Source: a virus
Strand: one strand, 5' to 3'
IMG/VR virus record: IMGVR_UViG_3300029448_000074
Coordinates: 1 to 47,348 of that record
Length of the DNA stretch: 47,348 nt
Shown piece by piece: positions 1 through 47,348 of the stretch. Under the pieces are notes generated by a model that was given only the letters and a program-made list of their open reading frames with translations, was not told the DNA's origin and made no database searches. Both the position numbers and the translations under genes were made by a program. Position 1 is the first letter of the stretch. Each line of letters starts with the position of its first letter.

Positions 1-2
1 GG

Positions 3-1562
3 CCAGAGCTAAGTGAAACGTTTTTTGATTATATCTGGAAAGGTTGGCTTAACCTTGCTAGCCCTGTACTTAGCAATACAGGTACTGATCGTGGCCTCCC
101 TATTTCTTGCTTTGGCATAGATGTAGCAGATAGTATACACGACATAGGAGGTAAAAACTTAGAGATGATGTTGCTCGCTAAGCACGGCGGTGGAGTTGGC
201 ATTGGTATTAATCAGATCAGACCCGCTGGCGCTAAAATTACAGGTAATGGAACATCAGATGGAGTTGTCCCCTTTTGCAAAATATACGACTCAACAATTC
301 TTGCAACAAATCAAGGATCAGTCCGAAGAGGAGCTGCTTCTGTCAATATTAATATCGAGCACGACGATTTCGAGGAGTGGTTGGAAATCAGAGAACCTAA
401 AGGAGATGTTAACAGACAATCGCTTAATTTACATCAGTGCGCAGTTGTTGGTGATAAGTTCATGCGTCGCCTTGAACAAGGAGATGCGGGCGCTAGAAAT
501 AGATGGAGTAAACTACTTAGAAAGCGAAAAGCAACTGGAGAACCGTATATACTGTTTAAAGGAAACACTAACAAAGCAAATCCAAAAGCATATAAAGACA
601 ATGGATTAAAAGTGCACATGACTAATATCTGTAGTGAGATTACATTGCACACAGATGAAAGTCATAGTTTTGTTTGTTGCTTATCCTCATTAAATTTAGC
701 TAAATATGAAGAATGGAAAGGTACTAACCTTATATACGACGCCACGTGGTTTTTGGATGGCGTTATGGAGGAATTTATTCAAAGAGCCAAAGGACTTAGA
801 GGTTTTGAAAATGCCGTTCGTTCTGCTAGCAAAGGACGAGCACTTGGATTGGGTGTACTCGGATGGCACACGTATCTCCAAGAAAAGGGTATTCCTTTTG
901 AAGGTTTGCTTGCTCAGTTTGAAACTAGGAAAATATTTTCGCAAATTAAAATTGAAAGTGAAAGAGCGTCTATGGATCTTGCTGAAGTTTATGGTGAACC
1001 TTTGTGGTGTGCTGGGACTGGTTACCGTAACACCCATCTTAGGGCTGTTGCTCCTACTGTGTCTAATAGTAAGCTTAGTGGTAACGTTAGTCCTGGTATT
1101 GAGCCTTGGGCCGCTAATGTTTTCACTGAACAAAGCGCGAAGGGTACGTTCATTAGGAAGAACCCCACGCTCTTAAAGCTTCTTAGAAAGCATAAATTAA
1201 ATACAAACGAAATATGGGATAAGATACTTGCTGACGGAGGCAGTGTGCAAGATATTAAAGAGCTTGACGATGTAACAATGGCTCACGATATACCAGCTAA
1301 AGAAGTATTTAAAACCTTTAAAGAAATAAACCAACTAGAACTAGTGAATCAAGCGGGCATACGCCAGCAATACATAGATCAGTCGGTTAGTTTGAATCTC
1401 GCGTTTCCAAGTGTTGCTACACCAAAATGGATTAACCAGGTGCACATGCAAGCATGGAAGAACGGAATAAAGACTTTGTATTATACTAGAACAGAAAGCG
1501 TTCTACGTGGAGATATAGCACAACAAGCTATGGATCCTGAATGTGCTGCTTGTGACGGTTAG
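3..1562 (+). CDS. nrdA: Ribonucleotide reductase class I large (alpha) subunit, 5' end outside window
   Basis: Reduces ribonucleotides to deoxyribonucleotides for phage DNA synthesis, together with a radical-generating beta subunit not in this window. The frame is open from base 3, so a start at the Met at 165 would be a false truncation. Family residues are visible: the first redox Cys in LPISC (codon 108-110), the active-site Cys and Glu in NICSEI (630-632 and 636-638), the second redox Cys in SFVCCLSSLNL, the loop with SNSKLSGNVSPGIEP, the Tyr-Tyr pair of the radical path in LYYTRTES (1479-1484) and the C-terminal CAACDG cysteine pair. The catalytic barrel and C-terminus look intact; whether an N-terminal ATP cone exists cannot be seen. 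This is the only long rightward gene. Its TAG stop overlaps the stop of the convergent endolysin gene. Confidence 0.95.
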   Translation, partial: PELSETFFDYIWKGWLNLASPVLSNTGTDRGLPISCFGIDVADSIHDIGGKNLEMMLLAKHGGGVGIGINQIRPAGAKITGNGTSDGVVPFCKIYDSTILATNQGSVRRGAASVNINIEHDDFEEWLEIREPKGDVNRQSLNLHQCAVVGDKFMRRLEQGDAGARNRWSKLLRKRKATGEPYILFKGNTNKANPKAYKDNGLKVHMTNICSEITLHTDESHSFVCCLSSLNLAKYEEWKGTNLIYDATWFLDGVMEEFIQRAKGLRGFENAVRSASKGRALGLGVLGWHTYLQEKGIPFEGLLAQFETRKIFSQIKIESERASMDLAEVYGEPLWCAGTGYRNTHLRAVAPTVSNSKLSGNVSPGIEPWAANVFTEQSAKGTFIRKNPTLLKLLRKHKLNTNEIWDKILADGGSVQDIKELDDVTMAHDIPAKEVFKTFKEINQLELVNQAGIRQQYIDQSVSLNLAFPSVATPKWINQVHMQAWKNGIKTLYYTRTESVLRGDIAQQAMDPECAACDG

Positions 1563-1915
1563 TACGTCCAAATAACGTTAGGTGATTTATCAGGGTCGAC
1601 ATCAATGTGGATAAAAGTATCTGCAATGCCGATCCTGTTTATACCTAAGTCTAAAAATATATCAATAAGCTCAAATCTATCTTTTGATTTGCGACAATCA
1701 ATATCTGCCGCTAAACCTTTTAAATGTGAAGACTTTTCAGTCCCACCGACACTTTCATTGTGCGCAGGAGTACGGAAGCCAGAATTAATATTAATGGGTT
1801 TGTCAAAGCGATCTCTCGCTTGATCCAGTATTTCTAAAAAATTTCTATCCATCATTTGGCCAGAACCCTGCACATCAGGGCTATCAAATTCCGAATAATT
1901 AAAATACTTCATCAT
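1559..1915 (-). CDS. Peptidase M15-type endolysin (zinc D-Ala-D-Ala carboxypeptidase/endopeptidase fold)
   Basis: 118 residues, the size of compact Peptidase_M15_3 domains, which cut peptidoglycan cross-bridges. The fold signature is complete: SGFRTPAHN near residues 45-53, the SxHxxGxAxD zinc motif with His64 and Asp71, and HID with His103 and Asp105 near the C-terminus. No signal peptide is seen, so release to the periplasm would need a holin. The gene immediately upstream encodes a 51-residue membrane protein whose stop overlaps this start (TAATG), making a lysis pair. It is the last gene of the leftward late block, and its TAA shares bases with the nrdA TAG. Endolysin is the likely role; a virion-bound peptidase is possible but less likely at this position. 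Confidence 0.9.
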   Translation of the reverse strand: MMKYFNYSEFDSPDVQGSGQMMDRNFLEILDQARDRFDKPININSGFRTPAHNESVGGTEKSSHLKGLAADIDCRKSKDRFELIDIFLDLGINRIGIADTFIHIDVDPDKSPNVIWTY

Positions 1916-2070
1916 TACTTTTTCTTTTTAATGTCTTTCCATTTAGCTATAGTATATCCTATAGTCACTAACAATAGCGCAATTTTTAATCCATCTTCTA
2001 TTTGAGTGAAAGTTGTTACTCCTAATGTACTGCCGTTTATAGCGTATAGTTTAAGCTCGTTTAAGTTCAT
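1915..2070 (-). CDS. Small single-span membrane protein, holin candidate
   Basis: A 51-codon frame that begins MNLNELKLYAING and ends in a lysine tail (KWKDIKKKK). It has one hydrophobic helix (about residues 28-43, LKIALLLVTIGYTIAK) preceded by a short polar N-terminus and followed by a strongly positive tail, which fits an N-out/C-in small holin. Its stop overlaps the endolysin start in a TAATG arrangement, so translation is probably coupled. No sequence family was recognised. The holin role is inferred from size, topology and the endolysin neighbour. A second, different holin-type gene exists at 33187-33585, so one of them may act as antiholin or accessory. Confidence 0.72.
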   Translation of the reverse strand: MNLNELKLYAINGSTLGVTTFTQIEDGLKIALLLVTIGYTIAKWKDIKKKK

Positions 2071-2073
2071 TTC

Positions 2074-2301
2074 TTAATATTTAGTTACTCTGCCTTTAGT
2101 ATTTTTTTCTCTTTGGGCTTTTCTTTTGGATTCTGGTGTAACTTCACTCCAGGTTTTTGGTGTTTTACTATTAATTCTTTTGGTTGGTCTAAAGGTATTT
2201 TCGCCGCCACTATAATCTTTTTCACCGCTTGGCGTTTCCCATTCTTCTTCAAACCAACGTTTGAGATTTTTAAACGGAGAAGGTCTCATTTTAAAAGCCA
2301 T
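2074..2301 (-). CDS. Small basic phage protein, unknown function (75 aa)
   Basis: The protein is hydrophilic and rich in Lys, Arg, Ser and Thr, with a central TPSGEKDYSGGENTFRPTKR segment and a basic tail (ESKRKAQREKNTKGRVTKY). There is no signal peptide or membrane span. From memory, similar short proteins with the 'DYSGG..TFRPTKR' pattern recur in marine phage genomes, but no function is attached to them. Its start overlaps the stop of the next gene upstream by one base, and it belongs to a row of three small basic genes between the giant ejection protein and the lysis genes. A virion or DNA-binding role is possible but not shown. Confidence 0.7.
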   Translation of the reverse strand: MAFKMRPSPFKNLKRWFEEEWETPSGEKDYSGGENTFRPTKRINSKTPKTWSEVTPESKRKAQREKNTKGRVTKY

Positions 2302-2486
2302 TACTTTAATAATTTAGCTTGTTTATAGGCTTTCATTAAAGATTTTTTAGGCAATTCATTTATGTGGTAAACATACACACTTGTTTTAGTATGATTTTTA
2401 CCAGACATTAATTTACCTTTGGCGTCTTTATGTGTTTGCCCTTTAAATATAGTTCCGTCTTTTTTAAAATGTGGTACTCCTTTCAT
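2301..2486 (-). CDS. Small basic phage protein, unknown function (61 aa)
   Basis: Begins MKGVPHFKKDGTIFKG and contains KGKLMSGKNHTKTSVYVYH followed by a basic helix (KKSLMKAYKQAKLLK). The FKKDGT...GKxHxGKxHTK pattern is one I recall from other marine phage small proteins, again with no known function. Its stop TAA shares one base with the ATG of the next gene (TAATG). No hydrophobic segment is present. The basic character would suit nucleic acid or capsid-interior binding, but that is speculation. Confidence 0.7.
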   Translation of the reverse strand: MKGVPHFKKDGTIFKGQTHKDAKGKLMSGKNHTKTSVYVYHINELPKKSLMKAYKQAKLLK

Positions 2487-2491
2487 AATTA

Positions 2492-2734
2492 TTACTTTTT
2501 ACTTTTATTTCCCCAGTTAGCAGCACCAACTTTTCTACATTTAACTAATGCACCACTAGCGTAAGCAGACGGCCACTTTTTATACCTGCTTTTTACTTTA
2601 GTGTAACAAGCATCTTTTTTCTTCGCAATACTAATAGGCCCACCTGAACCATCAGCATTCTGCGTTACCTCTTGGTTGTTAGGTTTTCCTGCGCCTTGCG
2701 TTGTGTTTTGTATTTTAATGTTGAATGGTTCCAT
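2492..2734 (-). CDS. Small Cys-containing phage protein of the 'KDACYxKVKSRY...WPSAYASG' type (80 aa)
   Basis: The C-terminal half (about residues 39-80) carries a strongly patterned motif: KKDACYTKVKSRYKKWPSAY, then ASGALVKCRKVGAANWGNKS. This motif is widespread in marine phages and large viruses (I associate it with DUF5872, from memory). The two Cys, the Trp residues and the basic stretches suggest a small folded nucleic-acid-binding or structural domain. The N-terminal half is low-complexity (Asn, Gln, Gly). It lies directly after the giant ejection-type gene in the transcript. Function is unknown. Confidence 0.75.
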   Translation of the reverse strand: MEPFNIKIQNTTQGAGKPNNQEVTQNADGSGGPISIAKKKDACYTKVKSRYKKWPSAYASGALVKCRKVGAANWGNKSKK

Positions 2735-2735
2735 A

Positions 2736-5700
2736 TTAATTTGATCTTAGTATTGAGTCTTTTACTCTTTTGTTTTCTCTTCTTGTTGCCGCTGCTTTTC
2801 GGGCCGCTTCACTTCTTTTTTTCTTTTCGTTAAGCAAATACGCCGCTTTTTCTTCCGGCGTCATTCTTGCCAGCTCTTCGAGTTTTTCTTTTTGTTTTTG
2901 CTTTCTTGTTTCAGCGGCTTTTTCTTTGCCCTTTTCTTTGCGCTTACGTTTCCCGATAGTTTCAGCTAAATCAGCTTCCTCTTTTTGAGCATTAACTTCC
3001 CAGGTTCTATATCCTAAACCAAGGGCTAACCTTTGATATGACGTATTCCTTGTATCTAATGCCTCAGCTATGCCATCAATTTCAATTAAAGCACGGTCCA
3101 AAGGTAGGTTAAGCGTCCCTGATACTAATGACCCTATTGCTTGATACTTTGGGTTCATATTATAATTACCATATAACGTAGGAGACATACCTTGAGTTTC
3201 CCAAACGTCTCTATTAAACTTTTTCGTTTGAATTGCTCCATATATTTTTCTAAACTTAGATCCAATTGGAGGTGATACATTCGCTAATTCAATTAATGTA
3301 TTAGTATGATCAGCGGTAAACCCTTTTTCCTCTTCTTTGTAATATCTCATTATTGTATTTTTAATAGTTGAGATAACAGCTCCCGCTAAACCAGATCCTC
3401 GTAATATGGAGTCTACCATAGTGTTGGCGATTTTTTCAAGTTTTTTAGACTCTTTTGCTGCGCGTTTTTCGTCGTCTTCCTCGTCATCAAAATCTGGTAA
3501 TAATGCGAAAAGAGCTTGTTGCAATGCACCAAATATTAAATTTTGAATAAACCCGTAATACATAAACTTGGATATATTAGCTCTTTTGCTTCCACGGCCA
3601 TTTATAAGGTCCTGACCAGCTTTTTTCATTAAACGAGTCATTTGCATAGGCGTGTTTTGGAAAGCTAATATAAGACGCCCTAAATGGCTTGCTTGCTGTG
3701 CCGATATAAACGCGGGGTCACCTGATTGTTGTGTTTCCTCTGACAGAGCGCTAAAATCTTCAAACGCTTTTGCTTCGGCTTCAGCTTGGGAGAGGCCTTG
3801 CTTTCTATACGTTTTTGTTCTATTTATTAGGAACGGCGCGCCACCAGTTGCAATAGCAAAGCTATCCGCGATTTGTGTAGGTGTAAAACCTATTTTTAAT
3901 AAATATGACAATATAGCCGCTGGTTTATTTTGTGATGTTTTAGCGGTATTCGCAATTTCTTGTTCTTGAACATCTGATTTCAACCCACCTCTTCGTTCTT
4001 TAAGCTTATCTGAATTAAATATTTTTACCCAGGTTTTCCAATATAAAGGTTGATTAGCAAACACAGCCGCTTGTGCTATTGGATTATTATCTGTCCAATT
4101 TGTAAAGTTAACTGTAGATAGCAATTGAAGCAAGGCAGATTTTCTGTTAAAGAACATGATTGCACCAGTTGAGTTGTTAACCCAGTTTAGCCATTTTCTT
4201 TCATATTTGCCTGCTTGCCCCGGTCTATTAGATCCAGATTTCATACGGCGGATCATATCAACAATAGCTTCTCTATACGGCGTGCCATACGCGGCCTCAA
4301 GTTTATTTAAGTTTTCCTTACTAAATATAACATCAGCATTTTCAATAAACTCTGCCAAATACTCAGCTCTATTTACTTTTTCACCAATATCGTTAATATC
4401 TTTAAGCACAGTGCCAGCTAGCCAATACTCATCAGGTGCTACCCATTCTTCTTTTTTAGATACAAGTTGTAAACCATCAGCGAAGGAAGATAACTCAGTA
4501 TCATTTGCTATAAGTTTATTTAATTTATTTTGGTCTCTTTTAGATATGTCTGGTATTTCTTGCCCTTGTTGTGTCCACAAATAAACACGTATAGCCTGAT
4601 CATAAGTGTAGGTTGTGCCTTCAATAGTTTCCCCTAGTTTTTTCTTCATGCCAGGGAACATCTTTAGTAAAGCTCTATAATCATTTTTTAACGCACGTTT
4701 AGCTATTTCCATATTAGCTACACCTCGCATGTAAGGTTTCATTAAATTTTCCTCAAAGAACTCTTGGTCTTTTTCACCTTGTTTTCCTTTGCCTGCTAAT
4801 GTGTACGATGTTAAACCTCTGAAATCTTCCGCTCCATATGGAACAAATACTTTGTATTTACCTTTATTTGCGCCTTTCTTTTTCGCAACAACTGCAGAGT
4901 ATGTAGCCTCTTTTTTAATTCCCTTGTTGCGCTCAATCATTTCATTAAGCTCATTGCTTAAGTTTGTACTGTGTTTAACTCTCGCTTGTTGGATTTTGCC
5001 CTTTACATCAAAAACATTAAGAACATCTTTAACGGCTTTAACATTGCCTAAGTGATCATCTACAAAATAGAAGTCATTATATCCTTCAGCTACTTTACCA
5101 ACCATCCAAGCGGCCTTTGCTGCTGGCGCACCATTCGCTAAACCAGTTATATTCTCAAGTGGTATTTCTAAACCTATACCTTTTAAAAACGCGTGTATAG
5201 CACTTGCTGATTCTGCTGGCCTTGCGGTTAGTACAAATATATTTTTATTACCAAACTTTTCAATTGCTTTTTTAAGCCTTGGCGCTAACGGACCGGGTGT
5301 TCCTTTGACAACTTTATTAAATTCGCTAAAATCAAATTGAGCGCCTTCTGCTGCTAATGTTTCACCTTGCTTTGCAAACTCAGCGGGTGTTATTTTATAA
5401 GTCTTACCGTCTTTATTTACAATCACCTGACTTTTACTAAACGCAAGTGTGTCATCAAAATCGTATACACTAATACCTTTAGGGTTTTTACCGTAAGAAT
5501 ATTTGGTGGCATTATTTACAGCTTTTTGTTCAGTCGTAATTTCATTAATTTTTTCTTTAGTGCCAACATCAACAGTTGGTTTAACGCCTTTTGAGTTATA
5601 ATAATCTTCAAACTTTTGCCCTATAACTTCCTTGCCGTCGTAGCTAACTAAAGCATATGGCATTTTGCCTCTTGTAAATATATTGTAGTATCTACCCCAC

Positions 5701-8700
5701 CAATTTGATTCGCCTGGCTTATAACCAGCTTCCATTACTTTAGAATAACCGGTTTTAGTTAAGACGCCATCCATTTCTTTTTTAGGGATAATAGTGACCC
5801 TGTAATCACTCCACAACGCGTTAATATCAATATCTTTATTGCCGTTTACATGATATTCATATAAATATGATAGTACAACCCTGGCTGGAACTGCATGTTC
5901 GAACCGGTATTTATTAGTTTTAGAATAAGGCATTACTGATGCCTTACCCCATACTGGGGCAGCAGCTCTTAGTACGTTACCCGTGCCATCATTCATTACG
6001 GAAAGTAATATTGCAGCTGTATTGGGCGGTAAATTTTCCTTACCAATATTTTCAAAGAACTTAGTCACAAATGTTTGAGCAGCTTTAACGTCTTCCATGT
6101 TAGATGTGTAGCCGTCTTTTAACATGCCAACCTGCACGTCGGTCGGAGGTTTACTATACTTGCTTTCTATAGAAGATCCGTCTGTAAATGTTATTTTTCC
6201 GGTATCAGCAGTATCAATAGTTCTTCCGTCTGGTAAGACAAGCCCTTTTACAAGGTTGTCCATAAAATCTTTTTTACCACTAAACAAGTCTTTACCACCG
6301 CGGGTTACAAGTTTACCATCCCCTCTTCTACCAGGTTCTAAATCTAAAGTAGTATCATTCCACTGGTAAGTCCCAATTGCTCCTGACGCGGAAAATGTTG
6401 GTAGTCCAAAGGTCATTATTAATTGTAGCCCTTCCTCGCCTAGATCAGTAACAATACGCTGCATAGATTCAAAAGCAGCCCCTCTTGCCAACCTAATCTC
6501 CATCTTATCTTTAAATAAAGATTCAATAGACGTTTCAGCCCCTGTTAATTGAGCTATACCTAATAATTGATCTGTTTGGTCTACTATGTTAAATAGTATA
6601 TCTTCAAATTCTATTTTACTTGGCTTTGTCTCAGCTTTGCTTACAGGGGCTAATTGTTTTGACAATTGTTCTGCAATACCGTCAATGATGCTTGGAGGAA
6701 ACTGATCAGAAGCATATATGCTATTTAATACTTTTCTTATAGTTGGCTTACTAAAATTATTTAATTTAGATAAATTGTCAAATAACACTTGAGCTTTATT
6801 ATCAAAGCTAAAGCGCTGAGACGGTGTTAATCTACCTATAGAAAACTTACGGACACCAACTTGATTCTCTAGCTCTTTTACAACAGCCTCCTTTTCAAGC
6901 CCTTCATTCCTTAACACTGTTGGTGTTTCAGTTTTTATAATATTGTCGGCAATGGCGTCAGCATATGACGTTTTTCTAGCATTTCTTACGTTGGTAGGCC
7001 TATCATTTGCTTTTAAATACTCTGTACCTTCTTTTTTAACCTCTGCACTATATGGACTTTTTTCTGTTAACTTATTGTTTGCGTATTTATTCTTTATTTT
7101 TTTAGCCCCTGGTTTCTCGCCTCGGTCAATAGCCGCATTATAAGCCTCAACCTGAGCTACACTCATCATGACTTGTTTTCCATTCTCATCCAGCACGGGT
7201 TGAATTAAAAACGGAAATCTAGCGGATACTTGATCTTTAGTTAGGTTGTCGTATGTAATTTTAAAGTTAGCGTCTACAAAAGAGTCATAATTAGCGCGTT
7301 TTTCTTTATTGCCAACTTTATTATTATTATTCCAGTTACTACCCCTATCCATGATAGCCTTTATCATCGGGCCGATAAGAGCTCTACCTTCTTCTAAAAA
7401 CTTTTGTCTAAATTCTGGTTTAGATAAATCAAATTTACCAGTAGCCCAAAGCAATTTTAATTTTCTGTTTACCTCGGTTTTAAAATCATCGCTTATCTTA
7501 AGGGGCTTGCCATTGTCATCAATAATTACTAACTCGTCCTGGATTAAAGTAATTTTTGGAGCTTCGCCTTCTTTAATCTTTCTTTCTTTAGTCTCAATTG
7601 TTGATTCAGCAGTTTCTTTACTAACAAGCTCTCTTCTGCCGGGCTCAGACGGAGCGGCTTCAGTAGTAATTTCGCCAAAACCTTTTGTTTTATTAATTAC
7701 ACCTTGTAATCTATTGTCTATTTGGCCATATATATAAGTACTAAGTTTTGTGCCTCCGGCTGGATTATAAGATTTTATTAAAAACGGTATGCCATCATCA
7801 CCTTTTTCTATACCGGTAGATGTTCTATCTATAATTTCGTCTTTCTTTTCCGCATAACCAGGTACTTGGTCCCTAGTCCTCATTCTATAAGCCACATATG
7901 AAGCATACTGCTCGCCAACCATAAAACCAATAACAAGTTTAGTATCGTCAGGAACGGCAGCCCATTGCTCTTCTGTAAAATTAGGCTTGCCATTTTGGTC
8001 TATACTTAATGGTAAACCATACAAAGAAGCTGCCTCGTTGAACGCGTCATCTCCTTTTTGAAACATTCTATCTCTGTCTGCTTTATCAAAATTCTTAGGA
8101 GCACTGTATGATGGCTTTCCTTTTTTAGAGGCTATTACCGGTCCTTTCTTAAGTTGTTTCTGAATTCTTCTACCTACTTTTCCTGCTCTAAAATCAGCAT
8201 TCCGGTTTAGCATATAATTTAGTGCTCCATCAGGTGTGGTTACATCTATGCCTCTAAATAACCCCTCTTTTTTTCTTGAACTTTCTAAGTTATAATCATA
8301 ATCAAAAGCATATAAAGTTTCTTGAACTACTTTAGTATATTCATCTTTATAGTCGGCGCTTGTATCTTCCCATGCTTTACCAATATCGTTTTTAAGATCT
8401 GGTCTTTCACTTAGCACTTGTTTTGCTTGCCTGTCAAAAGCTGCTAATTGGGGATCTTTTGAGATCTTAGTATGTAAGTTGTCAGCATATTGCTTTTGTT
8501 TTTCAGCTGTATCAAATACTCGATCATCAATAGCATGTGCAACTTCATGCACTACAGCTGTAGCCGCTAAAATATTACCGTCTGCAATCTCAGCCTTAGC
8601 TTTTTCTGCATTAAATGTTATATATTTATTCTCATAAATAAAACCATTGCTATCGGGCTCCTCCAACGATGCGTAGATTTCATCCTTCTGCTTTTGCGTT

Positions 8701-11700
8701 AAATCAAGCTTATCTAATTCGCTTTTTGCATTATCTAAATTAGAAACTTCAATTACATTTAAATTGGTAACATCCAATATATCCTTTGACACTTTAGCAG
8801 ATTGGCTTAACGTTATAGCTCTACCTTTATAAGCAACCTCTGTATCTGTTCCCTGCTCGTTTCTAATTTCATTTATAATATAAGCAAGTTGCTGTTTTTT
8901 GTTTAAAGCTCTAAATTCATCGCCCTTTTGCGATTTATCATTTTCAAGCTTTTCTTTTATTCTTTTGCCAGTAACCCCTAAAGCGTTTTCAGCGGTTTCT
9001 AAATTTGTATTTTTTTGTATTTCTTGCTTTTGATTGCGAACGGTATTAAGCCTTGCTTGGAAGCTTTCTGCTTTTTGTGAATTACCTTCAGCTTTTAATT
9101 CATTAGTATAATTAGAAATTTTCTCAGCCGCCACCTCTCTACTGTCGTTGGGGGTTACCCCAGCTTCAAGAAGCGTTTCTCTTTCTAACCTATTAAGCGC
9201 TAACAGATTTTTTTGATTTTCTGCACCAAGCCCTATAGCGTCAACCTCTAATTCACCTACAAGGTTGGATTCTTGTTTTAGCACATCGGATAATCTAGAT
9301 ATTAATATATCTCTAGAAGCTTGGTCAGTTACACCTTCAAGTGCTTTATTTATATCTGTTATTTCATTGTTAAGCCCATTTAGGCTTTCCATAAACTTAT
9401 TTGTAGCAGCATTAGTCATTAACGCCGAGTAAGCTACTCCAGGTGTTGACATTGCACCTGAGGTGATAATTGATGTTACAAGGGTATCATCCCATTGACT
9501 AAAATCCATTTCTCTACCAAGTATCAACCCCTCGCTAAGAGCTGTATCCCCAAAGTAAATTAACTCTTCTTCAAGCACCTCAGAACCAAGTCTTTTGGTT
9601 AATTCAAAAGAAGCTGAGCCAAATCTTTGCAATCCACCTTTACCTACAAAGTTAGATATGTTTACTCCGCTTTTTGAAAAATCTTTTATTACTTTAATAG
9701 AGTTCGGGGCTGTACCTAAAAAAGCAGTAATGCTGCCCTCTATTACGCCTGTTGCAAAAGCACTGCCTAAGATTTGATTATCTGTCAAATCACCCATTGC
9801 AATTGTTTTGTTTAAATCGAGCGCGTTTTTTGAATATGTATTATAATCAATATAGCCTTGATCGTATGCTTCCTGGTTTGCTGCTAATTGTTTTTTAGCA
9901 ACATTAGACAAGTCTCTTGAAATGCTTGTGTCGCGAAACTTTTGCGTTCCTGACGTAACACCGAATGTGGTACCTATTGTAGCCTGGACGGCTATATTAC
10001 TAAGCCCTAAGCTACTCCCAGCCCCAGCTGTAGCAACTGCTAACAATATATTAGGTGCTTGCTGAGTTGCTGTTCTCAAAGCAAATAATCCACCACGACC
10101 CTGCTCTAAAGCATCGTCGTATGTCAGCATTGTTTCAAACATCTCATTCTTACGATTAAGCCTCTTTTGCTCTTCTATAGCCCAATCAGCATTCGCTAAT
10201 GTAGGTATAGCTAATGCCATTCCAGCGACAGCATCACCAAAATCTTTAGCTAACAAAGCACCTGTTCCATATTCTTTAACACTAAGATTAAAAAGCTCCT
10301 CAGGCGATATTTCTATATTTCCCTCTTGCTCTTCAAATCTTTTAGTGTCTTCAATATATCTTCTAACATCTTCATTAAAATCGGCCTGCGCGTTAAAAAA
10401 ATTGTCCTGTATTTTATACCATTCCGCTATAGCTTTCTTTTGGGTTAACTGCTCATTTGCTGATAATCCAGTAGCTTCTTCGTATTCAAATACATATTGT
10501 CCGTCTACATTTTTTATAGAAAATTTTGTTTTTGGCGAATCCTTATGTATTTGTTCTATCTTATCTACAAGAGTGTTAGATACAGCATCTCTAGCTTTAA
10601 TAAGCTCTTTAGCTTGCTCTTCTTTTTTTGCTATATAAGCTTTTTTATCTTGCTTTTTATATTTGGAAGCTAAATTTAATAGGTCTTGTTTTCCAGAAGA
10701 TTTTATTAAGCCTTCATTGATTGTTTGCATACGACGATTAACTTCATCCTTTTTAAACGAAGCGTAGCGACGATTAAACATGCTGTCAATTACCTCTTTG
10801 TCTATTTTACTTTTTATTTCTTCTGGTAATCCAGCTAATGAAAATCTTTCTTTTAAAATCTCGTCCGCGGTTTTAGGCTTTTTCGCGCCGCGTGTATTAT
10901 ATACTTTGTTTTTATCAATGTCCCTATCAAGATACTCTTTGACAGCCTTGGCCTCCTCTTCTGTAAATCCATGTAAATCTTGCAACTCTTTTGACACTGC
11001 GCTTCCCCAGTCACCCGAATCAAAATAATCTATCGCTAAATTAGTTTCATTAACTTTTTTAGTAACTTCAGCTTTTTTATTTTTAGAGTCTTGCTCAAAT
11101 TTTTCATACGCTTTGTATGAATTATTTTTTAATGCAGAATAGTCATCTTCAGTTAGTGTGTTTTTAAAAAAATCACGCAGTTGGTTTTTGTTAGCGGCCC
11201 TACCTACTTTTTCACCATTTTTATAAATGTCTGCGCTTGCGTAGCCATCGCGCTTGTATACACTATACCCAAGTTCTTTTAAATTATTATTTATATCATC
11301 TAATTGGAACTGATACCTCCACCCGGTGCTACCTGTACCCTCTTCTATGGTATCTATAAATGTTTCGCCTAACATTTTATTATAGTCTTCTTGCGAAAGT
11401 GAACTATATTTTTTTATTAGTGCATTTAATTGTTGGGCGGTTTCCTCTTTTCCTTTGTCTGTAAAAGGACGTAAATCAATTCTAGCTTCTTTGTTTGTTT
11501 CAGGATCTATATACTTTAGCTCATTGCCTGGGGTGCCAGAATCTGCAAAATTAATAGGTAGGTTATTTTCTAATATGCCGCGTACAGTCTCCTCTGTTTC
11601 CATGACAAGGCTATACGGATTATTTATATCCGGTCCTTCTTCAGGTGTATACCTTTTGTCTTTAGCCGCTTTTATTTTTCGCTTTAGAATGCCTTCTTGC

Positions 11701-11987
11701 CTAGTCGCCCCACGGACGCTGTACCCTCTGCCCTCACTTCTTTTCTTTGCTAAATCCGAAGAAAAAGCTTCCAACTCGGACTCCAATTTTGAAATCTCCT
11801 GGTCTATCGCTGTGGATGCTATTGGTTTTGGTGCTGCAGCCGCATCCGCTTCCGCAACACCGTTTTGAAAATCCTCCATAAGCTTAGCTTCTGGGTATTT
11901 AGCTACAAAAGCATCATAATTAGAGTCGCTTACATTAAAAATTTGTTCGACTCCATCTACAATTGCTGTATATTTTTTATTTGGCAT
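2736..11987 (-). CDS. Giant multidomain internal/ejection protein (large polyvalent protein, 3083 aa)
   Basis: Probably packaged in the capsid and delivered with the DNA. In order it has a short N-terminal domain (MPNKKYTAIVDGVEQIF) and coiled-coil charged regions to about 570. Ala/Gly-rich hydrophobic segments follow at about 580-860 (e.g. LAVATAGAGSSLGLS). A zincin-type HEVAH motif is at 1147-1151, and a sigma-region-2-like segment (YNPAGGTKLSTYIYGQIDNR) is at about 1408-1427. An HAD-like domain spans about 2170-2330 with DFDDT at 2176-2180, LTAR, and a DD pair at 2310-2311. A C-terminal region of about 2600-2840 contains QLLSTVNFTNW and a hydrophobic segment before an acidic run. A long Lys/Glu/Arg helix ends the protein. 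It follows the 412- and 213-residue internal proteins, like the T7 gp14-15-16 set. The domain calls come from motifs only. No tape-measure gene exists elsewhere, which fits a short-tailed phage. Confidence 0.85.
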   Translation of the reverse strand: MPNKKYTAIVDGVEQIFNVSDSNYDAFVAKYPEAKLMEDFQNGVAEADAAAAPKPIASTAIDQEISKLESELEAFSSDLAKKRSEGRGYSVRGATRQEGILKRKIKAAKDKRYTPEEGPDINNPYSLVMETEETVRGILENNLPINFADSGTPGNELKYIDPETNKEARIDLRPFTDKGKEETAQQLNALIKKYSSLSQEDYNKMLGETFIDTIEEGTGSTGWRYQFQLDDINNNLKELGYSVYKRDGYASADIYKNGEKVGRAANKNQLRDFFKNTLTEDDYSALKNNSYKAYEKFEQDSKNKKAEVTKKVNETNLAIDYFDSGDWGSAVSKELQDLHGFTEEEAKAVKEYLDRDIDKNKVYNTRGAKKPKTADEILKERFSLAGLPEEIKSKIDKEVIDSMFNRRYASFKKDEVNRRMQTINEGLIKSSGKQDLLNLASKYKKQDKKAYIAKKEEQAKELIKARDAVSNTLVDKIEQIHKDSPKTKFSIKNVDGQYVFEYEEATGLSANEQLTQKKAIAEWYKIQDNFFNAQADFNEDVRRYIEDTKRFEEQEGNIEISPEELFNLSVKEYGTGALLAKDFGDAVAGMALAIPTLANADWAIEEQKRLNRKNEMFETMLTYDDALEQGRGGLFALRTATQQAPNILLAVATAGAGSSLGLSNIAVQATIGTTFGVTSGTQKFRDTSISRDLSNVAKKQLAANQEAYDQGYIDYNTYSKNALDLNKTIAMGDLTDNQILGSAFATGVIEGSITAFLGTAPNSIKVIKDFSKSGVNISNFVGKGGLQRFGSASFELTKRLGSEVLEEELIYFGDTALSEGLILGREMDFSQWDDTLVTSIITSGAMSTPGVAYSALMTNAATNKFMESLNGLNNEITDINKALEGVTDQASRDILISRLSDVLKQESNLVGELEVDAIGLGAENQKNLLALNRLERETLLEAGVTPNDSREVAAEKISNYTNELKAEGNSQKAESFQARLNTVRNQKQEIQKNTNLETAENALGVTGKRIKEKLENDKSQKGDEFRALNKKQQLAYIINEIRNEQGTDTEVAYKGRAITLSQSAKVSKDILDVTNLNVIEVSNLDNAKSELDKLDLTQKQKDEIYASLEEPDSNGFIYENKYITFNAEKAKAEIADGNILAATAVVHEVAHAIDDRVFDTAEKQKQYADNLHTKISKDPQLAAFDRQAKQVLSERPDLKNDIGKAWEDTSADYKDEYTKVVQETLYAFDYDYNLESSRKKEGLFRGIDVTTPDGALNYMLNRNADFRAGKVGRRIQKQLKKGPVIASKKGKPSYSAPKNFDKADRDRMFQKGDDAFNEAASLYGLPLSIDQNGKPNFTEEQWAAVPDDTKLVIGFMVGEQYASYVAYRMRTRDQVPGYAEKKDEIIDRTSTGIEKGDDGIPFLIKSYNPAGGTKLSTYIYGQIDNRLQGVINKTKGFGEITTEAAPSEPGRRELVSKETAESTIETKERKIKEGEAPKITLIQDELVIIDDNGKPLKISDDFKTEVNRKLKLLWATGKFDLSKPEFRQKFLEEGRALIGPMIKAIMDRGSNWNNNNKVGNKEKRANYDSFVDANFKITYDNLTKDQVSARFPFLIQPVLDENGKQVMMSVAQVEAYNAAIDRGEKPGAKKIKNKYANNKLTEKSPYSAEVKKEGTEYLKANDRPTNVRNARKTSYADAIADNIIKTETPTVLRNEGLEKEAVVKELENQVGVRKFSIGRLTPSQRFSFDNKAQVLFDNLSKLNNFSKPTIRKVLNSIYASDQFPPSIIDGIAEQLSKQLAPVSKAETKPSKIEFEDILFNIVDQTDQLLGIAQLTGAETSIESLFKDKMEIRLARGAAFESMQRIVTDLGEEGLQLIMTFGLPTFSASGAIGTYQWNDTTLDLEPGRRGDGKLVTRGGKDLFSGKKDFMDNLVKGLVLPDGRTIDTADTGKITFTDGSSIESKYSKPPTDVQVGMLKDGYTSNMEDVKAAQTFVTKFFENIGKENLPPNTAAILLSVMNDGTGNVLRAAAPVWGKASVMPYSKTNKYRFEHAVPARVVLSYLYEYHVNGNKDIDINALWSDYRVTIIPKKEMDGVLTKTGYSKVMEAGYKPGESNWWGRYYNIFTRGKMPYALVSYDGKEVIGQKFEDYYNSKGVKPTVDVGTKEKINEITTEQKAVNNATKYSYGKNPKGISVYDFDDTLAFSKSQVIVNKDGKTYKITPAEFAKQGETLAAEGAQFDFSEFNKVVKGTPGPLAPRLKKAIEKFGNKNIFVLTARPAESASAIHAFLKGIGLEIPLENITGLANGAPAAKAAWMVGKVAEGYNDFYFVDDHLGNVKAVKDVLNVFDVKGKIQQARVKHSTNLSNELNEMIERNKGIKKEATYSAVVAKKKGANKGKYKVFVPYGAEDFRGLTSYTLAGKGKQGEKDQEFFEENLMKPYMRGVANMEIAKRALKNDYRALLKMFPGMKKKLGETIEGTTYTYDQAIRVYLWTQQGQEIPDISKRDQNKLNKLIANDTELSSFADGLQLVSKKEEWVAPDEYWLAGTVLKDINDIGEKVNRAEYLAEFIENADVIFSKENLNKLEAAYGTPYREAIVDMIRRMKSGSNRPGQAGKYERKWLNWVNNSTGAIMFFNRKSALLQLLSTVNFTNWTDNNPIAQAAVFANQPLYWKTWVKIFNSDKLKERRGGLKSDVQEQEIANTAKTSQNKPAAILSYLLKIGFTPTQIADSFAIATGGAPFLINRTKTYRKQGLSQAEAEAKAFEDFSALSEETQQSGDPAFISAQQASHLGRLILAFQNTPMQMTRLMKKAGQDLINGRGSKRANISKFMYYGFIQNLIFGALQQALFALLPDFDDEEDDEKRAAKESKKLEKIANTMVDSILRGSGLAGAVISTIKNTIMRYYKEEEKGFTADHTNTLIELANVSPPIGSKFRKIYGAIQTKKFNRDVWETQGMSPTLYGNYNMNPKYQAIGSLVSGTLNLPLDRALIEIDGIAEALDTRNTSYQRLALGLGYRTWEVNAQKEEADLAETIGKRKRKEKGKEKAAETRKQKQKEKLEELARMTPEEKAAYLLNEKKKRSEAARKAAATRRENKRVKDSILRSN

Positions 11988-11988
11988 A

Positions 11989-13227
11989 TTATTTAATATT
12001 ATATTTTTCTTTTACTGCTTTGATTTCTTCATCTGTTGCATCTGTAAATACCTGCTTTGGATCAATACCATTTTGTAAAGCTTGCTTAATTTCTTCTTCT
12101 CTGTCAGCAAATTCATTATTTACTACCACTGGTGGGTCTGTTGGGGGAGTTCCACCACCGTTACCCGAGACCGGGACATCTTCCATTACAAAAACTATGG
12201 GTTTGCCACTTGGATCTTTAGGGAACCTGTTATAAATCTTATTGCCCTTTTCATCAACTTTACCAGTGTATTCAGGGGCGTAATATGCAGATGTAGAATT
12301 GTCGTTAAGGTTATTTGTGTTTTTAGCCGCTTTACCATCTGCCGCGGCCTTTTGAGCTCCATTTAAACTATCTTGTATAAATGCCTCTATAAACTTATCT
12401 TGTTGTGCAGGATCATCAATCATATCAGGGCTTATATTGCCGTAACTTGAATAAGAATTTAAACCATCTGCTACGACGGATTTAAAAGCATCAGGGTTTG
12501 ACGCTGCCATTGCCCTTAACTTAGTTTCAAAGGAGTTTCTTTGGGATTCATCAAAACCTCCGGACGAGTAAACGGCTTTGTACATGTTGTCTAACTCTAA
12601 AGCTGCTTCGTAGTTTTTCTTAAACGGCATTTTAATATCTTTAAAATCAACCTCCCCTTTGGGACTTGAAAAAAGTAAATTACCACCACCGCCAACTCTA
12701 AACGGTGTGTTACCGAGAAACACATTTGACTTAAATTCCGCGTCACCTATATTGTTCCCTTTTGAAAAATCCTGAGAGCTATCCGTATATTGTGTTTGGC
12801 CCAACTCGTAAGAGGTTAGGTTTTCCTTTAAAGCTACAAAGCTATTATTGACATTGTTCATAATATCAACCTGCTCAGTATATTCCGGCGTGCCAGGCTT
12901 TAATGTTGATGCTAGGTTTGCTGCTTGCGCATATATATCTTTTTGCTCTAATAAAAAAGTGTTAACAGCTTTTTGGTCTGCTGCGCTAAGCCCAGTAACA
13001 TCAACATTACCTTTCATTGCTCTAATAGAGTTAGCCACTTTAGCGTCTATTGCAGCTTGTTTTTTTTCGCGATTAGCCAACTCTTTAGCTATCTCGCCAG
13101 AAGTCCTATCGAATCCAGTGCCTATAGCTTTAGCAGCGTCAACAAAGCCGCCTGCTCTACGCATAGCTCCTTCGCCTCGTATCAAACCTGCATCTGCGGA
13201 ATAACTAATACCTTGTTTTTTTGCCAT
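11989..13227 (-). CDS. Putative internal virion/ejection protein (412 aa)
   Basis: Begins MAKKQGISYSADAGLIRGEG, then a long predicted helix to about residue 120 (GEIAKELANREKKQAAIDAK and following), a mixed middle, and a Gly/Pro/Asn-rich linker (about 350-370) before a short charged helical C-terminus. There is no signal peptide or clear membrane span. It sits between the gp14-like 213-residue protein and the 3083-residue protein, one base from the latter, so translation of the two is probably coupled. The set of three mirrors the ejection proteins of podoviruses. The family was not recognised; the role rests on position and helical composition. Confidence 0.7.
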   Translation of the reverse strand: MAKKQGISYSADAGLIRGEGAMRRAGGFVDAAKAIGTGFDRTSGEIAKELANREKKQAAIDAKVANSIRAMKGNVDVTGLSAADQKAVNTFLLEQKDIYAQAANLASTLKPGTPEYTEQVDIMNNVNNSFVALKENLTSYELGQTQYTDSSQDFSKGNNIGDAEFKSNVFLGNTPFRVGGGGNLLFSSPKGEVDFKDIKMPFKKNYEAALELDNMYKAVYSSGGFDESQRNSFETKLRAMAASNPDAFKSVVADGLNSYSSYGNISPDMIDDPAQQDKFIEAFIQDSLNGAQKAAADGKAAKNTNNLNDNSTSAYYAPEYTGKVDEKGNKIYNRFPKDPSGKPIVFVMEDVPVSGNGGGTPPTDPPVVVNNEFADREEEIKQALQNGIDPKQVFTDATDEEIKAVKEKYNIK

Positions 13228-13246
13228 AATTTAATTTTTGCTAATA

Positions 13247-13888
13247 TTATTCACCGCCCCAGCCAAATCCGCCATCTTCGCCACCGCCAATTCCAGATGC
13301 CGCGGCTCCGGCTAAATCACCTATTCCGCCCATTATGGATTGTGTAGCTTGCGCTCTCGCTTCTTTTGCAGCACCTAATCTTTGTTGTGCCATACCTAGT
13401 TGAGTACCTGTTTTCTTATATTCTAATCCTCTGGCTGTTTCGGCTCCACCAGCTTCAGCCATTTGTAATGATCCAGCCATTCGCGCCTGAGCCATTTGGT
13501 TAGCTCTTTCTTGTTGGCCTATACTTGCCGCTGCTTGGGCTGCACCTTGCGTTTGTTGATTAGCCATTGATTGCGCCAACGCCGCAATACCACTACCACC
13601 CGCTGCTCCTTGAAGATTCTGCATAATGTTAGCTTGCCCTTGTTGCTGTGCTTGCAATTGGAACTCTGCTGCTCTTTGGTCAACCGTAAGGTCTTCCATG
13701 GTATTTTCTAAGTTAGCATATAGGTTAGACGTGTCAAGCTCGTTGTATTGCTGCTTAAACATGTCGTATTCTGCTTGCGCTGCCTTTTCTTCTCTTCTTC
13801 TTTTTCCGCCGCCTATAATACCACCTGCAATTCCCGTTAGGCCTTTTACCGCCCCACCTATTGCCGCTGCTGTTGCTATTCCTGCCAT
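13247..13888 (-). CDS. T7 gp14-like internal core/ejection protein (213 aa)
   Basis: The N-terminus is a Gly/Ala amphipathic-to-hydrophobic segment (about residues 5-27, ending GGIIGGGKRRREEK), able to insert into a membrane. After this comes a Gln/Ala-rich helical body with TSNLYANLENTMEDLTVDQR, then IMQNLQGAAGGSGIAALAQS, and a Gly-rich tail. This pattern is typical of the small ejection protein of podoviruses, which forms the outer-membrane part of the DNA channel in T7. Its start overlaps the cupin-like gene upstream by 13 bp. The role is inferred from composition and gene order; the wording of the motif is familiar from other marine phages. Confidence 0.8.
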   Translation of the reverse strand: MAGIATAAAIGGAVKGLTGIAGGIIGGGKRRREEKAAQAEYDMFKQQYNELDTSNLYANLENTMEDLTVDQRAAEFQLQAQQQGQANIMQNLQGAAGGSGIAALAQSMANQQTQGAAQAAASIGQQERANQMAQARMAGSLQMAEAGGAETARGLEYKKTGTQLGMAQQRLGAAKEARAQATQSIMGGIGDLAGAAASGIGGGEDGGFGWGGE

Positions 13889-14364
13889 AATTTTTCTTTT
13901 TTATTGTACTCTTCTATAGTTATAGAGTATAGAGACTCTTCAACTTCTGCCATTTGTTTTGTGTTAGTTGGATTCTTGTGCACGTTTATAAACAATGAAT
14001 CCTCTAAAGACAATATTAATCTTTTAGCACCTTTTATAGATTTTTCGTAACAAGGAGCTATATGCTCAATCTGTTCTCCATCTGTTGTAACCAATATTCT
14101 ACCTTTTAGTAAAAACCAAAAATGCTCCGTATGGTGCATCGCGCTTACTACAACGCATTCTTTTGGCATATACATTTTACGCATATACAATTGGTCAGCA
14201 AATTCGTTTTCAATACGAAATATATCGTTGTTAACTAATGTTTTGCCGTCTCCGTAAACGTGCTCCAAATGATTGTTTTCGATCATTGTGTTTTGCAGGT
14301 TTTCCAACTCTTGAGTAAAATTACTTAATTTATTATTATTTGATTTAATTTTAGTTTTTGGCAT
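13876..14364 (-). CDS. Cupin-like protein within the tail/ejection gene cluster (162 aa)
   Basis: Residues about 58-132 read as a cupin-type beta barrel: YMRKMYMPKECVVVSAMHHT, then EHFWFLLKGRILVTTDGEQI, and a second half ending in FINVHKNP. Candidate metal ligands are His77, His78, His81 and His129. The N-terminal 50 residues are polar and Asn-rich. Similar cupin-like proteins occur in other marine phages next to structural genes, where their role is unknown. It might be a virion protein or an enzyme acting on a small molecule or surface sugar; the sequence does not decide. Its end overlaps the start of the ejection-protein gene. Confidence 0.68.
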   Translation of the reverse strand: MPKTKIKSNNNKLSNFTQELENLQNTMIENNHLEHVYGDGKTLVNNDIFRIENEFADQLYMRKMYMPKECVVVSAMHHTEHFWFLLKGRILVTTDGEQIEHIAPCYEKSIKGAKRLILSLEDSLFINVHKNPTNTKQMAEVEESLYSITIEEYNKKEKLWQE

Positions 14365-14381
14365 ATATTTATTATCACATG

Positions 14382-14714
14382 TTATTTGCTGCTCTCAAAT
14401 ATCTCTGAGCCTACAGAAAATAACTCCGATTTGTTTAACGAATCGTTTCTAAGCTCAATCTCTGCAAAATAACCTAGTATACCACTTGTGTTTACTTTAT
14501 TGTCTTTTGTAAATAATATAAACGATGTTGCTGTCGGGCGTACTGTTTGTGGCGCTATATTACATACAATTGTATTTGTTCCATAGTTTATTGATACCAC
14601 ATCGCCTATCTTAACAACGGTTGTACCCATTGGATCGTTTGTGTAATATAGTATATCTCCAACTTGCACAGAAACCTGTATTGGGTTGCTAAATGTTAAT
14701 GTTATTTGATCCAT
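14382..14714 (-). CDS. Small virion-associated protein, unknown (110 aa)
   Basis: Beta-rich with no charged helices. It contains VSVQVGDILYYTNDPMG followed by VKIGDVVSINYGTNTIVCNI, and ends with NKSELFSVGSEIFESSK. The C-terminal 'SELFSVGSEIFESSK' ending is a pattern I recall from other phages of this kind. The paired 'GD.(L/V)' strands suggest a small barrel domain. It lies one base from the 511-residue protein upstream, in the run of tail-associated genes, so a minor tail or decoration protein is plausible. No family or function can be named. Confidence 0.65.
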   Translation of the reverse strand: MDQITLTFSNPIQVSVQVGDILYYTNDPMGTTVVKIGDVVSINYGTNTIVCNIAPQTVRPTATSFILFTKDNKVNTSGILGYFAEIELRNDSLNKSELFSVGSEIFESSK

Positions 14715-14715
14715 A

Positions 14716-16251
14716 TTATGGGCAATTGCTAATTGTTAATTCTATAATTCCATCACCTGATAACACCGTTGGTGTTGGGCAGCTAAGTCTAGCACATACT
14801 GTTTGATTTACGCCAGCGGTTACTGTTGGCGTCTGTACTGTGCCATTCTCATCAGTGTATTGGAATTGACTATCTACAGTGCTATCTCCGTTAAATAGTA
14901 CTATTTCCTTTGTTTCATAGGTTTTAACCAAATAAGTTTCTATAAGGTTATCTAAACTATAAGACATATCATTTGAGTCAGTGCTGGCTGTTGCGATTTG
15001 AACTTGGAGAGTTACCCCACCTCCACTAATATTTATTAGTTTTGCTCCATTTACAACATTAAATGTTCCATCTGGTAAATCTTCTGTTTTAGAAAAGTCT
15101 GTTGACGGAATAACATTTGTAGTGGCCCATGAAAGAGATAATCCAGGGCACGTTAGCACAGGCTCTATAATGTGATTAATATACCTAACTTGTAAGTCTT
15201 CAGAATTCGATACTAAGGTTTGGAAATCTGAATTATCCACAACTATTTCGCTATCGCTTGTTGATACTGTACCATTTATTATTATACTACTCCTAGTAAA
15301 TCTATTAAATGTAATAGTCCAATAGCTACTAGGTTGGCTAGGATCTAAATCAGATCCCGATGGGACAAAAGTTAATGCGTGAGTATCACCATTTGCAGCA
15401 GATGGAAAATTAATTTGTTCTACTGCGTTTCCAGCAGGTACAATACCACTTACCGTATTTGTTCCGCTAGATACAAATGTAGCACCATTATCTATTGTTA
15501 ATTCGTAGTTTGCCCCTGCAACACCTAATATAGCAAGATCTCTAAATGTTTGTGTAACTGGAACACTAGTTGATATTGAATATCCTGTCACGTTCACTGG
15601 TATAACCGGTATCGCTATTGCGTGGGCGTAAACATCTATTTCATCTCCGCTGTGATTTACAAATGGATATGTGTAATCAGCATTAACTCTTACAGCAGTT
15701 AACCTATTATTTGAATCAAACACCGCACCTGTTGTATATAAATTGTAGTCAGTGGGATCACCAGTCCTAAGAGATATAGTTGGTGTAGACTGAAAGTAAT
15801 AACCTGTATCGGCTTGTAAAAGCTGCGATAATATTTCTTCTGTACTTTCTGCCGGCCCTGAGTTTGTATAATCTACACCATTAGGTGTTGGCAATGGCGT
15901 GGCATTTGCCGTATCATAAAATACTTTGCCCGCTATAGTTACACCAAGCTCTTCAGCTACGCCGCGCATACATATTTTTATATCAAGATTATTATTAGGC
16001 ATAGTTGCTGTAGTGACAAAAACCACAGTTAATACAACATTTACGCCGTCTTGTGTAAAGTAAGAATTTGGCACATCAATCTCTGGGTTTGATGAAACAA
16101 CAGCAAAATTACTTGCTTGAATCTCATAGCCTTGATTTGGCGTTATTGTTAATACAGCTTGAGGAGCAACGCTGCTTATCAAGTCTCCACCTGGTATTAC
16201 AAATTCTTGTGAGGTTACCGTAAAATTATCTATTGCTACTATATTACTCAT
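14716..16251 (-). CDS. Beta-rich tail-associated structural protein (511 aa)
   Basis: Nearly all of the sequence is Thr/Ser/Val/Asn-rich beta strand, with several Ig-like stretches (for example about residues 10-95 with VLTITPNQGYEIQASNF, and about 215-330). A few Cys occur (CMRG, TCPG, CARLSCP, SNCP). There is no signal peptide or enzyme motif. Its ATG overlaps the stop of the 1906-residue tail protein (TAATG), so the two are probably translated together and may assemble together. A tail appendage or receptor-binding accessory is the likely role. No named family was recognised. Confidence 0.68.
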   Translation of the reverse strand: MSNIVAIDNFTVTSQEFVIPGGDLISSVAPQAVLTITPNQGYEIQASNFAVVSSNPEIDVPNSYFTQDGVNVVLTVVFVTTATMPNNNLDIKICMRGVAEELGVTIAGKVFYDTANATPLPTPNGVDYTNSGPAESTEEILSQLLQADTGYYFQSTPTISLRTGDPTDYNLYTTGAVFDSNNRLTAVRVNADYTYPFVNHSGDEIDVYAHAIAIPVIPVNVTGYSISTSVPVTQTFRDLAILGVAGANYELTIDNGATFVSSGTNTVSGIVPAGNAVEQINFPSAANGDTHALTFVPSGSDLDPSQPSSYWTITFNRFTRSSIIINGTVSTSDSEIVVDNSDFQTLVSNSEDLQVRYINHIIEPVLTCPGLSLSWATTNVIPSTDFSKTEDLPDGTFNVVNGAKLINISGGGVTLQVQIATASTDSNDMSYSLDNLIETYLVKTYETKEIVLFNGDSTVDSQFQYTDENGTVQTPTVTAGVNQTVCARLSCPTPTVLSGDGIIELTISNCP

Positions 16252-19200
16252 TATGGTATTGGATTTACGGGTTGACCTGTGTATATGTCAATTGTTATTA
16301 AAGTTCCGGTTGTGAACGCTGTACAAAGTATTTGCTGCGCATTAACATCAAATATATTAAACCAAAGTGCATCACTGTGGCAATTTGCGTCTAGAGGATC
16401 GCCACCTACATCTGTGAATGTACCACATTCCATGAAGAACGTAATTTGCCCATTACTCGAGTTTTGCGCTAATGTCTGCGCATCAGCTTCGCTTATTTGG
16501 AAACTACTATATCTATCACTTGTGTTTCTAACTGTTCCTTGTGGTGTGTAATATTTTTCATTACCAGTCGGAACACCTAAATCAGGTGTTGGGTTACCAT
16601 CACTATCGTAGTAATTTGTGCCACCACCTCCAACATTAGAAATATGCACCCTGCCAATTTCTATAGCATCACCCGTGTCTGCTGCTGCAAATATATTAAA
16701 TGTACCTCTATTGCAAGTGTGGCCACCGTTCGTAGGCGATGCGCACACCGTAGTTGATACTCCTGTATTTGGATCTACCCAAGTGCCCTGAGGTTCCTGA
16801 GCTAAAACGTATCTACCCACTATATCTAAATTAGTTAGCAGGTTAGCTAAGCCTTCGATTTCTACGTTTTGTGTAGCTGTATTAGGCGGTGTGTCTGGAT
16901 CACTAACAACCAAATTAAAAGAGTATGGCTGCGCATCTGGCACTGCCCCTGTAACAAGCGCTGTTCCATCGCCATTATCCGTAAGCGTTAGCCAGCTAGG
17001 TAAATTACTTGATGTTATAGTTAGCTCAGCACCCGTGTGGTCCGCGTCGGCTACAGCGACATTATAAGTGTATGTATCACCTATAGCATACGCTGTTGTT
17101 GGTGGGGTTGTTGTAAAATAAGGAATATCTGGCGTAGCGTCAACTGTTATTGTAACTGTGCCAACATTACTAACAAGAACAGATCCATTAAATGTGTCTG
17201 TTGCGGTAAAGTTAAAAGCACCAGCGCCACCATTAAAGTTTGCGCTTGGCGTAAATGTAACAACACTTCCATTTATAGTCAGCGTGCCATCATTTGTATT
17301 GTCTGCGGTAATATTGTATGTTATAGTGCCAGCTGGTATATTATTGTCTGTAGTTAAATTAGCAAGGTCAATTGTCGGGCAGCTTGTGCAATCCTCTATG
17401 GAAGTTAAACTTCCGTTTATAACATAAGGTGCAATCCTCGCTACAAAGCAAGACGGATCAACTTCAACATGCAAAATAAATGAACTTTGAGTATCTCCTG
17501 ATATTTCTGCACGCCCGATACCTTGCATTGAAAACTCTGCGGCATCTAAATTATTATTCAGGTTGGTACTAAATTGTGTACCAATACCTTTTATGTAATT
17601 AAAGTATTTACCCTCTTTATCTAAAAATTCTTTAACGCTACCTTCTTGAAGATTTGTTTGTATTAAATTTGTATACCACCCTGGCGTGGATGCTTCGCTT
17701 ATTGGATTATAATTTGGGTTAGCTTGCAATTCGGCTAAACTAAATGTTTGCACTTCAGGTTTACCTTCAACTTGATACCTGTATTCCCTAGACTCTGTTC
17801 CGGAATAATTTAATGTTTTATATTTTTTAACGATGTTTGGTTGGTCATTTATTAAAAACCTAATAGCGCTATCGTATTGGACTCCGTAAAAATTGTTCCG
17901 TGTTGCATTAGATGCCCCATGCTCCCAAATTCTACCACTTTTAATACTGTAGTATTTATTGTTTAGCGATATTGCCCCTTCTGGTATAAAATCTTTACGA
18001 GAGGTCCAACCTTTAACATCTTCTTTATAAGAAATGGTAGTCCCGTTTTGAGTTAATGACGGATTAAAATAATTAAGTTTAAGCTTGTCTTTCCACTCAT
18101 CTGTAAGATTATTAAGCGTAAGGTTATAAACGTCCTTATCGTCGTCGTATGAGCCTAATAACACGTTTGAAGAGTGTAGATTGTCTGCAAAAAAGTCACG
18201 CATATTAGCGGCTGATATTTCTTCTAACCCATTACGTGATAATCTTAACACAACACCTCTGTTCTTATCGGTAAAGTATGCTCTAAAACCATAAGTGGCA
18301 AAGCTTTCTGGGTTTTTGGATATACCATATTCGCCAAGAAAAGGTATTGATTGACCCAGCACAGCGGTATTACCAACAACATTTGTGCTTCCGTCTGCAT
18401 TGAAGAGAGCATCTTTATTTGCCAATATCTTAAGAACTTTGTCCTCGCAAAAAGCAATTAAATCGGTATCTCTTGAGTGCAACTTTTGAACACTTGTATA
18501 ATAAGGATTTAAATCTTTAGTGATTGGTTCTGCTGCTATAAATTGATTCAACCTATTTACGCCAGAAGTTGAATTAAATATTTGTGAGAATATTAAACCG
18601 GTAGCTTTTGTTTCTTCGCCGTATGCTTCGTCTAAAACAGTTGAAACAACAGGGCCTTTGTCTATGCGTGTTGCATTAAAATCGTCACGTATACGATCAG
18701 ACTCAACACCTTGTCCAAAAGAATAGCAATTAAACCAATCTAGTTTTTGTAATGGCTGATGCGCAGCCATAGTAGTCTTTGCATTTTGTATTTCATATAT
18801 ATTACTAGCTGAATAATATAAGTCTAAATCAACAGCCTCTTTTGGATATGTTTCAAATATAGCTGGGTTATTAGAAGTATATGTATCTGCATCTACCGCG
18901 TATAATCTTACAAATTCAACGCCTGTTTTTGTGGGATTTGCTTGGCCAGTATTAAGAGGCGGCAACCCTGTAGACGTAGCTATAGGTTTATCTATTTTTA
19001 TATTCCACCTAACAACTCTACGGCTCCCGTATTTACCAGAACCATGTCTACCTGTTCTTCTGCTGGCAACACAGTATGCTGAGCGGTAGCTCATTGTTAT
19101 AGTATATGTGTGGGAATCTAATTCTTTGTCTGGGTCGTCTGTAATTCTAAATGCACTACCCGATGTATCTAACGCTTTAGCGAAACCTATATGGTGTCCC

Positions 19201-21971
19201 GCGTCGGGTTGATTAGTTGGCCAATTCCACCAAATACCTGTACTATCATAAAAAGCTTTAGATTGTTTCCAAGGGTTACCAAATCCGTGAAATGATATAC
19301 TTAAGTTCCTAGACCCAGTTTCTATACCTAAACCACTATTTGGTCGTTCGTCTTGATTACCACGCTGGTATTTAACATCACTGCCTGCTCGTCTTCTAAC
19401 ATCTAATGGAGATGATTTATCCCAAAACCATCCTTTGCTATTATCCGGCGCTGTGTCTCTCCAAAAACTACTCTTACCGCCATTTTGTATATAAGCTACT
19501 TCTTTTTGGTGTTCTGTAATTAGCTGGGCGTCTTGCGCTTTTTTAATTATACGCTGTTCTAAAGCGTTGTCTTTATATATTTTTACAAAAAATCTACCTT
19601 GGTATTCAGGTTTATTTTCAGATCTAGATTGATATATTGCTATGTCTATAGGTACACCAGTTTGTCCTTCTGGTATAAAGTCTAAACTACCATCAGTGGG
19701 GAACCTAAGTTGAATTCTGTATAAATTCCCTTGTTTTTTGATCCATTCTATTTCAAAATAATCAGATATATTGGATCCTGCAATTATTCTACAAGATAAA
19801 TTATTTTCTGTATTTAAACCATTAAGACCCCCTCCGTTGGCGTCAGTGCCATCAAAATCGTCTTTAGGTATTTCAAAAAACCCTTTATTAACTTGTGGGT
19901 ATCCTGAACTTGTAAACTCAGTTGTTTGTCTACCCGCTTGATGTCTTCTTATCTTAACAGCATCTGGCGCTTCATTTGATATGGCTAATATCTTATATCT
20001 AGCGGTTTCTTCAATAAACGTATTATTATCATGCTCTTTTTTAAGCTCCAAAAACGTTTCTTCATCAACTTTATTTCTATCGGCAGACGGGAAAGACAAC
20101 CATACACTACCATCTTCTGGTAAATAAAATCTATCTAACGCTAAATTATAATACTCGTTAGATGTTTCTTTTATATAAAACTTATAATGTGTAGCCCAAC
20201 TTGGTGGGTTTGAAAGCATACCTATTTCTATGGTATTGTATAAGTCTGCAAATTCTTTCGCTAATGATCTACCACCGGAATCGTTTGTAAATACAGGTGT
20301 TTGCCTACCGTATTCGTCTAAATACACAATACCCATTTGGTAAGTACGCATAGTTTTTAAAGATGGCACCGGTGTACTTCCGTCAGGATCTGATGATATA
20401 TTTATAAATTGGCCTGGGTTATCCGGGTCTTCAATAATATCTTCATTTTTTGTTGGGTCGTGCACAATACTAAACTCAAAGTTTGGTATAACTTCACTGC
20501 CAGCAAAGTCGACCATGTCAAAGTTTTGGGTGTAGTTACCGTATATAATTCTATTTCCGGTAATTTCTTGAGCCAGTGCTTTTTTAGGAACGTTGTCGTA
20601 AGGCCTTAGTAATTGATTAGATGGCAATAAAGACGATATAAGCTCTGTCTCTATTTTAATTCTACCACTATAACCAGTAGCGCCGCCTTCCTGATAGCTT
20701 GTATCATTCCATTGATTATATGATTTGCCAGGTAAATTTGGCGCGCTTTTTTCTATAGTATCAACACGATATACGTTAGTGCTGTTTGATTCTTTATAAA
20801 GTATATCTACAGCTATTACGTCATCAGGAATATTAGGTGTAATAAAATCTCTTACCTCCAAGACTCGTATATTATTCGTCATGGCTAAGTTATAGCCATC
20901 AACACCCGTATACTCAAACTCATCTCCGGGTATAAATGCTATCTCTGTAAAAGGTGAAAATGTTGAAAATTGGTTGTCGTCGTATTTATAACGATATGCG
21001 AAGCGAGGAAATTTAAACTCAAATAACGGGTCGTCTTGCTCTAGTAATACATCAAACCCCTGTGGCCCAGTAGGCAAATCTTCACCTACGCTTTGTAATT
21101 CACATATAGCTTGTGCTTCTGAAACAGCTTGTGTAACTTTTACTCGTGCCTGATATTCTCTTTGAAAATTGTCATCAGGGTCTTGTATTGTTAATAATAA
21201 AAAGTCGCCTGCTATATAGTCTACTGCGTTTGTCCAGTTTAAAGTTATAACAGTACCGAAGTCCATCGAGATTGTTTCATCGGGATCATCATCGTCTTCA
21301 GTAGACAGTGTGTTAAACTCAAACGTGGTAGTTGTTTCTATCTCACCGTCTCTAACAGTATTCTTTTTATATATAGTTGGTCGTAAAAGGGGAGATTTTT
21401 TTATAACAGTAATATCGGCTTCTATAAAGTTTCTGCCGAATATTTGAGTGTGCGTATCAAAATCAGTCGAGCCATCTTTAAACTTTTGTATTTCAATTTT
21501 TTTAGGCTCAGTTTGATTATCTGTAAAAAACAAAAAACCTTCAAGTATATTTACACCTGTAATTAAAAAGTTTTCATTAAATTTAAGTATACCGGTTTTG
21601 TCTACTAATATAGGAAAAACAACATCTCTTATTTGGTCATACTCAACAATAGCGTCTACGCTCTGTGATGTAATAAACCAATATATTTTTTCTGTGGTTG
21701 CATCTTTTACAGTACCTATACATTTAGCGTCAGTAGGTATATAAGCTAGCCCAGATGCCGCCCATGTGGTATGCAACGTAGTTATATCGTTTAAAGTACG
21801 ATTGACCATCTGAACATTACCAATAAGCGTTTGTAATGCACCAACGTCTGAGCCTTCGGATGTAGCTACCTCTAGGTTTAACGCATCTCTGTACTCGCCA
21901 TTTGGAACTAAACGCTCATCAAGGTCTTTATTCATTTTACCCTTGAGGAACGTGTGAATCAATTCTGGCAT
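16251..21971 (-). CDS. Large tail (muzzle/stabilisation-type) protein with C-terminal Ig/cadherin-like domains (1906 aa)
   Basis: The N-terminus contains KGKMNKDLDERLVPNGEYRD and then ALNLEVATSEGSD, a signature I know from tail proteins of crAss-like and other Bacteroidota podoviruses, comparable in role to P22 gp10 or T7 gp12. The first 1450 residues form repeated beta-rich blades with Trp and Tyr. Residues about 1528-1604 look like a cadherin-like repeat (VVTFTPSANFNGG). Residues about 1614-1704 look like a putative-Ig (He_PIG) domain with SNLPSWLTLTDNGDGTALVTG. A further beta domain of about 200 residues closes the protein. It follows the two ring/adaptor genes, as expected for the distal tail. 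The C-terminal domains probably bind the cell surface. Confidence 0.82.
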   Translation of the reverse strand: MPELIHTFLKGKMNKDLDERLVPNGEYRDALNLEVATSEGSDVGALQTLIGNVQMVNRTLNDITTLHTTWAASGLAYIPTDAKCIGTVKDATTEKIYWFITSQSVDAIVEYDQIRDVVFPILVDKTGILKFNENFLITGVNILEGFLFFTDNQTEPKKIEIQKFKDGSTDFDTHTQIFGRNFIEADITVIKKSPLLRPTIYKKNTVRDGEIETTTTFEFNTLSTEDDDDPDETISMDFGTVITLNWTNAVDYIAGDFLLLTIQDPDDNFQREYQARVKVTQAVSEAQAICELQSVGEDLPTGPQGFDVLLEQDDPLFEFKFPRFAYRYKYDDNQFSTFSPFTEIAFIPGDEFEYTGVDGYNLAMTNNIRVLEVRDFITPNIPDDVIAVDILYKESNSTNVYRVDTIEKSAPNLPGKSYNQWNDTSYQEGGATGYSGRIKIETELISSLLPSNQLLRPYDNVPKKALAQEITGNRIIYGNYTQNFDMVDFAGSEVIPNFEFSIVHDPTKNEDIIEDPDNPGQFINISSDPDGSTPVPSLKTMRTYQMGIVYLDEYGRQTPVFTNDSGGRSLAKEFADLYNTIEIGMLSNPPSWATHYKFYIKETSNEYYNLALDRFYLPEDGSVWLSFPSADRNKVDEETFLELKKEHDNNTFIEETARYKILAISNEAPDAVKIRRHQAGRQTTEFTSSGYPQVNKGFFEIPKDDFDGTDANGGGLNGLNTENNLSCRIIAGSNISDYFEIEWIKKQGNLYRIQLRFPTDGSLDFIPEGQTGVPIDIAIYQSRSENKPEYQGRFFVKIYKDNALEQRIIKKAQDAQLITEHQKEVAYIQNGGKSSFWRDTAPDNSKGWFWDKSSPLDVRRRAGSDVKYQRGNQDERPNSGLGIETGSRNLSISFHGFGNPWKQSKAFYDSTGIWWNWPTNQPDAGHHIGFAKALDTSGSAFRITDDPDKELDSHTYTITMSYRSAYCVASRRTGRHGSGKYGSRRVVRWNIKIDKPIATSTGLPPLNTGQANPTKTGVEFVRLYAVDADTYTSNNPAIFETYPKEAVDLDLYYSASNIYEIQNAKTTMAAHQPLQKLDWFNCYSFGQGVESDRIRDDFNATRIDKGPVVSTVLDEAYGEETKATGLIFSQIFNSTSGVNRLNQFIAAEPITKDLNPYYTSVQKLHSRDTDLIAFCEDKVLKILANKDALFNADGSTNVVGNTAVLGQSIPFLGEYGISKNPESFATYGFRAYFTDKNRGVVLRLSRNGLEEISAANMRDFFADNLHSSNVLLGSYDDDKDVYNLTLNNLTDEWKDKLKLNYFNPSLTQNGTTISYKEDVKGWTSRKDFIPEGAISLNNKYYSIKSGRIWEHGASNATRNNFYGVQYDSAIRFLINDQPNIVKKYKTLNYSGTESREYRYQVEGKPEVQTFSLAELQANPNYNPISEASTPGWYTNLIQTNLQEGSVKEFLDKEGKYFNYIKGIGTQFSTNLNNNLDAAEFSMQGIGRAEISGDTQSSFILHVEVDPSCFVARIAPYVINGSLTSIEDCTSCPTIDLANLTTDNNIPAGTITYNITADNTNDGTLTINGSVVTFTPSANFNGGAGAFNFTATDTFNGSVLVSNVGTVTITVDATPDIPYFTTTPPTTAYAIGDTYTYNVAVADADHTGAELTITSSNLPSWLTLTDNGDGTALVTGAVPDAQPYSFNLVVSDPDTPPNTATQNVEIEGLANLLTNLDIVGRYVLAQEPQGTWVDPNTGVSTTVCASPTNGGHTCNRGTFNIFAAADTGDAIEIGRVHISNVGGGGTNYYDSDGNPTPDLGVPTGNEKYYTPQGTVRNTSDRYSSFQISEADAQTLAQNSSNGQITFFMECGTFTDVGGDPLDANCHSDALWFNIFDVNAQQILCTAFTTGTLITIDIYTGQPVNPIP

Positions 21972-21974
21972 ATT

Positions 21975-22895
21975 TTAGTGTTTTATTTGCTTGGACTTAC
22001 CTCGCATTATTTGCGTTAACTCCTCAAGCTTAATATTTGATAACCTTAATTTAGCGTTTCGCTTTGATGCTCTTGCTTCTTTCTTATAACGTTGTACTAT
22101 ATATTCAGGGGTTTGCGGCCTAGTAGACACAATAGCATAAGCTATATATTTATACAAAGCTTCTTCTGCAAACTTATGTATTTTACTTTCATCGTCTGTT
22201 GCCAGCCCGTCTGATACGTACTTTATTGAAATTATTTGACCAACGATGTTCGAGCTAAAGTGCATAACGCCTCTTACAGGATCTATAAAAAATACACCAT
22301 TGCTTTGAGCGTGCTCAGGGTCAAGCCCATATCTTCGCCCTAAAGATGCGCCTTGAATAAGGTCGGCATTATTCATATTTTGAAAATCTGTTTCGGGAGT
22401 GCTACCCGATCTTTCTGATCTTCTAAATCTTTTAAATGTTTCAGACGGCGTAGCTGTTACAATCTCTCTGTTCTGCTCATCAAATATATACTCGTAGTCG
22501 TTATCTTGTACAAAAGGAACGGGATCACCTGTCTTTCTTGCTGGGTATAATATTCTTTCTATACCAGACTCATCCGTCATTGCTACTTTTACGTAGCCCA
22601 CAAAGTCTTGCGGCAATGGCACGTATAGTGTCGGCCCAACTTCTACTTCAATCCATTTTGCAGATGGTAATATATCAAAACTCATTTCAGCCAACCCGCG
22701 TTGTGCGTGGAAAGCCACATCGGTTCTTTTAATCTTAGTTATAAGTTTACCTTCGCCAACATATGACACTATAAAATTGTTTATAATATCCCCTATTGAT
22801 ATAGACTGGTAATCACCGTAGTTTTCGTCGTAGCTATTCCATATGCCATCTGGCCCCAGATAGTACTGCTCATTATTTTGATATAGTAAACCCAT
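21975..22895 (-). CDS. Head-tail adaptor/ring protein (306 aa)
   Basis: Motifs typical of podovirus connector rings are present: AFHAQRGLAEMSFDILPSAK, a beta segment LYVPLPQDFVGYVKVAMTDE, the QDNDYEYIFDEQNR stretch, and a basic helical C-terminus (YKKEARASKRNAKLRL). I recall this arrangement from crAss-like ring proteins, which sit between portal and tail hub. The gene is three bases from the next structural gene on each side, within the strict order capsid, rings, tail. The exact ring number cannot be assigned from sequence alone. Confidence 0.75.
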   Translation of the reverse strand: MGLLYQNNEQYYLGPDGIWNSYDENYGDYQSISIGDIINNFIVSYVGEGKLITKIKRTDVAFHAQRGLAEMSFDILPSAKWIEVEVGPTLYVPLPQDFVGYVKVAMTDESGIERILYPARKTGDPVPFVQDNDYEYIFDEQNREIVTATPSETFKRFRRSERSGSTPETDFQNMNNADLIQGASLGRRYGLDPEHAQSNGVFFIDPVRGVMHFSSNIVGQIISIKYVSDGLATDDESKIHKFAEEALYKYIAYAIVSTRPQTPEYIVQRYKKEARASKRNAKLRLSNIKLEELTQIMRGKSKQIKH

Positions 22896-22898
22896 CTA

Positions 22899-23684
22899 TT
22901 ATGCTTTTTCTTGTTGTGTATTTTTAATTTCTTCGCCAGCAGCAATTTGATACATTTGAATATCTTTAACAACTAGCCCCGCTAATTCTAATACCTTAAT
23001 TACAAGCTCAGTCTCTTCTGAAGGGTGCAATTCAAAATCTTGTGAATATGTAGCGTCATATAAAGCTTCCCCGTAAACCATTTGGTATTTCCATTCAACT
23101 TTAGCAGGCTTACGTATATAATTACACTTTACGCCAGAAGTTAATTCGGTATCACCGTATACGTTTATATTGCCATTTTTAGATACATATATTGGCAATG
23201 AATTTTTAGGTTTAGTTAATGGTGACAAATTGATGTATAGCAATTCGTTGCCGTTAACGCGTTCAGCTTCAATGTCTTTATTGATAGTTTGTCTATATAT
23301 TGTTGGATTGCTTTCCGGAAAGTTTGCCGGTTGAGTAGGCGACGGGTAAAGATCCCTTGTGGTAGTGTTTGTGTATATAACAGTACCAAGCCTGTACATA
23401 TCCAAAGGAAGCGGATAGTAGTTATTTGTTTCGTCATAAGTCAAGTTGCCTTGCGTTTCAAAGATTGCTATTTTTTTATTTAGCAGGTCAAGCATATCTG
23501 AATACTCAGTGTCATTACCTTGCATTCTACCAAATTGATTTATGTCGTAAAAATATTGCTCAAACAAATCTAGTTGTGCTTGATTTGCGAACAAGTTAAA
23601 TTCCTGAGGCGTAACATACCCTCGTTGTTCTTTATTGAGTATGCCTAATACTCTTTGATAAACAGTATCTATACTTACGCTCAT
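22899..23684 (-). CDS. Head-tail connector/ring protein (261 aa)
   Basis: Begins MSVSIDTVYQRVLGILNKEQ followed by RGYVTPQEFNLFANQAQLDL, a helical N-terminus characteristic of connector proteins that dock below the portal. A middle beta region with YYPLPLDMYRLGTVIY and a C-terminal helical segment (SEETELVIKVLELAGLVVKD) follow. The pattern matches the first adaptor of crAss-like phages as I remember it. It is separated from the gene upstream by a 58-bp gap with a perfect stem-loop, so its expression may be set apart from the capsid genes. The leader is A-rich with no Shine-Dalgarno. Confidence 0.75.
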   Translation of the reverse strand: MSVSIDTVYQRVLGILNKEQRGYVTPQEFNLFANQAQLDLFEQYFYDINQFGRMQGNDTEYSDMLDLLNKKIAIFETQGNLTYDETNNYYPLPLDMYRLGTVIYTNTTTRDLYPSPTQPANFPESNPTIYRQTINKDIEAERVNGNELLYINLSPLTKPKNSLPIYVSKNGNINVYGDTELTSGVKCNYIRKPAKVEWKYQMVYGEALYDATYSQDFELHPSEETELVIKVLELAGLVVKDIQMYQIAAGEEIKNTQQEKA

Positions 23685-23703
23685 ATTTTTTTATTTATAA
23701 TAA

Positions 23704-23729
23704 TTAGGCCACCCTATAAGATGGCCTAA
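23704..23729 (-). terminator. Perfect 8-bp stem-loop between head and connector genes
   Basis: TTAGGCCA and TGGCCTAA pair over 8 bp with a 10-nt loop (23712-23721). The stem is GC-rich in a very AT-rich gap between the stop at 23743 and the start at 23684. On the leftward strand it is followed by an AT-rich tract without a clean run of U, so it may be a weak terminator, an RNA-end stabiliser or a processing site. Confidence 0.55.
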
Positions 23730-23742
23730 CCATTATGAGTGA

Positions 23743-24513
23743 CTATTTAAGTCTTTTTTCAATTGCTTTATAAACTTCAACACCTTCATCTGTTTTAAAC
23801 CACGCTGCTAATGCAGAATACGGGTTTTCGTCAAAAGGAACGGTCATAAGTTTTCTATCGCCCTCACCATATGTAAATGTTCTTTGGTCTTGCGATAATT
23901 TTATTATGCCGCTTTCGGTAGCTTTAATACCAAAGTTTCTTAATTGAACATTATCATCTCCTGCTAACTCAACAAAAAGTATTGGGTTTCTTTTTGCAAA
24001 TATTAAACCATCGCGCTTTAATTCACTGCTTGATAATTCATTTACTTTAGACCCAAACTGTACTCTTAATATAGCTTCCATCTGATCTATGTCGAGTGAT
24101 TTAGCTAAATTTAAAGCTGCAATTTCAGCTTCAATCCAATCTAACTGGCTAGCTGCTTGTTGCTGAGGTTTATATTCTTCCCAAACACTGTCGCTCCAGG
24201 GATGATATAATGATAATAGTTTTTGTAAAACTTGATTTTCTTTTTTAACGGTTAAAGCCCCGTCTCTAAAAACAATACGCCCCAACGTGGCCACACCTTT
24301 TTGTTCTTCAACAAATGGGGATGGTTGGTTAGTAGCATATTTTAATTCCCGTTGGTATCCTTTTTCTTTATCAAAATAAAGCAATGGCTTCTTTGCAGTA
24401 TGCTTAGATGGCACTGTGAATACTAATGGACGCTTGTTATTTTTAAGCGTATATAATCTATCTTTTATTTCCCAAGAGTTATCTAAAACCGGGGATTCTT
24501 TTTTCTTTGACAT
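23743..24513 (-). CDS. Head-associated protein downstream of the capsid gene, unknown (256 aa)
   Basis: A soluble mixed alpha/beta protein with a basic, Lys-rich N-terminal third (MSKKKESPVLDNSWEIKDRL), a helix-rich middle (ASQLDWIEAEIAALNLAKSL) and a short beta region (GIIKLSQDQRTFTYGEG). No transmembrane segment or enzyme motif is seen. It lies between the major capsid gene and the connector genes and is framed by two stem-loops. An auxiliary capsid, head-completion or internal cargo protein would fit the position. I do not recognise a named family. Confidence 0.68.
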   Translation of the reverse strand: MSKKKESPVLDNSWEIKDRLYTLKNNKRPLVFTVPSKHTAKKPLLYFDKEKGYQRELKYATNQPSPFVEEQKGVATLGRIVFRDGALTVKKENQVLQKLLSLYHPWSDSVWEEYKPQQQAASQLDWIEAEIAALNLAKSLDIDQMEAILRVQFGSKVNELSSSELKRDGLIFAKRNPILFVELAGDDNVQLRNFGIKATESGIIKLSQDQRTFTYGEGDRKLMTVPFDENPYSALAAWFKTDEGVEVYKAIEKRLK

Positions 24514-24550
24514 GATATAATATAATTAAATAATTGATAAAAGTAATAGC

Positions 24551-24575
24551 TACCCCCGCTAATACAACGAGGGTA
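24551..24575 (-). terminator. Stem-loop just after the major capsid gene
   Basis: TACCCCCG (24551-24558) and CGAGGGTA (24568-24575) enclose a 9-nt loop. In DNA there is one C/A mismatch, but in leftward RNA that position becomes a U-G wobble, so all 8 pairs can form. This suggests it works in the leftward transcript. It lies 17 bp past the capsid stop and is followed by an interrupted U-rich stretch. Partial termination or mRNA 3'-end protection after the capsid gene is plausible. Confidence 0.58.
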
Positions 24576-24592
24576 ACAATTACATTAATTTA

Positions 24593-26011
24593 CTATGATG
24601 TTGGTGGTGCAATAGCCTTCAATAATACGAAGTTATTAGCAGCTTGAACACACAACGCTCTTTCTGACAAGAAGTGTACGTTCATTTCGTCAGCGTCAGA
24701 AGTATAGTTACCTCCTACTGATCCAGTCACCCAAGACTTCATTCTACGGTCATCAGCTTCAGAAGCTCTGTAGCGGATGTGTAAGAATGGTCGAGAGATG
24801 TTCTTTCCGAGTTGCTGATCGTAAACTGTAGAAGTTCCAGCAGGAACAATTACACCTTCAACATCTGCAACAAGTCCACGGGTGGTGGCATCGTTTAGAT
24901 ATTTCCAGTCAGTTTTGTAGAAATCGTAAGAACCTCTTCGGAATCCTGAGAAACCAAGGTTTAGCGCCATATCTTCTGAATTGTCAAATACACCGTAAGA
25001 TGTACCTCCAGCTCCATAAGAGTTTTGAGCAGCTAGCATGTTATCGATAGCCAAGGAAGTGCCACGGTCTAAGAACATCATGTTCTCTTCAATAGCCCCT
25101 TGCTTATCTAGTTCAGCTAAAATAGTATCAAAGTCAGCAAGTCCATCAGTGCCACCGAATGCAGAGTCAGCATAAACTAATCCTCTTTCTTCTAGTGCAG
25201 CAAATAAACCTTCAGAACCAGTAATCTTAGTACCACCCTCAAAACCAGAGGCAGCTGTAATATTTCTTACTGATCCATCAGTGTTTAATGATTTTTCTGC
25301 TTCAACCATAGCCATTTCAAGTTGATCTTCGAAACGGATACGAGCTTCGTGCTCAGATTTTAAGTACCATAGGTATCCAGAAGTTCCAGCTTCAGTAGTT
25401 ACTTCTACCCAACCAATTTGAGCAACGTCAGAACCATTTACATTATACTTATCTCTAAGAATAATTGGTTTGTTGTTGAAAGTTGTGAAAGAAGCGTCAA
25501 CTGAGTTACCAGCATTTTTTGTTCCTTTAGTGTACTCAGAACCGTATACAAATACTTTTACGTCAGTACCAGTCATTGTAAGACCTGATAATTCGCCGTA
25601 AGTATCTACAGTTACAGTTTGACCAACTACGTTTTGTACATATGCTTTTTGAGTTATGAATCCTTTTGAAACAACAAGTGTCATTCCTTTGCCAATCAAG
25701 TGATCAGCAGGCAATGTTAGCGTAGTAGTCGATGCTACAGCCGCGTCGTCATAAGCAATGTGTAAACGTCCTTGTTCAGACCAAGTAATTACGTCAGATG
25801 CCATAGGCATTTCCGCACCTACCATACGTAGGAATCCAGAGATAGTACGATTTCCATATCGTTCTACTTCTTTTTCGTAAACTTCAGGCAAAAATTGTTG
25901 CGTAAAGTCTAGGTCCCCGACTGCTAAGTAATTGTCACCAAACAATCCCTTAACTGGTCGTGGAGTTAAATGTTGGAGAGCTAATTCGCTCCCAGTAATT
26001 GATCCAGCCAT
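24593..26011 (-). CDS. Major capsid protein, HK97-fold type (472 aa)
   Basis: Forms the icosahedral shell. The call rests on size, on position directly after the acidic scaffold gene, and on a sequence pattern typical of Bacteroidota podovirus capsids: FTQQFLPEVYEKEVERYGNR, VGAEMPMASDVITWSEQGRL, a beta-rich E-loop-like region with many Thr/Val, and EHEARIRFEDQLEMAMVEAE. The codon use contains somewhat more C-ending codons than its neighbours, as expected for a highly expressed gene. The ATG is preceded by an A/T-only leader (ATTAAAAATTAAAAAA), a strong Bacteroidota-type start without Shine-Dalgarno. The N-terminus shows no obvious prohead-protease delta domain. Confidence 0.88.
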   Translation of the reverse strand: MAGSITGSELALQHLTPRPVKGLFGDNYLAVGDLDFTQQFLPEVYEKEVERYGNRTISGFLRMVGAEMPMASDVITWSEQGRLHIAYDDAAVASTTTLTLPADHLIGKGMTLVVSKGFITQKAYVQNVVGQTVTVDTYGELSGLTMTGTDVKVFVYGSEYTKGTKNAGNSVDASFTTFNNKPIILRDKYNVNGSDVAQIGWVEVTTEAGTSGYLWYLKSEHEARIRFEDQLEMAMVEAEKSLNTDGSVRNITAASGFEGGTKITGSEGLFAALEERGLVYADSAFGGTDGLADFDTILAELDKQGAIEENMMFLDRGTSLAIDNMLAAQNSYGAGGTSYGVFDNSEDMALNLGFSGFRRGSYDFYKTDWKYLNDATTRGLVADVEGVIVPAGTSTVYDQQLGKNISRPFLHIRYRASEADDRRMKSWVTGSVGGNYTSDADEMNVHFLSERALCVQAANNFVLLKAIAPPTS

Positions 26012-26032
26012 TTTTTTAATTTTTAATGGTTA

Positions 26033-27244
26033 TTATTTTCGTTTTTTAATTTTAAAACTACTCGCGCTACTTGCATCACTTGGCACCGCGCGCACAGTCC
26101 AACCATTTTGTGTTGTTACTTTTTCGTGTCCCCTTCTCGGGTCCATATCAACATTTTTGGTTCGAGCCATGCTATCTTTTATAGCGTCGGCTTTGCCTTG
26201 CTCGTAAAAGTGGTTAGCAATGGAATCAGCATTCATAGCTGTAAATAAAGATTTATGATAACCCTTAGCATCTGACATTTCATTTTTATCGTTCAAAAAC
26301 TTTTTGACGAAGTTATTAATATCGCTTTGGGTTGCCTTTACGTCTTCAGTATTCTTAATTTTAAACCTATACTTTTTGTCTCCAACAGAATAATCAAAAC
26401 CTTTGAAATCCTTATTAAAAACGTTACTAGTTTTATTTAAAAATATTTCTTTTTGCGAGGCAGCAGCTTTTGTCACTTCCTCGTTTTCTTTATTATAGCG
26501 ATTGAAAAAATCAACAGCTTGTTGCTGGTCTTCAGTTAAGTTAGATCCAGCTTTAATGTTTTCGTAATAATTAGCTTTTAACTTTTCAAGATGTTTTTTA
26601 GCTTTCGCTGCTTCTTCTTTAAAAGCTATTTTTGCTTTTCTAATATCTTTAGGTTCATCGAGCTCTTCGTCGTACGAGAAGTCTTCCATTAAAACTTCAA
26701 TATCTTCTTTATCTAAATGCGGTTTTGTTGTTTCGTAATACTCACGTATCAACTGCGCTTCATTTAATTTAGAATAATCTGTGTTTAACTTTACATAATC
26801 CTCAAGACTTCCGCCTGTGTCGTTCATAAACTCCACGACTTTTTGAATATTTTCGGGTAAGGGTTTTCCAGTGTCTTGTGCTTGTTGAATTTCTTCTTCA
26901 ACTGCTTCTTGCAATTCTTCTACTTGCTCCTGTACCTCTTCCTCAATTACTTCTTCTAATGCGCTTACCTCTTCTTCTTGGGTGTCCCGTATTTCTTCAA
27001 CCACTTCTTCGCCGTCTGGCGTGTCTTCGGATTCTCCGACAACAGCATCGCTGTCATCTGCGCTTTGCTCTTGAACGGCATCTTCTTTTGGTTTATTAAG
27101 TTTACCTAAATCTATTTTAATAGTGCCATCATCCGCGACTGATGCGCCGGTATCTGGCTTTTCTTCAACAACTTCATTTTCAGGAGTTGCTTGTTCTTGG
27201 GTTTCTTCTTGTACCTCTAGAACTTCTTCTGTGTTTTCTGACAT
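26033..27244 (-). CDS. Capsid scaffold-type protein (403 aa)
   Basis: The first 135 residues are extremely acidic, with long Glu/Gln/Val stretches (EVIEEEVQEQVEELQEAVEE). The middle is helical with alternating charges, and the C-terminus is strongly basic (SSFKIKKRK). An acidic coiled coil with a basic capsid-binding tail is the usual design of scaffold proteins that template procapsid assembly and then leave. It lies between portal and major capsid genes, the standard scaffold position. No protease motif was seen in it or next to it, so removal may not need cleavage. Confidence 0.82.
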   Translation of the reverse strand: MSENTEEVLEVQEETQEQATPENEVVEEKPDTGASVADDGTIKIDLGKLNKPKEDAVQEQSADDSDAVVGESEDTPDGEEVVEEIRDTQEEEVSALEEVIEEEVQEQVEELQEAVEEEIQQAQDTGKPLPENIQKVVEFMNDTGGSLEDYVKLNTDYSKLNEAQLIREYYETTKPHLDKEDIEVLMEDFSYDEELDEPKDIRKAKIAFKEEAAKAKKHLEKLKANYYENIKAGSNLTEDQQQAVDFFNRYNKENEEVTKAAASQKEIFLNKTSNVFNKDFKGFDYSVGDKKYRFKIKNTEDVKATQSDINNFVKKFLNDKNEMSDAKGYHKSLFTAMNADSIANHFYEQGKADAIKDSMARTKNVDMDPRRGHEKVTTQNGWTVRAVPSDASSASSFKIKKRK

Positions 27245-27277
27245 GATAAAATATTATATAATTATACATTACTATTA

Positions 27278-29704
27278 TTACTTAGGTTCAAAGGTTCCTA
27301 AGTCAAACCCTCCGCCAATTATATCGTTTCCGCCGGATTCGAAGTTTTTTGGTGGTGTATTGTTTTTTCTTTGCTCAATTAATTCGCTTTGCTGCGATGC
27401 TTCCATTTTTGAACGATCATCTTTGCGATCTTCTTTTGTGCTTTCGCGTTGCTTATATAGCTCAGTTTCCATACCTTTAAGCTGCATGTTGTAATCAAAC
27501 TCTTGTGCCATTAAAGCCTTTTTAGCCTCAACTTCAGCTTCTAATTTTTGTAGATCAAGCTGGCCTTCCAATTGTTTAAGCTGCGCTTTTTGCTGTGTTA
27601 TAGCTGCTTGCTTTTGCACTTCAGCTTGCGCTGCGACCTGCTGAGCCTGCGCGTTAGCTTGAGACTGTGCTTGAATGTTTTGTTGTTGAATAGCTTGATC
27701 GCGCTCTTGTTTTTTCTTACGCTTAATTTTTAGTAGCTGATTTGCTAACTTTAAATTTTGTACTTGGCGTATGTCAATGGCATCATCTAAGTCTATCAAA
27801 CCGGCTGACAATGCGGTTTGTATATTGTTTTCAAGCATTTGCTTTTCTTCCTCATCTGGCATAAGCGTTAAAAATATACCAAAATCGTATAAGTGCAAAT
27901 TATTCATTTCAGAAAGGGTAGCCACGTTATGCGCTCCTATCTTTTGTATAAACGATTCTCTTGCTGGCGAATACTCAATTATATCAGATATTCTAAGAGA
28001 CAAGCACTCTGCTAAGTGAGCCGTTATAAATAATCCAGCTTCCATTATGTGTCTCGTTGCGGTATTTGAATTTGCCGCTGCTATCTTTTGTATACCAACC
28101 AAAGCTTTACCGTCAGGCATACTACCATCTCTTGCTTCGTTTAATCCCGTTACATCACGGATCATTTGCAAATAATAGTTATACGTATTGATTAACGCCC
28201 CTAACTTGTTGCCACCACTACCGCTTGTAATTTCTTGTATAGGCACTTTGCCCGGGTTCATATCGCCGTCCTGCGTAAATGATCTTCCGATTACAGAACC
28301 TGTTTGGAAAAACATGTTTAATGCTTCTTGCGGATTATAATTTGTGCCATTGCCCAAATCTATTTCAGCCAATCCATCAGCATCAAGATAAACACCATCA
28401 GGTACCATTCTTGATAGCAGTTGCTGTAACTTTAAATGCGTTAGCTGGACCATATCAGCAAACCCCGTAATACGGCTTACTAATGATTCAATCCTGCCCT
28501 TGTACATTCTGGGAGCATTGATACTGTAATTCAATAATACTTTAGAACTATCGCTTTTTGGACGCATCATGTTTTTAGCTAGCTCCCATTTTAATAAGTA
28601 ATCAGTACCTAATATTAAAACACCCTCATATAATACTTCAAGTGATCTTGATAGTTTACCAAACTGTTGTTCTAACACTTCAACTGGTGGATCAAACTGA
28701 TCATCCCTGACTAATACCTTGGAAGCTCCTGTTGCGGTTTCTTTAATTTTATACACTTCGTTCATATAGGTTTTGTAATTAAAATACAAAACTTGAACAG
28801 TGTTAGAGTCGGACTCGTTATAATTAGACAACGACCTGTCGTAAAAGCCGTTATTTTGGTAACCTGTTTTAGATATTTTTTCTAAGTCCTCATTTGTTAA
28901 ATTAGGAAATTGTTTTTTAAGCTCATTAATATGTACTTCTTTTACTTCACCGCAATAGTAAATATCATCAAAAAACGGGGAGTCCGTATAAGACCATACT
29001 AAATTTGAAGGGTCAACATAATCTATTACCACACCCTCTGACTTTGTAAACCTATTTTTAACAGCCCCAATTCCTATGGTGGTTAAATCGTATACCACAC
29101 GTTTTTTTGTTAAATCGTAATGGTTACCCTCAAGCAATACATTTATAGCTTGCTCTTCCGCAATTTCTACAGCCTGCTTATAAGTAAGCTGCATATGCAC
29201 GTCTAACTCCTCCTGTGTTTCTGGTAAAGTCTCAGGTTGGTTTTCGTATAAGTTAACGCCAAAGTTATCTTTAGCAAAATCGTTTAACTCTTTAGTTTGT
29301 ATATCTCTAATTATACTAGCTAAATATTCTGTTCGCTTTGCTACTCCATAAGGATCTTGCGAATACGCTTTTATATCAAATGCTCTTTCAGATATGCCAT
29401 TAACTACTATATCTACAAACTTGGGTATAATTGGTACTGGCTTCCAATCTATATTTAAATATGATAAATCGCCATTAATAGATAACTCATCTTTATATTT
29501 TTGTACAGACTGTTCACCTCTAGCATATAATCTTAATCTATGAAATGTATTTTGATTACTTTTATATCTATTAGTACCAGAATCGGATTTAAACCATTCA
29601 TCTTGAATCGCCCTACCAACTCTTAAACCGTATTCAGGCGAAAGCTTTTCAGCATCGCTAGCAACTTGGCTTGGAAAAAAACTATTTATAACTGACTCAG
29701 CCAT
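27278..29704 (-). CDS. Portal protein (808 aa)
   Basis: Twelve copies normally form the DNA gate at one capsid vertex. Diagnostic parts are the N-terminal helical region (PEYGLRVGRAIQDEW, FHRLRLYARGEQS) and the clip/wing region with WKPVPIIPKFVDIVVNGISE. A stem region has EQAINVLLEGNHYDLTKKR and VVYDLTTIGIGAVKNRFTKS. The C-terminus, about 150 residues, is a very long Gln/Ala/Lys-rich coiled coil that would form the barrel. The length is close to the large portals of crAss-like phages. It is separated from the terminase gene by four bases and followed by the scaffold gene, the classical packaging order. Confidence 0.88.
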   Translation of the reverse strand: MAESVINSFFPSQVASDAEKLSPEYGLRVGRAIQDEWFKSDSGTNRYKSNQNTFHRLRLYARGEQSVQKYKDELSINGDLSYLNIDWKPVPIIPKFVDIVVNGISERAFDIKAYSQDPYGVAKRTEYLASIIRDIQTKELNDFAKDNFGVNLYENQPETLPETQEELDVHMQLTYKQAVEIAEEQAINVLLEGNHYDLTKKRVVYDLTTIGIGAVKNRFTKSEGVVIDYVDPSNLVWSYTDSPFFDDIYYCGEVKEVHINELKKQFPNLTNEDLEKISKTGYQNNGFYDRSLSNYNESDSNTVQVLYFNYKTYMNEVYKIKETATGASKVLVRDDQFDPPVEVLEQQFGKLSRSLEVLYEGVLILGTDYLLKWELAKNMMRPKSDSSKVLLNYSINAPRMYKGRIESLVSRITGFADMVQLTHLKLQQLLSRMVPDGVYLDADGLAEIDLGNGTNYNPQEALNMFFQTGSVIGRSFTQDGDMNPGKVPIQEITSGSGGNKLGALINTYNYYLQMIRDVTGLNEARDGSMPDGKALVGIQKIAAANSNTATRHIMEAGLFITAHLAECLSLRISDIIEYSPARESFIQKIGAHNVATLSEMNNLHLYDFGIFLTLMPDEEEKQMLENNIQTALSAGLIDLDDAIDIRQVQNLKLANQLLKIKRKKKQERDQAIQQQNIQAQSQANAQAQQVAAQAEVQKQAAITQQKAQLKQLEGQLDLQKLEAEVEAKKALMAQEFDYNMQLKGMETELYKQRESTKEDRKDDRSKMEASQQSELIEQRKNNTPPKNFESGGNDIIGGGFDLGTFEPK

Positions 29705-29708
29705 ATGT

Positions 29709-31919
29709 TTATTTTATTATTTCCGATATTGAACCGGCGTTTTTATATTTTGCAATATGTATATTTAACTTAGGTTTTTGCGCTTTTGGGTTTGGTCTGT
29801 ATAGATGTCTATTACAGGCCATTATTGCTAACCCTGAGCTAATAGCCGCATCAAATTTTGTTCTTTTGTTTATATCAAACTTGGCCCAATCGTTTAAGGT
29901 TTCGCTAAAATACATCGAACCGTATTGGCCATCATTAGTAATACCAACGTGGTTTTGTATATAGGTTTCAATAGCAGCCGCATGGGCTTGCTTTATATCT
30001 TCAGAAGAGTTAGGTATACCACCTATTTCTTTTTCTGTAACGGATAATTTTGTATATGTTTTATCAGGGCGATTCATAGAGTAACCTCTATATCCTCTAC
30101 GCTTTAAGTAATACAATAATCTTGGTTTATTGTTTTCACAAAGAATAGGCATACCGTAAAATACTAAAGCCATAAGCACATCTTCAAAAAACATTTCAGC
30201 TGTTTGTGGTCTTGCTACATATTCTAAAAAAAACGTATTTGACGGCGCGTCCTCCATACTAAAAGTAGTAAGCCCGTGCAACGCCCCTTTGGATCCTTTG
30301 CCATCAGTAGTTCCTGATATATCGTAACTATCACAGCCAAATGCACCTATATGATCATTAGCAGGGTATCTTATACCATTTTTAATTACTTGTTTATTTT
30401 GTAAACCAACTTTTGGCACCCAAGAAACTTTAAATCTTCCATTTGGGTTTGGGCTAAACATTACTTTTGAGTCTTTAACTCCATGCTCCCAATTAAAACT
30501 GCCCGTTGTTACAACACCTGTACTTTTTAAGTCTTCGTTGTAATCTATTTGTTCGTATATTTTAACTAAATTAAATATACTATTTTTAGTTTCATCCCTA
30601 AACGCGTGCTCTTCTGTACGCGGAAACTGCCTGTAGAACTCATTTAAAGCGTCCTGGTCACCTCTTAATCCTTCTACCTCATTGTCCCAATGTTCGATGA
30701 CGCCAACTTCGATAGCATCTCCGTATGGGCCAACGCAATCTTCTGATGGGGTTTCGAATACAGGCATCCCATAAGAATCAATGAATCCTTCGTAGTTCCA
30801 TTCCATAGGTATGAACAAAGAATATAATCCTGACTTAGTTTGTCCATTACGATTTCTTTTTGTAACGTTTGAATCATTGTATAGTTTTTTAAAGTTTTCA
30901 CCACCTTTATCTAATGCGTTTGATGTTGATCCCATCATACATTTTCCAATGATTCTACTACCTAACCTTAATGTAGTTTTTGTTACACGCCAGTTATTTA
31001 ATATGTTATCTGGTCTTTCCCACTTACCACTTTCATCGTGTACTAACAGCTTTAGTTTTTCACCATCGTAACTGTTGTCACCTGTGTTTTTCCAGTCAAT
31101 AGTTGTATCTAATCCTTCTAGCAGCTCTTGGTCTTGCTTATTTTGTATAGACTTTCTTGTAAGCCTTGAAGCTGGTATTCTATATGCCAATTCTGTTTTT
31201 GGCCGATCCATACCATCTTGTATTGGTTTAAAGAAAAACGGATAGTTTACAGATATTGGTACTACCTTGTCGGTAAACATTTTTTTAGCGTCAGAACCGG
31301 ACTTTGATAATATGCCAAATCGCGCATCGCTTGATATTGTGGCCATGTTAACGGTCTCGCCACTTGCCATGAACGAAAATCCTGAACGTCTATTCTTGAG
31401 GTAACACATACCGTAGCATCTCTGGTCTGCTTTGCAAGCTTCCCAAAAGATGAAGAATAATCTGTTTGCTTCCCTAAATTCTGGGTGCCCAACGTCAATT
31501 TTAGACCACTGCAGGTACATAAAGTGAGTACCAGTAATGTAAGTACCCACACCTTTATTATTGAACCAATGGCCTTCTTCGCGGCGTCTGAACTGTTCAT
31601 CTATATATTGTTCCCATTTTTCTTTAAAGTCATCGGGATAATCTCGCCATTCAAAAACGCTTTGTATGCGTTTTAATTCTTTTGGCAACTCCTCAACAAC
31701 CCATTTGTCATTAGATTTATCTATTTTAGCAGGTGTTTTTGGCAGAGCAACTTTTAAATTTTGTATATTATAAATTTCCCCTATTTGTCCTGTCTTGCTT
31801 ATAACAATAATGTCGTGCTCTTTGTTATAACCATACTTCCACTTTTTACCTCTATTTAACCTAGTTATTGTAGTTTGCTTTATAGGCGTCACTACACTAT
31901 ATAAACTTTGCTGATACAT
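29709..31919 (-). CDS. terL: Terminase large subunit (736 aa)
   Basis: The ATPase motor and headful or cos nuclease that packages DNA. The ATPase has a non-canonical Walker A (KNRRSGFSF, Lys175-Phe183) and a clear Walker B (LKLLVHDESGKW, Asp295-Glu296). The nuclease domain shows FGCDSYDISGTTDGKGSKGA with Asp530 and Asp533, and a later acidic site CENNKP. Conserved blocks such as YITGTHFMYLQWSKIDVGHP and NRLFFIFWEACKADQRCYGM resemble terminases of crAss-like and Cellulophaga podoviruses, from memory. The ATG overlaps the stop of the preceding small gene. All catalytic motifs are present, so the protein appears functional. Confidence 0.92.
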   Translation of the reverse strand: MYQQSLYSVVTPIKQTTITRLNRGKKWKYGYNKEHDIIVISKTGQIGEIYNIQNLKVALPKTPAKIDKSNDKWVVEELPKELKRIQSVFEWRDYPDDFKEKWEQYIDEQFRRREEGHWFNNKGVGTYITGTHFMYLQWSKIDVGHPEFREANRLFFIFWEACKADQRCYGMCYLKNRRSGFSFMASGETVNMATISSDARFGILSKSGSDAKKMFTDKVVPISVNYPFFFKPIQDGMDRPKTELAYRIPASRLTRKSIQNKQDQELLEGLDTTIDWKNTGDNSYDGEKLKLLVHDESGKWERPDNILNNWRVTKTTLRLGSRIIGKCMMGSTSNALDKGGENFKKLYNDSNVTKRNRNGQTKSGLYSLFIPMEWNYEGFIDSYGMPVFETPSEDCVGPYGDAIEVGVIEHWDNEVEGLRGDQDALNEFYRQFPRTEEHAFRDETKNSIFNLVKIYEQIDYNEDLKSTGVVTTGSFNWEHGVKDSKVMFSPNPNGRFKVSWVPKVGLQNKQVIKNGIRYPANDHIGAFGCDSYDISGTTDGKGSKGALHGLTTFSMEDAPSNTFFLEYVARPQTAEMFFEDVLMALVFYGMPILCENNKPRLLYYLKRRGYRGYSMNRPDKTYTKLSVTEKEIGGIPNSSEDIKQAHAAAIETYIQNHVGITNDGQYGSMYFSETLNDWAKFDINKRTKFDAAISSGLAIMACNRHLYRPNPKAQKPKLNIHIAKYKNAGSISEIIK

Positions 31920-32194
31920 TATTTAGATCTTTTTTCTGCAAAGCCTGAAAAGGTTTTCTTTTTTTCCTCTTCTTTAGGTTTGTTATCAAGTATAGCCTCT
32001 TCTTCCTGAATACGTGTTAATATTTCAAACGCATCAAATATAGCTAGTTTTTTTGTAGCGGCTGCGTTTTTAAGTCTATCAGCAGATATATCATCGTCTG
32101 AATCTACAATAGCTTCTTTAGCTACTTTAATTAACTCCTCAACCGCTTTGTGCCCAGCTTGGATTATACTCTTCTTCGTTTCCTTGATATTCAT
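31919..32194 (-). CDS. Putative terminase small subunit (91 aa)
   Basis: An all-helical charged protein: MNIKETKKSIIQAGHKAVEE, then a helix with DISADRLKNAAATKKLAIFD and an acidic, Lys-rich C-terminal tail. The size is right for a small terminase that recognises the packaging start site, and it directly precedes terL with a one-base stop/start overlap. No clear helix-turn-helix is visible, so the call rests mainly on position. Its first 56 bp overlap, in another frame, the 3' end of the tandem GroES-like gene. Confidence 0.55.
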   Translation of the reverse strand: MNIKETKKSIIQAGHKAVEELIKVAKEAIVDSDDDISADRLKNAAATKKLAIFDAFEILTRIQEEEAILDNKPKEEEKKKTFSGFAEKRSK

Positions 32195-32738
32195 ATTTAA
32201 TTGTAATTAGATTGGTTGGAACACGATATAACTTTTCTTTATTAATTAAAAACTCATATTCTGCACCGGGCTTAAACCCGATTAAGTCGCCTTCTTCAGC
32301 TTCTTTTAAACCAGGGTCTTTATACTTTAGTACGCCTATTAATGGTTTTTCAAAATCAATAGAAAACATTTTGTCTTCTTTAATAGGTTTTACAAAATTA
32401 AAACCATTTAGCGGAATCCACTTTATTATATGCTTATATGCAAATATCTGGTCAGGAGATACGAAGTACATGTTATCCTTATAAAAACTTTTGCTATTTT
32501 TTTCAACGCCTCTAATATCCCTAAAGCATCTAAAAACGTTATGATGTAATATAACTTCGTCTCCAACACATATGCCGGTATCATTATCTTTAGGTGTGGC
32601 CATTACAATACCAACTCTTGAAACAAAGTTATGGTTTTGTAATTCCGTATTTAATATCAGGTCTTTGCCATCAACAGTTTTTGTGTTCGTGTACCTATCA
32701 TTTTTAGGTGTTACAACAAAATCAAAAACCCCATTCAT
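32139..32738 (-). CDS. Tandem GroES-like (Cpn10-fold) protein (199 aa)
   Basis: The first half (about residues 1-105) can be laid over GroES: FDFVVTPKNDRY for the first strand, a loop with DGKDLILN like the mobile loop, VGIVMATP like the 'GEVLAVG' strand, CVGDEVILHHNVF like 'VGDIVIF', and MYFVSPDQIFAYK like the closing 'LIMSESDILAIV'. The second half repeats the layout: FVKPIKE, LIGVLKYK, EEGDLIGFKPGAEYEFLI and YRVPTNLITIKYE. Two Cpn10-type folds in one chain would make a pseudo-dimer. It could cap the phage GroEL or the host chaperonin, or be a structural protein using the same fold. It starts within a TAATG overlap and lies just upstream of the terminase genes. Confidence 0.65.
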   Translation of the reverse strand: MNGVFDFVVTPKNDRYTNTKTVDGKDLILNTELQNHNFVSRVGIVMATPKDNDTGICVGDEVILHHNVFRCFRDIRGVEKNSKSFYKDNMYFVSPDQIFAYKHIIKWIPLNGFNFVKPIKEDKMFSIDFEKPLIGVLKYKDPGLKEAEEGDLIGFKPGAEYEFLINKEKLYRVPTNLITIKYEYQGNEEEYNPSWAQSG

Positions 32739-32980
32739 TAGTAATCGATATTATATTCAATAGCTATTGCCATATTTTTATTAAAATCTTTCCAAGGTAT
32801 AACGTCTTCGCCTTTTTGAATATAGATAGAATACTTTTCTTCTTCCTCTATAATATTAACTATAGTATGACCGCCATACACTTCCTGTCCAACAGCATAG
32901 TGCATGGCGTCATTTTTATAGTCTTTACCTATACTAATCTTCCTTAGCAGGTTCACGTAGTTCACCGGTATTAATATCAA
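32738..32980 (-). CDS. Small phage protein, unknown (80 aa, start uncertain)
   Basis: The recognisable part starts at about residue 16 (ISIGKDYKNDAMHYAVGQEV) and runs to IPWKDFNKNMAIAIEYNIDY. Strands around VGQEVYGGHTIVNIIE suggest a small beta domain. With the ATG at 32980 the first 47 bp overlap the end of the gene upstream. The encoded first 15 residues look unlike the rest, so a later, non-ATG start (the Ile codon at residue 16, directly after the upstream stop region) is possible. Its stop overlaps the next start in TAATG. Function is unknown. Confidence 0.62.
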   Translation of the reverse strand: MILIPVNYVNLLRKISIGKDYKNDAMHYAVGQEVYGGHTIVNIIEEEEKYSIYIQKGEDVIPWKDFNKNMAIAIEYNIDY

Positions 32981-33176
32981 TCACTTTGTCGCCATATTTT
33001 TCCTGCAACTCTTTTTGTTGCTCGTCAAGTTTTGTTTTCACTTGCGCAAATGTATGCAGCAACTCGTGCTTTTGTAATTCTAATCCGCCGATCTGTGATT
33101 GAACACTATTTAACTGCGTAATAATGTTTTTTAGAACTTCTAGTTCTTCTGCTGTTAACTTTTCTGTTTTTGCCAT
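32934..33176 (-). CDS. Small coiled-coil protein (80 aa)
   Basis: Almost entirely a predicted coiled coil: EELEVLKNIITQLNSVQSQI, then a GLELQKHELLH segment and a second Lys/Glu/Gln-rich helix, closed by VIDINTGELREPAKED. A helical hairpin with a short acidic tail is likely. There is no membrane segment. Very similar short coiled coils are common in phages near lysis or packaging genes. It lies between the 3-TM holin gene and the GroES-like gene. It could be a spanin-like or scaffold accessory, but the absence of a signal or lipobox argues against spanin. Function is unknown. Confidence 0.65.
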   Translation of the reverse strand: MAKTEKLTAEELEVLKNIITQLNSVQSQIGGLELQKHELLHTFAQVKTKLDEQQKELQEKYGDKVIDINTGELREPAKED

Positions 33177-33186
33177 TTAATTTAAT

Positions 33187-33585
33187 TTAATTGTTATTGC
33201 TGGATTTTTTTGCTTTTTCCCAGGTACGCCCAACAAAATACGCCCCGTAAACTGTTATTAATAAAGATTGAAAAATTGGTATATAGTCTTCTGCTATTTT
33301 AAACTCCCCTATATTGCCATCAAAGAAACATAGCGCTGTAAAGATAACAGTTAAATATATAAGAACCATAGGTCTTATGTTTTTAGATAAAAACGAATCT
33401 GAATTCATATCCGCTTGCCATCTTGCTGTTACTTGTTCTTGCGCTTCTTTATCTGCTTTTTCTAGTATCTCAGTTATTAATCGCTGAGCTTCTAATTTTT
33501 CTTCTTTAGTTGTAGTTAATTTATCAATGACATCACCGACTTCTTTAATTACACCACCGGTAAGCCATTCCCATATTTTTTTCAT
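33187..33585 (-). CDS. Holin, 3-TM type (gene-transfer-release holin family) (132 aa)
   Basis: The N-terminus is an amphipathic, charged helix pair (GGVIKEVGDVIDKLTTTKEE; EAQEQVTARWQADMNSDSFL), followed by SKNIRPMVLIYLTVIFTALC and FQSLLITVYGAYFVGRTWEK as membrane segments. This layout, with 'W..D...DS...RP' before the first span and a 'G.YF.GRTWEK' ending, matches the Holin_3TM family. Its start overlaps the stop of the 144-residue gene by one base. It is about 31 kb from the endolysin gene, unlike most lysis cassettes, so it may work with, or regulate, the 51-residue membrane protein next to the endolysin. Confidence 0.8.
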   Translation of the reverse strand: MKKIWEWLTGGVIKEVGDVIDKLTTTKEEKLEAQRLITEILEKADKEAQEQVTARWQADMNSDSFLSKNIRPMVLIYLTVIFTALCFFDGNIGEFKIAEDYIPIFQSLLITVYGAYFVGRTWEKAKKSSNNN

Positions 33586-34019
33586 TACTTACTATAGTCA
33601 TTATTTTTAGCCATTGCTTTTGGCATATAGCTTTTACCTATTCCTTTAGGCCCTTTTTTATCTTGGTCTGCTTTTATAGCTGCCGTAAAACCCGGGTTCA
33701 ATTCCCCTTTATCCGCCTTATCTTGTAATGTTGAGTTGAATTTAACGGGTGCTTTTGGAGACTTATCTTCATCCTCCGAAGACTTAGGATCGCCCGAAGA
33801 ATTTTTTGGATTACGAGTATTATCAGGGCCCTCGCCACCTGGCATAGAGCTGCGTATATCTACAAACCTACTGTTTTCAGCACCAGACATTAAACTGGTG
33901 TCTGCATCGTAATCTACTTGCTTTGCGGCAGATCCAATATCTAGTAAAGGCTCTTGTACTTTCATTCCCTTATTTGTGGAATGTTGAATTCTTGCTGTAA
34001 TTGGTTTATTATATCCCAT
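33585..34019 (-). CDS. Polar low-complexity phage protein, unknown (144 aa)
   Basis: Begins MGYNKPITARIQHSTNKGMK, which I recall as a conserved opening in other marine phage proteins, followed by VQEPLLDIGSAAK. The middle is disordered and rich in Ser, Asp, Pro and Lys (NPKNSSGDPKSSEDEDKSPK). The C-terminus contains GELNPGFTAAIKADQDKKGP. No membrane span or catalytic motif is visible. It lies in the run of small genes ahead of packaging. A virion-internal or assembly role is possible but cannot be shown from the sequence. Confidence 0.65.
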   Translation of the reverse strand: MGYNKPITARIQHSTNKGMKVQEPLLDIGSAAKQVDYDADTSLMSGAENSRFVDIRSSMPGGEGPDNTRNPKNSSGDPKSSEDEDKSPKAPVKFNSTLQDKADKGELNPGFTAAIKADQDKKGPKGIGKSYMPKAMAKNNDYSK

Positions 34020-34023
34020 TGTT

Positions 34024-34179
34024 TTATTTTTTATAAGGAAACATTTTGTTTAATTTTTCTTTACGATGCTGACATCCACAGGGTATGTTTAAACCCTCGG
34101 ACACTTTATCGACTACAGTCTTAATACCTGTAGCTTTAGTAATTTTTTCAACTGTATCGCCTAGACCTTGTGATTTCAT
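34024..34179 (-). CDS. Small Cys-containing phage protein (51 aa)
   Basis: A 51-codon frame in the 164-bp gap between its neighbours: it starts MKSQGLGDTVEKITKATGIK, continues TVVDKVSEGLNIPCGCQHRK and ends EKLNKMFPYKK. The 'GLGDT(V/I)EKITKATGIK...CGC..RKEKLNK.FPY' pattern is a short conserved phage protein type I remember from Bacteroidota and marine phages. That is strong support that the frame is real. CGCQH could bind a metal with a partner. The gaps to the next genes are four bases on each side, consistent with a tight operon. Function is unknown. Confidence 0.8.
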   Translation of the reverse strand: MKSQGLGDTVEKITKATGIKTVVDKVSEGLNIPCGCQHRKEKLNKMFPYKK

Positions 34180-34183
34180 AATA

Positions 34184-34480
34184 TTAGCATTTCCATCTAC
34201 GCCGTGCAGCGCAGATTCTTTTCTTTGGAGTTTTTGAGCAGTTTATGCCATGCTGCTTCATTTGGCCTTTTGATCTTGCACAATATGATGTACGTCTTTT
34301 ACCACCACCTGGCTGCGGTGCTTTAAGATTACCACCGGTTTGTTTATTGTATGCTTTTCTTCCGGCTTCAGTCATTCCAGCACCTTCTTTAGCCGTTAAG
34401 AAATGACGCCCTTTTCCTTTTGTAGTCTTACGGAGCTTTTGCACCATAGAGCTTACTTCTGGCTGTACATATCCTGGCAT
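34184..34480 (-). CDS. Small basic Cys-rich phage protein (98 aa)
   Basis: Contains the stretch LTAKEGAGMTEAGRKAYNKQ followed by TGGNLKAPQPGGGKRRTSYC and ARSKGQMKQHGINC, ending in AARRRWKC. This 'KEGAGMT..GR.AYN..TGGNLKAP.P...KR..S(F/Y)CARS.GQ' block is widespread in marine phages and some large DNA viruses (I associate it with DUF6321, from memory). The basic charge and four Cys suggest a small DNA-binding or zinc-stabilised domain. It is one of several small basic proteins in this block with unknown function. Confidence 0.75.
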   Translation of the reverse strand: MPGYVQPEVSSMVQKLRKTTKGKGRHFLTAKEGAGMTEAGRKAYNKQTGGNLKAPQPGGGKRRTSYCARSKGQMKQHGINCSKTPKKRICAARRRWKC

Positions 34481-34483
34481 AAC

Positions 34484-35482
34484 TTATTTATTAAAATAGT
34501 TGCTCTTTAAGCCGCTGACAGGGCCTGTTTTCAACGCCATACCCGTAAGTGGTTTTTTACGACCTAAAAAATTCCCAACGTCTTGCGCAGCACCTAATCC
34601 CTTTTCTTTAATATCTTTAGCAATCTTTGCTACATTTTTACCAACCTGTTGAAAATCAGTTGGATCATTTCCAGCAAAAGATTTAGAATTATCTGTAAGT
34701 CTTTCCTTTGCAGCATCAATATTTTCTCTTACCTTTGTGGTTTGATAAGATGATCTACCGCTACCGCCTTGGTCTTGTTGTGTTCTAAATTGATCTAGCC
34801 TGTCTCTTAGGTTTTCAGCTCTATCGCTGGCTAGTTCGCTTTTTGTTTCAAAAATACCAGCTTTTTCAGTTTTGCCTCTTTTATTAAGACGCGCCGCTCT
34901 TTTTGCATATCTTCTAGCTTGTTTTTCTGACTTACCAGATAAACGTTCTGCAATTTTTTGTCTACGGAAATCTCTACGAGTACCAATACCACTCATACCT
35001 TTAGCTGTTTCGTACTCTGGAGTTGTCTTTGAATCAGTATCTGAATCTCCCTGTGTGCCTGGCGTAGTAATAGTTACAGTTCCAGGACCGCCAGAAACCC
35101 CTGTTGCAGCGGCTATTGCTGCTTCAGTACCTTCAGGATCTAGTGCTTTTGCGGCCTCTCTTTTCGTAATATAATCATCAACATCTGTGTATCCGCCACC
35201 TGTTCTTACACCTTCTAGATCTTGTTCCCAAGCTTCTCTATAAGTAGGTCTCGTTTTTGTTTCAGTAGTAGGAGGCGCGTCGGGGGTAGTTACTGTAGTA
35301 TCTGTTTTACTACCGTAAATATCAGATCCGCTTGCGGTTGCAATTGGCACATTAGCTGTAGTAGACACCTCTGTAGTAGATGATCCGCTAGACAGGTCGT
35401 CTTTTTCTTCGCCTGTAGTTTGTTTAAGTAAAGAGTTCTTCGCGCACGAGCGAGATGCTATTGCTGTAATTGGGTTTGCCAT
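34484..35482 (-). CDS. Low-complexity basic protein, unknown (332 aa)
   Basis: The first 170 residues are Thr/Ser/Gly/Pro-rich and probably disordered (for example STTEVSTTANVPIATASG). The middle is very basic and helical (RRDFRRQKIAERLSGKSEKQ, ARRYAKRAARLNKRGK), and a further helical charged section and the ending SGLKSNYFNK follow. The composition suits a packaged or nucleic-acid-binding virion protein. There is no domain signature. It is separated by three bases from genes on both sides, so it is translated as part of the operon. Confidence 0.65.
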   Translation of the reverse strand: MANPITAIASRSCAKNSLLKQTTGEEKDDLSSGSSTTEVSTTANVPIATASGSDIYGSKTDTTVTTPDAPPTTETKTRPTYREAWEQDLEGVRTGGGYTDVDDYITKREAAKALDPEGTEAAIAAATGVSGGPGTVTITTPGTQGDSDTDSKTTPEYETAKGMSGIGTRRDFRRQKIAERLSGKSEKQARRYAKRAARLNKRGKTEKAGIFETKSELASDRAENLRDRLDQFRTQQDQGGSGRSSYQTTKVRENIDAAKERLTDNSKSFAGNDPTDFQQVGKNVAKIAKDIKEKGLGAAQDVGNFLGRKKPLTGMALKTGPVSGLKSNYFNK

Positions 35483-35484
35483 AA

Positions 35485-35856
35485 TTATGCTTTTTTAGCC
35501 TCAGCTTCCCATTCAAGGTTACCGCCTTCTGGCTCATTTGTTGTTTTATTTACTATTCTTCCGCCAACTCGCTGATATACTCTAGCTGGCGACTTTGTAT
35601 CTTTCTTCCAGGTTACTTCTTCATTTGTGTATTGCAAACGACCTTGCATCATTTGATCAAGGTGATTATTTTCCTCTTCCATGGAACCGCGCTTTTGCTC
35701 TTCGCTTGCATTTTTATTTACGAATATAGTACCATCACGATTAGCTTCCGCTATAATATTATCGCCTAAATCTTTTTCAAATACTGGTGTACCAAACTCA
35801 GATAATTCTTCGTTGTAACCGAAAAGATCGCCTTTAGACTTTAATTTAAAACTCAT
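35485..35856 (-). CDS. Zincin-like small protein with degenerate HExxH (123 aa)
   Basis: The layout 'AEANRDGTIFVN...EEENNHLDQMMQGRLQYTNEEVTWKK...LEWEAEA' follows a small phage family I remember in which the middle motif is HExxH followed by a '.QM..G.L.Y.' helix and a late Glu. Here the first His is Glu (EENNH, residues 61-65), while His65 and the helix remain. If the comparison is right, this copy has lost the catalytic metal site and may be structural. The start overlaps the preceding stop by four bases. I am unsure of the family; the motif comparison is by eye. Confidence 0.62.
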   Translation of the reverse strand: MSFKLKSKGDLFGYNEELSEFGTPVFEKDLGDNIIAEANRDGTIFVNKNASEEQKRGSMEEENNHLDQMMQGRLQYTNEEVTWKKDTKSPARVYQRVGGRIVNKTTNEPEGGNLEWEAEAKKA

Positions 35857-36116
35857 TTTTTAGGCTTAATAGAAGACATATCAGTATTAGATGTAGGCGT
35901 AATATTCCCTGTGCTAACAACACCCGCGCTTGTCGGTGCTTCAATAGGCTGTCTTGGTAGCCTTTTTAATTGTTTACTGTACGTAGGTTTTGGTTCTGAC
36001 TTAATAATTTCTTTACCCGTGCGCTTTAGCTTCTCAGCAATCATTGCTTTGCCCGTTTGCTTAGCCATTGCTTTTGGTGCGCCAAGCTTATTTGGCCCGA
36101 TTCCTTTTGCTCCCAT
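35853..36116 (-). CDS. Small basic disordered protein, unknown (87 aa)
   Basis: Rich in Lys, Pro, Gly and Ala. It begins MGAKGIGPNKLGAPKAMAKQ and has a central basic helix (AEKLKRTGKEIIK), followed by a Ser/Thr/Pro tail ending IKPKK. There is no hydrophobic segment. It lies one base from the winged-helix-like gene upstream and overlaps the gene downstream by four bases. Composition alone cannot assign a function; binding to nucleic acid or to the capsid interior is possible. Confidence 0.6.
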   Translation of the reverse strand: MGAKGIGPNKLGAPKAMAKQTGKAMIAEKLKRTGKEIIKSEPKPTYSKQLKRLPRQPIEAPTSAGVVSTGNITPTSNTDMSSIKPKK

Positions 36117-36117
36117 A

Positions 36118-36612
36118 TTATCGTTCTTTATCGTTAATCATATCATCAATTGCCTTATTAAAGACTTTATCAGTATATGTTTCGTTTTTATAAAATGTAC
36201 TTCTTTCAGATGTTGGCAAATCTTCTTCAGCCAACATTATTCTGTATATTCTTTTTATTAGTAGCTTACATTTATTAGATGTCTTGTATGCAGCATACTT
36301 TGAGGTTGTTCTATTTCGTTCTTTAAACACATCAATCCAACCTTCTCTGCGGAGTCTTTCCCACCGGTTTTTATCCCAGCTGTAGGTATATACCCCATTA
36401 ATAAAATCATTACGTGTAAATAGCTTTTTGCAATCTAAGTAAATAAGCAGCTCTAAATCAGCATCTTTTAAATTGTAAGTTTTACAGGCCCACCTTCTGA
36501 TAAGCCTGTAATACTTTAACAAATTCATATCCTGCAGGTCTTTACCGGTTAGCCTCATTCTATAAGTACTATATCTGATATTTTTAGTACGTAATACAAA
36601 TGATCGTTCCAT
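36118..36612 (-). CDS. Conserved phage winged-helix-like protein (164 aa)
   Basis: Contains YRMRLTGKDLQDMNLLKYYR, LIRRWACKTYNLKDADLELL and then a segment YSWDKNRWERLRREGWIDVF before KERNRTTSKYAAYKTSNKCK. The arrangement helix, helix, recognition helix, basic beta wing is like MarR-type winged-helix proteins. I recall close relatives in marine phages, where the conserved 'TGKDLQDMNLLKYYRL' opening is diagnostic. Possible roles are regulation of late genes or DNA binding in the virion. The start at 36612 lies inside groES (58-bp overlap in a different frame), but the conserved opening supports it. Confidence 0.7.
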   Translation of the reverse strand: MERSFVLRTKNIRYSTYRMRLTGKDLQDMNLLKYYRLIRRWACKTYNLKDADLELLIYLDCKKLFTRNDFINGVYTYSWDKNRWERLRREGWIDVFKERNRTTSKYAAYKTSNKCKLLIKRIYRIMLAEEDLPTSERSTFYKNETYTDKVFNKAIDDMINDKER

Positions 36613-36812
36613 TCTATACCGTGTCCGGCATGCTTGTCATATCTAACTATGTCTCCACCCTGTAGTATGTCTATTTGATTACCGAAGCTAATGACTCTGC
36701 CTTTAACATAACGTACGTCTTTATTTTGCTTTTCAGTAAGCTCAAGCCCACCAACTTTTGATGGCTCTTCTTTTATTTTGTCTACAATTACAAAGTAATT
36801 TATTGCTTTCAT
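36555..36812 (-). CDS. groES: GroES-like co-chaperonin (85 aa)
   Basis: Caps the GroEL cage. The Cpn10 layout is visible: YFVIVDKIKEE as the first strand, a mobile loop with VGGLEL (residues 20-25; E. coli has 'GGIVL'), VKGRVISFG like 'TRGEVLAVG', GGDIVRYD like 'VGDIVIF', and YYVLKISDIVLIE like the closing strand. The segment between ISFG and GGDIV is short, so the roof hairpin found in E. coli GroES appears reduced, as in T4 gp31. Its ATG overlaps the groEL stop by four bases (ATGA). The order groEL then groES is the reverse of that in bacterial operons. Confidence 0.85.
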   Translation of the reverse strand: MKAINYFVIVDKIKEEPSKVGGLELTEKQNKDVRYVKGRVISFGNQIDILQGGDIVRYDKHAGHGIEWNDHLYYVLKISDIVLIE

Positions 36813-38362
36813 GCTAATCGTTTATTACTGATTATACAATCGGCAGATATAATTGTATTAACAACACTCACCGCGTTCTTTAAGGCTGTTTTTGTAACTA
36901 ACACTGGATCTATAATTCCAGCTTTAATCATATTGACATCTTTGCCTGTTTTAACATCTATACCCCTATTTTTAATTTGAGGATACACAACAGGTATATT
37001 AGCATTTTCTAATATGGTTTCGTATGGCGATCTTATTGCTTCTAGCAATATCTCTTCGCCTTTGTTTTTAGCTTTTACTAATGTAGAAGCATTTAACAAA
37101 GCTACACCACCCCCTGGGACTATACCTTCTTTATAAGCGGCTTTTGTCGCATATATCGCATCTTCAATACGATCTTTCTTTTCTTTAAGCTCAACCTTAG
37201 AATCTGCTCCAACATAAATTATACCAACTTGACCAGTTAGCATTGATAGTCGCTGCTCTAATTTTTTCTTAAAAAATGGATTGGTTTCTTCAGCTATTTG
37301 CTTTTCAACATCTATTATCCGCAGGGCTACTTCTTCGTTTGCTTCAGCTACTTGCAGAACAGTGTTTTTATCGTCTGTAACAGCTTTAAAAGCTTTCCCT
37401 AATACATTAGGTTCTATGAAGTCTAAATCGTCCCCTAACTCCTCGTTTATAATTTGAGCTCCAGTTAATATAGCTAGGTCTTCAAGTGTTTGTTGTTTAG
37501 TTGGGCCAAACCCAGGTAAATCAACTATGTTTACTTTTATATTACCTTTTACTTTATTAGCTAATAATGTTTGATACGGTTGTTGATCCATATCTGCCAC
37601 TATTAGTAGGCTCTTTTTATTTTTAATTACAAATTCTAATACATTTTGTATTCTTCTTATATTAGGTATCGGTGAAGATACTATAAGAACATATGGATCT
37701 TCTAATGTAGCTGTACCTTTATTTTTATCCGTAGATAAATGTGAGGATTTTAAACCGCTATCAAATTGTACGCCATCAACAAACTCAACATAAGTTTCGT
37801 TTGTATCAGACTCTTCCATTAGAACGACTCCATTTTTTCCAACTTTTTCATAAGCTTGTCCAATTTTATCTCCAAGCTCTGTGTCGTTGTTGCATGAAAT
37901 ACTAGCAACTTGCTTAAGCATGTCACCTTTAATTTCAATACTGGCTTTATTGAGATAAACCATAACTTTTTCAGCACCACTAGTAATGCCGCTTTTAAGT
38001 TCTCTAACTTTTTCTTCATCTAAATGTTGATTAACCGTTTTTAATAAAGAATGCGCGAGGACAGTTGATGTTGTCGTTCCGTCCCCGGCTTCTTTTACTG
38101 TATTACTCGCCGCTTCTTTTATAAGTGTAGCGCCAATGTTCTCAACCGGATGTAATAAGACTACGCTTTCCGCAACGGTTACACCATCTTTTGTTATCAC
38201 CGGTTTTCCAAGAGCATCTTCGTATATCACGCATTTTCCAGACGCACCTAATGTGCTCTTTACTGCGTTTGACAATTTCTCAACACCTTGCATAATTTGT
38301 TGTTTGGCATCATGGCCAAATGTGAGGGTTTTTACAATCTCACTAGGGTTATTAAATTCCAT
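36809..38362 (-). CDS. groEL: GroEL-type chaperonin (517 aa)
   Basis: ATP-driven protein-folding cage. The equatorial ATP site is intact: TLGASGK near residues 38-44, TKDGVTVAE, AGDGTTTSTVLA with Asp94 (E. coli Asp87) and VPGGGVALLN preceded by IEDAIYATK with Asp401 (E. coli Asp398). The phosphate-loop 'GPKG' of bacterial GroEL is changed to GASG. In the apical domain, residues that bind substrate and GroES in E. coli (Tyr199, Tyr203, Phe204) are replaced in FDSGLKSSHLS. The flexible Gly-Gly-Met tail is absent; the protein ends ISNKRLA. It is followed directly by groES, and lies among late genes. A true phage chaperonin, not a cell gene fragment, is the best reading. Confidence 0.95.
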   Translation of the reverse strand: MEFNNPSEIVKTLTFGHDAKQQIMQGVEKLSNAVKSTLGASGKCVIYEDALGKPVITKDGVTVAESVVLLHPVENIGATLIKEAASNTVKEAGDGTTTSTVLAHSLLKTVNQHLDEEKVRELKSGITSGAEKVMVYLNKASIEIKGDMLKQVASISCNNDTELGDKIGQAYEKVGKNGVVLMEESDTNETYVEFVDGVQFDSGLKSSHLSTDKNKGTATLEDPYVLIVSSPIPNIRRIQNVLEFVIKNKKSLLIVADMDQQPYQTLLANKVKGNIKVNIVDLPGFGPTKQQTLEDLAILTGAQIINEELGDDLDFIEPNVLGKAFKAVTDDKNTVLQVAEANEEVALRIIDVEKQIAEETNPFFKKKLEQRLSMLTGQVGIIYVGADSKVELKEKKDRIEDAIYATKAAYKEGIVPGGGVALLNASTLVKAKNKGEEILLEAIRSPYETILENANIPVVYPQIKNRGIDVKTGKDVNMIKAGIIDPVLVTKTALKNAVSVVNTIISADCIISNKRLA

Positions 38363-38382
38363 TAAATTAAATTTTAAATTAC

Positions 38383-38676
38383 TTACTCTTTTTCAAAAGT
38401 TTTTACAACCTTAGGGCCTTTTATAAAATCAAGTTTCTTTTGATAATATTGAATTGATCCATTAATTGCAGCCTCTGCACCCTCAATAGTTTCTCTCCTC
38501 GTAATATCTTTCCAGGAGTCTTCGTCTGGTACTTTAATTTCTGTTTGGTAGAATCCATTTGGCAACTGTACAATACGCCAGTTAGCTTTGGTGGATGCGT
38601 GTTTCCAGGTTTCTACGGCTTTCTCTGTTGGTTGTGGTTGACTAGTCCACGAATTAGTCTGGTAATATAGTGTCAT
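38383..38676 (-). CDS. Small conserved phage protein, unknown (97 aa)
   Basis: Aromatic-rich and soluble: LYYQTNSWTSQPQPTEKAVE, then WKHASTKANWRIVQLPNGFY, QTEIKVPDEDSWKDITRRET and a C-terminal helix ending KVVKTFEKE. The 'WRIVQLPNGFYQTE' strand pair suggests a small alpha/beta domain. It lies just upstream of groEL and after the 87-bp gap, so it may be the first gene of a transcript unit that includes the chaperonins. No function was recognised. Confidence 0.65.
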   Translation of the reverse strand: MTLYYQTNSWTSQPQPTEKAVETWKHASTKANWRIVQLPNGFYQTEIKVPDEDSWKDITRRETIEGAEAAINGSIQYYQKKLDFIKGPKVVKTFEKE

Positions 38677-38763
38677 TGGTTTTGGTTTAATTATTACTAT
38701 TTGGTTTGCACTTTCCCGTGCCGGGTATATTTTATATATTCACTTGGTTTTAGCTATTTTTAA
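38677..38763 (-). other. 87-bp gap upstream of the groEL-groES unit, possible regulatory segment
   Basis: The longest gap in this part of the late block. It holds a small GC-rich patch in which two competing 4-bp hairpins can form: GCAC/GTGC (38708-38711 with 38718-38721) and CCCG/CGGG (38715-38718 with 38722-38725). AT-rich tracts such as TATATTTTATATATT lie beside it. No Bacteroidota -7 element (TAnnTTTG) was found on the leftward strand. A promoter or processing site here is a guess. Confidence 0.3.
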
Positions 38764-39105
38764 TTAATCAGCTACTGTCATAGTTACAGAAGTTGGATTT
38801 ATCTTTAAATCAATAGTTTGCTGTATACCAGCCTCTATAGAAGCTACTTGTTCTGCGCCCATAGATTCTTTAGTCCAATCAACTATTATTTCATTTGTTA
38901 AATCTTCAAAAGGTATAAATTCACTTTCAGGATCTAAAGGCACATTCTGCGTTCCAATAGTTGTTGCTTGGTACGCGTTGCCTTCTGGATCAATCTCATC
39001 TGAGACGCCAGTTACTATCCAGTGCACGTTGTACACTACGTCCGTTTCACCCGCTTCTTGAGGATGTACGTCTACTGTTTTACAATTCCAATCGTAAGTT
39101 ATCAT
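38764..39105 (-). CDS. Small tail-fibre-locus protein, unknown (113 aa)
   Basis: Begins MITYDWNCKTVDVHPQEAGE and contains VVYNVHWIVTGVSDEIDPEG, followed by IPFEDLTNEIIVDWTKESMG and a C-terminal segment with EAGIQQTIDLKINPTS. I recall very similar small proteins beside tail-fibre genes in many marine phages (an uncharacterised conserved family, possibly DUF7936). It has a beta-rich first half and a helical second half. Its place between a fibre gene and the chaperonin unit suggests a fibre accessory or assembly role. Confidence 0.68.
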   Translation of the reverse strand: MITYDWNCKTVDVHPQEAGETDVVYNVHWIVTGVSDEIDPEGNAYQATTIGTQNVPLDPESEFIPFEDLTNEIIVDWTKESMGAEQVASIEAGIQQTIDLKINPTSVTMTVAD

Positions 39106-39120
39106 AATTTATTATTTGTT

Positions 39121-42060
39121 TTAAAAAGTTGTTGCGTCGTATATTCTATATCTTAATTTTATTGAAACAGTTTGAACACCTGACGGTAATTGATTTGAAA
39201 CGTTTTTATGCAACGTAGTAGCTGTATTTGTTTTAAAAGTTCTACCACCCGCGTCTGCAGGTACGTCTCTTGAATAAAATCCATAAGCAGAAGCACCACC
39301 TCCCGGCATGGTCTGGCCATTAGAAAGTATTTCATTAATTTTTGCTCCAGGTAATACAGCTACGATCCCTACACCCGTGTTACTAGCCTGACGTATTTCG
39401 TATCTTTGATTTGCGCTTATAGCCCCGGTGGCATTATACTTTATCATCCAAGATGATTCATAAACTATAACAGCTTTATTTGTACCTGGTGCTGATATTA
39501 ATGTCATTCCCAAATTCCCATCAAGTTGTGCTTTTGTAAAAGTCCACGTGCCTTCTTGCATACCTCTTACTACATTACCACTTGGATCAACAGTTAAATC
39601 AGCTAAAGTATCTTGTGTTGACGCTTGATAGTTTTGATTAGGTGATAAACTACCTGTTGTTGCAACTGAAGTTGATGTAAAATCGCTTAACTTAAAACTA
39701 CCATCAACATCAAGCTTAGCCGTAGGGTTTGTCGTTCCGATCCCGACGTCGCCGGAGCGTTCGATGACCATTCGCTGCGCGCCATTAGTAAAAAACTTTT
39801 GCCCATAATAGCCGCTATAAGTTATTCCACCTGCCTCGCTGTTTCCAGCATTAGACATACCGTAGTGCGCTATCGTTGTATTGTTAAAACTAATAGAATC
39901 ACTAACGTTAAAACCTATTTTTCTCCCCCCAGTATTATCAGCAATTTCTATATTGCCCCCGCTTACAGCTAGTTTTTCACTAGGGCTAGTCGTTCCGATT
40001 CCCACGTTGCCTAAGGAGTTGATACGCATGCGTTCACTTCCGCTTGTGTCTATAACAAATGTATCAGTGCCAGGAAAACCAAAGCGCGTATTAGTGTCAA
40101 GGTCGTGATAAATGTACGACCTTATATCCATATAATCTACATTATATATATTTGTACTAGAACCACTTATATTAACATTATCTCCATACAATGTTTGTGT
40201 AGTTTCCCCGTCATACGTTTGAGTTGTTCTAACAAGCGTCCCATCCGTATATTCCTGCATACGGTATATAGAACCTTCTTCGTCTGAAGTTCTTAAACCT
40301 CTAAATTCGTGATAATTACCACCACCTTGCGCTAATTTTAACGTGCTGTTAGTTTGACTTGTATAACCTGTAGCTTCACCAACTTGAAGTGTTATAGGTG
40401 TATTGCCATTTCCAAAAAGCCCATTGCCGGCAACTTCAAGTTTTTGGCCAGGACTCGCCGTCCCGATCCCTACATTGCCTGTGCCAAGTATAACAAATTG
40501 TGTTTGATTAGAAGTCGCGTTATGTATACTAAAGCCATCTTGCCCAACATTAGGTATCCCGGCCACTAAATCAATATTATCCCCGCCACTAGATGTGTTT
40601 GTATTAGATAATCTTATTCTTGCTGTTGTTTGGTCATTACTTGAAACGTGAAGCTTTTTTTGAGGACTCGCCGTCCCGATCCCTACATTGCCGGAAGAAT
40701 CAATACGCATACGTTCCCCGTTTACTGTTTCAAAAACAAAACCAGAGGCATTTGATTGGTTTCCATAAAAATTAAGAAATCCAGTAGAAGTATTTCTACC
40801 TATATCGTAATAATACGAACTTGTGCCTATTCTAAATTGATAATCATTAGACCCAGTTGTATTAATTTCTAAAGCTCTACTAGGGTTTGTCGTTCCAATA
40901 CCTACGTTAGAAGAACCACTTACTTGCTTTACAATAAATTTAGTTCTACCATAACCAGAAGTTATTTCAAACAAACTATGCCCATCCGGAGCTTCATAGT
41001 TTTGGTTTTGATGCCGTGCATCGAAAGTAAATATACCCCTTGATGAAGCATTTGCATTGTTTTGACTAGCCGTAATATACACGGCCCCACTATTTGTTGT
41101 ATTTGCATCAAACTTTTGGCCTATACAACTTAAAGAAGGGCTAGTGGACATATTATATCTAGATGCGGTCGGGCTTGCCCCGGTAGCAAAAGCACTACCA
41201 TTTACATTTTCACTAAACGCATTAATAAAATAATAATCATTTGTCGTATTTGGCGGCGGAAAGTAACCAACAAGCCCACCAACATTAGAAAAAGCAGAGT
41301 TACCTTCTACTGAATCGTTAAAATTTAATATACCAGTTGTGTTGGATGAAAAAGAAGAAGTATTATCTACTCTACCCAATCTTAATGTCCTGTCGCTAAT
41401 TACAGTATTGCCATAACGGCCCGCACCATAATCCCCAAGAACCAAATTTGTATAAGTGTCAATAATACTATCATTTGTAAGATTGTTGCTATTGCCTATT
41501 ACAGTTGCGTTTGTGGCGTTGGTAAGTGTATTACCAGTTCCTATAACAGCTCTGCCATAAACATCAAGTTTTGTATCAGGAGTAGTCGTCCCGATTCCGA
41601 CGTCTCCTGTTGTAGCACTAACAACTAACCTTTTATTAGCGCTGCTATCCGCTAATACTATAGCGTGATTTGCGTCACTATCTGTTCCAAATAAAGCACC
41701 GTAAGTTCCACTGTCATCATCTTGAACACTTACCCAAGCTTGATTATCATTAGACTTAAATGCAGCAGTAACGTTTGTTTCTCCTGAGTTTACTTCTAGT
41801 TTATTTCCAGGGCTCGTCGTTCCGATGCCAACATTATCAACATTAAATATAGCTTTACCACCTCCTGTTACATCGCTAAAAGTCATTACATTACTTGTAA
41901 CGCCTATAGTCATATCTGGTGAACTGCTAACGCCACTTGTTAAAAACGCTATATACTGATCTGTTGATATTGGGCCATCAACAGCTAGTGCGTAGGTAGC
42001 ACCGCTTGGCCCAACCTGCAAAGCTGGTACAACAGAATCATTTAAAAATTTAATTGGCAT
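39121..42060 (-). CDS. Tail fibre with repeated VGIGT motifs (979 aa)
   Basis: A host-recognition fibre. It begins MPIKFLNDSVVPALQVGPSG and carries seven copies of a VGIGT(T/A)xPxxxLxV motif, each followed by a beta-rich insert. This motif is typical of trimeric phage and adhesin fibres. No Lys-containing S74 autoprotease end is recognised; the C-terminal 200 residues instead form a distinct beta domain (GMQEGTWTFTKAQLDGNLGM; YRIYDATTF at the end). It is the fourth fibre-type gene in the transcript and the longest. The C-terminus likely binds the receptor. Confidence 0.82.
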   Translation of the reverse strand: MPIKFLNDSVVPALQVGPSGATYALAVDGPISTDQYIAFLTSGVSSSPDMTIGVTSNVMTFSDVTGGGKAIFNVDNVGIGTTSPGNKLEVNSGETNVTAAFKSNDNQAWVSVQDDDSGTYGALFGTDSDANHAIVLADSSANKRLVVSATTGDVGIGTTTPDTKLDVYGRAVIGTGNTLTNATNATVIGNSNNLTNDSIIDTYTNLVLGDYGAGRYGNTVISDRTLRLGRVDNTSSFSSNTTGILNFNDSVEGNSAFSNVGGLVGYFPPPNTTNDYYFINAFSENVNGSAFATGASPTASRYNMSTSPSLSCIGQKFDANTTNSGAVYITASQNNANASSRGIFTFDARHQNQNYEAPDGHSLFEITSGYGRTKFIVKQVSGSSNVGIGTTNPSRALEINTTGSNDYQFRIGTSSYYYDIGRNTSTGFLNFYGNQSNASGFVFETVNGERMRIDSSGNVGIGTASPQKKLHVSSNDQTTARIRLSNTNTSSGGDNIDLVAGIPNVGQDGFSIHNATSNQTQFVILGTGNVGIGTASPGQKLEVAGNGLFGNGNTPITLQVGEATGYTSQTNSTLKLAQGGGNYHEFRGLRTSDEEGSIYRMQEYTDGTLVRTTQTYDGETTQTLYGDNVNISGSSTNIYNVDYMDIRSYIYHDLDTNTRFGFPGTDTFVIDTSGSERMRINSLGNVGIGTTSPSEKLAVSGGNIEIADNTGGRKIGFNVSDSISFNNTTIAHYGMSNAGNSEAGGITYSGYYGQKFFTNGAQRMVIERSGDVGIGTTNPTAKLDVDGSFKLSDFTSTSVATTGSLSPNQNYQASTQDTLADLTVDPSGNVVRGMQEGTWTFTKAQLDGNLGMTLISAPGTNKAVIVYESSWMIKYNATGAISANQRYEIRQASNTGVGIVAVLPGAKINEILSNGQTMPGGGASAYGFYSRDVPADAGGRTFKTNTATTLHKNVSNQLPSGVQTVSIKLRYRIYDATTF
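39715..41840 (-). repeat. Seven VGIGT(T/A)xP coding repeats in the 979-aa fibre
   Basis: Copies lie near 39735, 39990, 40460, 40675, 40895, 41590 and 41815. Two of them (about 40460 and 40675) are identical in DNA over roughly 30 bp including CGTCCCGATCCCTACATTGC. The spacing is irregular, so this is a protein-level fibre repeat with recently exchanged DNA, not a tandem array. Confidence 0.75.
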
Positions 42061-42072
42061 AATTTAATTTTA

Positions 42073-43803
42073 TTATCCTATTTTTTGTATCAATATTCTT
42101 ATTGAATTACTGGCCGGAGCCGTTGTGAAGCCTACAGTTACAAGACCACTCGCTCCTCTAGTTACTTCAGCGAAAACAGTTTCACCCGATGATACTTCTA
42201 TAAGTTGTATCATAAACTCAGTAGAATCAGCGCCCAGTCCGTGAGTGGCAGCAGTTACAGGTACATCTGTTAACGAGCCATTTCCAATTAACCCTGAATA
42301 TTGTCTATTCGTAATTCTACCATCAATTGAGCTATTTGCTACACTGATAGAAGGAGTTGATCCTTCACCTGTGCCGCCTGAAACGGTTACATTTGTACCG
42401 CCGCTTACAGAAGCCACGTAGTTACCGGTTGTTTCTGTGCCAAGAGCAATACCGTTGTTTTTAACAGTAACCTCGCCAGTATTACTTACAGCAAAATTAT
42501 CAGAGCTAAATGACGCAACACCTACAGTTGTTGTAGTTGCTAAATCAACATTCTTGTTAACCTCCGTCCAATTAGCTTCTGTTGTTGGGTTATTACTTTC
42601 AGCTATAATAAGATCACCAATTTCTAGTGGTATTGTAAAGAAGCCGTTACCATCACCCGCTACTGTTACTGCGTATGTATAACCTTTTAAAATCGTAGCT
42701 CCGGTTGGAGGTGCTGCAGTTGCGTCATATCCGCCTTGAAACACTAATTGGCCTGTTACAACGTTATCAACATAGGCTTTTGAAGCTGCGTCAGTTGCTG
42801 CCGCTGGAGTAGTCGGTATCGTTACTTGGCCTGCAAAAGAAGATTGACCAGTTCCTGATACTTGAAGTCTGCCACTTACATTAGTGTCATCAGCGGTTAA
42901 GTATATATCATCTAACCCGCTAGTACCAATACTAATATGACCAGATTTTACACCATTGTTAGGATCATTTTCTTCTTCAATACTAGCAGATAGAAAATTA
43001 TAATCATTAGTGCTACCACCGTTAAACCCAAGTTTTAATCTTAGATATTCATCACCTCCATCATTTTCATTATAACCAAACTGTATAAAAGTCTTACCGC
43101 TTATGCCTATCCCTTCTATTCGATTATTTGTATTACCAGAGTTAGTATTACCTAAAACAATTTTACCGTTATTATGAGCAATGTTTAAATCGCCACTCAT
43201 GGTATCACCAGTAACAGCAACAAAGTCTGTAGCTGCCGCCGCCGCCGCTGTTCCCAATGTTGGAAGGTTTGAAAGACTATTGTAATCACCGTCAAATAGT
43301 GATGTGTTGCCTTCTAGCGCTGTGCCAGCAGTTGTGCCAAATCCAGGGAAAGTTACTTTTAAGGAGTTAGCCGCAATGGCACTTGCTTGAGTACTTGATA
43401 TTGTAGTTGTGTCACCAGCTAATGCAGTTGTACTTGTTGTACCTAATTGTAACAAGGGGGTGTTGCCAGCCAAAGCAGTTGTGCTTGTTGTACCTAATTG
43501 CAGTAACCCTGTAATAGTTACATCGGCAAGACCTTCTCTTGTTAATGTTAATGTACCTCCACTTATGGATCCACCTGTTACATAGTTATTAGAATCCTGC
43601 CCAACGGAAATCCACCCATCTGTTGCCCCGGAGTATATCCTTAATGATTGTGAATCGGATTTATAATATATTTGTCCAACTTGTGGAGTCTGGGCTGTTG
43701 GATCAGATGTGTCTGGTTGTATTACCGCAAACTGAAGTTGCCCGGTGTTTAAGTTAATATTGCCGTCTATGTCAAGACCGGCTAAATATTTAATGTCTGC
43801 CAT
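42073..43803 (-). CDS. Tail fibre protein (576 aa)
   Basis: The N-terminus MADIKYLAGLDIDGNINLNT is a usual opening for marine phage fibre or head-fibre proteins. A 17-residue tandem repeat (LLQLGTTSTTALAG plus three residues) lies at about residues 100-133. A shared module at 42766-43173 follows (see repeat), then the classic TDAASKAYVD motif. The C-terminal portion has a domain with GGTNVTVSGGTGE, a VTAATHGLGADS segment and the ending SNSIRILIQKIG. All parts are beta- and Gly/Thr-rich, as in trimeric fibres. It is probably an appendage that works together with the neighbouring fibres. Confidence 0.8.
   Translation of the reverse strand: MADIKYLAGLDIDGNINLNTGQLQFAVIQPDTSDPTAQTPQVGQIYYKSDSQSLRIYSGATDGWISVGQDSNNYVTGGSISGGTLTLTREGLADVTITGLLQLGTTSTTALAGNTPLLQLGTTSTTALAGDTTTISSTQASAIAANSLKVTFPGFGTTAGTALEGNTSLFDGDYNSLSNLPTLGTAAAAAATDFVAVTGDTMSGDLNIAHNNGKIVLGNTNSGNTNNRIEGIGISGKTFIQFGYNENDGGDEYLRLKLGFNGGSTNDYNFLSASIEEENDPNNGVKSGHISIGTSGLDDIYLTADDTNVSGRLQVSGTGQSSFAGQVTIPTTPAAATDAASKAYVDNVVTGQLVFQGGYDATAAPPTGATILKGYTYAVTVAGDGNGFFTIPLEIGDLIIAESNNPTTEANWTEVNKNVDLATTTTVGVASFSSDNFAVSNTGEVTVKNNGIALGTETTGNYVASVSGGTNVTVSGGTGEGSTPSISVANSSIDGRITNRQYSGLIGNGSLTDVPVTAATHGLGADSTEFMIQLIEVSSGETVFAEVTRGASGLVTVGFTTAPASNSIRILIQKIG
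42766..43173 (-). repeat. Fibre module shared with the 710-aa fibre (copy 1)
   Basis: Encodes NNGKIVLGNTN to SKAYVD. The same order of motifs (RIEGIGISGKTFIQFG, NDGGDEYLRLKLGFNGG, TGQSSFAG, ATDAASKAYVD) occurs in the 710-residue fibre at 45047-45463. The second copy is 3 codons longer. Copies are clearly homologous but have diverged, so the event is not recent. Confidence 0.85.
43405..43506 (-). repeat. Two tandem 51-bp coding repeats in the 576-aa fibre
   Basis: Copy one is 43456-43506 and copy two 43405-43455. Each encodes LLQLGTTSTTALAG followed by three residues (NTP or DTT). DNA differs at several third positions. Confidence 0.85.
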
Positions 43804-43809
43804 GATTGT

Positions 43810-44535
43810 TTAGTTTAAATATGCCTTGCCGGAAAATGCGGCGTTAAATGTTATTGTTAAATTATTTTTATCTATATAGTCTACTTTGGCTTCTGCCACA
43901 GTTCCCCCAAAAGAGGTTATGCTTACAGAAGGATTTTTTTCTAAGTTATGGCTTATATTCCAGGTTGTTACAGCTGTGTTTTGTGTAAACTCAAAATGCT
44001 TATCTCCCTGTATGTTAAATTCACCAATTACGTAATGGGCTTCGGGGTTTATTAAGCCGTTAGCCATACCGGCACCGCCGGTTTTTTTCAAAACAAACTG
44101 TGCTTTAAAAAACCCGGGTTCATACTCGTCTATTAAATTTGCAAGTATAAATACACCAAAGTTGTTTATTTGGTTTATTTCTGCAATTATTATTTCTTTT
44201 TTATTAAATAGCTCAAAAAACTTATCTATTAATCTATTTCCGCTATTTTTTTTACTTACTATTAGGTTGGCTATGTCTTCCATTTTTTCATTGTCACCGC
44301 CTCCTAATTCAAAGCTTATGGTACCAGGTTCTCTTCCCTCTGATAAATTGCTTTGCCATTTAAATATAACTTGATCAGCCACGCCAATCATGCCCTTTTC
44401 GTTATATAATTTTATTATTTCACTTAAAGAATAATTTTTTGTTCTCTGGGCACCACCAGGTCTTGAGTCTGTGCCTATAACCTTATCAGATAATTCTGGT
44501 ACAGCATCTAGGGCATATGTGCTTATTCTTGCCAT
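43810..44535 (-). CDS. Tail-fibre-type protein with shared anchor and tip (241 aa)
   Basis: The N-terminal 40 residues (MARISTYALDAVPELSDKVI, then GTDSRPGGAQRTKNYSLSEI) match in pattern the start of the 710-residue fibre and are a common virion-attachment module. The middle is an alpha/beta domain (NRLIDKFFELFNKKEIIIAE). The C-terminal part (TWNISHNLEKNPSVSITSFG; TITFNAAFSGKAYLN) is a common fibre tip. There is almost no shaft, so this may be a short appendage or an assembly platform for longer fibres. It starts one base from the stop of the 710-residue fibre gene. Confidence 0.75.
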   Translation of the reverse strand: MARISTYALDAVPELSDKVIGTDSRPGGAQRTKNYSLSEIIKLYNEKGMIGVADQVIFKWQSNLSEGREPGTISFELGGGDNEKMEDIANLIVSKKNSGNRLIDKFFELFNKKEIIIAEINQINNFGVFILANLIDEYEPGFFKAQFVLKKTGGAGMANGLINPEAHYVIGEFNIQGDKHFEFTQNTAVTTWNISHNLEKNPSVSITSFGGTVAEAKVDYIDKNNLTITFNAAFSGKAYLN

Positions 44536-44536
44536 A

Positions 44537-46669
44537 TTATGAATCTATTGTTGCCCCTGGATTTAATGTGGCGGCATCAGTTGTTAAATAAGAAAAAGAA
44601 CCTATTATGTAAATTTGGTTTCCGTTGTTTAAATCACCTGTCTGCATGTGTTGTGTAACAAAGTAATTTGTTATTGCGGTGTTTTGTTTTAGTATATTTA
44701 ATTTAGCATTGCCAAGTCCACTATTTAATGTAGTGTTTGTTCCAGCTGATTGAACATCAAAACCATCACATTGATTTAAAGCTCCTCCTTGGAAACTACC
44801 CGCTCCGCCATCATGATCATATGGCCAACCTTGAACAGTTAAGCCAGATGTGCCACTTGTGTTTCCTGATATATTGCTAGCATTTATAGTAATCCAAAAA
44901 TCACAAAATACCATATTACCCGTTCTAACCCATTTCCCTTGCTGAATGTTATATGAAGAAATTACCCATTCGGACGGCACACTTGCTATTAGTTGAGGTG
45001 TGTAAGTTCCTGTTGTTTGAGTAACGCCACTACCAGTGTTTTGCGAATCAACATAAGCTTTTGACGCAGCATCAGTTGCTGCTACGGGAGTTGCTGGTAT
45101 TGTTATTTGCCCTGCGAAAGAAGATTGACCAGTTCCTAAGACTAGAAGTTTCCCACTTGCTCTGGTTTCAAACGCATTTAGGTATATATCGTCCATTACA
45201 AAATTAGTAGTACTTGAACCAATACTTATTGATCCGTCTTTTATACCATCTGCAGGGTTATTTTGTTCTTCAACATTTGCCGATAAAAATATATAAGCTC
45301 CACCACCTCCATTATAACCAAGCGATATTCTTTGATATTCATCGCCTCCGTCATTGTTATTATTACCAAACTTTATAAAAGTTTTTCCACTTTCGCCAAT
45401 TCCTTCTATGCTATTAGTCGTGTTAGCCTCATTGGTATTACCTAAAACAATTTTGGCGTTATTACCTGCTACGTTTAACGATACGCCAGATTCAGAAACA
45501 ATAGAATTACCAAGCGTTGTTGGTCCAGTCCATTTTGTTAACGTGTTATTAGTTCCAGTACCTGTTACTTGACCAGCATTTTCAGAATCTACATAAGCCT
45601 TAGATGCTGCGTCGGTTCCAGCTACAGGAGTTTCCGGTATTGTTACCTGATCTGTGAAAAGACTTGTACCCGCTACTTTTAATTGATAACCAGAGTCTGC
45701 ATCTCCAGAGGTTGTCCCGCCGATTTGCCAATTACCTGAATCGTGTATTACACCAGCAAATCCGGTAGCGGATGAAGTGTCCATATCAGATCCTACATAG
45801 AAAGCTAGATCTCCGGTGGCTAATATTTCTGAAGAAGTCGTTCCAGTAACCATACCAATTGCATGGCTAGATATAGGTGTGCCTCCATTTACTAGACTTA
45901 ATCTGCTTATAATACCACCTGCTCCGCCTGTACCTCCTGGGTCACTTGTGTCTGCAACCCCCAATACTGATAAGGAATAGTCTGATGTAGTATTCTCTGT
46001 TCTGTCATCATAAATTTCAAACTGAGAATCTAAAGTTTTTGTATAATTAGCGTTCGGGTGGCCGAATAAACCTTTACCGTCACCTCTTATTATAAACCTA
46101 CCAATAGCATTATCCCATCCGTCTACCTGAGCGGTACCAAATGTTATGCCACCTTCTCCAATAGCGTCATCCATCGCGTTGACAATCCAAAATCTATTGC
46201 CAGTGCCAGGTAATGTGCCTCCGGCAGTGTCGTCTATAATATTAAAGCCAACAGCCGCGTTCTGTGCGCCACCGTCTTGAATAAACTTAATAGAAGGATT
46301 GTGTTGTTCCCCAGCAGGGGTCGGGTTGGAGCCATCAGATATAAGTGTAAGTGTAGTATCTGATTGATCTCTTTCCAATGTTAGGTCCCCCGCTATAGTA
46401 ATTAGGCTACCTGTTGGGTATGAATCCTGTTTTATAATAGAACCTGTTATGCGAGTGGCATTTGAGCCCAATGTATCTTGTGTATCTCTTAATACCGGTA
46501 TTGTAAAGCTAACCGCATCGGGGTCTATAAACTTATCAATGACATATTCTGCAATATCGCCCAGAAAAAAGTTTTTTGTTACTAGTTCATTAGTATCTCC
46601 GTCCGTACCGATTATGCGGTCAAGGTCAGATATGTATATATCTTTTTGATAAGTAGGTATTCTAGCCAT
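44537..46669 (-). CDS. Tail fibre protein (710 aa)
   Basis: Begins with the anchor MARIPTYQKDIYISDLDRII and then GTDGDTNELVTKNFF. It continues with a shaft of Gly/Thr-rich beta repeats, including two TDAASKAYVDS motifs, and the module shared with the 576-residue fibre. The C-terminal domain (about residues 545-710) has WVISSYNIQQGKWVRTGNMV and FCDFWITINASNISGN, a pattern of beta-sandwich tips that could be receptor binding. It ends TTDAATLNPGATIDS. It is the first long gene of the leftward late block. No chaperone or S74 protease domain was recognised. Confidence 0.8.
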   Translation of the reverse strand: MARIPTYQKDIYISDLDRIIGTDGDTNELVTKNFFLGDIAEYVIDKFIDPDAVSFTIPVLRDTQDTLGSNATRITGSIIKQDSYPTGSLITIAGDLTLERDQSDTTLTLISDGSNPTPAGEQHNPSIKFIQDGGAQNAAVGFNIIDDTAGGTLPGTGNRFWIVNAMDDAIGEGGITFGTAQVDGWDNAIGRFIIRGDGKGLFGHPNANYTKTLDSQFEIYDDRTENTTSDYSLSVLGVADTSDPGGTGGAGGIISRLSLVNGGTPISSHAIGMVTGTTSSEILATGDLAFYVGSDMDTSSATGFAGVIHDSGNWQIGGTTSGDADSGYQLKVAGTSLFTDQVTIPETPVAGTDAASKAYVDSENAGQVTGTGTNNTLTKWTGPTTLGNSIVSESGVSLNVAGNNAKIVLGNTNEANTTNSIEGIGESGKTFIKFGNNNNDGGDEYQRISLGYNGGGGAYIFLSANVEEQNNPADGIKDGSISIGSSTTNFVMDDIYLNAFETRASGKLLVLGTGQSSFAGQITIPATPVAATDAASKAYVDSQNTGSGVTQTTGTYTPQLIASVPSEWVISSYNIQQGKWVRTGNMVFCDFWITINASNISGNTSGTSGLTVQGWPYDHDGGAGSFQGGALNQCDGFDVQSAGTNTTLNSGLGNAKLNILKQNTAITNYFVTQHMQTGDLNNGNQIYIIGSFSYLTTDAATLNPGATIDS
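45047..45463 (-). repeat. Fibre module shared with the 576-aa fibre (copy 2)
   Basis: Encodes NNAKIVLGNTN to SKAYVD, including SIEGIGESGKTFIKFG and NDGGDEYQRISLGYNGG. It is the partner of 42766-43173 and shows that the two fibres are mosaics built from a common block with different tips. Confidence 0.85.
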
Positions 46670-46690
46670 TTTTAGTCTTTTTTTGTGTTT

Positions 46691-46930
46691 TTAAGCGTAG
46701 TTCGCCCCTGATTCTTTCTTTGTACCCTCTCCGTCGTTGCCTCTATTAGCGTGAGCTGTCTCCCAACGCTGATCTTTGTGGTCCCAATCCTTGTTATTAG
46801 CCTCATTACCAGCCGCTCGACGTCTTTTTTGGTTTTCGGCCTTCTTTTTTCTCCTTTCGGGGGTCATTGCGTATGCTTTGTCCCGCGCAGCCTTCGCTCT
46901 ACGTGCCGCCGGAGATAAATTTTGTACCAT
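46691..46930 (-). CDS. Small very basic protein, possible HNH-like remnant (79 aa)
   Basis: The first half is a Lys/Arg/Ala-rich helix (ARRAKAARDKAYAMTPERRK). The second half reads AGNEANNKDWDHKDQRWETA and then HANRGNDGEGTKKE. The 'D.DHKD......NRG' pattern recalls small phage proteins that look like a shortened HNH motif, but the second His pair needed for catalysis is not evident. It is the first gene of the leftward block, next to the non-coding divergent region, so it could be a DNA-binding or regulatory protein. Function is unknown and the HNH link is weak. Confidence 0.6.
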   Translation of the reverse strand: MVQNLSPAARRAKAARDKAYAMTPERRKKKAENQKRRRAAGNEANNKDWDHKDQRWETAHANRGNDGEGTKKESGANYA

Positions 46931-47293
46931 ACTGTGTATGATTACGCTGTTTTCGGAGTTCTTAATGCGACAGTTGCCTGCTACTATTATATATAACTAC
47001 CTAATGTCACAATATATTTAAAAAATAGTTAGATATGTGGAGGTTTTGGGTTGCTACCATATATACACAATACACCCACATAAGTAAAACGCGTTTCTTT
47101 TTGCCAGCCCCCGTATCGTTTCCAGGATTCAGGATCACGTTACCAGGATCAGCTGCCAGGTCCCAGCAGGCACAGCACACAGGATCCCGACCAGGATTTA
47201 CGCTTTCCCAGGATCAGGATACAGGATCTATGTATAGCATTTACATACCTAATACGATGTGTTAACGATAATATATATGAATTAAGAATCAAT
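46931..47293. promoter_or_regulatory. Divergent non-coding region between leftward late block and rightward gene
   Basis: A 363-bp gap with no convincing gene. The left third is AT-rich and holds a possible leftward TATAAT-like element (ATTATA on the plus strand, 46986-46991), with GTGACA only 13 bp away, too short for a standard sigma-70 promoter. The middle carries the CAGGAT cluster and is clearly GC-richer. The right end before 47294 is AT-rich (GATAATATATATGAATTAAG). The rightward gene and the 45-kb late block must both be controlled from here or from beyond it. No Bacteroidota consensus promoter was found by eye. Confidence 0.55.
47123..47227. repeat. Cluster of eight CAGGAT hexamers in the divergent region
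   Basis: Copies begin at 47123, 47130, 47144, 47180, 47192, 47209, 47215 and 47222, all in the same orientation, with near-matches such as CCAGGTC between them. Five are followed by C, giving GGATC. The patch is GC-rich against the surrounding AT-rich DNA and is not coding. It could be an origin with iterons, a packaging or terminase recognition site, or an operator array. The sequence does not decide. Confidence 0.8.
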
Positions 47294-47348
47294 ATGAAAA
47301 CAATTACATTAACACAATCTGACTACAATAATATCACAGCCGCATTCT
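47294..47348 (+). CDS. Start of a rightward gene, cut by window end
   Basis: An open frame begins MKTITLTQSDYNNITAAF and runs off the window after 18 codons. The ATG follows an AT-rich leader (GAATTAAGAATCAAT) with no Shine-Dalgarno, as for the leftward genes. The direction is opposite to the late block and the same as nrdA, so it may open the early or metabolic gene set. Too little is present to name a function. Confidence 0.55.
   Translation, partial: MKTITLTQSDYNNITAAF

Follow-up and report, generated by a model that had tools for sequence, protein, structure and literature searches.

Gene content of the chaperonin-bearing block

The window, by which we mean the whole stretch of DNA that was analyzed, comprises the 47,348 nucleotides at positions 1 to 47,348 of the IMG/VR virus record IMGVR_UViG_3300029448_000074. 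It carries a groEL gene followed directly by a groES gene, and the pair sits in a one-strand block together with tail-fiber, holin, terminase, portal, and virion genes. This location among structural genes had already been recognized in an initial reading of the letters alone (hereafter, the sequence-only reading). The features used in the analysis are as follows.

24593–26011, minus strand: virion structural protein of 472 aa and 51 kDa (phrog_13704, head and packaging), a possible client
29709–31919, minus strand: terminase large subunit (TerL; phrog_6681), the fixed neighbor of the tandem co-chaperonin gene
32139–32738, minus strand: second co-chaperonin of 199 aa with two tandem Cpn10 domains (Cpn20-like), upstream of the terminase gene (phrog_13932, hhalign, Foldseek)
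36118–36558, minus strand: conserved 146-aa gene (phrog_17028; junction sequence)
36555–36812, minus strand: groES (Cpn10), 85 aa, with mobile loop KVGGLELT and no roof hairpin (PF00166, phrog_3188, AlphaFold, Foldseek, alignment)
36809–38362, minus strand: groEL (Cpn60, group I chaperonin), 517 aa, with catalytic residues D59 and D401 (PF00118, phrog_5725, residue table, trees)
38383–38676, minus strand: 97-aa gene upstream of groEL, found there in 57 of the 74 family loci with room for it
39121–42060, minus strand: tail fiber gene of the same block (phrog_9942), a possible client

The groEL and groES genes have in common the 4-bp ATGA at 36809–36812, as the sequence-only reading had reported. 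For the gene after groES, the start is most likely at 36558 rather than at 36612, and an ATG at this position creates a second ATGA overlap, with the groES stop. Through these two overlaps, groEL, groES, and the 146-aa gene would form a translationally coupled operon. In 85 of 86 family loci, the 146-aa gene is the next gene after groES, and its dN/dS values range from 0.02 to 0.10.

By its terminase and portal sequences, the window virus groups with podoviruses of marine Flavobacteriia, with MW202828 as the nearest named record (TerL 64%); the Flavobacterium phages of the elemo type (Elemovirus), the Maribacter phage Panino, and Cellulophaga phages are further matches to its terminase or portal. 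In MW202828, elemo, and Panino, groES is immediately followed by a relative of the 146-aa gene on the opposite strand; the MW202828 record labels its version a repressor.

Elsewhere in the window, the 1906-aa virion protein encoded at 16251–21971 has weak cadherin/Ig-like matches, and its C-terminal domain matches the crAssphage muzzle (PF25729), which suggests a link to Crassvirales tails. A DUF7936 protein (PF25590; 38764–39105) separates the tail fiber gene from the chaperonin cassette, and a DUF7936-like protein is found near groEL in some relatives too. At the window edge, a ribonucleotide reductase large subunit is encoded on the plus strand (3–1562); the block is otherwise on the minus strand.

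Conservation and descent of the GroEL–GroES pair

The GroEL protein matches PF00118 (E = 1.8e-52; 179 bits, with a curated cut-off of 34) and the phage GroEL family phrog_5725 (E = 8e-139), and its alignment with E. coli GroEL runs the full length, with 187 of 510 positions identical (37%). No apical insert, the built-in lid that marks group II chaperonins, is present in the window protein. Against reconstructed ancestors, it scores 375 bits for group I and 91 bits for group II. Residues D59 and D401 correspond to D52 and D398 of E. coli, and both are invariant in all 85 rows of the family alignment, as are the GDGTTT loop, D495, and glycines 415 and 416 (the two tested of the GGG motif). The proposal that the gene encodes a complete GroEL with both catalytic aspartates was thus confirmed, and with its ATPase residues invariant, the phage GroEL would be expected to have a working ATPase. 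Binding of substrate and GroES in E. coli involves apical residues that are altered in the window protein (Y199 to L, Y203 to H, F204 to L, and L234 to Q), and this remodeling means that client and lid specificity are not transferable from E. coli GroEL. The GGM tail is absent.

The 85-aa GroES matches PF00166 (E = 1.3e-7; 32 bits, cut-off 21) and the phage GroES family phrog_3188 (E = 5.8e-12). Its AlphaFold model (pLDDT 92) resembles Cpn10 structures in Foldseek comparisons with TM values of 0.61 to 0.80, and T4 gp31 with a value of 0.69. The mobile loop retains the G-G-hydrophobic motif (GGLEL), and G22 is invariant in one alignment. In the window protein and its close family, a short loop stands at the site of the roof hairpin of E. 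coli GroES. Because gp31 is likewise without a roof hairpin, this element does not define all co-chaperonins. Note that a tblastn search of the phage collection with the 85-aa GroES gave no match because the sequence is short and divergent, but profile searches did detect the protein.

Among the 80 closest viral loci, which were chosen by GroEL similarity and are not a random sample, groES is directly downstream of groEL in every case. The junctions are overlaps of 1 to 31 bases, apart from one pair of abutting genes and one 254-base gap. Both genes are under strong purifying selection, with dN/dS values of 0.05 to 0.11 for groEL and 0.03 to 0.12 for groES, and this selection and the retention of the pair in 80 of 80 relatives argue against a chance association. 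A lone GroEL of the type known from phages EL, OBP, and AR9 was considered and ruled out, since groES adjoins groEL in all 80 viral relatives fetched. The order of the two genes is opposite to that in bacteria, as had been claimed: groEL comes first in the window, whereas groES is first in all 20 bacterial loci tested.

The sequence-only reading had further held that a phage-encoded GroEL is rare and that a pair with its co-chaperonin is rarer still. Our results and published work contradict both statements. A GroEL relative was found in 279 phage records, an upper count because several of the named records look bacterial (e.g., Acinetobacter phage MD-2021a), and an ocean-virome paper of 2017 had reported GroEL from the phi38:1-like phage group, to which the window virus belongs, in 36 marine genomes (PMC5332604). 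The pair is complete in 80 of 80 relatives and is annotated, in the same order, in the elemo phages and MW202828; Panino has been reported with GroEL and GroES (PMC11590407). The pair and its order are therefore already known, and novelty rests on the tandem lid described below.

Two trees were computed, one quick (82 rows) and one built with more care under a mixture model (44 rows), with bacterial GroELs sampled mostly from Bacteroidota and Alphaproteobacteria. The window GroEL family forms one clade in both (support of 96 in the quick tree and 100/99 in the mixture-model tree), and this clade falls outside the sampled bacterial GroELs (43 sequences). The named phages do not cluster together; DAC16 falls among bacteria and immuto just outside them, and the long branches of the named phages make the deep splits uncertain. 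One branch (support of 94/89) separates the groEL-first phages, namely the window family, elemo, MW202828, and Panino, from the groES-first phages and bacteria, so that the tree contains a single change of gene order. Marine et al. (ISME J, 2017) reportedly found viral GroELs to be common and the arrangement of the large- and small-subunit genes to follow GroEL phylogeny, a pattern with which our tree agrees.

A phage-specific GroEL clade with conserved pairing is the outcome that the sequence-only reading had named as supporting a dedicated system, and one refuting outcome it had named, a near-identical sequence inside one bacterial genus, was not seen. To our knowledge, group I chaperonins are universal in hosts, which speaks for recent capture of a host groESL, but this explanation, like an assembly error, is extremely improbable given a GroEL only 37% identical to that of E. 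coli, a phage clade outside the bacterial GroELs, the reversed gene order, the same cassette in 80 viral contigs, and seven GTDB matches that, lying in phage-like gene neighborhoods or with phage genes of the family, look like phage contigs in MAG bins. Contigs with a groEL of the phage family are binned in GTDB genomes labeled Maricaulis, Aliivibrio, Sphingobacteriales, Rickettsiales, and even Euryarchaeota, and such contigs could mislead cpn60-based typing.

The Cpn20-like tandem co-chaperonin gene

The gene at 32139–32738 was absent from the sequence-only reading. Its 199-aa product gave no Pfam or PDB sequence match and was identified by PHROGs (phrog_13932, "co-chaperonin GroES"), by hhalign comparison of each half with the GroES family (E = 2e-5 for the N half and 5e-6 for the C half), and by a fold search. 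The AlphaFold model is of moderate confidence (pLDDT 82), and its best full-length PDB match in Foldseek is 7ekq_R, the Cpn20 of the Chlamydomonas chloroplast Clp complex (E = 5e-5; TM 0.54), followed by single Cpn10s. Because Cpn10 is a small beta-barrel, fold likeness alone does not prove co-chaperonin function. In the homologs from Cellulophaga phages phi18:3 and phi38:1, Pfam Cpn10 matches the C-terminal domain. Domain 1 carries a loop with a conserved LIL hydrophobic docking motif; in the alignment, the motif is missing from domain 2, where the loop is short. Given that domain 2 has no mobile loop, we call the protein Cpn20-like only.

The tandem gene is present in 48 of 50 family records, and in all 73 loci TerL lies downstream of it at a distance of 1.5 kb or less. 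It is conserved at dN/dS values of 0.04 to 0.13. When records were selected by the tandem gene rather than by GroEL, GroEL was found in 10 of 20, but nearly all of the GroEL-less records end too close upstream to tell; with at least 6 kb upstream of the tandem gene, the count is 10 of 11. The annotations of its counterparts in elemo, phi38:1, Panino, and phi18:3 read GroES or cpn10 and do not state the two-domain structure, and the listed core genes of Pervagoviridae include a chaperonin cpn10 (PMC8776804). In phi18:3, the tandem gene lies near TerL and no Cpn60 domain was found anywhere in the genome, which indicates that presence of the tandem lid does not require a phage barrel. Flavobacterium phage MaF61 carries another tandem Cpn10 directly before GroEL (1412–1975 of its locus); this protein is not alignable with the window tandem family and thus may be of separate origin.

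In a literature search of partial coverage, we found no description of a phage tandem co-chaperonin or of a three-part set, and by reason of that coverage the novelty of a barrel with two lids is provisional.

Proposed function and comparison with known systems

We consider that the window virus most probably encodes a dedicated chaperonin of group I, served by two co-chaperonins, which probably folds virion proteins (probability of about 0.7). GroEL would bind and hydrolyze ATP and enclose clients when capped by a phage co-chaperonin. The 85-aa GroES would serve as a roofless lid like that of T4 gp31, so that the cage may be more open at its top, and the tandem co-chaperonin may cap either the phage GroEL or the host GroEL. 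The most likely clients would be abundant virion proteins encoded in the same block, because the pair is located among structural genes and the tandem gene is fixed beside the terminase gene.

The sequence-only reading had drawn its case for virion folding from the placement of the pair. In the window, the pair does lie in the structural block, but it is located elsewhere in related phages, on the strand opposite the structural genes in elemo and beside the DNA polymerase gene in phi38:1, and its placement is therefore weak evidence for virion clients. The position of the tandem gene, beside the terminase gene, hints more clearly at a connection with virion assembly.

That same gene raises a tentative alternative, in which two systems coexist: the tandem protein would be an older capsid-assembly factor that redirects host GroEL, and the pair a later addition with other clients. 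T4 gp31 is a precedent for such redirection, phi18:3 has the tandem gene near TerL and no GroEL, and cpn10 is among the Pervagoviridae core genes, as noted above. Moreover, wherever the tandem gene was found in related phages it is beside TerL, and the position of the pair varies. Nevertheless, GroEL and the tandem gene almost always co-occur in the window family.

Within this preferred reading, GroEL might possibly act as a single ring, or as rings that separate during the cycle. The inter-ring residues of E. coli are not retained in the window protein (R452 is E, E461 is P, E434 is K, and A109 and V464 fall in gaps), so that ring number is not inferable from E. coli, and phages OBP and AR9 encode characterized GroELs that form single rings (PMC9598537). 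However, the alignment is uncertain across these stretches, such residues may also vary in double-ring chaperonins, and the OBP and AR9 proteins act without a co-chaperonin, unlike the arrangement in the window.

We think it unlikely that the pair serves in takeover or protection, either by replacing host GroEL once host proteins are shut off or by guarding phage enzymes such as ribonucleotide reductase and polymerase. Chaperonin genes do lie beside the DNA polymerase gene in phi38:1 and immuto, and a published survey describes PolA neighborhoods encoding GroEL or GroES (PMC11348598), but in the window and its family the pair is in the structural block.

Comparison with known systems places the dedicated chaperonin among several partial counterparts. 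As in the window, elemo, Panino, and MW202828 have groEL followed by groES, with a tandem gene by TerL, but the GroELs of elemo and Panino are only about 36% identical to that of the window. The Cellulophaga phages phi38:1 and Calle (Pervagoviridae) also combine GroEL, Cpn10, and the tandem protein in one genome with related portal and TerL genes, whereas their groES precedes groEL with an intervening gene. The GroELs encoded by the Pseudomonas phages EL and OBP and by the Bacillus phage AR9, for which ATP-dependent activity is known, act without a co-chaperonin (PMC9598537) and are far more divergent (23% identity for OBP). T4 gp31 is a phage co-chaperonin that, like the window GroES, is without roof loops, an absence believed to help accommodate the larger capsid protein gp23 (PMC6318259). 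In contrast, gp31 is longer than the window GroES, is 12% identical to it in a structural alignment, and uses the GroEL of the host, whereas the window virus has its own.

In composition, the set also resembles that of the chloroplast, where Cpn60 works with one single-domain co-chaperonin, Cpn10, and one double-domain co-chaperonin, Cpn20, and where these two combine into mixed rings with seven Cpn10 domains in all (PMC5780408). Chloroplast Cpn60, however, uses alpha and beta subunits, the second domain of the phage tandem protein is without the mobile-loop motif, and we found no evidence for common descent. By analogy, a mixed lid of single- and double-domain proteins, with only some of its seven domains bearing a docking loop, can be envisaged for the phage, although we hold it to be rather doubtful. 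If such a lid does form, it would be asymmetric and adapted to a large virion client, and it would have arisen separately from chloroplast Cpn20.

Phage GroEL–GroES pairs are common in the ocean, and in the literature consulted neither their clients nor their differences from the host machine have been demonstrated. A tandem lid has so far been described in plastids. A barrel and two lid types within one virus offer a compact system in which to study lid geometry, symmetry mismatch, and client choice, and cultivated relatives, namely elemo, phi38:1, and phi18:3 with its tandem lid but no barrel, allow comparison.
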